A stretch of 42,023 nt of DNA. Source: Candidatus Aquidulcis sp. (GTDB lineage: Bacteria > Chloroflexota > Anaerolineae > UBA4142). The position numbers and the translations under genes are program-made. Shown in pieces: positions 1 to 42,023 of this stretch. The DNA lies in NCBI GenBank assembly GCA_020723345.1, contig DYJA01000059.1, positions 1 to 42,023 of the forward strand. The letters run 5' to 3'. The notes under the pieces were generated by a model that saw only the letters and a list, made by a program, of their open reading frames with translations, had not been told where the DNA came from and made no database searches. The first letter of the stretch is position 1, and each line of letters opens with the position of its first letter.

Positions 1-558
1 ATGCGGGGCCTGGATGCTCAACTCGCGCGTCGGCTGGTTGTTGACGATGAACGTTCCCCACGCGCGATCGATCCGATTGTCCTTGTTTTCGTCGAGCGAT
101 TCCATCAGCACGCAGTACGTCGCGCCGTTCTGCTTGTCCCTGAATGCGCCGATGGTATACGCGATTTTCAACGGCTCCGGCAAAACAATGTCGTTGCATT
201 TGCCTGCGAGCATTTGAGTGGTAACCTGCTTCCACGCGTCCTGCACCTGCTTGAGCGGCACGACATAGCCAGAAGTATCGCGCCGCGGCATTTTGGCGAC
301 GATGCACGCGCCCAATTCTTCGAGCGTGTTCGCCGTGATACACTCCGTCACCGTCGCGGCTTTCGTCGCGGCGGCGACGGTTGGCGTCGCGGGCACGCGC
401 GTCGCGGTCGGCGGCGCTGGCGTTGGACTTGGCGGGACCGCTGTCGCCATCGGCGGCACGCGCGTCGCGGTGGGCGGCACCGGCGTCGCGGTCGGCGCAG
501 GCGCGCACGCAACCAACAAACCAACCAACAAACTCCCAAGCCCCATTGCTCGCTTCAT
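1..558 (-). CDS. Lipoprotein of unknown function, C-terminus cut by window edge
   Basis: Minus-strand frame open from an ATG at 558 (preceded by a GGGGAGGAG ribosome site) to base 1, 186 codons with no stop, so the C-terminus lies outside the window. It starts [18 protein letters not shown], a lipoprotein signal with the lipid-bearing Cys at 18. A Pro/Thr/Ala linker (about 19-55) follows, as in other lipoproteins of this window, and should hold the domain away from the membrane. The rest is a small soluble domain I do not recognise. Residues 156-167 ([12 protein letters not shown]) resemble an EF-hand/dockerin calcium loop, with acidic or Asn side chains at loop positions 1, 3, 5 and 9 but Trp instead of Glu at 12. 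It lies 36 bases after the nitrilase-like gene on the same strand and is probably cotranscribed. Confidence 0.75.
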
Positions 559-594
559 CTTCTCCTCCCCAATTTACGTTTCACGCATCACGTA

Positions 595-1422
595 TCAGTA
601 GTTTCTCACCACCGCGCGATACACCGCCGGTTGACGACTCTGCATCGTTTGTAATTCCTCGCGATATTTTTTCACGTCGTCGAGATCGATTTTGGCAATC
701 GCGTACGCTTCCTTCGGACGATCGTTGTCGTCGCGCCCGACGCTCGCGATCTGTTCGCCGCGCGGCGCGATCACCGCGCTCGCGCCGCCGAACGCGTACG
801 TGTACTCGTCGCCGACGCGATTCACGCCCGCGACGAACATCGAATTTTCGAACGCGCGCGCGCGCAGGTACGTCTGCCATTCTTCGACGGATTGCGCCTC
901 CCAATTCGCGGGCACGACGATCAGTTCCGCGCCGTCGAGCGCGAGCGAACGCGCGGCTTCGGGGAACGCAATATCCCAACCCAGCATCACGCCGATCCGA
1001 CCAAAAGTCGTCTCAAAAACCGGGAAGCGAAAGCCGCCGCGAAAGATCGGACGCTCTTCCGGTTTCAAATGGACTTTATGATACTGCCCCACCAACGCGC
1101 CATCGGGTCCGAGCAAAATCGCCGCGTCGTACACCACGCTTTCGACTTTGTGCTTGACGACCATGCCGAACGCGAGGTACGCTTCGTACCGCGCGACGCG
1201 CGCGCCGAGCGTCTCGATGGTGTAACCCGGCGCTTGCTCCGCGAGTTCGGTGAATTTGACGCCGCACTCATAGCCGGTCGTCGCGAGTTCCGGGAAAACG
1301 ATCAGGTTCACTTTTTGCGCGGCGCAGATATGATCGATGATGTCGCCCATGCGATCCAGGTTGGCTTGCGGCTCGTTGAGCCGCGGATGAAATTGCGCGA
1401 TCGCGATGTAGATTTCACGCAT
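595..1422 (-). CDS. Nitrilase-superfamily (carbon-nitrogen hydrolase) protein lacking catalytic Cys
   Basis: 275 residues with the full C-N hydrolase fold. Family enzymes hydrolyse amides or nitriles with a Glu-Lys-Cys triad. Glu45 (FPELATTGYE) and Lys116 (GQYHKVHL) are present, but the nucleophile motif, usually [IL]CYDxxFPE, reads MLGWDIAFPE: residue 148 is Gly (codon at 979-981). The surrounding fold is otherwise well kept, including PANWEAQ and RAxENSMFVAGVNRVG, so decay looks unlikely. It may be a pseudoenzyme or a binding/regulatory protein, or use another nucleophile. The ATG at 1422 follows GAGAGGTAATCGT and a good promoter. It is the first gene of a minus-strand unit with the lipoprotein downstream. 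An intact homologue lies at 17058-17864. Confidence 0.88.
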   Translation of the reverse strand: MREIYIAIAQFHPRLNEPQANLDRMGDIIDHICAAQKVNLIVFPELATTGYECGVKFTELAEQAPGYTIETLGARVARYEAYLAFGMVVKHKVESVVYDAAILLGPDGALVGQYHKVHLKPEERPIFRGGFRFPVFETTFGRIGVMLGWDIAFPEAARSLALDGAELIVVPANWEAQSVEEWQTYLRARAFENSMFVAGVNRVGDEYTYAFGGASAVIAPRGEQIASVGRDDNDRPKEAYAIAKIDLDDVKKYREELQTMQSRQPAVYRAVVRNY

Positions 1423-1464
1423 ACGATTACCTCTCTCATTTCCAATCTCGAAATTCCAATTTCT

Positions 1465-1493
1465 ATTTTAACACAGATAGCACGAATGTTCAA
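1465..1493 (-). promoter_or_regulatory. Sigma70-type promoter for the Cys-less nitrilase gene
   Basis: On the minus strand, TTGAAC (1493-1488) and TAAAAT (1470-1465) are separated by 17 bases, placing transcription start near 1458 and a short leader before the ATG at 1422. It diverges from the plus promoter at 1506. Both boxes were read by eye. Confidence 0.5.
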
Positions 1494-1505
1494 TTCATAC
1501 GCCAC

Positions 1506-1534
1506 TAGACAAACGCGCCGATTAGTGCGATAAT
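1506..1534 (+). promoter_or_regulatory. Candidate sigma70-type promoter for the membrane-protein gene
   Basis: TAGACA (1506-1511) and GATAAT (1529-1534) are spaced by 17 bases, about 50 bases upstream of the ATG at 1587. Both hexamers deviate slightly from consensus. Together with the minus promoter at 1465-1493 it forms a divergent promoter pair. Confidence 0.45.
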
Positions 1535-1586
1535 TTGCGCGCCGACGGATCGTTCCGTTTACGCTCGCGCAGAAAGGGAGGACACC

Positions 1587-2840
1587 ATGACGAGTGCGCC
1601 GAATCCCCCGCCCCGAGATCTATTCAACGTGATCCTAATGGTCGCGCTGATCGTGTTGGGTTTGGCGTGCATGCTGGGCAATAGTGCGGCGCTATTCGGA
1701 CAATTGGCAATCGGCGGACTCGACGCCACGGTGCGTCAGCGCGTCGCGCCGTTCTTCACCATCGCGCCGTGGGCGAACTGGCTATTCGTCATCCTGTTGA
1801 TGCTTTTGTTTCTGGCGTTGTTGGGACGCGCCAAACACAACCGCGTCTTTGGAATTTTGATCGATTCCAATTACACGATGAGTCTATCGCGGCTGCAAAT
1901 CACATTGTGGACCGTCCTCGCGCTCTCGGCGTATCTGATCATTTTCTTGACACGGCTCGGCGGGTTGTCCGATTTTGAATCGCTCAAAGCCAAGAATCCG
2001 CCCGACGCGCTCATCGCGGAATGTGCCCAGCGGCTCGACAAGCCCATCGCGCAATTGACCGCCGAAGCGTGCGGGAGCGGCGCGCTGCAAATCATCTTTC
2101 CGCCCGAACTCATCTTGGCAATGGGCATCAGTCTCACCTCATTCGCCGGATCGAGTTTGATTGACAGCAAGAAACAGAAAGAACACCGTTTCATCTTGAC
2201 CACGACGAACGCGGTCGAGTCCGCGAAGACCGCGTTGAAGAACGCCGAGGCGCACAAAGCGGACCTGCAACGAAAGAGCGAGGACAAGAAAGCCATCTTG
2301 GATGGATACAAAGATGAGCGGGAAAAGATCCGCAAGCAGTTGGCGGCAGCCACCGCCGCGCCCGATCTCGCCAAACTGCAAGCCGACATAGACGAAAAGG
2401 ACGATCTGATTGCGGGGGCGCAGGAGGAATACGACAACGTGATTAAGGTGCTCACCGACGCCGAAGAAAAACGAAAGGGGGCGGAACAACAACTACAGCA
2501 AGCCCTAGACCAACAGCAAAAGGCGCAAGCCCAATCGGCAGGTTTGTTGTATAAAAATACGGAAGCCAAGCAAGCCAGTTTGATGGATCTCTTCGCCGGG
2601 GTGGAAATCGGCAATCACGGCATCATTGACATGTCGCGCGTGCAAATGTTCTTCTTTACGATCATCGTCGTGCTGGCGTATGCCGTTCAGATCAACGCGC
2701 TGCTTCAAGAGCCCGCCGCGCTGCGCCATCCCCTCGGCATTAGTTTTCCGACGTTCTCCGAAAGTCTCAACGTGTTGCTCGGCGTTTCGCATGGCACGTA
2801 CTTGTCAGTCAAAACGGTCGATCACACGACCACCCAATGA
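1587..2840 (+). CDS. Multi-pass membrane protein with central coiled coil and duplicated SRxQ motif, unknown function
   Basis: 417 residues, ATG preceded by AAAGGGAGGACACC. Hydrophobic segments lie at about 13-31, 63-81, 104-123, 174-190 and 354-373. A highly charged Ala/Lys/Glu/Gln stretch at about 200-318 should form a long coiled coil. The membrane parts flanking the coil look duplicated: MSLSRLQITLWT (98-109) matches IDMSRVQMFFFT (347-358), and the later PELILAMGIS (173-182) resembles SESLNVLLGVS (391-401). The coil may thus be an insertion between two copies of one module. I do not recognise a named family; a sensor, scaffold or channel-like role is only speculation. It is followed after 26 bases by a cold-shock-like gene, probably in one operon. 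Confidence 0.8.
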   Translation: MTSAPNPPPRDLFNVILMVALIVLGLACMLGNSAALFGQLAIGGLDATVRQRVAPFFTIAPWANWLFVILLMLLFLALLGRAKHNRVFGILIDSNYTMSLSRLQITLWTVLALSAYLIIFLTRLGGLSDFESLKAKNPPDALIAECAQRLDKPIAQLTAEACGSGALQIIFPPELILAMGISLTSFAGSSLIDSKKQKEHRFILTTTNAVESAKTALKNAEAHKADLQRKSEDKKAILDGYKDEREKIRKQLAAATAAPDLAKLQADIDEKDDLIAGAQEEYDNVIKVLTDAEEKRKGAEQQLQQALDQQQKAQAQSAGLLYKNTEAKQASLMDLFAGVEIGNHGIIDMSRVQMFFFTIIVVLAYAVQINALLQEPAALRHPLGISFPTFSESLNVLLGVSHGTYLSVKTVDHTTTQ

Positions 2841-2866
2841 ATGGAATCTAGTCAGGAGGATAACGT

Positions 2867-3127
2867 ATGCAACCAGGCAAAGGACCCAAAGTCGGGACGG
2901 GCAAAATCGTCCGGTATGATCCAAACAAGAAAAAGGGCGTCATCGCGCGCATGCAAGATGGCAAACTTTTTCTATTCAACGTCAACAACCTCGACGAGTC
3001 GCTCGCCGAAGCAGACGAGACGCTGCAGAAAGATGAGATCGTTCAGTTCGTCGAAGCAGAAACGGAAAGCGGCAATCCTTCCGCCGAGCGCATCGTGTTG
3101 CTGGGCGGGCTCAAATCTGCTTCGTGA
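2867..3127 (+). CDS. Cold-shock-domain-like small protein
   Basis: 86 residues, ATG after CAGGAGGATAACGT. The pattern GKIVRYDPNKKKGVIARMQDGKLFLFNVNNL...DEIVQF...AERI follows the five-stranded OB fold of cold-shock proteins (beta1 GxVKWFN, RNP1 KGFGFI, RNP2 VFVHF, final AENV). The nucleic-acid-stacking aromatics are mostly gone: RNP1 is KKGVIAR and only Phe35 and Phe37 remain in the RNP2 position. It may therefore bind RNA or DNA weakly, or bind protein. It is longer than a typical CspA (about 70 residues). It sits 26 bases after the coiled-coil membrane protein, suggesting coexpression. The fold assignment is by pattern only. Confidence 0.7.
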   Translation: MQPGKGPKVGTGKIVRYDPNKKKGVIARMQDGKLFLFNVNNLDESLAEADETLQKDEIVQFVEAETESGNPSAERIVLLGGLKSAS

Positions 3128-3164
3128 GATAACTGCTCCCTTGGCGTGACACAGTTCCAAATTC

Positions 3165-3198
3165 AAAAGCGATTCGCGCGACAACGCGAGTCGCTTTT
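3165..3198. terminator. Hairpin terminator after the cold-shock-like gene
   Basis: AAAAGCGATTCGCG (3165-3178) and CGCGAGTCGCTTTT (3185-3198) form a 14-bp stem with a single G-T wobble and a 6-base loop. The A and T runs on either side let it work in both directions. It ends 20 bases before the lysA -35 box and separates the two units. Confidence 0.6.
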
Positions 3199-3218
3199 GG
3201 ATTTCGCGCCAAATTCCT

Positions 3219-3247
3219 TTGACATTCCCCCTAACTTGTGCTACAGT
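3219..3247 (+). promoter_or_regulatory. Strong sigma70-type promoter for lysA
   Basis: A consensus TTGACA (3219-3224) and TACAGT (3242-3247) are separated by 17 bases. The expected transcription start is near 3254, giving a leader of about 22 bases before the ATG at 3276. That is too short for a lysine riboswitch. It also argues against start codons further upstream, which would lie inside the promoter. Confidence 0.65.
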
Positions 3248-3275
3248 CACGCCACTCCAAATCGAAGACGCAACC

Positions 3276-4631
3276 ATGTCCCTCAATCTTTTTCCCCTCA
3301 CCGCGCGCGTCGACGCGCGCAATCATCTCGAAATCGCCGGGTGCGATGTGGTCGATCTCGCGCGCGAATTCGGCACGCCGCTCTACATTTTCGACGACGC
3401 GCACCTGCGCGCGCGCGCGGCGGAAATTCGCGACGCGTTCCAAGCGCGTTGGCACGCTTCGCGTTCGCTCGTGCTGTACGCGACCAAAGCGTACTATTCG
3501 CCGTACGTCGCGCGGATTTTCAAAGACGCCGGACTCGGCATCGACATCACGTCGGAAGGCGAACTGGAAATCGCGCGGCGCGTCGGTCTCGCGCCCGACA
3601 AAATTTATTTGCACGGCAACAACAAGACGCCCACCGAAATTCGCGCCGCGCTCACGCTGGGCGTCACGCACATCGTCGTCGACCACCTCGACGAAATCGA
3701 ACTGCTCGCGCGGCTCGCGGAGGAACTGCGCGTGACGCCGCGCGTCCTGCTGCGCCTCGCTCCGGCAATCGATCCGCACACGCATCGCCATCTCGCGACC
3801 GGCATCGCGGAATCGAAGTTTGGTTTGCCGATGCGCACCGGCATGGCGATGGAGGCGGCGCGACGCGTCATCGAACTCGCCCCGCGTCTTACGCTCGTCG
3901 GCTTGCACGCGCACATCGGCTCGCAGATTTTCGATCTCGATCCATACCGCGACACGATTGCCGCGCTCACCGATTTCGCGGACGAGCTGCAAAGCACGAC
4001 CAGCTTTGAACTACAAGAATTAGACTTGGGTGGCGGCTGGGGCGTGCCGTACACGGAAGGAGAGAATTCTCTCAAGGTTGATCAGGTGGCGGAAGCAATT
4101 GTTGATACACTTTTAAATTCAAAATTCAAAATTCAAAATTCGACCTCTCCAACCTCCGACCTCCAATCTCCAATCTCTAACCTCAAATTGGTTTTCGAGC
4201 CCGGTCGCGCGCTCATCGCGTCAAGCGCGGTTGCGGTGTACACCGTCGGCGCAGTCAAAGAAATTCGCGGCGTGCGAACGTACGTCGCGGTCGACGGCGG
4301 CATGGGCGACAACATTCGCCCCGCGTTGTACGGCGCGCAGTACACCGCGCGCATCGCGAACAAAATGAATGAAGCGCCGACGACGCGCGTCGCCATCGCC
4401 GGACGCTATTGCGAACAAGGCGACATTCTGATCGACAAAGTCGATTTGCCGCGCGTCTCTGTCGGCGATCTGATCGCGATTCCGTGCGCGGGCGCGTACC
4501 AACTGCCGATGGCGAGCAACTACAATTTGATTCCGCGCCCGGCGGTGCTCGCGGCGCGCGAGGGTCAAGCGCGCGTCATTCGCCGCCGCGAGACCGTGGA
4601 GGATATGTTACGGTGTGATGTTGATGAATAA
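3276..4631 (+). CDS. lysA: Diaminopimelate decarboxylase
   Basis: 451 residues. PLP-dependent decarboxylation of meso-diaminopimelate to L-lysine, the last step of lysine synthesis, in the cytoplasm. Family marks: PLP-lysine motif LYATKAYYS (Lys71), HIGSQI, the glycine-rich phosphate site ELDLGGGWGVPY, FEPGRALIA, CEQGDILIDKVDLP (the Cys of the second active-site loop) and GAYQLPMASNYN. Start ATG 3276 is chosen because the promoter lies just upstream and family similarity begins there; no clear ribosome site is visible. About 26 residues (near 280-305, bases 4113-4190) are encoded by an intergenic-type repeat inserted in frame before FEPGRA. The 3' end overlaps the next gene by 17 bases, implying translational coupling. 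Confidence 0.92.
   Translation: MSLNLFPLTARVDARNHLEIAGCDVVDLAREFGTPLYIFDDAHLRARAAEIRDAFQARWHASRSLVLYATKAYYSPYVARIFKDAGLGIDITSEGELEIARRVGLAPDKIYLHGNNKTPTEIRAALTLGVTHIVVDHLDEIELLARLAEELRVTPRVLLRLAPAIDPHTHRHLATGIAESKFGLPMRTGMAMEAARRVIELAPRLTLVGLHAHIGSQIFDLDPYRDTIAALTDFADELQSTTSFELQELDLGGGWGVPYTEGENSLKVDQVAEAIVDTLLNSKFKIQNSTSPTSDLQSPISNLKLVFEPGRALIASSAVAVYTVGAVKEIRGVRTYVAVDGGMGDNIRPALYGAQYTARIANKMNEAPTTRVAIAGRYCEQGDILIDKVDLPRVSVGDLIAIPCAGAYQLPMASNYNLIPRPAVLAAREGQARVIRRRETVEDMLRCDVDE
4113..4190 (+). repeat. AT-rich dispersed-type repeat inserted in frame inside lysA
   Basis: An (ATTCAAA)n run (4116-4140) followed by CTCCAACCTCCGACCTCCAA and further CCAATCT units reads through lysA as a Ser/Asn/Lys/Gln-rich loop (LNSKFKIQNSTSPTSDLQS). 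Similar ATTGGAGATTAGAGATTGG units, in reverse orientation, occur between genes at 33855-33885, and related words at 1441-1465. Its composition differs sharply from the GC-rich gene around it. It falls just before the FEPGRA strand, so it should form a surface loop. Confidence 0.7.
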
Positions 4632-6306
4632 AATCGTCACGACATTTTTGGCAACACTGCTCGCGCTTGCCGCCTGCACGCCTGTCCGCATCCCCACTTC
4701 CGACGCGACGCCCACGCGCCCGGTCACCGCGACGCGCACACCCGCCGCATCCAACGCGACCCAGGTTGCGACGCGCGCGCCGACAGCAATCGGGACGCCG
4801 CTGCCAACGCCGACTCCGAGCGAAGGACCCGAAGGCGGTACGCTTGCCGTCGGCGTCGTCGGCGCGGCAAACGCGGATGTCAACGCCTTGCCGCAGATCG
4901 TACAACGCGCGCTCTTCGATTCGCTGCTGCAAATCGATCCGGCGAATGGCGCGCTCAAGCCCGCGCTTGCCGAAAAGTACGACGTGTCGAACGACGCGAC
5001 GACGATCACATTTCGATTGCGCTCCGGCGTCCGTTTCCACAATGGCGACGCGCTCACCGCCGACGACGTCGTCGCGACGCTGCAAGCATTCAGCGCGACA
5101 ACTTTTCGCGGCACGCCGCTAACCGATTTCGGAACGTTCAAAAGCGCGACTGCGCTCGATCCACAAACCGTGCAACTCACTTTCAGCGACGCGTACTGCC
5201 CCGCGCTCGCGAGCATCGGCACGCTGAAAATTTTGCCGCGCGCGGTCGCGACGAGCGCGAACTTTCCGCGCCTGTCGCCCGCGCAACTGATCGGCACCGG
5301 CGCGTTCAAACTCGCCGCGCGCACCGACGAGCAATTCGCGCTCGAACGCAACGCCGATTATTTTCGCGGCGCGCCGCACCTCGATGCGCTCACCGTGCGC
5401 GTGTACGCCGATGCCGCCGCCGCGCGCGCCGCGTTTGCCGCGAAGCAAATCGACTTATTTCCTGCCGCGCCCGGCGATTATGCGCCGATCAAAAAACTCG
5501 CCGACGCGAACGTCGTCGCGTTCGACGCGTCCGAATTTATCGCGCTGCTGTTCAACCTCGATACGCCGACGCTGAACGATCCGCGCGTCCGGCAAGCGTT
5601 GACGTACGCGCTCGACCGCGCGGCGCTGGCGAACGACCTCGCCGGACAAGCGCGCTTGATCAACACGAGCGCGCTGCCGGAGTATTGGGCGTATCCGCAA
5701 AATCTGCCCGGCTATTCTTTCGATCCCGCCAAAGCCAAACAACTCCTCGCGGATGCCGGCTGGCGCGCCAACGGCGACGGCATCCTGCGGCAGAACGGCA
5801 AACCGATGCGATTGGAATTGTGGACGGAGGCGGACGATCCGCTGCTGGAGCCGCTCGCGTTTCGGATGCGCGAAACCTTCGGCGCTGCGCTCGGCGTTCA
5901 GGTCGAATTGGAATTGAACGACCGCCCCGGCTGGATCACGCGCGCGTTTCAGCATCGCTTCGATCTCCTGCTCATCGCGCGCAAAATCCCACTCGATGTG
6001 GATCAGCGCGCGTATTGGCAATCGGATCAAAACGCGAAAGGGATCGGCTTTAACTTTGGCTCGTACGCCAATCCGCGCGTCGACGGCGCGCTCAAGGATT
6101 TGGTGCGCGCGCCGGGTTGCGACGTCAAAACGCGCGCGGCAGCGTTCGGCGAAATTCACCGCGCGCTCGTGCCGGACGCGCCGGTCGTCTTTCTTTTCGC
6201 GCCGAAAGAATACCTGGTCGCGCGCGAGCGCGTGCTCGCGGAGCGCCTCGCGCCCAGTCCGTTCGCCGGGGGGTTCTGGAATCTGAGTGATTGGCGCGTC
6301 AAATGA
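4615..6306 (+). CDS. Family 5 extracellular solute-binding lipoprotein (peptide/nickel type)
   Basis: 563 residues from GTG 4615 (ATG 4618 equally possible; GGAGG at about 4598-4602). Lipoprotein signal MNKIVTTFLATLLALAAC (Cys21 from the GTG), then a Thr/Pro linker to about 70. The mature domain has OppA/DppA landmarks: GGTLAVGV, LFDSLLQID, LAEKYDVSNDATTITFRLRSGVRFHNGDALTADDVVATL, IGTGAFKL, DPRVRQALTYALDRAAL, and an FDPAKAKQLLADAGW C-lobe motif. It should capture an oligopeptide or similar ligand at the outer face of the membrane. No Opp permease or ATPase genes are adjacent, so partners must be elsewhere. It overlaps lysA by 17 bases, which may mean cotranscription. The ligand is unknown. 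Confidence 0.88.
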   Translation: MMLMNKIVTTFLATLLALAACTPVRIPTSDATPTRPVTATRTPAASNATQVATRAPTAIGTPLPTPTPSEGPEGGTLAVGVVGAANADVNALPQIVQRALFDSLLQIDPANGALKPALAEKYDVSNDATTITFRLRSGVRFHNGDALTADDVVATLQAFSATTFRGTPLTDFGTFKSATALDPQTVQLTFSDAYCPALASIGTLKILPRAVATSANFPRLSPAQLIGTGAFKLAARTDEQFALERNADYFRGAPHLDALTVRVYADAAAARAAFAAKQIDLFPAAPGDYAPIKKLADANVVAFDASEFIALLFNLDTPTLNDPRVRQALTYALDRAALANDLAGQARLINTSALPEYWAYPQNLPGYSFDPAKAKQLLADAGWRANGDGILRQNGKPMRLELWTEADDPLLEPLAFRMRETFGAALGVQVELELNDRPGWITRAFQHRFDLLLIARKIPLDVDQRAYWQSDQNAKGIGFNFGSYANPRVDGALKDLVRAPGCDVKTRAAAFGEIHRALVPDAPVVFLFAPKEYLVARERVLAERLAPSPFAGGFWNLSDWRVK

Positions 6307-6335
6307 TTGACTTGGATTACTCCTCGTGTTATACT
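6307..6335 (+). promoter_or_regulatory. Sigma70-type promoter for the lipoprotein gene at 6389
   Basis: TTGACT (6307-6312) begins on the base after the stop codon of the preceding gene. TATACT (6330-6335) follows after a 17-base spacer. The leader to the ATG at 6389 is about 45 bases. Confidence 0.6.
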
Positions 6336-6388
6336 TGCGGCTGTCAACGAATCGTTCCTGCGCGCTTTCAAACAATCGGGAGGCAAAA

Positions 6389-7195
6389 ATGCAAACGTCA
6401 AAATTTTCGCGCGTCGTGTGCGTCTGGCTGGGGCTGATCGTGCTTGGAACGCTCATCGTCGGTTGCGGCTCGTTACCATTTGGGCAACCGACGCGCGCGG
6501 TTCAACCCGCGGGTCCGACTCCGGTTACTGTACCTCTGATGACCGAAACTCCGGCGGCGACGAATACCCCCGTGTTCCCGCCAACACCGGTGGTGCCGCT
6601 TCCAACGACCGCGCCGACGAACACGCCCATTCCAACTTTGGCGCCCTTGCCCAATTTGTCGGCGGTCAAATTGGCGGTGAAAGATTTGCCGGCAGGATTT
6701 CAAGACGTCTCGGCGGACAATCTCAAGAAAATGAATTTGACGGAAGAAGCGTTAGGAAACGCGTTTCGTACCATTGGGGCGCAAGCGCGCGTTCAAAATC
6801 TGGCGGCGTTTCAACATTCGCAGCGCAGCCAGGTCGCGCTCGGCTTTTTGATCTTTCCGCTGACTGCCGCCGAAAAAACCGCGCTCGATACGCAACTTGC
6901 CAACGCAGACAGCGCGCTCAAAACGTGGGGCGACGCGCTCGTCGGCGCGGCGGGTGTGGCGAAAGCCAAGCCGCTCGCGGGCGTGGACAAATTCGGCGAC
7001 AAGTCAATCGGTTTTTCGACGACGACGACGATGCTCGGCGTCAACGTCCGCGCCGATTCGGTGATGATCGCGCGCGGCGGCGTCGTTGCAGTCGTCATGT
7101 CATTCTATCCCGAAGCCGTGCCACCCGCGCTTGCAACCAGCGATCTCGCGAAATTGCTCGACACCAAGTTAGCGACGGCGTTGACGGGAAAATAA
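6389..7195 (+). CDS. Lipoprotein of unknown function
   Basis: 268 residues. Start ATG 6389 follows CGGGAGGCAAAA and gives a proper signal peptide, MQTSKFSRVVCVWLGLIVLGTLIVGC, read here in two parts: a basic head and a hydrophobic core ending at lipobox LIVGC (Cys26). A Thr/Pro/Val linker (about 30-85) with NTPVFPPTPVVPLPTTAPTN follows. The mature domain (LSAVKLAVKDLPAGFQDVS...) has no family mark I know; the alternating strands suggest a small alpha/beta domain exposed outside the cell. It has its own promoter and ends in a shared hairpin with the convergent lipB gene. The function is unknown. Confidence 0.75.
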   Translation: MQTSKFSRVVCVWLGLIVLGTLIVGCGSLPFGQPTRAVQPAGPTPVTVPLMTETPAATNTPVFPPTPVVPLPTTAPTNTPIPTLAPLPNLSAVKLAVKDLPAGFQDVSADNLKKMNLTEEALGNAFRTIGAQARVQNLAAFQHSQRSQVALGFLIFPLTAAEKTALDTQLANADSALKTWGDALVGAAGVAKAKPLAGVDKFGDKSIGFSTTTTMLGVNVRADSVMIARGGVVAVVMSFYPEAVPPALATSDLAKLLDTKLATALTGK

Positions 7196-7209
7196 GAATC
7201 CGCCAAAAG

Positions 7210-7251
7210 AAACGACTCGCACCGGGTATCAATCCGGTGCGAGTCGTTTTT
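7210..7251. terminator. Perfect bidirectional terminator overlapping the lipB stop
   Basis: AAACGACTCGCACCGG (7210-7225) pairs perfectly over 16 bp with CCGGTGCGAGTCGTTT (7234-7249) around an 8-base loop. A T run follows on the plus strand; the minus-strand run is shorter. It lies between convergent genes ending at 7195 (+) and 7229 (-). The lipB stop codon (7229-7231) is in the loop, so the last lipB codons form one stem arm. Confidence 0.85.
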
Positions 7252-7927
7252 CCAATTCCTCGCGCGTCACCTCGCGCAATTCGACATCGAACACCTCTGC
7301 AAAGCGCGCCGCCACGCGTTCGCGCGCCGCGCGCATTTCGATCGGCTGGTTCAGCACGCGCGCGATTGAAGTCACCGCCTTGTCGCGGATTCCGCACGGC
7401 ACGATCAGATCGAAATGCGCGAGATTCGGAGCGACGTTCAACGCGAAACCGTGATACGTGATCCACTGCTCGATCCGCGCGCCGATTTGAACGATCTTCG
7501 CCTCGCCGCCCGGCGCGTCGAGCCACACCCCGATCAACTTGTCGATCCGCTTGCCGCGAATTCCAAAATCGCCCAGCGCGCGCAGCAGCATTTCCTCCAT
7601 CGACCGAACGAACCAGCCGACATCCATTCGAAAATTATGCAAGTCGAGAATCGGATAGCCGACGAGTTGTCCGGGGCCATGATACGTCACGTCGCCGCCG
7701 CGCTCGACGCGGAAAATCTCGATGCCGAGTTGTTGCAGCGCGTCGCGCGATGCCAGAATGTTCGATTCGACCGCGTTGCGCCCGAGCGTGAACACCGGCG
7801 GATGTTCGAGCAGCAGCAGTACGTCGTTCAACGCGCCGCGCTTGCGCGCTTCCACAATGCGATGTTGCAGCGCGAGCGCGTGCGCGTACGGAACCGTATC
7901 GAGATTGACGAGCCAAACCTTGTTCAT
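7229..7927 (-). CDS. lipB: Octanoyltransferase (lipoate biosynthesis)
   Basis: 232 residues from ATG 7927. Moves octanoyl from acyl carrier protein to lipoyl domains via an acyl-enzyme in the cytoplasm, the first step of endogenous lipoate synthesis. Family marks: LLLEHPPVFTLGRNA, RGGDVTYHGPGQLVGYPI (77-93), the catalytic Lys144 in AKIVQIGARI, TYHGFALNV, and catalytic Cys178 in IVPCGI. A start at 7972 would add 15 residues coded by the hairpin repeat just upstream, so 7927 is preferred, although no good ribosome site is seen. The gene follows the UGA-containing peroxiredoxin on the same strand, separated by a strong hairpin. No lipA is in the window. Confidence 0.93.
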   Translation of the reverse strand: MNKVWLVNLDTVPYAHALALQHRIVEARKRGALNDVLLLLEHPPVFTLGRNAVESNILASRDALQQLGIEIFRVERGGDVTYHGPGQLVGYPILDLHNFRMDVGWFVRSMEEMLLRALGDFGIRGKRIDKLIGVWLDAPGGEAKIVQIGARIEQWITYHGFALNVAPNLAHFDLIVPCGIRDKAVTSIARVLNQPIEMRAARERVAARFAEVFDVELREVTREELEKRLAPD

Positions 7928-7937
7928 TTTCGATTTT

Positions 7938-8007
7938 CGATTGCCGATTTTCGATTTGAAATTCCGCAACACGCCATCGAAAATCAGAAATCGAAAATCG
8001 GCAATCG
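7938..8007. repeat. Long inverted repeat between peroxiredoxin and lipB
   Basis: Arms CGATTGCCGATTTTCGATTT (7938-7957) and its exact complement (7988-8007) form a 20-bp stem around a 30-base loop. The arms consist of GATTTTCGATT units. It may terminate or attenuate transcription from the peroxiredoxin into lipB. Reading into it accounts for the extra N-terminus that an upstream lipB start would give. Confidence 0.75.
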
Positions 8008-8015
8008 CGGGAAAT

Positions 8016-8504
8016 CTATTTCAATTTTCGCAACTCGGCGAACAATTCCCCATTGTCCGGCATTACTCCGCTTTCGTACACTTTGATCCAGCGAAGGATG
8101 CCTTGTTTGTCCACGACGAAAATCGCGCGGTCGGATCGCCCCAGTTTTTCGTTAAAGATGCCGTACTGCTGCGCGACCGCACCGTGGGGCCAAAAATCTG
8201 ACACGAGCGGGTACGAAATGCCGCCGAGTGATTTGCCCCATCCTTGCTTTGATTGAACCGGATCACAACTGATAGCCAGAACCTGGCTATGCGTTCCCTC
8301 GAACTCAGCGCGCTGCGCTTCGTACGAAGGAATCTGCTTGTCTCAGATCGCCGTGAACGCGAACGGGTGAAACGCCAGCACGACGTTCTGGCGACCGCGA
8401 TAGTCGCTCAACTTGACATCCAGCCGCTGAATGTCCGGTTTGGTAATCACGCCGGGCAGTGTGAAATCCGGCGCGGTATCTCCGACTTGAAATGGATTTG
8501 CCAT
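8016..8504 (-). CDS. Peroxiredoxin with in-frame UGA at the peroxidatic Cys; probable selenoprotein
   Basis: An AhpC/TSA-family peroxiredoxin of 162 residues if TGA at 8345-8343 is read through. ATG 8504 follows AAGGAGG at 5 bases. It begins [20 protein letters not shown], then [19 protein letters not shown], then TGA (codon 54), then [49 protein letters not shown] and [12 protein letters not shown], and stops at TAG 8018-8016. The universal PxxxTxxC motif reads P47-F-A-F-T51-A-I-UGA, so the stop is exactly at the peroxide-reducing Cys; the conserved Arg of SDRAIF remains. No other lesion interrupts the frame. Sec at this position is known in bacterial peroxiredoxins; a nonsense mutation or sequencing error is the alternative. 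A GU-containing hairpin lies just downstream. It should reduce peroxides in the cytoplasm. Confidence 0.75.
8318..8329 (-). promoter_or_regulatory. Candidate bacterial SECIS apical hairpin
   Basis: In the peroxiredoxin mRNA, CUUC-GUAC-GAAG begins 13 bases after the UGA, and its loop starts with GU 17 bases after the UGA. Bacterial SECIS elements lie in the coding region just downstream of the UGA and carry a GU in the apical loop, so position and loop fit. The visible stem is only 4-5 bp and I could not find a clear lower helix by eye; support is limited. Confidence 0.35.
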
Positions 8505-8518
8505 TTTTTCCTCCTTCA

Positions 8519-8583
8519 TCAGGTATTCAGTATTCAGTGTTCAGTATTCAGTCTGAATGCCGAATACTGGATACTGAATACTC
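8519..8583. repeat. GTATTCAGTATTCAG imperfect inverted repeat
   Basis: Tandem GTATTCA/GTGTTCA units (8522-8551) face GAATACTGGATACTGAATAC (8563-8582), able to fold into a long imperfect hairpin. It fills the gap between the MetE C-half-like gene, which ends at 8585, and the peroxiredoxin ribosome site. Confidence 0.6.
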
Positions 8584-8584
8584 A

Positions 8585-9556
8585 TCACCGCAATCCCAAC
8601 TCGCGCTTCACCTCGCGCGTCGCGCGCACGACCAATTCCAACTTGGCTTGCGCCTCCGCGACCGTGCGCGTTTTCAGACCGCAATCGGGATCGACAAAAA
8701 TTTTTTCTGGCGGAATCTGTTGCAGCGCGTGTTTGATGCCGGTCTTGACTTGCTCGATAGATTCCAAGCGATGGTTGTGCACATCCACCACACCCAGACC
8801 GATCTCTTTGGTGTACGGATGCGATTTGAACACGTCGAGCAAATCGTAATTCGAGTTTGCCATTTCGAGATCGAGTTGAGCGACCGGTAGATCGAGGATG
8901 CGTGGATAGATCGTCGTGAAATCGCCGTAACAAATGTGGCTGATCGTTTTCGCGCGCAATCCGCGCGTGACGGTTGCCATCGCCTCGATCAGCAGATCGA
9001 TTTCCTCCGGCACAACCGACGCGGCGGGTTCGTCGATCTGAATGTACTCCGCGCCCGCGCGTTCGAGGTCGCGCGCTTCGGCGTGGACGACGCGCGCGAG
9101 CGCGAGCGCGGCTTGGCGGCGCGAGCCGTAGTACTCGTCGAACGACCAGTCCATCAACGTGTACGGTCCCGTCAACATTCCTTTGACCGGTTTGCGCGTC
9201 AACGATTGCGCGTACTTCCACCATTCGACGGTCGTCGGTCCCTGGCGCGCGACCTTGCCGACGATGATTGGCTTGTGATAATAGCGATTGCCGTACGCGC
9301 GGACGAGTCCGCTGATCGCAAAGCCGCGCCACTCTTCGGCAAAGTATTCGACCATGTCGCCGCGATACTGCTCGCCGTCCACGAGAATATCGAGACCGAT
9401 ACGTTCTTGAAATTCGATCCACTCGCGGGTCGCGCGTCTCTCCAACGCGAGCAACTCCGCGCGTGCAATTCGCTTTTTGCGATATTGATTGCGCGCTTGC
9501 ATCAAATAGTCGGGCTTTGGGTACGAGCCGACCGCCGTCGTCAACAAACTTGGCAT
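8585..9556 (-). CDS. Cobalamin-independent methionine synthase, catalytic (MetE C-half-like) protein
   Basis: 323 residues from ATG 9556, where MetE similarity begins (MPSLLTTAVGSYPKP). MetE transfers a methyl group to homocysteine; its catalytic zinc site is in the C-terminal barrel. All four zinc ligands are recognisable: His207 and Cys209 (ISHICYGDF), Glu231 (LDLEMANSN) and Cys292 (VDPDCGLKTR). Homocysteine-binding IDEPA is at 174-178, and GPYTLMDW is conserved. Full-length MetE has about 750 residues with two homologous barrels; here only one is present. A MetE N-half-like gene lies immediately upstream, ending 10 bases before this ATG, so the two may make a split MetE. The methyl donor (folate or a corrinoid protein) is undetermined. 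Confidence 0.88.
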   Translation of the reverse strand: MPSLLTTAVGSYPKPDYLMQARNQYRKKRIARAELLALERRATREWIEFQERIGLDILVDGEQYRGDMVEYFAEEWRGFAISGLVRAYGNRYYHKPIIVGKVARQGPTTVEWWKYAQSLTRKPVKGMLTGPYTLMDWSFDEYYGSRRQAALALARVVHAEARDLERAGAEYIQIDEPAASVVPEEIDLLIEAMATVTRGLRAKTISHICYGDFTTIYPRILDLPVAQLDLEMANSNYDLLDVFKSHPYTKEIGLGVVDVHNHRLESIEQVKTGIKHALQQIPPEKIFVDPDCGLKTRTVAEAQAKLELVVRATREVKRELGLR

Positions 9557-9566
9557 TTCTATTTCC

Positions 9567-10631
9567 CTACTTGCGTGATCTTTCGTGTTCTTTCGCGGCT
9601 TTTCGCGTTTTTCGTGTTGCGTGCTGCGTGTTCCGTTTCTCGGCTTGCGCGCTTGTTCGCGGTTTTCGCGTTCCAAACTCCCTCGCCGCCGCAACCAGCT
9701 GCGCCAATTTTTCCTGCGCGCGCTCGCGCGGCAAAAATTCCAAGCCGCACGTCGGATTCACGTACACCCGGTCGAGCGGAACGACGCGCGCGATTTGCGC
9801 GAACGCGCGGCGCAACTCGGCGCGCGTTTCGAGTTTCGTGTTGCGCGCGTCGACGATGCCAAAGCCGAGTTCTTTGGTGAACGGCGCGGTCTTGATCACA
9901 TCCCAATTCCGCGCGCCCTGCACGAAATCCAAACCGATCACCGCGAACGGCAACGCGAGAATTTGCGGATAAATGCCGCCGACATCGCCAAAGTACGTGT
10001 ACAGCGCGAGTTTCGCGGTCAAGCCGTTCGTCAATCGCCGCATCGCTTGTTCGAACAGCGCCCAGTCTTGTTTGCGCCGCAGAATTGCCGGCTCGTCGAA
10101 TTGGATGAACGTCGCGTCCGCGCGTTCGAGCGCGCGCGCTTCTTGATTCAGCGCGTCCGCGAGCGCGAACACAAATTCGTCCAGCGTCGGATAGTACTTG
10201 TTCTCGGACAAGCGCGCGAGCGTGTACGGGCCGGGCAGCGCGGGCTTGACCGGCTTGGACGAGTATTGCGCCGCGAATTCATAATCGCACACGGTGATCG
10301 GCTCAACCCATTCGACCGCGCCTTCGCAAATCGGCTGGCGGTAGTACGTGTTCGAATCGAAATAGCGAATCAATCCGCCGAGGCGCAAGCCGCGCAGTCG
10401 GCGCGCGAGGTACGTCTGCTCGTCTTCCCAGCGAATCTTGCCGTCGGTGATCAGATCGAGTCCGGCGGCGATCTGTTCGGCGATCACTTCACGCGTCACT
10501 TGATCTTCGGTACGCTGCAAATCGTCGCGCGTGATTTTGCCCGCGTCCACATTGGCAATCGCCTGGCGCAGTTTCGCCGGGCGCGGCAGGTTCGGTATTT
10601 TCGGATAGTTGCCTACAACTGTCGTGATCAA
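9567..10631 (-). CDS. MetE N-terminal-half-like barrel protein lacking the zinc His/Cys
   Basis: 354 residues. The TTG at 10631 is chosen because AGGAGAG lies 5 bases upstream and family similarity starts with ITTVVGNYPK; an ATG at 10676 would run through repeat hairpins. It is homologous to the catalytic paralogue downstream (GPYTLARL, FIQFDEPAILRR, NPTCGLEFL), but the HxC zinc pair is replaced by Y211-T-Y213 (LYTYFGDVGG) and the Glu by Asp235; Cys295 is kept. YTYF at this place is typical of the non-catalytic N-terminal barrel of MetE. It likely contributes folate binding or structure. The last 30 or so residues (RKPRTSAQAEKRNTQHATRK) are coded by a tandem repeat. It has its own promoter at 10728-10756. 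Confidence 0.8.
   Translation of the reverse strand: MITTVVGNYPKIPNLPRPAKLRQAIANVDAGKITRDDLQRTEDQVTREVIAEQIAAGLDLITDGKIRWEDEQTYLARRLRGLRLGGLIRYFDSNTYYRQPICEGAVEWVEPITVCDYEFAAQYSSKPVKPALPGPYTLARLSENKYYPTLDEFVFALADALNQEARALERADATFIQFDEPAILRRKQDWALFEQAMRRLTNGLTAKLALYTYFGDVGGIYPQILALPFAVIGLDFVQGARNWDVIKTAPFTKELGFGIVDARNTKLETRAELRRAFAQIARVVPLDRVYVNPTCGLEFLPRERAQEKLAQLVAAAREFGTRKPRTSAQAEKRNTQHATRKTRKAAKEHERSRK
9577..9670. repeat. TTTCGCGTTC-type repeat forming the 3' end of the MetE N-half gene
   Basis: Degenerate units such as CTTTCGTGTTCTTTCGCGGC and CGTGTTGCGTGCTGCGTGTT run through the gene's 3' end and stop. They encode a basic tail absent from family members I know. The same 10-base unit occurs inside the gene at 15146-16912 (bases 16451-16502), and GCGTGTTGCGTGTTGCGT occurs at 16934-16951. 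Confidence 0.6.
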
Positions 10632-10651
10632 AGTTCTCTCCTGAAATGGTG

Positions 10652-10689
10652 GGGCAAATTTCCAATTTGCCCGCAAGTTGGAAACTTGC
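10652..10689. repeat. Two adjacent small hairpins in the MetE N-half leader
   Basis: GGGCAAATT (10652-10660) pairs with AATTTGCCC (10664-10672), and GCAAGTT (10673-10679) pairs with AACTTGC (10683-10689), each with a 3-base loop. They abut, in the 5' leader of the minus-strand gene. They resemble the GACAAGTTTT hairpin at 36851 and the GACAAATTT hairpin at 40662. Confidence 0.7.
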
Positions 10690-10727
10690 TACGCTTTGCT
10701 GGACGATCGCGCGCGTCATCGCGACGG

Positions 10728-10756
10728 ATTGTAGCAATATCGCCGAGCGTTGTCAA
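10728..10756 (-). promoter_or_regulatory. Sigma70-type promoter for the methionine-synthase operon
   Basis: On the minus strand TTGACA (10756-10751) and TACAAT (10733-10728) are 17 bases apart. The leader to TTG 10631 is about 90 bases and carries two hairpins. Its -35 lies only 5 bases from the -35 of the divergent promoter at 10762. Confidence 0.65.
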
Positions 10757-10761
10757 TCGGG

Positions 10762-10790
10762 TTGTCAAACCGCGTCGTTTTGAGTATAAT
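10762..10790 (+). promoter_or_regulatory. Sigma70-type promoter for the first sugar ABC operon
   Basis: TTGTCA (10762-10767) and a perfect TATAAT (10785-10790) are separated by 17 bases. The leader to ATG 10898 is about 100 bases. It is back to back with the promoter at 10728-10756, so the two probably compete or share regulation. Confidence 0.65.
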
Positions 10791-10897
10791 AACTATCGAG
10801 AAAGTCAAGGTATGCACTCAATGACGAGGAGCAGAATGTACTTGGCTCTGTGCCACTCGCGAGACACCTCTTTTTCTTTCAGTGACAAGGAGATGGC

Positions 10898-11905
10898 ATG
10901 ACGACTCAAACTGCCGAGTCTGCAATTCCCCACACGCGTTGGTTTTCTTCCCGCACACGCCGCCGCATCCAGTGGTCGGCGTACCTCTACATTTTGCCGG
11001 CATACATCATCATCGCAATGTTCCACATCATCCCGGTCTTTTATGCGATCTACATCGGCATGAACAAGGGTCCGATCAACAAATTCGTCTGGGTTGGATT
11101 TGACCATTATCTGCGCGCGCTCACCGGCGGCGAATTCTGGGGCTCGCTCGTCACGACGTTTGCGTACACCCTCCTGACAATGCCGTTCACGATCGCGCTG
11201 GGTTTGTTCTTTGCGTATCTTTTATACCAGCCCTTTGTCAAAGCGCGCGGGATGTTTCGCGCGATCTTCTTTTTGCCCTACGTCGTCTCAACCGTCGGTT
11301 CTTCGATTGTCTGGGCGTGGATTCTCGATCCGCGCAGCGGGCTGGCGAACGCCGCGCTTAAATCCGTCGGCTTTCCCCCATTGCGCTGGCTGATCGAGCC
11401 GAGCGGTGTTTTTGAATTGATGGCGAAGAACATCGGCGTGACGATTCCTGAATGGGCAGGCGGACCCAGTATGGCGCTCGTCGCGATCTCGATTTTTTCG
11501 ATCTGGCAGGCGATGGGGTACGATATCGTGATCTTTCTCGCCGGACTGACCAACATCCCCGGCGAATTGTACGAAGCCGCGCGCATTGACGGCGCGAGCG
11601 GCTGGACGCTGTTCCGCCACATCACCATCCCCTTGCTTGCGCCGACGACGTTTTTCGTCGTCGTGATTTCCGTCATCGGCTCGCTGCAATCGTTCAACCA
11701 CATCTTTACGATGAACCGCGCCTCCGCGCAGAGTCTGGGAGGGCCGCTCGGCAGCACGAGCACGCTGACGGTGTACATGTTCGATCAACTGTACACCAAC
11801 TCCAACTATGGTTATGCGACCGCGGTCGCGATTTTGCTCTCGCTGATCATTCTCGCGTTCACGCTGTTCAATTTCAAATTTCTCGGCAAGCGCGTGCAGT
11901 ACTAA
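10898..11905 (+). CDS. Sugar ABC transporter permease (MalF/UgpA type)
   Basis: 335 residues, ATG after ACAAGGAGATGGC. A CUT1-family inner-membrane permease. The first membrane segment is about 27-48 (YLYILPAYIIIAMFHIIPVF); further segments lie at about 88-110, 125-145, 190-215, 245-268 and 305-325. The cytoplasmic EAA loop, which docks the ATPase, reads ELYEAARIDGASGWTLFRHI followed by TIPLLAP. The loop between segments is longer than usual (about 145-190, ending EWAGGP). It is the first gene of a permease-permease-binding protein operon with no ATPase gene. The substrate is unknown; the binding protein is UgpB-like. Confidence 0.93.
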   Translation: MTTQTAESAIPHTRWFSSRTRRRIQWSAYLYILPAYIIIAMFHIIPVFYAIYIGMNKGPINKFVWVGFDHYLRALTGGEFWGSLVTTFAYTLLTMPFTIALGLFFAYLLYQPFVKARGMFRAIFFLPYVVSTVGSSIVWAWILDPRSGLANAALKSVGFPPLRWLIEPSGVFELMAKNIGVTIPEWAGGPSMALVAISIFSIWQAMGYDIVIFLAGLTNIPGELYEAARIDGASGWTLFRHITIPLLAPTTFFVVVISVIGSLQSFNHIFTMNRASAQSLGGPLGSTSTLTVYMFDQLYTNSNYGYATAVAILLSLIILAFTLFNFKFLGKRVQY

Positions 11906-11982
11906 AGGATGAAGGCAGAAGGATGAAGGATGAAAACGAATTCGTAGGAATTTCCGCCTTCATCCCTCATCCTTCATCCTTC
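11905..11982. repeat. AAGGATGAAGG inverted repeat between the two permeases
   Basis: AAGGATGAAGGCAGAAGGAT and similar units (11905-11935) face CGCCTTCATCCCTCATCCTT and CATCCTT (11956-11981), forming a long imperfect hairpin between permease genes 1 and 2. It ends just before the second permease's AAGGAAG ribosome site. Confidence 0.65.
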
Positions 11983-11996
11983 GCAAGGAAGCAACT

Positions 11997-12863
11997 ATGA
12001 CATTAACAAATATCAAGCGACCACTCACCAACCTGGACCGGCTCAAAGCCCTCTCCGGGCAATCCGTTATTTACGCCATTCTGATCCTCGGCGCGCTCTG
12101 GGCATTGTTCCCCTTTGCCTGGATGGTCTTCTCGTCGTTGAAGGGATATACCGAAGCGTACGCCGCGGAAACGTTTTTGCCGACGCGCTGGCTCTTTTCC
12201 AACTATATCGACGCGTGGAACAAGGTCGAATTTTTCCCGCGCTATTTTGCCAACACGATCTTCATCGCAGTCTGCACGGTCGCCGGCGTGCTGACCACTT
12301 CGACGCTGGCGGCGTACGCCTTCGCGCGGATGGAATTTCCAGGGCGCGACACGCTTTTCATCATCCTGCTTGCGACGATGATGATCCCGTTTGAAGTGAC
12401 GCTGATCCCGAATTTTATTCTCGTGCGGAATTTGCAATGGGTGGACAACTATGCCGCGCTGATTATTCCGTGGATCGCCAGCGCGTTCAGCATCTTTCTC
12501 TTGCGCCAATTCTTCAAGTCCATTCCGCAAGAACTGTTCGACGCGGCGGTCATTGACGGCTGTACGCATCTGCGCTTCTTGACCACCATCGTCGTGCCGT
12601 TGTCGCGTCCCGCGTTGATCACCAGCGGCTTGTTCACTTTTCTCGCGACGTGGAACTCGTTGATGTGGGCGATCCTCGTAACGAACAAGCCGGAGATGCG
12701 CCCGATTCAAGTCGGAATGGCGGCGTTCATCGGCGAAGCCGGGACGCAGATCCAACTCCTGCTCGCGGCAGTGACGATCAGCGTGATTCCGGTCATCATC
12801 GTCTATTTGATTTTGCAGCGCTGGTTCATCGAAGGGATTGCGACGGTAGGCATTCGCGGCTAG
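11997..12863 (+). CDS. Sugar ABC transporter permease (MalG/UgpE type)
   Basis: 288 residues, ATG after GCAAGGAAGCAACT. The second inner-membrane subunit of a CUT1 importer. The first membrane segment is IYAILILGALWALFPFAWMV (about 25-44), followed by the periplasmic stretch TRWLFSNYIDAWNKVEFFPR and TLAAYAFARMEFPG. The EAA-like loop is ELFDAAVIDGCTHLRFLTTI followed by VVPLSRPALIT. A C-terminal RWFIEGIATVGIRG ending is typical of MalG-like subunits. It pairs with the permease at 10898 and should work with an ATPase encoded elsewhere. Spacing to the previous gene is 91 bases, occupied by a hairpin repeat. Confidence 0.93.
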   Translation: MTLTNIKRPLTNLDRLKALSGQSVIYAILILGALWALFPFAWMVFSSLKGYTEAYAAETFLPTRWLFSNYIDAWNKVEFFPRYFANTIFIAVCTVAGVLTTSTLAAYAFARMEFPGRDTLFIILLATMMIPFEVTLIPNFILVRNLQWVDNYAALIIPWIASAFSIFLLRQFFKSIPQELFDAAVIDGCTHLRFLTTIVVPLSRPALITSGLFTFLATWNSLMWAILVTNKPEMRPIQVGMAAFIGEAGTQIQLLLAAVTISVIPVIIVYLILQRWFIEGIATVGIRG

Positions 12864-12869
12864 CCAAGT

Positions 12870-12930
12870 GGTCAACTAGTCAATCAGTCAATCGGTCAAC
12901 TGGTCGCCTGATCGCCTGATTGACCGGTCT
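12870..12930. repeat. Short-word repeat GTCAATCGGTCAACTGGTCG
   Basis: Iterated GTCAA(T/C) words followed by CGCCTGAT words (GGTCGCCTGATCGCCTGATT) occupy the gap between the second permease and the binding-protein leader. They can fold back partly on themselves. It is one of several different intergenic repeat families here. Confidence 0.5.
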
Positions 12931-12931
12931 C

Positions 12932-12944
12932 AAGGAGGTGATCC
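12932..12944 (+). promoter_or_regulatory. Extended Shine-Dalgarno: 13-base complement of the 16S tail
   Basis: AAGGAGGTGATCC is the exact complement of the conserved 3' end of bacterial 16S rRNA (GGATCACCTCCTT). It is not next to the binding-protein gene but 11 bases before a minimal ORF (ATG AAA GCA TGA, 12956-12967), which leads by ATGA overlap into the 17-residue ORF at 12964. Confidence 0.5.
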
Positions 12945-12963
12945 GCATACTCAAAATGAAAGC

Positions 12964-13017
12964 ATGAACATTCGAATCGGAAAAAATAGCCCCTCGAAAA
13001 GGAGAGAATCAAGATGA
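12964..13017 (+). CDS. Possible 17-residue leader peptide coupled to the sugar-binding protein gene
   Basis: ATG 12964 opens MNIRIGKNSPSKRRESR and stops at TGA 13015-13017, which overlaps the binding-protein ATG (13014) as ATGA. Its own ATG overlaps the TGA of a three-codon ORF (12956-12967), also as ATGA, and that follows a very long Shine-Dalgarno. The chain could feed ribosomes to the highly expressed binding-protein gene. It may be chance: the binding-protein gene has its own AAAGGAGAG site inside this ORF. No homology is claimed. Confidence 0.3.
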   Translation: MNIRIGKNSPSKRRESR

Positions 13018-14336
13018 AAAAGTATTTTGTGCTCGCGCTCGCGCTGACGTTTGCGCTCATCGTCGTCGCGTGTGCCCCCGCGCCGACGCCAACGCCGTTA
13101 CCCAAACCAACAGCCGCGCCGACAGCAGCGCCCAAACCGGTCGAAATCCAGTTCTGGACTTCGCAAAGCCAGACGCAGGATACAGCCCTCAAAGCACTCG
13201 CCGCCAAATTCAAAGAACAGAATCCCAACATCACCGTCGTCGTGACGTATCAAGGTTCCTATTCCGACGCGTTCAAGAAAATCACCGCCGCCATCGCCGC
13301 GGGTAGTCCACCGGATATCGCGATCGGGTACCCGAACACCATCGCGAACTATGTCAAATCGGAGGCGGTGATCGCGCTGGACGATCTGATGAAGGATTCG
13401 CAGATCGGGTTCAACGACGCCGACATGAAGGACATCTTCCCGTCGTTCATCGACAAGTACCCGCTGTTCGGCAACAAGGTGTACAGTCTCGCGTTCATGC
13501 GCAGCATGCAAGTCATGATCTACAACGGCGACATGCTCAAGCAAGCGGGCTTCGCCAAACCACCGGAGACGTACGAAGACTTTATGAAGGTCTGCACCGC
13601 GCTGGCGAAGCCCGAACTGCCTTGCTACGAACTCGCCGGTTCCGGCGACGCTTCCGGGTTTGCCTCGATGGTCTTTAGCCGCGGCGGCGATTTGCTGAGC
13701 GAGGATTTCAAGGCCGTCCTGTTCGATCAAAAAGCCGGTCTCGACTCGATGAATTTCCTCGGTGAATTGTTCGCCAAGAAATACGCGATCATGCAAGCCA
13801 AAGCGTACCAAGATCAAACCGATTTCGCGATCGGCAAGTGCATCTTCGGCTTTAGTTCGACCGCCGGTTTGCCGTACTACGCGACGGCGATCAAGGATGG
13901 CGGAGGCAAGGTAACGAACTGGGGCATCGCGCCCTACCCGCGCACGACCAAGGATCCAGTGCTCAACGTCTACGGTCCCAGCACCGCGATCTTCAAGACG
14001 ACGCCAGAGAAACAACGCGCCGCGTTCCTCTGGCTCAAGTTCTTGATGAGCAAGGACGCGAACGCCGACTGGGTCAAAGCCGCCGGATACTTCCCCGCGC
14101 GCCAATCCACCAAGGACGCGCTCGCCGATTACTTCAAAACGAATCCGCTGTACGCGCAGGCGTACGAGTGGTTGAAGTACGGTCGCAGCGAGCCGCAATT
14201 CACCGCGGCGTGGGAACCGATCCGCAACGCCATCGGCGACGCGATGGTGGCGGTTGGCAACGGCAAAGCGACGCCGGAGCAAGCACTGAAAGACGCCGCC
14301 AAGAAAGCGAACGACGCGATCAAGGCAGCGCAGTAG
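13014..14336 (+). CDS. Sugar ABC transporter substrate-binding lipoprotein (UgpB/MalE type)
   Basis: 440 residues, ATG after AAAAGGAGAGAATCAAG. Signal MKKYFVLALALTFALIVVAC ends in lipobox VVAC (Cys20), then a Pro/Thr/Ala linker to about 42. The domain has the family 1 binding-protein pattern: VEIQFWTSQSQTQDTALKAL, FKEQNPNITVVVTYQGSY, AAGSPPDIAIGYPNTIANYV, YNGDMLKQAGFAKPPETYEDF, and a C-terminal FKTTPEKQRAAFLWLKFLMS. It should bind a sugar or glycerol-phosphate-like ligand outside the membrane and deliver it to the permeases at 10898 and 11997. It is last in the operon, and the order permease-permease-binding protein differs from the other two importers here. Confidence 0.92.
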   Translation: MKKYFVLALALTFALIVVACAPAPTPTPLPKPTAAPTAAPKPVEIQFWTSQSQTQDTALKALAAKFKEQNPNITVVVTYQGSYSDAFKKITAAIAAGSPPDIAIGYPNTIANYVKSEAVIALDDLMKDSQIGFNDADMKDIFPSFIDKYPLFGNKVYSLAFMRSMQVMIYNGDMLKQAGFAKPPETYEDFMKVCTALAKPELPCYELAGSGDASGFASMVFSRGGDLLSEDFKAVLFDQKAGLDSMNFLGELFAKKYAIMQAKAYQDQTDFAIGKCIFGFSSTAGLPYYATAIKDGGGKVTNWGIAPYPRTTKDPVLNVYGPSTAIFKTTPEKQRAAFLWLKFLMSKDANADWVKAAGYFPARQSTKDALADYFKTNPLYAQAYEWLKYGRSEPQFTAAWEPIRNAIGDAMVAVGNGKATPEQALKDAAKKANDAIKAAQ

Positions 14337-14345
14337 GTTTTTCAC

Positions 14346-14399
14346 AGACCGTCCAGGCTTCAGACCCTTCGCTTTGCTCAGGGCAAGCCTGGACGGTCT
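14346..14399. terminator. Hairpin element after the first ABC operon
   Basis: AGACCGTCCAGGCTT (14346-14360) pairs perfectly (15 bp) with its complement at 14385-14399. The 24-base loop includes ACCCTTCGCTTTGCTCAGGG. It starts 10 bases after the binding-protein stop. With no T run it is better viewed as a repeat/mRNA-stabilising hairpin of the AGACC family than a classic terminator. Confidence 0.55.
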
Positions 14400-14413
14400 C
14401 GCCATACACACCC

Positions 14414-14443
14414 CGGCGGGCTAGCGTAGTTTTCAGCCCGCCG
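14414..14443. terminator. Second hairpin followed by T-rich stretch
   Basis: CGGCGGGCT (14414-14422) pairs with AGCCCGCCG (14435-14443), 9 bp with a 12-base loop, followed by ATTTTCGTTT. It is a plausible rho-independent terminator for the operon ending at 14336. Confidence 0.55.
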
Positions 14444-14472
14444 ATTTTCGTTTCCCACAATCAGCGATTTTG

Positions 14473-14481
14473 TGGTATAAT
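14473..14481 (+). promoter_or_regulatory. Extended -10 promoter TGGTATAAT
   Basis: TGG-TATAAT (14473-14481) is a consensus extended -10; no good -35 hexamer is seen at 17 bases. It lies 29 bases before ATG 14511, the start of the frameshifted small gene. Confidence 0.5.
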
Positions 14482-14510
14482 TTTGTCGCCAGCGCACGCG
14501 AGGCAAATCG

Positions 14511-14830
14511 ATGGGTGAAAAAACTATCTCGTCCTGCTGGGTGAAGGCACCTCGGATCGCTATCGCCTTGTTTGTGCGACTGAAAAAGGACGCGTTGTTC
14601 TTTTCTGCGTACAGTATGAGATATTCTTGAACGGCGAATGGCAAGCAGTGATTCGATATGATACAGCGCACGGTTTCCCACATTGCGATGTGATACACCC
14701 TGACGGTTCGGAAGACAAACAAGAGCATCCGAATCGTTCCAATGCCGAAGTGCTGACGCTAGGTCAAGAAGACATCAAACGCAACTGGCAAAAGCACCGC
14801 GCGCGTTACGAACGGGAGATGAAAATATGA
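14511..14830 (+). pseudogene. Small conserved-looking gene split by a one-base slip in an A6 run
   Basis: ATG 14511 (GAGG 8 bases upstream, extended -10 promoter further up) reads MGEK and enters A6 at 14518-14523. One extra A would join it to an open frame running to TGA 14830, giving about 107 residues: NYLVLLGEGTSDRYRLVCAT, then VVLFCVQYEIFLNGEWQAVI, RYDTAHGFPHCDVIHPDGSE and a basic tail. Without the extra base the downstream frame has a TGA at 14516 and no ATG, only TTG 14627. The intact part resembles small proteins with a 'YDTAHGFPHxDxxHPDG' core (DUF7718-like, from memory). Its stop overlaps the next start as ATGA. This could be a sequencing slip, transcript slippage or true loss. Confidence 0.6.
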
Positions 14831-15123
14831 ATGAACTATTCGCGATCAAATATGACGAATTACTGACCGAATTCAACCGCTACGTGATTGAACATCCGGA
14901 CTTTCTGGCGAGTGTCCCGAATGAAGCGCTAATCGTCTTTGTCGACGCAACGGATCCAGAATTCAGCCGTTACAATCTTGTACGCGTTGCAGAATATCGC
15001 AAACATGATGATCTGCCGAATCGCCCGGTGGTCTATCTTGACGTAGGTGAACTTGCGCCGATCCGTTCGCGGATCGTCAATCCGCGCGTTCTAACGCGCA
15101 TTCCCGACCTGGCAACCGCGTGA
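14827..15123 (+). CDS. DUF5647-like small protein
   Basis: 98 residues, ATG overlapping the previous stop (ATGA) with CGGGAGATG upstream. The core EFNRYVIEHPDFLASVPNEA, LIVFVDATDPEFSRYNLVRV and PVVYLDVGELAP matches my memory of the DUF5647 family, small soluble proteins of unknown function. The tight coupling to the frameshifted gene suggests that the two act together, in the style of a toxin-antitoxin or other accessory module, but I cannot show activity from sequence. Confidence 0.65.
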   Translation: MNELFAIKYDELLTEFNRYVIEHPDFLASVPNEALIVFVDATDPEFSRYNLVRVAEYRKHDDLPNRPVVYLDVGELAPIRSRIVNPRVLTRIPDLATA

Positions 15124-15131
15124 TTGCAAAA

Positions 15132-15160
15132 ACCCGGAGGGTGTCTCAAACCCTTCGGGT
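15132..15160. terminator. Convergent terminator hairpin
   Basis: ACCCGGAGGGT (15132-15142) pairs with ACCCTTCGGGT (15150-15160), one wobble in 11 bp, with an A run before and T-rich bases after. It serves convergent genes ending at 15123 (+) and 15146 (-), whose stop codon starts in the loop. Confidence 0.65.
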
Positions 15161-16912
15161 CTTCTTTATTCCCTCTACCACTTCCCACGCGTCACTCACC
15201 GGCGCAAGGCATTTTTGTCCGCTGCACACGTACGCGCGCGGCGCATCGCTTGTCGGGTAGCCAAGTTGCGCGAGCCGCGCCGCGTCGCGCATCGGGTCGA
15301 GCAGTTGCGCGATTTTGCCGGGTGAGTACTCCCCAAGCGCGGCGGCGTGCAGTTCGCGCGCGCGCGCGTCGCCCGCCGCGCCGACGATGTGAACCGCGAC
15401 CGGTTCGTTTAGGAAATGATCGACCGCCAGCGCGTACCCCGCCGCCATGAAACCGTATCGCGCGTAATCTGCCGCGAAGAATTCTAGCGTCTGCTGCGCC
15501 GCCGCGCGATATTTCTCCGCGCCGGTCAGGCGCGCTAACAAGACCAGCGCATCCGCCGTCGCCGCGTTTTCGTTCAGCGATTTATCCGGCACGCGCAGCA
15601 AGCCCAGCGATTCGTTCGCGCGCGGCTCGCTCCAGAATGCCCCCGCGTCCGCGTCGAATAGTTGCGCCAGCGCGAGATCGGCGAACGTTTGCGCGCGCGT
15701 CAAATGCGCATCATCGCCGGTCGTTTGGTACGCGTCGAGAAATGCGCGCGTGGTGTGCGCGAGATCGGAGAGTTGATTCGGGAGTTGTGGCGCGCCGTCC
15801 ACGCGGCAAAAGTGGAACAAACCCGTCTCGGCGCGGTACATTTCGTTCCACACGCGCTCCAGCGTTTTCAACGCGACCGCGCGCAAAGCATCGTCGGTCG
15901 TAGCGAAGTACGCCGAGACCATGAGCGCGTTCCAGTCGGTGTAAAACGTGCGATCCACGTACGGCGCGGTCAATTTCGCGCGCTCAACGAGCGACAGCGC
16001 GTAATAATGCTCGTCGGCATCTTGCGAGCCATTAAAGCCGCCGCGCGCGCGATCGCTCAACGTCGCGTCGATGTACGCGGTGAGCATTTGCATTGTCTTG
16101 AAGAAAAACTCTTCGCGCGTGACCTGGTTCGCGTGCGCGAGGACGCGCAATAGTTTCGCGTTATCTTCGAGCATTTTCTCAAAGTGCGGGACGCTCCAGT
16201 CGCGCGTCGTCGAGTAGCGAAAGAATCCGCCCGCGACTTGATCGTACGTTCCGCCGCGCGCCATCTTCGTCAACGTCGTCGTGACGACCGCGAGCAATCG
16301 TTCGTCGCGCGTCGCGAAATGTTTTTCGAGCGCGAGTTGAATCGCGTCGGTGTGCGGAAATTTCAGCGCGTCGCCAAAGCCGCCATAGACGGAATCGAAA
16401 GTGTCTAGTACCGCTTGCAGAACATTCTCCACGATTTGCGACGAAATTTTCGCGTCTCTTTCGCGCTCTTTCGCGTTCTTTCGCGCTCTTTCGTGTTCCG
16501 CGATCTTTTGCAGAATATCTTGTTTGGAGTTTTTATACAGATCGCTAATTTGCGCCAAGAAATTTTGCATTTGCGCGGGCGGAATGTACGTGCCGCCGGT
16601 CAATAATTCGCCGGTCGGCGTGAGAAACGCCGTCGTGGGCCAGCCGCCGAGATTATAACGCCGGTTCACGTCGGGGCGCTGATCGTTGTCGACACGAATC
16701 GGAAGAAAGCGCTCGTTGATCAGCCGAATCACTTCGGGATCAGAGTACGACGTTTCGTCCATCACGTGGCACCAGTGACACCACACCGCCGAAATGCCGA
16801 GCAGAATCGGTTTGTCTTGTCGCTGCGCGTCCGCGAACGCGGCGTCGTTCCATTCGCGCCACGCGATCTCGTGCGCGCGGTTGGGACGCGGCGAAAAGTG
16901 AAAGTTGGACAT
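15146..16912 (-). CDS. Thioredoxin-domain protein of the DUF255/YyaL (SPATA20) family
   Basis: 588 residues from ATG 16912 (ACGAGGATTCC upstream). The N-terminal thioredoxin-like domain (1-120) has the family signature WHEIAWREW-like NRAHEIAWREW, ISAVWCHWCHVMDETSYSDP with a Cys45-His-Trp-Cys48 redox motif, RVDNDQRPDVNRRYN and GGWPTTAFLTP. The rest is an (alpha/alpha)6-toroid of glycosidase type (GGFGDALKFPH, GGTYDQVAGGFFRYSTTRDW, VPHFEKMLEDNA, GGFNGSQDADE, TDWNALMVSAY). The function of the family is not settled. Residues near 137-154 (EHERARKNAKERERDAK) are coded by a 10-base tandem repeat (16451-16502), a likely charged helical insertion. It is transcribed divergently from the nitrilase. Family members are often near 650-700 residues, so this is on the short side. 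Confidence 0.9.
   Translation of the reverse strand: MSNFHFSPRPNRAHEIAWREWNDAAFADAQRQDKPILLGISAVWCHWCHVMDETSYSDPEVIRLINERFLPIRVDNDQRPDVNRRYNLGGWPTTAFLTPTGELLTGGTYIPPAQMQNFLAQISDLYKNSKQDILQKIAEHERARKNAKERERDAKISSQIVENVLQAVLDTFDSVYGGFGDALKFPHTDAIQLALEKHFATRDERLLAVVTTTLTKMARGGTYDQVAGGFFRYSTTRDWSVPHFEKMLEDNAKLLRVLAHANQVTREEFFFKTMQMLTAYIDATLSDRARGGFNGSQDADEHYYALSLVERAKLTAPYVDRTFYTDWNALMVSAYFATTDDALRAVALKTLERVWNEMYRAETGLFHFCRVDGAPQLPNQLSDLAHTTRAFLDAYQTTGDDAHLTRAQTFADLALAQLFDADAGAFWSEPRANESLGLLRVPDKSLNENAATADALVLLARLTGAEKYRAAAQQTLEFFAADYARYGFMAAGYALAVDHFLNEPVAVHIVGAAGDARARELHAAALGEYSPGKIAQLLDPMRDAARLAQLGYPTSDAPRAYVCSGQKCLAPVSDAWEVVEGIKKTRRV
16451..16502. repeat. 10-base tandem repeat TTTCGCGCTC within the DUF255 gene
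   Basis: About five copies of TTTCGCG(C/T)TC lie inside the coding region. Because 10 is not a multiple of 3, the repeat cycles through frames, giving the coded Arg/Lys/Glu/Ala helix. The same unit forms the 3' tail of the MetE N-half gene (9577-9610). Confidence 0.75.
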
Positions 16913-16956
16913 GGAATCCTCGTGAGACGGGAAGCGTGTTGCGTGTTGCGTAAAGG

Positions 16957-16985
16957 AGTATACTCGCGCGGGATCGGTGTGGCAA
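16957..16985 (-). promoter_or_regulatory. Promoter for the DUF255 gene
   Basis: Minus strand TTGCCA (16985-16980) and TATACT (16962-16957), 17 bases apart, about 45 bases before ATG 16912. The leader holds GTGTTGC repeats. Confidence 0.55.
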
Positions 16986-17019
16986 TGGGCTGGCGCGGAC
17001 TCTAACGAATTTCTTTTGA

Positions 17020-17048
17020 TTGACACCCGTTGGATTGTGTGGTACAGT
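17020..17048 (+). promoter_or_regulatory. Promoter placing the nitrilase start codon at or next to the transcript start
   Basis: TTGACA (17020-17025) and TACAGT (17043-17048), 17 bases apart. The nitrilase ATG begins at 17058, only 10 bases after the -10, so the mRNA should be leaderless or carry a leader of a few bases. Confidence 0.6.
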
Positions 17049-17057
17049 TTTGCCGCC

Positions 17058-17864
17058 ATGTCAAATACCCTCACGCTCGCGCTCGCGCAAACAGATCTCG
17101 CGCTCGGCGATCCGGCGCGCAATCTGGAAAACGCGCGCGCGCAAATCGCCGAAGCGAAAGCGCGCGGCGCGGACATCGTCGTTCTGCCGGAGTTGTGGAG
17201 CAGCGCGTACGATCTGGAACACGCGACGGCGCACGCGTCCGCGCTCGATAGCGGAATGTTCGCGGCAATCGCGCACGTCGCGCGCGAAAATCAGATCGCG
17301 ATTGTCGGCTCGCTACTGGAAACGCGCGGCGGCAAAATCTACAACACGGCGACGTTCCACGACGCGCGCGGCAATCGCATCGGCGCGTACCGCAAACTGC
17401 ACCTCGTCCCGATGCTTGACGAACCCCAGTTTCTCGCGGGCGGCGACGACGCGCCGGTCTTCGATGCGCCCTTCGGCAAGTTCGCGCTCGCGGTCTGCTA
17501 CGATTTGCGTTTCCCGGAATTGTGGCGGCATTACGCGCTTGCGGGCGCGCGGCTCGTGTTCATTCCGGCAGAATGGCCCCAGAAACGGATCGCGCACTGG
17601 CGCGCGCTGCTCCCGGCACGCGCCATCGAAAACCAAATTTTCGTCGCGGGTTGCAATCGCGTTGGCGCGTCGAAAGGCGAAACGTTCGGCGGCAATTCGC
17701 TGATCGTCAATCCTTGGGGCGAAATTCTCGCGCAAGGCGACGCGCGCGCCGCGTTGCTCATCGCGCAGATTGATCTCGATCTCGTGGATGACGCGCGAGC
17801 GCAAGTGCCGGTATTTCGGGATCGGCGAGCGGAGGTGTACGGCAAGTGGCAGTGTGAAGAATGA
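17058..17864 (+). CDS. Carbon-nitrogen hydrolase (nitrilase superfamily, omega-amidase-like)
   Basis: 268 residues with an intact triad: Glu45 (VVLPELWSSAYD), Lys113 (GAYRKLHLVP) and Cys147 (ALAVCYDLRFPE). CYDLRFPE and the LPARAIENQIFVAGCNRVG segment are typical of the omega-amidase/Nit2-like branch, which removes ammonia from omega-amides of keto acids. Exact substrate is not certain. The ATG at 17058 lies 10 bases after the -10 box with no Shine-Dalgarno, implying near-leaderless translation. The intact active site contrasts with the Cys-less homologue at 595-1422. The stop lies 14 bases before the antitoxin start. Confidence 0.92.
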   Translation: MSNTLTLALAQTDLALGDPARNLENARAQIAEAKARGADIVVLPELWSSAYDLEHATAHASALDSGMFAAIAHVARENQIAIVGSLLETRGGKIYNTATFHDARGNRIGAYRKLHLVPMLDEPQFLAGGDDAPVFDAPFGKFALAVCYDLRFPELWRHYALAGARLVFIPAEWPQKRIAHWRALLPARAIENQIFVAGCNRVGASKGETFGGNSLIVNPWGEILAQGDARAALLIAQIDLDLVDDARAQVPVFRDRRAEVYGKWQCEE

Positions 17865-17878
17865 AAACGGAGGACAAA

Positions 17879-18127
17879 ATGGAAAACACGTTAACGTACT
17901 TGGGAACGTTGGCGCGCGAGACGCGTAAACCCGAGTCCGAGGTGATGACGATGGCGTTCCAAGTTGGCGTGCGCCAATTGTGGCGCGAACATATCTTGGG
18001 GCGGTACCTGCGTCGTCAGATTTCGCGCGACGAAGCCATCCAAACCGTGGGAATTGATTGGGTTGAATTAGCAGAACGACAACATGCGGCGATGCTGGAG
18101 GATCTGGAATGGGCAATGGCAACCTAA
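17879..18127 (+). CDS. UPF0175-like antitoxin
   Basis: 82 residues from ATG 17879, which follows ACGGAGGACAAA; an ATG at 17861 overlapping the nitrilase stop is possible but has no good site. The sequence EVMTMAFQVGVRQLWREHIL, GRYLRRQISRDEAIQTVGID and WVELAERQHAAMLEDLEW is typical of the small helical UPF0175 family, which usually precedes a DUF3368 PIN-domain gene. It overlaps that gene by 19 bases. The likely role is to bind and neutralise the PIN nuclease and repress the pair's own transcription. Confidence 0.78.
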   Translation: MENTLTYLGTLARETRKPESEVMTMAFQVGVRQLWREHILGRYLRRQISRDEAIQTVGIDWVELAERQHAAMLEDLEWAMAT

Positions 18128-18636
18128 TCGCCGTAGCCGACGCGGGACCCTTCATCCATCTTGCAGAGGTGAACGGTCTGTCCTTCTTGAACATCTTTGC
18201 GCGTTTGCATGTCCCAGAAACAGTGTGGTCGGAAGTCGTCAGACAGCCACAGATCGCGGACGCGGATTTTTCAAAGATACCCAACGTTCAGCGGCATAAC
18301 TTGCTACGGACAGAGGTCACCAAGTTTGTTGCGGAAAATCATTTGGGGGAATTGCACTCGGGCGAACAGGAATGTTTGTTTCTCTGCAAACAGCTTGGCG
18401 CGTCTATTCTGCATACAGATGATCTGGCAACACGCGATGTCGCTAAACAAATGAATCTAACTCCAGTCGGTTCATTAGGCATCGTAGTCAGAGCGTACCG
18501 CGCAGAGCGAATATCGTTGGTGGATGCGGAACACCATCTTGGAGAGCTGTACGAGAATAGCAGTCTCTTTGTCACGCGCGTGATCGTGGAACTGGCGCTA
18601 GAACAGTTAGGCAGGCATAAAACGCATAGGGAGTGA
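18109..18636 (+). CDS. PIN-domain (DUF3368) toxin nuclease
   Basis: 175 residues. PIN-like ribonuclease fold with the expected acidic residues: Asp11 in AVADAGPFIHLAEV, Glu42 in VPETVWSEVV, Glu86 in HSGEQECLFL, and Asp104/Asp105/Asp110 in SILHTDDLATRDVA. The motif VGSLGIVVRAYRAERIS (TGTLGIL-like) marks the DUF3368 branch. The likely activity is metal-dependent RNA cleavage, held in check by the overlapping UPF0175-like protein. Together they form a VapBC-like toxin-antitoxin pair at the left edge of the restriction-like island. Confidence 0.82.
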   Translation: MGNGNLIAVADAGPFIHLAEVNGLSFLNIFARLHVPETVWSEVVRQPQIADADFSKIPNVQRHNLLRTEVTKFVAENHLGELHSGEQECLFLCKQLGASILHTDDLATRDVAKQMNLTPVGSLGIVVRAYRAERISLVDAEHHLGELYENSSLFVTRVIVELALEQLGRHKTHRE

Positions 18637-18639
18637 ACA

Positions 18640-19233
18640 ATGCCCGGCTACCGTCAAGAAGTCTTCAACGTTTTGCTCGCGCAGTTGCTCTCCAAGCGCG
18701 GCGTCATCTCCGCGCCCGAAAACATCGTCAAGTCGAATCTCACGCAAGCACGACGAATGCCTGATGTGATCGTCAGTTTCAACGGCTTGCGAACTGCGAT
18801 TGAGGGCGAAGTAGGCGATCACGCGGACGCGCCAACGCTCGCGCTCGAGTCCGCGCGCAAACGCGTTGAGGAAGGGATCGCACACATCGGCATCGCGGTG
18901 GTGTATCCTGAGCGCTTGCGGAAAAGCGATTTTGCCACGCTCACGGACGAACTCGCGCAGAGCGAACTCGCCATCGCGATTGTGACCGAAGCGAGCGACA
19001 CGGGTTTCGTCACGGGCGACGTGAACTATCTCGAAAACGCGCTGCGTCACGCGTTCGAGCAATTGCTGAAAGAAGATGTCGTCGCGCGCGCGGTCGCAAC
19101 GCTCGACGGCGGGATTGACCAATTCGCGCGCGTCGTCCTGGATAAAGGTGGAATGATTGACCAAATGGCGGAGACGCTCGATATTCGCGGCTTGCCTGAA
19201 CGGAATCGGGATGCGGAGGAAGACGAGGAATGA
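18640..19233 (+). CDS. Unknown protein, possible PD-(D/E)xK-like nuclease, coupled to methyltransferase
   Basis: 197 residues, ATG 3 bases after the PIN stop, with GGGAG upstream. It opens with a helix (YRQEVFNVLLAQLLSKRGVI); then Asp42 in ARRMPDVIVSFNGLRTAIEG and Glu55-Gly-Glu57, a PD-x12-ExE arrangement on predicted strands that resembles restriction-type nuclease cores but lacks the usual Lys. A strand GIAHIGIAVVYPERL follows, then a Glu/Asp-rich C-terminus. It overlaps the methyltransferase by 4 bases (ATGA), so the two are made together. Alternatives: a specificity or regulatory subunit. The nuclease call is by motif only. Confidence 0.6.
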   Translation: MPGYRQEVFNVLLAQLLSKRGVISAPENIVKSNLTQARRMPDVIVSFNGLRTAIEGEVGDHADAPTLALESARKRVEEGIAHIGIAVVYPERLRKSDFATLTDELAQSELAIAIVTEASDTGFVTGDVNYLENALRHAFEQLLKEDVVARAVATLDGGIDQFARVVLDKGGMIDQMAETLDIRGLPERNRDAEEDEE

Positions 19234-21521
19234 AAACACAACTCTCCGCCGCGCAAAAAGATTCGGTCGGTCACATTGCGGGACTCGTGCTCGTCAACGC
19301 GATGATCTTTCAAGAAGTCCTTGCGGAACACGACAGGCGCGTTCATTCGCTTCAGAAAATTCTCTCCAGGCCGAATTTGCTCAACGAGTTCGCCACGCAT
19401 TGGCAATTCATCGTCGGGCAAATCAACTATTTCCCCATCTTCCATCTTGCCAGCCAACTGCTCATCGGCTTGACCGCGAACAAAGACATCGTGGATTCGC
19501 TGCGCCAACTCGCGCTGACCGCGCAGGAAATCGTGAGTCTGCGCGCCGCGTTGCATCACGATTTGATGGGACGCGTCTACCATCGTTTGTTGTCGGAAGC
19601 GAAATACTTGGGCACGTACTACACCTCGATTCCTGCGGCGACGCTGTTGCTCAAACTCGCGCTGCGCGCCGACGCGTGGGAAGTTGAATGGAATGAGTTG
19701 GACGAGTTGCGAAAATTTCGGCTCGCGGATCTGGCGTGCGGCACAGGCACACTCTTGATGGCATCGGCGGACGCGCTGACCGATAATTACGTCGCCGCCG
19801 CCGCGGCGCGCGAACAAAAAGTGGACGTCGCCGCGCTGCACACCGTTCTCGCCGAACGCGTCATTCACGGCTACGACGTGCTTGCCTCCGCGATTCATCT
19901 CACCGCATCTACAATCGCGATGCGCGCGCCGCAAGTCGGTTTCGAGAAAATGAATTTACATTCGCTCCCGCTCGGCGGTGCCGACCATCGGTTGGGCAGC
20001 ATCGAGTTTCTCGAAGGCGGAATGGTGCAAATGCCACTCGACTTGTTCGGTTCGGCGCGGATGACGCGTGTGACAGGCAAAGGGGACGAACAACTGCCCT
20101 CCGCCGCGCTACCCCAACTCGATTTGTGCGTGATGAATCCGCCCTTCACGCGGAGCGTTGGAGGTAATTTGCTTTTCGGTTCCGTGCCCGACGATGAACG
20201 CGCAGAGATGCAAAAACGTTTAAAGAAACTCGCGTCCAAGCCGAACACATTTGCCAACGTCACAGCAGGTCTCGGTTCGGTCTTCGTCGCGGCGGCGGAC
20301 AATTTCATCAAACCGAGCGGACGTATCGCGCTCGTTTTGCCGAAGGCGTTGCTCTCTGGTGTCGCGTGGGGCGAGACGCGCAAACTCATCAACCGCAAAT
20401 ATCGCATCGAATTTCTGATTGCGAGCCAAGACCCCGAACGCTGGAATTTTTCCGAAAGCACCGACTTGTCCGAAGTCTTGCTCGTCGCGCAAAAGTACAG
20501 CGCGGTCAAAGCGGCAAAAGAAAATCCCGTCGTCGCGGTGAACCTGTGGCGCAATCCGACAACTTCGTTCGAAGCGCTCGCGATCGCGCACACGGTCACG
20601 CGCGACACGCCGCCCGATTTGGTGGACGGGCAAGGCGCGCTCGAAATTTGTATCGGCGAGCAAAAAGTGGGCGAGGCGATTGCGTTCGCGTGGAGCGATT
20701 TGAAAACGCGCGCGCATTGGCTCTTGCCCGCCGCGTTCGCGCAGAGCGATTTGATGCGCGCGGCGTACCATCTGGGGCGCGGCAAACTGTGGCTGCCCGG
20801 ACGCAAAACGACGAACAAATTGCCACTCTGTCCGCTCGGCGAACTCGGCACGCTCGGTCCCGACCGCCGCGACATTCACGATGGTTTCAAACTCAGTCAA
20901 GCGTCAACCGCATATCCCACATTTTGGGGACACGACGCGGATAAAGTTCTCACGCTCGCGCAAGAACCGAATAATTTTCTGTTGCCGCTCGCGAAAGCAA
21001 AGAAAGGTCGCAACCTTCGCAAGGTTGAAGACTTGTGGCCCCTCGCGGGAAAAATCGTGTTAGCTGAACGATTGCGATTGAATACCCAAAGACTTGTCGC
21101 ACTTCGACTCTCCAAAGATGCGCTTTCGAATGTGTGGTGGACTTTCTCGTTCAAGAAAGGTCTCGCAAGTAATCAGCGCGAGAAAGTGTTGACATTGTGG
21201 TTAAATTCGACGCTTGGCTTATTGATATTGCTTGCAAATCGAGAGGAAACGGAGGGCGCGTGGGTTGATTTCAAAAAGCCGACACTTGCCGCGTTGCCCG
21301 TGCTGGACTTGCGCGCGCTATCGGCGGAGCAACTCAAGCAACTTGCCGCCGCGTATGATCGCGTTGCGGAAAAAGAAATCGCGCCCATTCCGCAAATGGC
21401 AATGGACGCCGTGCGCGCGGAAATCGACGCGAGTATCACGCGCGCGCTGCGCCTGCCGGATTTCGCAGTATTGCGCGAGATGCTGGCAAAAGAGCCGGTC
21501 GTGGGGATGAAACGATTGTAG
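19230..21521 (+). CDS. Large N6-adenine DNA methyltransferase (type I/IIG-like)
   Basis: 763 residues. SAM-binding motif I is FRLADLACGTGTLL (about 164-176) and the catalytic motif IV is NPPF (303-306, within LDLCVMNPPFTRSV), in the order used by gamma-class N6-adenine methyltransferases. An N-terminal helical region (1-125) leads to YLGTYYTSIPAATLL, as in HsdM/IIG enzymes. The C-terminal part (about 480-760; SDLKTRAHWLLPAAFAQSDL, WPLAGKIVLAERLRL, ALPVLDL) resembles a target-recognition region fused to the enzyme. The GVIIG-like nuclease domain is absent; the small protein just upstream may supply cutting. It could be part of a restriction or phage-exclusion system. It ends just before two hairpin repeats. 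Confidence 0.85.
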   Translation: MKTQLSAAQKDSVGHIAGLVLVNAMIFQEVLAEHDRRVHSLQKILSRPNLLNEFATHWQFIVGQINYFPIFHLASQLLIGLTANKDIVDSLRQLALTAQEIVSLRAALHHDLMGRVYHRLLSEAKYLGTYYTSIPAATLLLKLALRADAWEVEWNELDELRKFRLADLACGTGTLLMASADALTDNYVAAAAAREQKVDVAALHTVLAERVIHGYDVLASAIHLTASTIAMRAPQVGFEKMNLHSLPLGGADHRLGSIEFLEGGMVQMPLDLFGSARMTRVTGKGDEQLPSAALPQLDLCVMNPPFTRSVGGNLLFGSVPDDERAEMQKRLKKLASKPNTFANVTAGLGSVFVAAADNFIKPSGRIALVLPKALLSGVAWGETRKLINRKYRIEFLIASQDPERWNFSESTDLSEVLLVAQKYSAVKAAKENPVVAVNLWRNPTTSFEALAIAHTVTRDTPPDLVDGQGALEICIGEQKVGEAIAFAWSDLKTRAHWLLPAAFAQSDLMRAAYHLGRGKLWLPGRKTTNKLPLCPLGELGTLGPDRRDIHDGFKLSQASTAYPTFWGHDADKVLTLAQEPNNFLLPLAKAKKGRNLRKVEDLWPLAGKIVLAERLRLNTQRLVALRLSKDALSNVWWTFSFKKGLASNQREKVLTLWLNSTLGLLILLANREETEGAWVDFKKPTLAALPVLDLRALSAEQLKQLAAAYDRVAEKEIAPIPQMAMDAVRAEIDASITRALRLPDFAVLREMLAKEPVVGMKRL

Positions 21522-21525
21522 AAAA

Positions 21526-21613
21526 AGACCTGACAGGTTTGCGGAAACCTGTCAGGTCTGGAGAAAATAACAGAACCAAAGACCTGGAAGGTTTTTGGAA
21601 ACCTTCCAGGTCT
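21526..21613. repeat. Two AGACCTGRMAGGTTT hairpins in tandem
   Basis: AGACCTGACAGGTTT (21526-21540) pairs with its complement (21545-21559) around GCGG; AGACCTGGAAGGTTT (21580-21594) pairs with its complement (21599-21613) around TTGG. Each is a perfect 15-bp stem. They fill the methyltransferase-peptidase gap, and the peptidase ribosome site follows at once. Other copies are at 32047-32084 and 36807-36844. Confidence 0.85.
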
Positions 21614-21625
21614 AGAGGAGACACC

Positions 21626-22993
21626 ATGGAACCGACCAAAGCAATTCAGTACGCGCGCGACAATCGTGAGCGGTATCTTGCCGAACTGAAAGAACTACTC
21701 GCGATTCCCAGCATCTCGACGCTCTCGCAGCACAAGCCGGATATTTTGCGCGCCGCAGAATGGCTGACCAAGCAAATCGCGGCGATGGGTTTTCAGAACG
21801 TCGCGGTACTGCCGACCGCCGGTCATCCCGCCGTCTACGGCGAATATCTGCGCGCGCCCGGCAAGCCGACGATTTTGGTGTACGGACATTACGACGTGCA
21901 GCCGGTCGATCCGCTCAACGAATGGACGACGCCGCCGTTCGAGCCGACGGTGCGCGGCGAAAATATTTTCGCGCGCGGCGCGTCGGACAACAAGGGACAA
22001 ATTTTCGCGGCGATCAAGGCGCTGGAGGCATTGTCGAAAAACGAGGGAGTGCCGCTCAACGTCAAATTCCTGATCGAAGGCGAAGAAGAAATCGGCTCGC
22101 CCAGCATGGCAGCATTTATCGCACAGCACAAGGACAAACTGAAATGCGACAGCATCCTCAACACCGACATGGGCATTCCGAGTCCCGATTTGCCCGCGCT
22201 CACGTACGGGTTGCGCGGCTTGGCGTACTTTGAAGTGTGGGTCTATGGTTCGGCGCAAGATTTACATTCCGGCGTGTTCGGCGGCTCAGTCGCGAATCCG
22301 GCGGCGGTCTTGTGCGAATTGATCGCGGGCATGCACGACGCGGACGGACACATCACGCTGCCCGGTTTCTACGACAAGGTACGGAAACTGTCGGACGAAG
22401 AGCGCGCGGAAATCGCGCGGCTGCCGTTTTCCGACGACGATTGGCGCAAGACCGCCAACGTCCCGCGACTCGACGGCGAAAAAGGATTCACGACGCTCGA
22501 ACGACTCGGCGCGCGTCCGACGCTCGAAGTGAATGGCATCCTGTCCGGCTTTACCGGCGAAGGATCGAAAACCGTTTTGCCCGCGAAGGCGATGGCGAAA
22601 ATTTCGACGCGGCTTGTGCCGTATCAAGACGACAACGCGGTCGAAGAACAACTCAATGAATACCTGCGTCGTCACGCGCCGCCGACAGTACGCTGGCAAG
22701 TCAAAAAGATCGTCAGCGCGCCCGCCGTGCTCGTCAAGCGCGACACGCCCGCCGTGCGCGCGGCGATCAATGCGCTGCAAGCAACGTTCGGTGTCCCGCC
22801 GGTTTTCAAACTCGAAGGCGGCACGGTTGGAGTGGTCAGCACGTTCCAAACTGTTCTGGGAGTGGATCCGGTGCAAATGGGCTTTGGTCTGCCGGACGAC
22901 AACTTTCATTCGCCGAACGAAAAACTGCACTTGCCGACGCACTATCGCGGCATCGAAACGTACATCCGCTTTTTCGACGCGGCGGCGCAGTAA
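21626..22993 (+). CDS. M20-family metallopeptidase (dipeptidase)
   Basis: 455 residues from ATG 21626 (AGAGGAGACACC upstream); longer starts would translate the hairpin repeats. Di-zinc exopeptidase: first metal His88 with Asp90 in VYGHYDVQPV, bridging Asp121 in ARGASDNKGQ, catalytic Glu153/Glu154 in LIEGEEEIGSPS, and a late His in PNEKLHLPTHYRG. The middle dimerisation domain includes the DLHSGVFGGSVANP motif. The family removes amino acids from dipeptides or similar small substrates in the cytoplasm. Length suits the PM20D/ArgE-DapE-like dipeptidase branch. It ends in a GC-rich hairpin before the LacI gene. Confidence 0.92.
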   Translation: MEPTKAIQYARDNRERYLAELKELLAIPSISTLSQHKPDILRAAEWLTKQIAAMGFQNVAVLPTAGHPAVYGEYLRAPGKPTILVYGHYDVQPVDPLNEWTTPPFEPTVRGENIFARGASDNKGQIFAAIKALEALSKNEGVPLNVKFLIEGEEEIGSPSMAAFIAQHKDKLKCDSILNTDMGIPSPDLPALTYGLRGLAYFEVWVYGSAQDLHSGVFGGSVANPAAVLCELIAGMHDADGHITLPGFYDKVRKLSDEERAEIARLPFSDDDWRKTANVPRLDGEKGFTTLERLGARPTLEVNGILSGFTGEGSKTVLPAKAMAKISTRLVPYQDDNAVEEQLNEYLRRHAPPTVRWQVKKIVSAPAVLVKRDTPAVRAAINALQATFGVPPVFKLEGGTVGVVSTFQTVLGVDPVQMGFGLPDDNFHSPNEKLHLPTHYRGIETYIRFFDAAAQ

Positions 22994-23006
22994 AAACAAC
23001 CCCAAG

Positions 23007-23036
23007 ACCGCGCCGGTTTCGCGAGACCGGCGCGGT
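23007..23036. terminator. GC-rich terminator after the M20 peptidase
   Basis: ACCGCGCCGGT (23007-23017) pairs with ACCGGCGCGGT (23026-23036), 11 bp with an 8-base loop, followed by TTTGCCATTTT. Confidence 0.7.
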
Positions 23037-23051
23037 TTGCCATTTTCGATC

Positions 23052-23080
23052 TTGACAAACGCCTTGAAATCGTTTACAAT
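23052..23080 (+). promoter_or_regulatory. Consensus promoter of the LacI-family regulator gene
   Basis: TTGACA (23052-23057) and TACAAT (23075-23080) with a 17-base spacer. The whole spacer and most of the -10 lie inside the left arm of a large inverted repeat, so a bound repressor would cover RNA polymerase contacts. Confidence 0.75.
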
Positions 23081-23108
23081 ACGCCTTGTAAACGATTTCA
23101 AGGCGTTT
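23057..23108. promoter_or_regulatory. Large perfect inverted-repeat operator for autoregulation
   Basis: A 21-base arm beginning AAACGCCTTGAAATCG (23057-23077) is repeated exactly in inverse at 23088-23108, separated by 10 bases. The GTAAACGATTTC word resembles LacI/GalR half sites. It spans the promoter just upstream of the LacI-family gene. I saw no second copy elsewhere in the window by eye. Confidence 0.65.
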
Positions 23109-23142
23109 CCAATCCCCTTTGAGCAGGCGTGAAAGGATCAGC

Positions 23143-24153
23143 GTGGTTTCAGCGACGAGCCAAGATGTTGCCAAAAAAGCCGGTGTTTCCGTTGCCACCG
23201 TCTCGCGCGTCCTCAACGATTCCCCGCACGTCCGACCGACCGTCAAGCGCAAAGTGCTGCGCGCGGTCAAGGCGCTCAATTTTCAGCCGAATCGCACCGC
23301 CCAACGCTTGCGCGCCAAGCAAAGCAAAGTCCTCGGATTGATCATCTCCGATATTCAGAATCCTTTCTTCACCTCCGTCGTCCGCGGCATCGAAGATGTC
23401 GCCTATCACAACGGCTATTCGCTCGTTCTTTGCAACTCGGACGAAGACATCGAAAAAGAAAAACTGTACATCAACATCATGCGCGCGGAAGCGGTCGCCG
23501 GGGTCATCATCGCCAGCACGCTGGAATCGAATCCGCTCGTTTCCGATTTGCGCCAGCATGATATTCCCGTCGTCGCGGTGGATCGCCGGATCAAGAATCA
23601 GAAAATCGATTCGGTCTTTGTCGCGAACGCGCGCGGTGCGTACGCCGCCGTGTCGCATCTGATCGAACTGGGACACCGCAAAATCGGCTTCGTCGGCTTG
23701 CCCTGGACGTGCGTGCCGGGCAAGGAACGCTTCGATGGCTATCAGCAGGCGCTGCGCGAAAATAGCTTGCCGGTCGCGCGTTCGCTCGTCCGCATCGGCG
23801 ACGCGAAGCAACCCAGTGGACGCGCCCGCACGCTCGAACTATTGCAAAGCCAACCGTCTATCACCGCGCTGTTCGTCGCGAATAACTTGATGACGCTCGG
23901 CGCGCTCGATGCGATCCACGAATGTGGTTTGAAAATCCCCGATGATATTTCGATTGTTGGGTTTGACGATATGCCCTGGGCATCGCTGTTGCAGCCACCG
24001 CTCACCGCCGTCGCGCAGCCAACGTACGAACTCGGACACAAATCCGCCGAACTGCTGCTGGAACGCGTGAAGAATCCCGGCGCGCGCATGGAGCAAGTGC
24101 AACTCGATACGACGCTGATCGTGCGCGGTTCGACCGGAAAACCACGCGCATAG
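23143..24153 (+). CDS. LacI/GalR-family transcriptional regulator
   Basis: 336 residues from GTG 23143 (GAAAGGATCAGC upstream); a TTG at 23119 is the alternative. The N-terminal helix-turn-helix reads SQDVAKKAGVSVATVSRVLN (about 5-24), with hinge helix FQPNRTAQRLRAKQSKVLGL. The sugar-binding periplasmic-fold core includes IISDIQNPFFTSVVRGIED, VIIASTL, DIPVVAVDR, ELGHRKIGFVG and DDISIVGFDDMPWAS. Its own promoter carries a 21+21 inverted operator, pointing to autorepression relieved by a sugar effector. It is the first gene of the carbohydrate cluster and probably controls it. Confidence 0.93.
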   Translation: MVSATSQDVAKKAGVSVATVSRVLNDSPHVRPTVKRKVLRAVKALNFQPNRTAQRLRAKQSKVLGLIISDIQNPFFTSVVRGIEDVAYHNGYSLVLCNSDEDIEKEKLYINIMRAEAVAGVIIASTLESNPLVSDLRQHDIPVVAVDRRIKNQKIDSVFVANARGAYAAVSHLIELGHRKIGFVGLPWTCVPGKERFDGYQQALRENSLPVARSLVRIGDAKQPSGRARTLELLQSQPSITALFVANNLMTLGALDAIHECGLKIPDDISIVGFDDMPWASLLQPPLTAVAQPTYELGHKSAELLLERVKNPGARMEQVQLDTTLIVRGSTGKPRA

Positions 24154-24155
24154 AT

Positions 24156-24185
24156 TTGACGCGTACGTGGTGCACGAACTACGAT
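24156..24185 (+). promoter_or_regulatory. Weak candidate promoter before the aldolase gene
   Basis: TTGACG (24156-24161) and TACGAT (24180-24185) with an 18-base spacer, just after the repressor gene. It could drive the catabolic and transport genes separately from the repressor. Confidence 0.35.
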
Positions 24186-24207
24186 TCTATTTTTGGAGTG
24201 ATTCACT

Positions 24208-25122
24208 TTGCCATCAAAAAATGTGAACATTCGTGGAGTGATCGTTCCGCTCGTAACGCCATTCAAGGAAAATGGCGCGGTCGACGAAAAAGCACTGCCG
24301 CGCCTGATCGAATTTCTGATTCGTGCGGGCGTTCACGGCATCATGCCCGGCGGAACCACCGGCGAATTCGCGTTGCTGACCGTGGAAGAACGTCAGAGAA
24401 TTCTGGAGGTCACGCTCAACACGGTAAATAACCGAGTCTTGGTGCTTGCCCAAACCGGCGCGCCCAGCACCGAAACGACCATCGCGCTGACGCGCCACGC
24501 GCAATCCCTCGGCGTGGTTGCCGCGACGATCATTACACCGTACTTTGTGCGTTTGAGCGATGAAGCGTTGATCGAACATTACGCGCAGGTGGCGCAAGCC
24601 GTACCGGATTATCCGCTCTTTCTCTACAACATTCCACAGATGACGGGGAACAACATCACCGCGCCGGTCGTCAGCGCGCTCGTGCAGCGATGTCCGAACA
24701 TCATCGGCATGAAAGAAAGCAGCGGCAACCTGGGACAGATCATCGAATCCAAAGCTGCGGGCGGCGCGAATTTTCAAATGTCGATTGGCGGCGATGGATT
24801 GATTCTCTCGGCGTTGGTCGCGGGCGCAGTGACTGCTGCCGTTTCCGGCAACGCGAATCCTTGCCCCGAATCGTTTGTCGAGTTGTTCGAGTGCTATTGG
24901 CGCGGCGATCTTGCCGGCGCGCAAGCCGCGCAAGCGCGCATTCAGCATATCCGCCGAAATCTGAAAGACGGCGGCGATCTGTCGCTGTTCAAAGCCGCGC
25001 TCGCATATCGCGGTCTGCCGGTTGGCGGCGTGCGCGCGCCGCTGTTGAATGCGTCAAAGGAGGTGGTCAGCAAAAGTATGCAAGTGTTATTGGATCATGA
25101 TGTTAAATTGACACCCGCCTAA
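24208..25122 (+). CDS. DapA-superfamily aldolase/lyase (DHDPS, KDG-aldolase or NAL type)
   Basis: 304 residues from TTG 24208 (TTTGGAGTGATTCAC upstream). Schiff-base aldolase with PGGTTGEF (47-54), the Tyr140 proton relay in FLYNIPQMTG and the Schiff-base Lys169 in IIGMKESSGN. The family includes dihydrodipicolinate synthase, N-acetylneuraminate lyase and 2-keto-3-deoxy sugar-acid aldolases. I saw no pyruvate-binding feature that settles which. The sugar-gene context (LacI regulator, two CUT1 importers, isomerase, mutarotase) favours a sugar-acid aldolase rather than lysine synthesis; lysA lies far away with its own promoter. It comes just before the second binding protein (27-base gap). Confidence 0.9.
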   Translation: MPSKNVNIRGVIVPLVTPFKENGAVDEKALPRLIEFLIRAGVHGIMPGGTTGEFALLTVEERQRILEVTLNTVNNRVLVLAQTGAPSTETTIALTRHAQSLGVVAATIITPYFVRLSDEALIEHYAQVAQAVPDYPLFLYNIPQMTGNNITAPVVSALVQRCPNIIGMKESSGNLGQIIESKAAGGANFQMSIGGDGLILSALVAGAVTAAVSGNANPCPESFVELFECYWRGDLAGAQAAQARIQHIRRNLKDGGDLSLFKAALAYRGLPVGGVRAPLLNASKEVVSKSMQVLLDHDVKLTPA

Positions 25123-25149
25123 ATTCCAATTCCAAAGAGGAGAAGCAGA

Positions 25150-26517
25150 ATGAAAACGCGTCTCGCCTTTCTCGTTCTCGCGCTTGCGCTGGCATGGCTG
25201 ATCGCGTGCGCGCCCGCGCCAACGCCCGCGCCGACCGCCGCGCCCCCGACGGCTGCGCCCGCGCCGACAACCGCGCCTGCCGCCACGCAGCCCGCGGCTC
25301 CAGGCAAAGTTGTTTTCTGGATGAAGAAAGCCCTGGCTGACGCCTCCAACGAAGCCGTCACCGCGCGCGTCAAAGAGTTTGAAAAACAGAACAATGTCAC
25401 GGTCGATCTGCGGATCATGGCGTACGAAGATTTTGCGCCGCAGTGGAGCGCCGCGATCGAATCCGGCAACACGCCGGATGTGAGTTTCTTCGGTTACCAG
25501 GAAGTCGGGCAATACTATCGCCAGGGCGTCCTGATGGATGTGAGCGACCTGGTCAAGGAAATTCAAACCAAGAATGGCAAGATGACCGATTCGCTTGCCA
25601 ACGCCGTCACCTTCGAGAACAAACAGTGGGCAATTCCCTTCTGGTCCGAGTCCACCATTCTGTTCTATCGCAAGGACATGTTTGAAAAAGCCGGACTCAA
25701 GGGACCACCGGATACCTGGGATGATTTCCTCGCCTACGCCAAAAAGTTGACCGATCCCAAAGCCGGGGTCTACGGCGCAGGTTTCGGTCTTGGACGCAAC
25801 AACTCGGATACCGAATGGTGGATGCGTGATATCCTGTGGAGCAACGGCGCATCGTTGTTCAACAAAGACGGCTCCGCCGCCGCGGTTGATTCACCGGAAG
25901 GACGCGTCGCGTTCAATTGGCTGAAAGACTTTTTCACCACGTCGGGCGTGGTTCCGCCGGGCGCGATCGGGTGGGATGATTCCGGCAACAACAAGGCGTA
26001 CCTGGCTGGTCAATCCGCCATGATCATCAATGTTGGTAGCGTGTACTATGCGCTCTCGACTAACAAAGACAACGCCGAGTTGTTCAAGAACACCGGCTAT
26101 GCGCTCATTCCCAAGGGACCCAAGGGACGCTTTATCGTCGGTCTGTCCAACAACTTGGGCATTTTCAAGAAAGCCAAAAACCCGGACATGGCGAAGAAAC
26201 TGGTTGCCTTCATGCTCGACCTGGAGTGGCAGCGCATCTGGATGAAGGCATCCGGCTATCAGGTTGTTTCGCCGTATCCCAAGTTGGCAGAGGATGATTT
26301 CTGGAAGACCGAGGCGGGCAAAGTGTTCACCGACACGCCGAATTACTACATGTTCCTGGGTTATCCCGGTCCCTTTACTCCATCCGCCGGAGTTGTCGCC
26401 AACTCGCGCTTGCTGACCAACGCGGTCGAAAAAGTCGTCGTGCAAAAAGTTTCAGTGGATGACGCGATCAAGGCACTAGCCACCGACATCAACCAAGCCA
26501 TCGCGAAGAACAAGTAG
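25150..26517 (+). CDS. Sugar ABC transporter substrate-binding lipoprotein
   Basis: 455 residues, ATG after AAGAGGAGAAGCAGA. Signal MKTRLAFLVLALALAWLIAC ends in lipobox LIAC (Cys20), followed by an Ala/Pro/Thr linker (21-52). Family 1 binding-protein marks: KVVFWMKKAL, VKEFEKQNNVTVDLRIMAYE, AAIESGNTPDVSFFGYQEVG, FWSESTILFYRKDMFEKAGL and KGPPDTWDDFLAYAKKL. It should capture a sugar for the permeases at 26639 and 27571. A hairpin separates it from the permease genes, as often seen where the binding protein must be made in excess. Confidence 0.92.
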   Translation: MKTRLAFLVLALALAWLIACAPAPTPAPTAAPPTAAPAPTTAPAATQPAAPGKVVFWMKKALADASNEAVTARVKEFEKQNNVTVDLRIMAYEDFAPQWSAAIESGNTPDVSFFGYQEVGQYYRQGVLMDVSDLVKEIQTKNGKMTDSLANAVTFENKQWAIPFWSESTILFYRKDMFEKAGLKGPPDTWDDFLAYAKKLTDPKAGVYGAGFGLGRNNSDTEWWMRDILWSNGASLFNKDGSAAAVDSPEGRVAFNWLKDFFTTSGVVPPGAIGWDDSGNNKAYLAGQSAMIINVGSVYYALSTNKDNAELFKNTGYALIPKGPKGRFIVGLSNNLGIFKKAKNPDMAKKLVAFMLDLEWQRIWMKASGYQVVSPYPKLAEDDFWKTEAGKVFTDTPNYYMFLGYPGPFTPSAGVVANSRLLTNAVEKVVVQKVSVDDAIKALATDINQAIAKNK

Positions 26518-26546
26518 AAACGAAATATCCCCGCATGTCATCGTCG

Positions 26547-26586
26547 CTCCTCGCCCGGTTCGATCAGATTCGGATCGGGTGAGGAG
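26547..26586. terminator. Intra-operon hairpin after the binding-protein gene
   Basis: CTCCTCGCCCG (26547-26557) pairs with CGGGTGAGGAG (26576-26586), one wobble in 11 bp. It lies between the binding protein and its permeases without a T run, so it could stabilise the upstream message or attenuate read-through. Confidence 0.55.
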
Positions 26587-26638
26587 TCCTGCAAAATTAT
26601 CTCCGACTATTTTGCAAAGCAAAGCGAGGAAAGGCATT

Positions 26639-27574
26639 ATGAGCATTTCAGATACATCAGTGTCTTCCCCCCTTGTCAAGCGATCCTGGAAATCTCGATT
26701 CGATCTCGATCAACAGACCGCGTTCCTGGGTCTCGTTCTGGTTTCCCCGGTCGTCGTTTATCTGTTGATCGCGCAAGCGTACCCTTTTGCGTCCGCGGCT
26801 TTTACCAGTTTTACAGACAAGCGCATTGGCGTGCCGGGCGAATTTATCGGACTCGGCAACTATCTCGAATTGGCAAAGACGCCGCTCTTTTGGCAAGCCG
26901 CGCGAAATAGCGTGCTGTTTACGGCTCTCGCGATTATTACCAAACTCATCCTCGGCATGATCATGGCGCTGGTGCTCAACCAAAAACTGGTCTTGCAAAA
27001 TCTCTGGCGCGCGTTGCTATTTCTTCCGTGGACGATTCCGACTATCGTGACCGTGCTAACTTTTCAATGGATGTACAGTTCGACCGGCGGAGTGTTCAAC
27101 TATCTTTTGCTCCAAACCGATGTGATCCAGCGTCCGATTGATTGGCTCGGCACACCGATGAACGCGATGATCTCAGTCGTGCTGGTCAATGTGTGGCGCG
27201 GCACGCCTTTCTTTGGCATCAGTTTGCTCGGCGGATTGCAAGCCATTCCGGCAGAACAGTACGAAGCCGCGCAAATTGACGGCGCGAATGTGTGGCAACG
27301 CTATTGGTACATCACGCTGCCCGCAATTCGAGACGTCGCCTTGCTCGTGACTATCGTCTCGACGATTTGGACGCTCAACGATTTCCAAATCATCTGGGTG
27401 TTGACGCGCGGCGGTCCTGCCAACACGACCCAGGTTTTTTCGACGCTCACCTACACGACGGCATTCCTGAACCTGGACTTGGGTTTAGCGATCGCGATCT
27501 CTCTCGCCGCGGTGCCGTTCCTGGTGATTCTCATCTGGTGGGCGACGCGCTACGTCTTGCGGAGGGAGTCATGA
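26639..27574 (+). CDS. Sugar ABC transporter permease (MalF/UgpA type)
   Basis: 311 residues from ATG 26639 (GCGAGGAAAGGC upstream); the longer frame from 26579 would translate the leader. A CUT1 inner-membrane subunit. The first membrane segment is FLGLVLVSPVVVYLLIAQAY (about 30-49); a second group starts at SVLFTALAIITKLILGMIMA. The EAA loop that docks the ATPase is EQYEAAQIDGANVWQRYWYI followed by TLPAIRD, then LNDFQIIWVLTRGGPANTTQ. It overlaps the next permease by 4 bases (ATGA), so the two are translationally coupled. Confidence 0.93.
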   Translation: MSISDTSVSSPLVKRSWKSRFDLDQQTAFLGLVLVSPVVVYLLIAQAYPFASAAFTSFTDKRIGVPGEFIGLGNYLELAKTPLFWQAARNSVLFTALAIITKLILGMIMALVLNQKLVLQNLWRALLFLPWTIPTIVTVLTFQWMYSSTGGVFNYLLLQTDVIQRPIDWLGTPMNAMISVVLVNVWRGTPFFGISLLGGLQAIPAEQYEAAQIDGANVWQRYWYITLPAIRDVALLVTIVSTIWTLNDFQIIWVLTRGGPANTTQVFSTLTYTTAFLNLDLGLAIAISLAAVPFLVILIWWATRYVLRRES

Positions 27575-28401
27575 AGGCGCGACACAGGGTTTCTCAATTT
27601 GTAACGTACGCCCTTTTGGCGATCATGCTCGTCATCGCGCTGTTCCCGATCTATTGGATTTTCATTACCTCGATCAAGCCCTCGGCGCAAATCTACGCGC
27701 TCGTGCCATCGCTCTGGCCCACCAACCCGACTGGGATCGGGTACACAAATCTATTTGAAAAGACCGAATTCGTCGCCTGGGTGTTCAATAGCGCGATCGT
27801 CGCGATCATCGTTTCGGCGTCTTCGATCTTCCTGAGTTCACTTGCCGCATACGCGCTCGCGCGCTTTCAATTCGCCGGACGCGAATTCATCGGCATGTTG
27901 ATCCTGGTCGCCTACTTGTTGCCACCGGCGTTGCTCTTCATTCCACTTTACATTCTGGTCACGCGCCTGGGTTTGGCGCAATCCATCGTCGGTTTGGTTT
28001 TTGTCTACCCGACCATCACCGTTCCGTACGCGACCTGGGTGCTGACGAGTTATTTTCGCAGTCTCTCGGTGGATTTTGAAGAAGCCGCGATGATTGACGG
28101 CTGTTCGCGCCTCGGCGCGCTGCGTCACGTCACGCTGCCCTTGGCGGGTCCGGGCGTAGTCGCAACGTTTATCTTTGCGTTTACTTTGTGCTGGAGCGAA
28201 TATCTTTACGCGCTCGTAATTTTGAGCGGACAGACTCAGACAATCCCGATCGGTTTGGCGGGTCTGATCGTCGCGGACGTGCCTAAGTGGAACGAAATCA
28301 TGGCGGGCGCGATGATCACATCAATCCCAGTTGTAATTCTATATACCGTCGCCTCGCGCTATATTGTCTCAGGGCTGACTCTGGGAGGAGTAAAGGGATG
28401 A
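27571..28401 (+). CDS. Sugar ABC transporter permease (MalG/UgpE type)
   Basis: 276 residues, ATG overlapping the previous stop as ATGA with GCGGAGGGAGTC upstream. The first membrane segment is YALLAIMLVIALFPIYWIFI; later parts include SSIFLSSLAAYALARFQFAG and the EAA-like loop DFEEAAMIDGCSRLGALRHV followed by TLPLAGPGVV. It ends SRYIVSGLTLGGVKG, the usual MalG-like C-terminus. It completes importer 2. Its stop overlaps the dehydrogenase start as ATGA, so transport and catabolism are coupled. Confidence 0.93.
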   Translation: MKARHRVSQFVTYALLAIMLVIALFPIYWIFITSIKPSAQIYALVPSLWPTNPTGIGYTNLFEKTEFVAWVFNSAIVAIIVSASSIFLSSLAAYALARFQFAGREFIGMLILVAYLLPPALLFIPLYILVTRLGLAQSIVGLVFVYPTITVPYATWVLTSYFRSLSVDFEEAAMIDGCSRLGALRHVTLPLAGPGVVATFIFAFTLCWSEYLYALVILSGQTQTIPIGLAGLIVADVPKWNEIMAGAMITSIPVVILYTVASRYIVSGLTLGGVKG

Positions 28402-29363
28402 CGAAAGAAGCGGAGAAAAAGGGAAAGGTTGCCGTCCTCAATTTCAATCACGACCTCACGATTGAACGCAATTTGCTAGAAGCTGCCGGGTTTTATCTTT
28501 ATCCGGCGCAGTGCGCGACCGAAGACGATGTGATCGCCGCGGCGCACGACGCGCTGGGCATCCTCAACGTCTACGCGCGCATCACGCCGCGCGTCGCCGC
28601 CAACCTCAAGCAGTGCAAAGTGATCGTTCGCCCGGGCGTGGGGTACGATATGATCGACGTCGCCGCCTGCCGCGCGCATGGAATTCAGGTCTGCTATTTA
28701 CCGGACTATTGCGTCGAAGAAGTCGCCGATCACGCGGTCGCGCTCCTAATGGCGCTCGAGCGCAAACTCTTGTTGCACCAGCGAAATTGCGAAAAGGGAA
28801 TCTGGAACGATCAACTCGCGCGACCGCTCCGGCGCCTCAATACATTGACGCTCGGATTGATCGGCTTGGGAAAGATCGGCAGACGGTTCGCCGCGAAAAT
28901 GCGCGAGATCATGCCGACGGTGATCGCCTACGATCCGTACTTGCCCGATGAATTATTCGCGCAGACGAACGTGAAAAAGGTCCCGCTCGAAGAACTCTTC
29001 CAGAATTCGGACGCGCTCGCGATCTTTGCGCCGTTGACGCCGGAGAATCGTCACATCATTTCCGCCGACTCGATCGAGAAAATGGCACGGCGTCCGGTCA
29101 TCGTCAACGTCAGTCGCGGCGGACAAATCGACACCGGCGATTTGATTGCCGCGCTGAAATCGGGCGCGCTTGCCGGCGCGGGCTTGGATGTGTTGGAGGA
29201 CGAACCGAAGATCAATCCCGAGCTCGCGCACCTCGACAACGTGATTCTGACGCCGCACGCGGGATGGTTTTCGATTGAAGCGGAAACGGAAAATCGAACG
29301 CGCACCGCGCAAGAGATCATCCGCGTCATTCGCGGCGAAGCGCCGCGCAATCCAGTGCCATAA
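28398..29363 (+). CDS. D-isomer-specific 2-hydroxyacid dehydrogenase
   Basis: 321 residues, ATG overlapping the permease stop (ATGA) with GGGAGGAG upstream. NAD(P)-dependent oxidoreductase acting on 2-hydroxy or 2-keto acids. The Rossmann motif GLGKIG is at 156-161 (LGLIGLGKIGRRFAAKM); catalytic Arg240 (NVSRGGQID), Glu269 (VLEDEP) and His287 (TPHAGWFS) are present. PGVGYDMIDVAA matches the family's substrate-side loop. The PGDH/CtBP-like branch fits best. In this operon it may reduce or oxidise a sugar-derived keto acid; serine synthesis is less likely since no other such gene is near. The 20 bases after it carry the ribosome site of the UroD-like gene. Confidence 0.92.
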   Translation: MTKEAEKKGKVAVLNFNHDLTIERNLLEAAGFYLYPAQCATEDDVIAAAHDALGILNVYARITPRVAANLKQCKVIVRPGVGYDMIDVAACRAHGIQVCYLPDYCVEEVADHAVALLMALERKLLLHQRNCEKGIWNDQLARPLRRLNTLTLGLIGLGKIGRRFAAKMREIMPTVIAYDPYLPDELFAQTNVKKVPLEELFQNSDALAIFAPLTPENRHIISADSIEKMARRPVIVNVSRGGQIDTGDLIAALKSGALAGAGLDVLEDEPKINPELAHLDNVILTPHAGWFSIEAETENRTRTAQEIIRVIRGEAPRNPVP

Positions 29364-29383
29364 CTCGCTGGAGGGCTGAGAAC

Positions 29384-30514
29384 ATAGTCCCTGTCCTTCA
29401 ACTCCGCAACCACATTCCGATCAGCGGACCTGCGCGCCGCGAACCCGCCGACGGCACCGAATCGCCGCTGCGCGTGTCGCTCGGCTTTGAGCCGGCGTGG
29501 TTCCATCGGCGTTGCGGCGTGGATTTTTCGGAGCGCTGGCACACCGATCCGATCTATCGCCACGATACGCTCGTCGCGATGAAAGCGGAACTGCACCGCG
29601 CGTTTCCGACGGTCGAGTACTGGGACGTGAATCGTGCCGACGACGCGTGGACGATTTCTGGCGCGTACGGTTCGTACTTTATCGCACAGGTATTTGGTTG
29701 TCAGTTGCAGTACGCGCCGGATCGCTGGACCCTGATCGCTCACAAACCAGCGCTGTCGCTTGAAGAACTTGCCGGCTTGCGCGTCGATGATTTGCTGAAC
29801 GCGCTCATCGTCGCCGATTTGTTTCGACAGATGGACAGTATCGAACGCGAAGGCGGAAAAATCCACGGCTATTTGAATTGGCAAGGCGTCCTCAACAACG
29901 CGTTCAATATTTGCGGGCAAGACATTTTCGTCGCGCTGACCGACGCGCCTGAACTCGCGCACAAATTTTTCGCGCTGATCACGGAGACGCTGATCGCACT
30001 CGCGCGGCGCGTGCAAGCGCGGCAACGCGCGTCGGGTTTTCACATCGATCAACTCGACGTGAGCAACTGCGTGATGAATATGATTTCGCCGCGCGCGTAT
30101 CGGCAATTCATTTTTCCGTACGACAAAATGATCGCGGAAAGTTTTGAACGCTTTGGAGTTCACACCTGCAATTGGAACGTGACGCCGTACCTCCAAGTGC
30201 TGCGTGAGTTGCCGAAAATGGGTTATCTCGATATGGGCATCGTCTCCGATCTGCGCCAAGCGCGCGCAATGTTCCCCGACGCGCGCCGCGCGGTGATGTA
30301 CTCGCCGGTGAAATTGCAGGACGCGTCCAGCGCGGAAATCCGCGCCGACATGCAAAAGATTTGCGACGAACTCGCGCCGTGCGATGTCGTGATGGCGGAC
30401 ATTCAAGCGACAACGCCGGACGCGCGCGTGAACGAATTGTTGGACATGTGTCGTTCTTTGGAGAATTCAGCGCAGCCCATTTCGCAAGGAGGTGGTGCAA
30501 TCGCACAAGATTGA
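29384..30514 (+). CDS. Uroporphyrinogen-decarboxylase (UroD)-superfamily protein, apparent AUA start
   Basis: 376 residues if started at ATA 29384, 8 bases after GGAGGG (29370-29375). The first conventional codon in frame is GTG 29474, with no ribosome site, and would delete NHIPISGPARREPADGTESP and LRV, which reads like the start of the domain. Core features: LGFEPAWFHRRCGVDFSERW, LQYAPDRWTLI, HIDQLDVSNCVMNMISPRAY, and an H-x-C pair (H260-T-C262 from ATA) in FGVHTCNWNV, followed by Cys in CDELAPCDVVMADI. H-x-C...C is the zinc site of corrinoid/CoM methyltransferases in this superfamily, so methyl transfer is possible; true heme synthesis is unlikely in this context. It is cotranscribed with the dehydrogenase. 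Confidence 0.75.
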   Translation: MVPVLQLRNHIPISGPARREPADGTESPLRVSLGFEPAWFHRRCGVDFSERWHTDPIYRHDTLVAMKAELHRAFPTVEYWDVNRADDAWTISGAYGSYFIAQVFGCQLQYAPDRWTLIAHKPALSLEELAGLRVDDLLNALIVADLFRQMDSIEREGGKIHGYLNWQGVLNNAFNICGQDIFVALTDAPELAHKFFALITETLIALARRVQARQRASGFHIDQLDVSNCVMNMISPRAYRQFIFPYDKMIAESFERFGVHTCNWNVTPYLQVLRELPKMGYLDMGIVSDLRQARAMFPDARRAVMYSPVKLQDASSAEIRADMQKICDELAPCDVVMADIQATTPDARVNELLDMCRSLENSAQPISQGGGAIAQD

Positions 30515-30578
30515 GTTCGTGTGAATTTCGCAGGTTTGTGTTCGTTCAATCATTTCCCCAATTCGAGGAGGAGAAACC

Positions 30579-32033
30579 ATGAGCAAGAAACTAACCCGCC
30601 GAGAATTTTTGAAACGCTCGGCGATCCTGGGCACGGGCGTCGCGAGCGCGGCGATTCTCAACGCGTGCGCGCCAACACCGGAACCGACAAAGGCGCCCGC
30701 GCCAACAGCGGTACCACCGGCACCAACTACAGCGCCTGCCGCGCCCACCACCGCGCCGGCCGCGCCAGTCACCGTCGCGCCGACTGCCGCGCCTAAAGCG
30801 GCGTTCGATTGGAAGCGGTTCAAAGGCGAAAAGATCGAAGCGCTGCTCATCAAGAACACGCAGGGCGACATCATGGTCAAGCACCTGAAAGAATTCGAAG
30901 AACTGACCGGCATCACCGTCGGCGCGGATCAACCGGCGGAACAGCAACAGCGGCAGAAACTCGCGGTCGAGTTCGCTTCGGGTCAAACCAGTTTCGATGT
31001 GGTGTACTATTCGTTCCACGTGCAAAAGCGTTTGTTCGGCAAAAACAAATGGGTCGCCGACGTGCGCGATTATCTCAACGACCCGACGATGGTTGCGCCG
31101 GACTGGGACTGGAACGACTTTTCGGCGGCAGGCAAGGCATGGTCCACCGAACCCGATGGACGCATCGACGCGGTTTCTAACAAGATTGACTATTGCATCG
31201 TCTACTGCAACAAAGAACTCTTCGCCGCGAAAAATGTGCCGCTGCCCAAGACCTACGACGACATCGTCTCCGCCGCGCAAAAATTGCACGACCCCAGCAA
31301 GAACATTTACGGCTTTGTCGGACGCGGACTGAAGAACGCCAACACGATGCTGTGGTGCTGGATGTTGCTGGGCTGGGACATTGACGTGATCGATAGCAAA
31401 CTCAATTTGAACACGACATCGCCCGAAGCCATCGAATGCGCCAAGATGTACCAAAACTTGATGAAGAACTATGCGCCCCCCGGCGTCGGCGGTTTCAACT
31501 GGAACGAAAGCCAATCGGCGTTCGCGCTCGGTCAAGCCGCGATGTGGATGGACGGCGTCGGTTTCGCCGCGCCACTCGAAGACCCCAAGTCATCCAAAGT
31601 CGTCGGCAAAGTCGCCTACGTCGTGATGCCCAAGGGACCCAAGGCGCAGTGGGCAGGCATGACCGGTGACGGGATGGGTGTTTCGGCGTTCAGCAAGAAG
31701 AAAGGTCCCGCGTGGTACTTTTGCATGTGGGCAGCAAGTAAAGCGATGCTGGCGCGCTCGTTTGCCGCTGGCTCTGGCGCGCAATCACGCAACTCGGTTT
31801 ACACCGATCCCGATGCGCTCAAGAGTCTGGTCGTGCCCAAAGAATGGGTCGACACGGTCGTCGCCTCCGGCAAGATCGGGCGCGCGGCTCTGCCGATCAT
31901 CGTGCCGGTGACAGAGTTCCGCGATATCTTTGGCGTCGCGCTGAACAACATGATCGGCGGCGCGGATGCGGCGACGGAACTCAAGAAAGCGACTGACGAA
32001 TTCAAACCGATTCTGGCAAAGAGCGAGGCGTAA
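30579..32033 (+). CDS. Sugar ABC transporter substrate-binding lipoprotein with Tat signal
   Basis: 484 residues, ATG after GAGGAGGAGAAACC. The N-terminus MSKKLTRREFLKRSAILGTG is a twin-arginine signal (RR at 7-8, T-RR-E-F-L-K), followed by a lipobox ending at Cys30 (LNAC). It is therefore exported folded and then lipidated, unlike the other two binding proteins, which have Sec-type signals. A Pro/Ala/Thr linker (31-75) precedes the family 1 binding domain (LKEFEELTGITVGADQPAEQ, NKELFAAKNVPLPKTYDDIV, ALGQAAMWMDGVGF). It is the ligand receptor of importer 3. The substrate is unknown. A hairpin separates it from its permeases. Confidence 0.92.
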   Translation: MSKKLTRREFLKRSAILGTGVASAAILNACAPTPEPTKAPAPTAVPPAPTTAPAAPTTAPAAPVTVAPTAAPKAAFDWKRFKGEKIEALLIKNTQGDIMVKHLKEFEELTGITVGADQPAEQQQRQKLAVEFASGQTSFDVVYYSFHVQKRLFGKNKWVADVRDYLNDPTMVAPDWDWNDFSAAGKAWSTEPDGRIDAVSNKIDYCIVYCNKELFAAKNVPLPKTYDDIVSAAQKLHDPSKNIYGFVGRGLKNANTMLWCWMLLGWDIDVIDSKLNLNTTSPEAIECAKMYQNLMKNYAPPGVGGFNWNESQSAFALGQAAMWMDGVGFAAPLEDPKSSKVVGKVAYVVMPKGPKAQWAGMTGDGMGVSAFSKKKGPAWYFCMWAASKAMLARSFAAGSGAQSRNSVYTDPDALKSLVVPKEWVDTVVASGKIGRAALPIIVPVTEFRDIFGVALNNMIGGADAATELKKATDEFKPILAKSEA

Positions 32034-32046
32034 CCGTTTCATCGAT

Positions 32047-32084
32047 CTAGACCTGACAGGTTACCAAAAACCTGTCAGGTCTAG
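32047..32084. repeat. CTAGACCTGACAGGTT perfect hairpin
   Basis: CTAGACCTGACAGGTT (32047-32062) pairs over 16 bp with its complement (32069-32084) around ACCAAA. It is the same family as the hairpins at 21526 and 36807. It lies between the Tat binding-protein gene and its permeases and may limit read-through. Confidence 0.85.
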
Positions 32085-32099
32085 AACCGTGAGGTAAAT

Positions 32100-33008
32100 G
32101 TGGAAATAACCAGTCGCGCCCTGGTCGCGCAACGGAAGAAAGCGTACAGTCGTCGAGGCGTCTATCTGTGGTTTATCGCGCCAGCCGTCGCCGTGATCTT
32201 TGCGGTGATCGTCTTTCCCTGGATTTTCACGCTGTGGATGAGCGTGAACGATTGGCGCATCGGATCGGAAATCAAATTCATCGGCTTGGAAAATTTCGCG
32301 ACGCTCGCGACGAACACGCGCTTTCTCTCGACGATTCCGCGCACGCTGTACTTTACCGTGCTCGCCGTGATTCTGCCGGTGATTCTCGGCGTGTTCGCCG
32401 CCGAAGTGTTTCACCAAAATTTCCCGCTGCGCGGTTTGCTGCGCGGCATCTACGTCGCGCCGATGATGGCGACGCCGGTCGCGATCGCGCTGGTCTTTAC
32501 GATGATGTTCCATCCGCAAGTCGGCGTGTTGAATTTTTTGTTGAGTCTGGTTGGAATTCCGAAACAGTTGTGGGTGTACTCCGCCGACACGGTGATCCCC
32601 ACGCTCGCGCTCGTCGAAGTGTGGCAGTGGACGCCGCTCGTGATGCTGATCGTGCTGGGCGGACTCGCGTCGCTGCCGACCGAGCCGTACGAATCGGCGG
32701 TGATTGACGGCGCGAACCAGTGGCAGATGTTTCGCTACATCACGTTTCCGTTGATTCTGCCGTTCTTGATGATCGCGATCATCATCCGGACGATTGACGC
32801 GCTGAAATCGTTCGACATTATTTACGTCATCAGCCAGGGCGGACCCGGAACGGCGTCGGAAACGATCAACATTTATCTTTACTTGCAGGCATTTTCATTC
32901 CTTCAAATCGGACACGCGTCGGCGGTGGTGGTCGTTTTCTTTACGATCATTTTGGCGCTGGCGATCATTTTGCTCGTCGCGCGCGAGAGGTTGCGATGGA
33001 ATCGGTAA
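32100..33008 (+). CDS. Sugar ABC transporter permease (MalF/UgpA type)
   Basis: 302 residues from GTG 32100 (GTGAGGTAAAT upstream). A CUT1 inner-membrane subunit. The first membrane segment is LWFIAPAVAVIFAVIVFPWI (about 23-42), followed by NDWRIGSEIKFIGLENFATL. The EAA loop is EPYESAVIDGANQWQMFRYI followed by TFPLILP; then DALKSFDIIYVISQGGPGTA. It overlaps the next permease by 13 bases. It is part of importer 3, without an ATPase gene. Confidence 0.93.
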   Translation: MEITSRALVAQRKKAYSRRGVYLWFIAPAVAVIFAVIVFPWIFTLWMSVNDWRIGSEIKFIGLENFATLATNTRFLSTIPRTLYFTVLAVILPVILGVFAAEVFHQNFPLRGLLRGIYVAPMMATPVAIALVFTMMFHPQVGVLNFLLSLVGIPKQLWVYSADTVIPTLALVEVWQWTPLVMLIVLGGLASLPTEPYESAVIDGANQWQMFRYITFPLILPFLMIAIIIRTIDALKSFDIIYVISQGGPGTASETINIYLYLQAFSFLQIGHASAVVVVFFTIILALAIILLVARERLRWNR

Positions 33009-33856
33009 ACCCAGTTCGCAAATTCGAAATCCCGTATCGGTTGAACAGATTTTTCGGGCGCGTCGCGCTCTTCGGCGCGGTGATCGCCGTCGTCTCGCCC
33101 GCGATCTTTGTGTTTTTCTGGATGTTGTCGCTTTCGCTCAAAAACGAAATCGATAACATCGCCTATCCGCCCGTTTTTATTCCCGCTCCGCCGACGTTGG
33201 ACAACTACATCAAAATTTTCAGCGAGAGCAACTATGTGTTGTACGCGTACAACAGCGTGATCGTTTCCGGCATGGCGACGCTGATCGCGCTCCTCGTCGG
33301 CGTACCGGCGGGGTACGGGATCGCAAAAGGCAAGGCGCAGGGACTGGGCATGTTGATCATGGTCGCGCGCATCACGCCCGGCTTGTCGTACCTAATTCCG
33401 CTGTTCATGCTTTTTCGCGCGCTGCAAATCTCCGGCACGCTGCTCGCGCTGACGATCAGCCATCTCGTCATCACCATTCCGATGGTCGTGTGGGTGATGA
33501 TCAGTTTCTTTGAAGACATGCACCCCGAACTGGAAGAAGCCGCGCTGACCGACGGCTGCAACGTCTGGCAGGCGTTCTATCGCGTCGCGATGCCGATTGC
33601 GCGACCTGGGATCGCAGTCGCGGCGATTCTCGCGTTCATTCAATCGTGGAACAACTTTTTGTTCGGCGTCGTGATCGCCGGACGCACGACGCGGACTTTG
33701 CCGGTCGCGGTCTTCAACGCGATGACGTTCGAGCAGTTATCGTGGGGACCGGTCGCTGCTGCCGCGCTCGTCGTCACACTGCCGTCGCTCTTGTTGACGA
33801 TTTTCGTCCAGCGCGATATCGTGACCGGGTTGGCAGCGGGAAGCGTGAAGGGATAG
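32996..33856 (+). CDS. Sugar ABC transporter permease (MalG/UgpE type)
   Basis: 286 residues, ATG inside the end of the previous gene (13-base overlap) with GAGAGGTTGCG upstream. The first membrane segment is AVIAVVSPAIFVFFWMLSLS. The EAA-like loop reads ELEEAALTDGCNVWQAFYRV followed by AMPIARPG, with Thr replacing the usual Ile of EAxxIDG. It ends RDIVTGLAAGSVKG, as in MalG-like subunits. It completes importer 3; the following gap holds ATTGGAGATT repeats. Confidence 0.93.
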   Translation: MESVNPVRKFEIPYRLNRFFGRVALFGAVIAVVSPAIFVFFWMLSLSLKNEIDNIAYPPVFIPAPPTLDNYIKIFSESNYVLYAYNSVIVSGMATLIALLVGVPAGYGIAKGKAQGLGMLIMVARITPGLSYLIPLFMLFRALQISGTLLALTISHLVITIPMVVWVMISFFEDMHPELEEAALTDGCNVWQAFYRVAMPIARPGIAVAAILAFIQSWNNFLFGVVIAGRTTRTLPVAVFNAMTFEQLSWGPVAAAALVVTLPSLLLTIFVQRDIVTGLAAGSVKG

Positions 33857-33885
33857 AGATTGGAGATTAGAGATTGGAGATTGGA
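33855..33885. repeat. GATTGGAGATTAGAGATTGG tandem repeat
   Basis: Units of AGATTGG/AGATTAG follow the permease stop. They are the reverse-complement style of the CCAATCTCCAATCTCTAACC words inserted inside lysA (4160-4185). Confidence 0.65.
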
Positions 33886-33937
33886 TGACAGCGGCGGTCG
33901 GTCGTCTGCCGTCGGCGGTCTTTTCTTGGGGGAAAAT

Positions 33938-35524
33938 ATGAAAACCATTTATCTCGTCGCCAGCGGCGACTTGCGTTTGTCGGCAAATCAAATGTGCTGG
34001 GCGGCGCAAGACGCGATGGAAAAGCAAGTGAGCGCGGCGGTCGAACGCGAAGGCGCGCAAGTGAAACGCGCGCACGCGTACGATCCCGCGCTCAAACACG
34101 GCTTTCTCGATTCGCAAAAACGCGGCATACAAGTTTTTCGCGCGATTCCGCCGGACGCGCCGCTCATCGTCGCGGAAGCGGTGTGGCAGTACACGCATCA
34201 CGTCTTGCCCGGACTGATGACGCATCGCGGACCGATTCTCACCGTCGCAAATTGGAGCGGGCAGTGGCCCGGCTTGGTCGGGATGCTCAACCTCAACGGC
34301 TCACTCACCAAAGCCGGAGTGAAATACTCGACGTTGTGGAGCGAAAATTTCGACGACGCGTTTTTCATCACGGGCTTGCGGAAATGGCTCAAGACCGGCA
34401 AAGTCGCGCACGACACGTCGCACGTGCGCGCATTCGCCGATGTGCGCGTGCCGTCGAGCGCGAAAAAACTCGGCGCGAAATTTGCGCGCGAATTTCGCGC
34501 GAACAAAGCGATCATGGGAATTTTCGACGAAGGGTGCATGGGGATGTACAACGCGATCATCCCCGACGAATTGCTCAGCCCGGTCGGCGTGTTCAAGGAA
34601 CGGCTGAGCCAGTCCGCGCTCTTCGCCAAAATGCGAACCGTGTCCGACGCGGACGCACGCGCGGTGTACGATTGGCTGCGCGCGCAAGGGATGAAATTCG
34701 ATCTCGGCGCGAACGAGAAAACCGATCTGACCGAGGCGCAAGTTTTATTGCAGTGCAAAATGTACATCGCGGCGGTTCGCATCGCGCATGAATTTGGATG
34801 CGACACGATTGGCATTCAGTACCAGCAAGGTTTGAAAGACATCGCGCCCGCGTCCGATCTGGTCGAGGGTTTGCTCAATAACGTGGATCGTCCGCCGGTG
34901 TACGACGAAAGCACTGGCGCGGAATTGTTCGTCGGTCACGCGTTGCCGCATTTCAACGAAGTGGACGAGTGCGCCGGACTCGACGCGCTGATCACGAATC
35001 GGCTCTGGAACATTTTGAAATTCGCGCCGGAAACAACGCTGCACGATGTTCGCTGGGGACGAAAGATTGGCGATCAATTTGTGTGGATTCTCGAAATCTC
35101 CGGCGCGGTGCCGCCCGCGCATCTCGACGGCGGGTACGCGGGCGCAATCGGCGAGCGGCAACCCGCGATGTACTTTCCACTCGGCGGCAGCACGATCAAG
35201 GGGATCAGCAAGCCGGGCGCGGTTGTCTGGAGCCGCGTCTTCGTCGCGAACAATCGGCTGAATTGCGACATCGGCTTGGGCGAAGCGATCAGCGTGCCGC
35301 AAGAAATCGCGGAAGACAATTGGAAGCAGACGACCGCGCAGTGGCCCCTGATGCATCTCGTCATGCGCGGCATCACGCGCGATCAGTTTATGGCGCGCCA
35401 CAAAGCGAATCACATTCAAGTCGTCTACGCGCCGAGCGAAGCGGACGCGCGCCGCGCGCTGTTTGCCAAAGCCGCGGCGATGAACGAATTGGGGATCAAC
35501 GTTTCGTTTTGTGGGAAGATCTGA
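33938..35524 (+). CDS. L-fucose/arabinose isomerase-like enzyme
   Basis: 528 residues from ATG 33938 (TTGGGGGAAAAT upstream). It resembles the FucI/AraA isomerase superfamily: N-terminal Rossmann-like domain with [20 protein letters not shown] and [17 protein letters not shown]; catalytic-type Glu198 in [40 protein letters not shown]; a C-terminal beta domain ([33 protein letters not shown]); and [14 protein letters not shown], whose His may be the substrate-binding His of FucI. FucI converts L-fucose to L-fuculose with Mn. Substrate here may differ. The FucU/RbsD gene next door supports a fucose-like pathway. Confidence 0.83.
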
Positions 35525-35553
35525 TTCACAAACCAACTAGACATCGGACAATT

Positions 35554-35620
35554 GGACACAGATGTACACTGATAGACACTGATAAGAAAAATCTGTGTTC
35601 ATCGGTGTTTATCTGTGTCC
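35554..35620. repeat. GGACACAGAT imperfect long inverted repeat
   Basis: GGACACAGATGTACACTGAT and following bases (35554-35583) pair with 35591-35620 (TTTATCTGTGTCC end), 24 of 30 positions matching. The related GGACACTGATTCACACTGAT is at 41940-41959. It separates the isomerase and FucU genes. Confidence 0.65.
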
Positions 35621-35635
35621 CATATGAGAGCGACG

Positions 35636-36082
35636 ATGCTGAAAACCAAATTGCTTCACCCGGAAATCTTGAGCGCACTTGGCAAAGCGGGGCACGGCTC
35701 GCAAGTGTTGATCGCCGATGGAAATTATCCGTTCGTGACGGGGAGTCACGCGTCCGCGCAGCGCGTTTACTTGAACCTCACGCCGGGGATTGTGTCCGCA
35801 ACCGACGTTTTGCGCGCGGTCGTCGAAAGCATTCCGATTGAAAACGTGGCGGTGATGGTGCCTGAATCGGGCGAAGAACCGGCGATCTTTGCGGAGTTCC
35901 GCGCGCTGCTGCCGCAAACGCTCAAACTCCAACCGCTGAACCGTTCTGCTTTTTACGACGCGGCGCGCCATCCGAACACCGCGCTCGTCATCGCGACCGG
36001 GGAGGAACGCATTTTCGCAAACATTCTGCTGACCATCGGCGTCGTCAGTCTGCGCGCGAGCGGAGACGCGCAACACAAATAA
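35636..36082 (+). CDS. RbsD/FucU-family sugar mutarotase
   Basis: 148 residues from ATG 35636 (GAGAG upstream; starts at 35615 or 35624 would add 7 or 4 residues). MLKTKLLHPEILSALGKAGH and GSQVLIADGNYPFVTG are the family signature, with the catalytic His in KAGHGS. These proteins interconvert anomers of ribose or fucose in the cytoplasm. The usual length is about 140-150 residues. It follows the fucose-isomerase-like gene and supports a deoxyhexose or pentose pathway. The C-terminus has VIATGEERIFANILLTIGVV. It is probably the last gene of the cluster. Confidence 0.9.
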   Translation: MLKTKLLHPEILSALGKAGHGSQVLIADGNYPFVTGSHASAQRVYLNLTPGIVSATDVLRAVVESIPIENVAVMVPESGEEPAIFAEFRALLPQTLKLQPLNRSAFYDAARHPNTALVIATGEERIFANILLTIGVVSLRASGDAQHK

Positions 36083-36135
36083 CCTGACAGATCGCAAGCG
36101 AAGCAAAACGCGCGGCAATATGCCGCGCGTTGGTA

Positions 36136-36164
36136 TTGACATACCAGTAGCAAAGAGTTATACT
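36136..36164 (+). promoter_or_regulatory. Consensus promoter of the MazEF-like pair
   Basis: TTGACA (36136-36141) and TATACT (36159-36164), 17 bases apart, leader about 20 bases to ATG 36191. The 108 bases between genes are otherwise without clear features except a short CGCGCGGCAATATGCCGCGCG palindrome-like stretch (about 36109-36129) that could end the preceding transcript. Confidence 0.7.
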
Positions 36165-36190
36165 GTAGGGAGAAAGGATAGTATAACCAA

Positions 36191-36445
36191 ATGCAAAACG
36201 TGAAAACCGCAATCTCGCTCCAAAAACCGCTGTTTGAACAAGCGGAAGATCTTGCGCGCAAGATGAAGGTCTCGCGCAGTCGCTTGTTCGTGCTCGCGCT
36301 GGAAGATTTCATCCATCGCCAGCAGAGCCGAGACCTGTTGACAAAAATCAATGCGGCGTACGCGGGCGAGCCAGACCCAACAGAAAAAGCCCTTCGACGG
36401 AAAGCGAAACGCCATCACCGCCGAATCGTGGAGGGTACATGGTAA
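36191..36445 (+). CDS. Ribbon-helix-helix antitoxin (MazE-like)
   Basis: 84 residues. The N-terminus MQNVKTAISLQKPLFEQAED and LARKMKVSRSRLFVLALEDF is a ribbon-helix-helix DNA-binding domain (strand KTAISL, helices to about 46). The C-terminal basic tail KALRRKAKRHHRRIVEGTW likely wraps the toxin. It overlaps the MazF-like gene by 7 bases. It should neutralise the toxin and repress the promoter just upstream. Confidence 0.85.
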   Translation: MQNVKTAISLQKPLFEQAEDLARKMKVSRSRLFVLALEDFIHRQQSRDLLTKINAAYAGEPDPTEKALRRKAKRHHRRIVEGTW

Positions 36446-36795
36446 TCAATCAAGGGGACATCTATTGGATTGATTTTACGGAGCCATCAGGATCCGAACC
36501 TGGGTACAGACATCCGCATCTTGTCGTACAGAACAACCTGTTCAATCGGAGCGAGATCAAGACGGTCGTCGTCTGCGCGTTGACGTCTAACCTCAAACGC
36601 GCGAGCGCCCCCGGAAACGTATTGCTCGACAAGAAGGAAACGAATCTTCCTAAAGACAGTGTGGTCAACGTGTCGCAAATATTCACAGTTGACAAGTCAC
36701 AGCTAGACGAATATGTCAGCACGCTTGCCGCCAAGCGCGTACGTGAGATTCTAAACGGAATCAGACTCGTACTTGACCCGCGCGAACCTGAATGA
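36439..36795 (+). CDS. MazF/PemK-family toxin (mRNA endonuclease)
   Basis: 118 residues, ATG inside the antitoxin end with GTGGAGGGTAC upstream. Family marks: INQGDIYWIDFTEPSGSEPG, YRHPHLVVQNNLFNRSEIKT (conserved RP/RH-P-x-VVQ motif), VVVCALTSNLKRASAPGNVL, SVVNVSQIFTVDKSQLDE and a late KRVREILNGIRLVL helix. It is expected to cut RNA at specific short sequences. Together with the antitoxin it is a type II toxin-antitoxin module following the sugar cluster. Confidence 0.92.
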   Translation: MVINQGDIYWIDFTEPSGSEPGYRHPHLVVQNNLFNRSEIKTVVVCALTSNLKRASAPGNVLLDKKETNLPKDSVVNVSQIFTVDKSQLDEYVSTLAAKRVREILNGIRLVLDPREPE

Positions 36796-36806
36796 CGAAG
36801 ATGAAA

Positions 36807-36871
36807 AAAGACCTGGAAGGTTTTCGGAAACCTTCCAGGTCTTTGTGTTCGACAAGTTTTGAAAACTTGTC
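36807..36871. repeat. Two perfect hairpins between the MazF-like and GH-like genes
   Basis: AAAGACCTGGAAGGTTT (36807-36823) pairs over 17 bp with its complement (36828-36844) around TCGG; GACAAGTTTT (36851-36860) pairs with AAAACTTGTC (36862-36871). They sit between convergent genes ending at 36795 (+) and 36872 (-) and likely terminate both. Confidence 0.85.
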
Positions 36872-39800
36872 CTACACCCACTTGTACGTCAACAAGAAAT
36901 TCACGTGCCGATTCACCGGCAACCCCATTCCGCTCACCACGTCGCTCGGCTCGTTCACCGTCTTGGTAAAGTACGGACCATCTTGCAACTCCGGATGCAG
37001 GATCGCCCAGAGCGGACAGTTCGCTTCGCCGTTCGCGTCCGTCGTGACGTACGCGGGATCGTCTTGCGGCGGACGATCTTTCCAATCCACGAGAATTTTC
37101 ACGCCCGCTGCCGGAGTACCGTCGGCTTTCAAGAACGTATAGTAGATGTTGTGATTGCCGTTCGACTGCGTTTCGTCTTGATAGACCGCCGCGGTCAATC
37201 GCCACGCGTGCGCGTCGGTCGCGCGCGCCAGTTTCACGCCGAGCGCGTCCAAGCGCGCGTCCCATTGCAACGCCGGTGTGCCGCCCGATTCGCTCACCGT
37301 CACCGTCGCGCTCAAATCTTTCGTCGTGCCATCCGCAAAGACGATGTGGAGAACGTACGTCGTCGTCTGCGCGGGCGATACGGCGCGCGTACCGATCAAC
37401 GCGACGGCTTCGCCGTTCAAGGTGACCTGGGTCGCGTTCGTCACGCTCCACTGCAACGTCGCCGATTGTCCGGCAGTCAGCGCGTTCGGCGTCGCGGTGA
37501 ACGCGTACGTCGGCACCGGCAACTCGCCGCCATCCCAACTGAATTTGCGCGTGAACGCCGGCAGCGCGCGCACCGCGTTGATCGTTTCAGTTTTGTCGCC
37601 GAGCGGACCGCCCCACCAATCGTCGCCGCCCCAGCCGCCCGCGATCCAGGGCGCGACGCTGAAAAGATAATCCGGCAGCGGCTCGCCGTTCGAGATGACG
37701 CGGGTGCGGAACCAATCGTACATTTCCGCGTGGTACCGCGCGTGCAGCGGCGGTTCGACTTTGGGATAGCGTTGGTCTTCGTGCGCGCCAAACTGCCAGC
37801 CGCCCTCGCCGCCCATAAACGGCAGAACGAAACCGATCTTTTCTTTCATCCACGCCGCGTACAAAAGAAACACCAACACCGCGACATCGTCTTCGAAAAT
37901 CGTCTTGTTCGTCAGCGCGTCGTACGGATAATTCGGCGGATGGTTCGCGCCGTAATTGTGCAGCGAAAAGAACGCACGCTGCCAAATATCGGTGCGCCCT
38001 TGCGCGGCGACCGAATCGACCGCCGTGACGAATTCTTCGCGACCCAGGATTTGCAACCCAGGATAGCCGCCCGCGTCGTACACCGCAATCGCGGCTTGCG
38101 CCCAGCGCGCGCCAAAGATGCCCGCCCATTTGTCGTTGCCGGGCCATTTTTTCCATTCGCGATCATCGCCCGGCTCGTTGTAGATTTGCACGTACGGCGG
38201 CGCGCCGATCTCTTTCATCTTGGTCACGTACACCACCGGATCGAACGGCTCGTCCACTTTTTTGCCGATGCGGACGACGGGCATTATCCCCGCGTCCCAG
38301 CATCCCTTCGCCGCGCGCTTTGCCTGATTTTCGTCTTGCGCGTAAATCATCGTCCACGTACAGCCGATGGACAACAAGCGCGGCACCACGAGCGCGATCG
38401 TCGAATCACGCAAGTCAATGTCAAAGTGCAAGCCGCGACCGTTATCGTTTGCGGGGCGCGGATACGTTTTCAAGCGCGCGACATTCTCCGGCGTGATCGT
38501 CACCGTCGGCGGGCGCGTGGGCTGCGGTTGCGTGGAAACCGTGACAGTCGCAGTCGCATCGCGCGTGCTGTTGTCGCTCAACGTGACGCGCAGCGCGTAC
38601 GTCGTCGTCTGCGCGGGCGTGACGACGCGCGATCCTTGCGCGGTAACTGTTTGCCCGTCCAATTTTACCGAACTCGCGCCGGTGACATTCCAATCCAATT
38701 TCGACGATTGGTTCGGCGCGATGACCATCGGCGTCGCGGTGAACGCGATTGTCGGCGCGGGCGTACTCGTGACGGTGATCTTTTGCGCGCCTTGCCGATC
38801 TTGGATCCACGCGATTTTTTCGCGCACGAGTCCCGCCCAGTAATTGATCGCGCGCGCGGTTTTCAATCGAATCGCGCCGGTGATCGTCGCCGATTGCCCG
38901 GACGCCAACGGCGCGCCCAAGCCCCAGCGGTACGGGTGATCGACCGTCAACAAGCCGCGTCCGTCGAAATCCACACCGACGCGATACGATCCGTTCGTCT
39001 CGGCGAAACCGCGCGAGCGAAACGTATCGCCTTCTTCGTACACAAAACCTGGGTTCGGTCCTTGCGTCGACAGCGTATCCGCGGTGCCGTTCTTGACGGT
39101 GATGCTGACATTCAACACGTCGCCCTTGTTCACCGTCGGCGGCGTCAGCGAAACGTTTGTGATTTCGACAATGCCGCTCAGTCCGCCCGTGACCGCGATT
39201 GTCTGCTCACCTTGGCGATCCTGCACCCACGCGATTTGTTCGCGCACGAGTCCCGCCCAATATTTGAGCGCGCGTCCGGATTTCAACCGGATCGCGCCGG
39301 TGATCGTCGCCGATTGTCCGGGCGCGAGCGGCGCGCCGAGTCCCCAGCGATACGGATGATCGAGCGCGCCGCCCGCGTCCGTTTCGATGCCGACGCGGAA
39401 CGCGTTGCGAACTTCGGCAAAGCCGCGCGATTTGAATGTGTCACCTTCCTCGTAAACGAAACCTGGGTTCGGTCCTTGCGTCTGGAGCGTTTCCGCCGTG
39501 CCGTTGACGACGGTGATGCTGACGTTCAACAGATCGCCGGAGCGCAGCGTCGTCGGCGAAAACGAAACATTTTTGATCTGCACTGCGCCCGCCGGAGTCA
39601 CAGTCAGCGCGGTCGTCAAAGTTTGCGTCGTGTTGTCGTTGAACGCGATCTTGAGTGTGTACGTCGTCGTCTGCGCGGGCGCAACCGTTTTCGTGCCGGA
39701 CGCGTCCACGCGTTGTCCGTCGAGCAAAACATCGCGCGCGTTCGGCGCGCTCCAACTCAACGTCGCGGATTGTCCCGCGGTGATCGTTTGCGGCGCGACG

Positions 39801-40645
39801 GAAAAGGTTGGACCGAAACTTGGAACGGGCCACGGTTTCGGCGTGACGAGTCCGCCGCCCGCCTGCTGGATGTACCCGCCCAGCAAATTGATCATCGGCG
39901 CGAGTTCGAACGAATGCCACCTGCCATCGCCCCATTGGAAAATGGTCGCGCCGAGAACGTACGGGTCTTGCATCAGCGCGGCGTCGTACTGCTTGAGAAT
40001 TTCGAGGTACTGCTGCTGCGTAACTTTGCCGACGTAACCGCCGGTCGCCGGATCGCCGTTATCATCCCAGCCACATTCGGTGATGATGATCGGTTTGCGC
40101 GCGCTCGCCGGAAGCGCGCGTTCAAAATCGCGATAGTGCCGCCAATCAACCTGCGCGCCATTCTGCTTGTAATATTCGTGGAACGAGTGCAAGTCAACCG
40201 TGGTCGCGGCGTCGATGAGATGCGGCAACACAATCGGCAACTTGTCCGGCGTCGGATTGCCGGTCGACCAAGAGAATCCGACGACGAGTTCGCCTTCGTT
40301 GTGTAATAATTGCGCGTATCGAACAATCCACGCATTGAGCGCGCGCGCGTCGTCGGCGTTTTCGAGAATCGGCTCGTTGATGCCCTCCCACAAAATGCCG
40401 CGCCCGCGCAGTTTGTTGAACGTGTCGCGCATTTCGTCGAAAAAAAGATCGGCGGACTCGTGATAATCGCGATCGCTGTAATGGCGATAGACGATCAGCG
40501 TGTTCGGGCAGCGCCGCCGAATCTCATCGATGTTCATCTCGGACGACTGATTGTAAATCTTGACGATGCTCGGCTGGATTTGTTCCAGCGCGTCGAACGC
40601 GTTGTTCGGATAACTGTTCAGGTGGACGGACAATTTGGATGCCAT
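36872..40645 (-). CDS. Large modular protein with two glycoside-hydrolase-like barrels and Ig-like repeats
   Basis: 1,257 residues from ATG 40645 (CTGGAGGAGATC upstream). Order: barrel 1 (1-275) with IGWEGINEP-like ILWEGINEPI (Glu91) and IITECGW (Glu190); Ig-like domain (about 278-350); two near-identical modules (about 353-488 and 492-629) sharing GPNPGFVYEEGDTF, HPYRWGLGAPLA and ATITGAIRLK; Ig-like domain (633-705); barrel 2 (about 715-1040) with VQIYNEPGDD (Glu824) and MGGEGGW (Glu947); Ig-like domain (1045-1120); a C-terminal beta domain with GVKILVDWKD. The NEP and second Glu pairs suggest clan GH-A-type retaining hydrolases. No signal peptide or anchor is visible, so location is puzzling. 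Ig-like copies share SPAQTTTYxL. Confidence 0.85.
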   Translation of the reverse strand: MASKLSVHLNSYPNNAFDALEQIQPSIVKIYNQSSEMNIDEIRRRCPNTLIVYRHYSDRDYHESADLFFDEMRDTFNKLRGRGILWEGINEPILENADDARALNAWIVRYAQLLHNEGELVVGFSWSTGNPTPDKLPIVLPHLIDAATTVDLHSFHEYYKQNGAQVDWRHYRDFERALPASARKPIIITECGWDDNGDPATGGYVGKVTQQQYLEILKQYDAALMQDPYVLGATIFQWGDGRWHSFELAPMINLLGGYIQQAGGGLVTPKPWPVPSFGPTFSVAPQTITAGQSATLSWSAPNARDVLLDGQRVDASGTKTVAPAQTTTYTLKIAFNDNTTQTLTTALTVTPAGAVQIKNVSFSPTTLRSGDLLNVSITVVNGTAETLQTQGPNPGFVYEEGDTFKSRGFAEVRNAFRVGIETDAGGALDHPYRWGLGAPLAPGQSATITGAIRLKSGRALKYWAGLVREQIAWVQDRQGEQTIAVTGGLSGIVEITNVSLTPPTVNKGDVLNVSITVKNGTADTLSTQGPNPGFVYEEGDTFRSRGFAETNGSYRVGVDFDGRGLLTVDHPYRWGLGAPLASGQSATITGAIRLKTARAINYWAGLVREKIAWIQDRQGAQKITVTSTPAPTIAFTATPMVIAPNQSSKLDWNVTGASSVKLDGQTVTAQGSRVVTPAQTTTYALRVTLSDNSTRDATATVTVSTQPQPTRPPTVTITPENVARLKTYPRPANDNGRGLHFDIDLRDSTIALVVPRLLSIGCTWTMIYAQDENQAKRAAKGCWDAGIMPVVRIGKKVDEPFDPVVYVTKMKEIGAPPYVQIYNEPGDDREWKKWPGNDKWAGIFGARWAQAAIAVYDAGGYPGLQILGREEFVTAVDSVAAQGRTDIWQRAFFSLHNYGANHPPNYPYDALTNKTIFEDDVAVLVFLLYAAWMKEKIGFVLPFMGGEGGWQFGAHEDQRYPKVEPPLHARYHAEMYDWFRTRVISNGEPLPDYLFSVAPWIAGGWGGDDWWGGPLGDKTETINAVRALPAFTRKFSWDGGELPVPTYAFTATPNALTAGQSATLQWSVTNATQVTLNGEAVALIGTRAVSPAQTTTYVLHIVFADGTTKDLSATVTVSESGGTPALQWDARLDALGVKLARATDAHAWRLTAAVYQDETQSNGNHNIYYTFLKADGTPAAGVKILVDWKDRPPQDDPAYVTTDANGEANCPLWAILHPELQDGPYFTKTVNEPSDVVSGMGLPVNRHVNFLLTYKWV

Positions 40646-40661
40646 GATCTCCTCCAGGTTA

Positions 40662-40681
40662 GACAAATTTGTAAATTTGTC
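40662..40681. repeat. GACAAATTT hairpin between the two minus-strand genes
   Basis: GACAAATTT (40662-40670) pairs with AAATTTGTC (40673-40681), 9 bp. It lies between the GH-like gene's ribosome site and the peptidase stop codon, and is related to the hairpin at 36851. Confidence 0.7.
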
Positions 40682-41890
40682 CTACTCGAATTTGCCCAGT
40701 CGTTCTATTTGTTGTTTCCCGACCGTCTCGTCAAATTCATTCTTGATGCGCGCCATCAGTTCCGGATCGCTCAACAAATCAATCGTCGTCAAAGCCATGC
40801 CCTTTGCCGCATAGATCATTCCTGCATGCCCCATCGGCGAGACGGCGGCATCGCGAAACTGGATCGTGTGTCCGCCGATGCCATCGCCGACAATTTTGAT
40901 GTACGCGTGAATCGCCGGAACGACGTGGCTGACATTGCCCATATCCGTCGAGCCACCGCGTTCGAACGGACGCGGCGGCTCGACGCGCACGCCGATGGAT
41001 TCCCAGTTTTGCGTGAACGCCTCCGCGAGCGCCATATTCGGAATCAATTCCGCGTAACTGGGATTGGTCCAGAACTTGACGGTCGCGCCCGTCGCCGCCG
41101 CGCCGGCTTCGGCGCATTGAATCACGCGACGCAACACCTCTTGCGCGTACGCCTGCTTCGCCGCGCGCACGCTGAATTGCGCCGCCGCGTAATCGGGAAT
41201 GATGTTCGCCGCCGTGCCGCCGCTCGTGATGATGCCGTGAACGCGCGCGTCGGAACGCAAGTGCAAACGCAGCGCGTTGACATTGTTGAACGTGAGAATG
41301 ACCGCCTCGAGCGCGTTGATGCCGTCTTCCGGCGCCGCCGCCGCGTGCGACGCGCGTCCGCTAAATTCGAGAAAGAGACGCGTCGACGCGAGCGAACCGC
41401 GCACGACGAGCGTGCGTCCGGAAGGATGGACGATCATCGCAACATCCACATCGTTGAAAATACCTTTGTCGACAAGAATGACCTTGCCGCCGCCGCCTTC
41501 TTCCGCCGGAGTTCCGATTGCGACGACGCGTCCCGGCAATTCCGCGAGCACGTTTTTCACTGCGAGCGCCGCGCCGATGGCGGCGGTGCCCATGATGTTG
41601 TGACCGCACGCGTGCCCCAGTTCCGGCAGCGCGTCGTACTCCGCGAGCAACGCGACGGTGGGACCAACGCCGTTGCCGTACGCTTCGGCGCGGAACGCGG
41701 TCTCCAATCCGCCGACGCCGCGCGTCACCGCAAAACCCGCGCGTGCCAACTGATCGCACAACAACGCGGACGCTTGAAATTCCTGAAACGCAATTTCGGG
41801 ATTCGTGTGAATCGTCGTACTGATATTAATGAGCGCGTCGCGCTGCGCGTCAATCGCCGCGAGCGCGCGATCTTTCAAATTTCGATTCAT
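40682..41890 (-). CDS. M20D-family amidohydrolase/peptidase
   Basis: 402 residues from ATG 41890 (AACAAGG just upstream; a longer start at 41953 is less likely). It matches the amidohydrolase branch of M20D (AbgB/IAA-amino-acid hydrolase-like): His28 in TIHTNPEIAFQE, metal-binding LGHACGHNIMG (His93, Cys95, His97), and catalytic TPAEEGGGGK (Glu130/Glu131). The GRASHAAAAPEDGINALEAV segment belongs to the small dimerisation domain. It should cleave an N-acyl amino acid or dipeptide-like amide in the cytoplasm. The stop is 36 bases before the GH-like start on the same strand, so the two may be one unit. Confidence 0.9.
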   Translation of the reverse strand: MNRNLKDRALAAIDAQRDALINISTTIHTNPEIAFQEFQASALLCDQLARAGFAVTRGVGGLETAFRAEAYGNGVGPTVALLAEYDALPELGHACGHNIMGTAAIGAALAVKNVLAELPGRVVAIGTPAEEGGGGKVILVDKGIFNDVDVAMIVHPSGRTLVVRGSLASTRLFLEFSGRASHAAAAPEDGINALEAVILTFNNVNALRLHLRSDARVHGIITSGGTAANIIPDYAAAQFSVRAAKQAYAQEVLRRVIQCAEAGAAATGATVKFWTNPSYAELIPNMALAEAFTQNWESIGVRVEPPRPFERGGSTDMGNVSHVVPAIHAYIKIVGDGIGGHTIQFRDAAVSPMGHAGMIYAAKGMALTTIDLLSDPELMARIKNEFDETVGKQQIERLGKFE

Positions 41891-41939
41891 CCTTGTTCTG
41901 GTTTCTAGCCGCCTGACACTTTGACTTGAGTTCAATTTT

Positions 41940-42023
41940 GGACACTGATTCACACTGATTCACACAGGTTTTGTTACTACTCAGCCGGTAGCCGGTTGAG
42001 TTGAGTTCGTGGCAGGGACAAAC
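41940..42023. repeat. GGACACTGATTCAC direct repeats and featureless window end
   Basis: GACACTGATTCACACTGATT (41941-41960) repeats a CACTGATT unit and resembles the family at 35554. After that AGCCGGTAGCCGGTTGAGTT (41981-42000) has a short duplicated GCCGGT. I see no gene in the last 60 bases. Confidence 0.45.

Follow-up and report, generated by a model that had tools for sequence, protein, structure and literature searches.

A probable AhpE-type peroxiredoxin with selenocysteine at the peroxidatic position in a lineage of Anaerolineae (Chloroflexota)

The window analysed here, i.e., the whole stretch of 42,023 nucleotides of contig DYJA01000059.1 (Candidatus Aquidulcis sp.), carries on its minus strand an open reading frame of 162 codons, which runs from the ATG at 8504 to the TAG at 8018–8016 and contains a single internal stop, a TGA at 8345–8343 (codon 54) found in the context PFAFTAI-UGA-D (Table 1). 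Without recoding, the frame breaks into pieces of 58 and 62 amino acids, the latter being the fragment mentioned in the first-pass annotation, which had also taken the frame for a peroxiredoxin interrupted exactly at its peroxidatic cysteine. Both statements hold: the readthrough product matches PF00578 (AhpC-TSA) at 6e-30 and AhpE of Mycobacterium tuberculosis at 1e-34, and it is the peroxidatic Cys of AhpE that aligns to the UGA. An AlphaFold2 model computed from 16 sequences (pLDDT 87, pTM 0.86) is weakest in the active-site stretch (residues 51–60, pLDDT about 51), and its first PDB matches are AhpE structures (TM 0.84–0.85). The protein thus combines the AhpC/TSA fold, the PxxxTxx(C/U) motif and the active-site Arg of AhpE-type enzymes.

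Table 1. Features of the peroxiredoxin locus (coordinates within the window).
Feature	Position	Strand	Basis
lipB (octanoyltransferase), next gene	7229..7972	-	neighbour conserved at 16/16 loci
AhpE-type peroxiredoxin gene, probable selenoprotein, 162 codons via UGA, stop TAG	8016..8504	-	frame, profile, orthologues, model
Cys80 codon, possible resolving thiol	8265..8267	-	conserved in 16/17 aligned orthologues
Putative bacterial SECIS stem-loop	8294..8332	-	covariation, recoding controls, bSECIS constraints
In-frame UGA, codon 54, peroxidatic residue, probably read as Sec	8343..8345	-	frame, alignment, orthologues, dN/dS
Shine-Dalgarno-like AAGGAGG	8510..8516	-	just 5' of ATG 8504

Downstream of the gene, lipB is found on the same strand, no more than about 0.6 kb away, in each of the 16 relatives whose flanks are longer, an adjacency that may reflect shared transcription only. 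No other conserved operon partner was observed among these relatives (GH20, acetyltransferase, solute-binding and ABC parts vary), so that no pathway can be read from the remaining neighbours. Directly upstream (8585–10676, minus strand) lie two tandem diverged genes resembling cobalamin-independent methionine synthases, which are both upstream in only one of the 16 relatives (L058). The gene is flanked by palindromic intergenic repeats (7927–8012 and 8517–8587) made of CGATTTTCGATT-like and TATTCAGTATTC units. The second of these draws false miRNA matches from Rfam, and the scan of the gene itself returned chance matches only, most of them between the intergenic palindrome and miRNA models of eukaryotes.

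Orthologues were recovered from two families of one order, 18 including the window's own (one partial), the others being 61–85% identical to the window protein. All 18 have UGA at codon 54 and none has a second stop, while 298 genomes drawn from the class yielded no Cys orthologue of the clade. In the phylogenetic tree, the 17 full-length sequences form one clade (100/100 support) composed of Sec proteins only. Thr51 and Arg126 are conserved among the orthologues, as is Pro47 with one exception (L027), and Cys80 is kept in 16 of the 17 clade members.

To the 3' side of the UGA, a stem-loop is predicted whose lower stem pairs 8332–8325 with 8301–8294 and whose apical stem pairs 8319–8315 with 8311–8307 around an AGC loop (8314–8312) located 28 nt after the UGA. 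Its eight-pair stem (nt 11–18 with 42–49 after the UGA; alignment columns 14–21 with 45–52) was examined in an ungapped comparison of 54 nt from the UGA onward, covering the 18 orthologues and 12 related Sec-clade sequences. The pairs are formed in 80% of the cells, and 20 cells are doubly changed, whereas shuffles give 5.9 and slid controls no more than 11. Moreover, 6.9 of the 8 pairs are formed, compared with 4.2 in 500 controls in which the peptides were left unchanged and recoded with the codons used by the clade, none of which scored as high (0/500). In a scan of the gene, the folding signal is strongest directly downstream of the UGA (z -8.2), and the stem is not kept in the seven Cys homologues examined. 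The published bSECIS model expects a loop of 3–9 nt with a G in its first two positions, 16–37 nt from the UGA, and a minimum free energy of -7.5 kcal/mol or lower (PMC13188914); the stem-loop of the window, with its AGC loop, its distance of 28 nt and its -21.1 kcal/mol, lies within these bounds. Over the clade, the loop is 27–29 nt from the UGA in 18/18 members, but the G is kept in only seven, and it is also seven that agree with the model on every point, which indicates either that this clade follows the loop rule less strictly or that the predicted loops are inexact. The RNAalifold consensus for the Sec sequences of both clades is weak (-0.36 kcal/mol, with three stem pairs retained), perhaps due to diverged apical parts. 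Judging from these sequence comparisons, the longer stem-loop is likely the SECIS. The first-pass annotation had instead proposed a mini-hairpin at 8318–8329 for this role; the palindrome is indeed there (CUUCGUACGAAG), but it shows no covariation, is paired in 70% of the cells, i.e., below its own shuffles, and takes up bases of the conserved stem, so that this candidate was rejected in favour of the longer one.

The source genome (6.3 Mb assembly, 95.5% complete) encodes the whole selenocysteine machinery: selA (2.9e-145), selB (9.1e-108), selD (1.8e-106) and selC, a tRNA-Sec with a UCA anticodon (76 bits), all four being located on contigs other than that of the peroxiredoxin. Its selD has an in-frame UGA of its own, in the motif CAGU, where SelD selenoproteins usually have their Sec. 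Among the 60 genomes searched, selA was found in 51 and a tRNA-Sec above the cut-off in 55; for the 18 genomes bearing the gene, the figures are 15 and 16, respectively, and only one of them (78% complete) is devoid of both.

Altogether, the gene that appears broken by a stop almost certainly encodes an intact peroxide-destroying enzyme with Sec at its catalytic site. We give a probability of about 0.96 to its being a functional selenoprotein gene in which UGA codon 54 takes the place of the peroxidatic Cys in an AhpE-like peroxiredoxin, a reading drawn from comparative evidence. The UGA falls where homologues have Cys, and it is conserved with constraint on both sides. Such a selenoprotein had been suspected in the first-pass annotation, and the suspicion is strongly supported both by the sel genes of the genome and by relatives that keep the UGA without any other lesion. 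Among the alternatives, it is very unlikely that recoding is regulated, with the UGA doubling as a selenium-dependent stop, such that selenium scarcity would yield a short N-terminal product and little full-length enzyme: this behaviour is inherent to any UGA-Sec gene, and the peroxiredoxin-like genes without UGA that the source genome also has could cover for the loss, yet the 53-residue product would be without active site and has no evident function. Less probable still is a decaying pseudogene, in which the Cys codon mutated and the gene is being lost. A single change from TGC or TGT to TGA would suffice at codon 54; against this, the UGA is fixed in 18 species, which argues that it did not arise by chance, there is neither a frameshift nor a second stop, the median pairwise dN/dS is as low downstream of the UGA (0.165) as upstream (0.169), and the RNA stem is under selection. 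Genome-wide reassignment of UGA (e.g., to Trp) or its non-specific suppression would account for a UGA read as sense in this gene, but can be practically discarded, since UGA terminates other genes (e.g., the upstream methionine-synthase gene and several orthologues), homologues have Cys at the site and never Trp, and a true tRNA-Sec is present along with SelA, SelB and SelD. Finally, a sequencing or assembly error at 8343–8345 has a negligible probability because the same UGA occurs in independent assemblies of 17 other species.

For the selenoprotein, we infer the following as to how selenium enters the protein, what peroxide it acts on and what reduces it. SelB carrying Sec-tRNA-Sec would bind the stem-loop, leading to the insertion of Sec at the UGA. 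The selenolate of Sec54, activated by Pro47, Thr51 and Arg126, would then attack the hydroperoxide and become a selenenic acid, to be reduced by an external thiol or redoxin, or first by Cys80, which, from its conservation, may act as an internal (resolving) thiol. By analogy, the reductant is most likely a glutaredoxin-like partner, considering that mycothiol and mycoredoxin-1 serve as reductants of the 1-Cys AhpE (PMC4360819) and that a related Sec clade, with a paralogue in the source genome, has a fused glutaredoxin. That the enzyme belongs to a subfamily of selenoperoxidases linked to lipoate metabolism, in which Sec54 would be resolved by Cys80 and reduced via dihydrolipoyl groups, is suggested by the presence of lipB downstream in all 16 relatives, but seems unlikely; we know of no Sec-peroxiredoxin with a dihydrolipoyl electron path.

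Standard annotation misses or truncates the gene, and probably does so as well for its orthologues and for three other kinds of UGA peroxiredoxins in Anaerolineae, which are common uncultured bacteria of sediments and groundwater. The peroxide defence of these organisms seems to lean on selenium, which alters how their oxygen tolerance is to be read. Moreover, the clade represents a natural SECIS alignment, featuring a covarying stem and an apical loop that departs from the published rule, so that recognition by SelB becomes testable. No paper on Sec-peroxiredoxins of Chloroflexi or Anaerolineae was found in the literature searched, and the gene adds a sound new case to a type of enzyme already known, from a group whose selenium proteins are hardly described.

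The closest solved relative is AhpE of M. tuberculosis (Rv2238c; PDB 1xvw, 4x0x, 5c04), at about 41% identity. Both proteins share the segment SDFWPHGAV, whereas the peroxidatic residue is Cys in AhpE and Sec (UGA) in the window protein, which further differs by extra residues inserted in the GVITKPD region (near residues 18–26) and by a conserved Cys80 at the position of a Val in AhpE. The family of Sec-peroxiredoxins with TxxU is well established (PMC13188914, PMC1794560, PMC1088965), which makes the window clade a new lineage-specific member. PrxU of Eubacterium acidaminophilum and others likewise have Sec in PxxxTxxU and a SECIS after the UGA, but the window clade belongs to another peroxiredoxin subfamily, which was encountered here only in two families of a single Chloroflexota order. 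The PrxU equivalog (NF040737) was rejected for the window protein (68.3 bits versus a curated cut-off of 270), and no NCBIfam model covers the clade above cut-off.

Within the class, further peroxiredoxins with UGA include an AhpC-like type with FYPGDFTFVU (L076–L080, of which L076 reads FYPADFTFVU) and a Prx-like type that has UxxC (L081–L083; e.g., GFAUPHC), in which the UGA precedes the Cys by three codons. In one family (f11), AhpE-like peroxiredoxins have Cys in one genus (L085–L088) and Sec in another (L089), on different branches of the tree. A type of Sec-peroxiredoxin fused to glutaredoxin (clade B), with the motif AWTPVU and a UGA, is widespread in the class, and the source genome holds one as its second Sec-peroxiredoxin (G000 contig C16:12251–12694, L067; also L068:110–856). 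Compared with the window clade, clade B bears an additional glutaredoxin domain at the C-terminus, which contains CxxC, and is devoid of the GVITKP insertion and of Cys80, while its Sec occupies the same site and the stem-loop after its UGA is related to that of the window clade.
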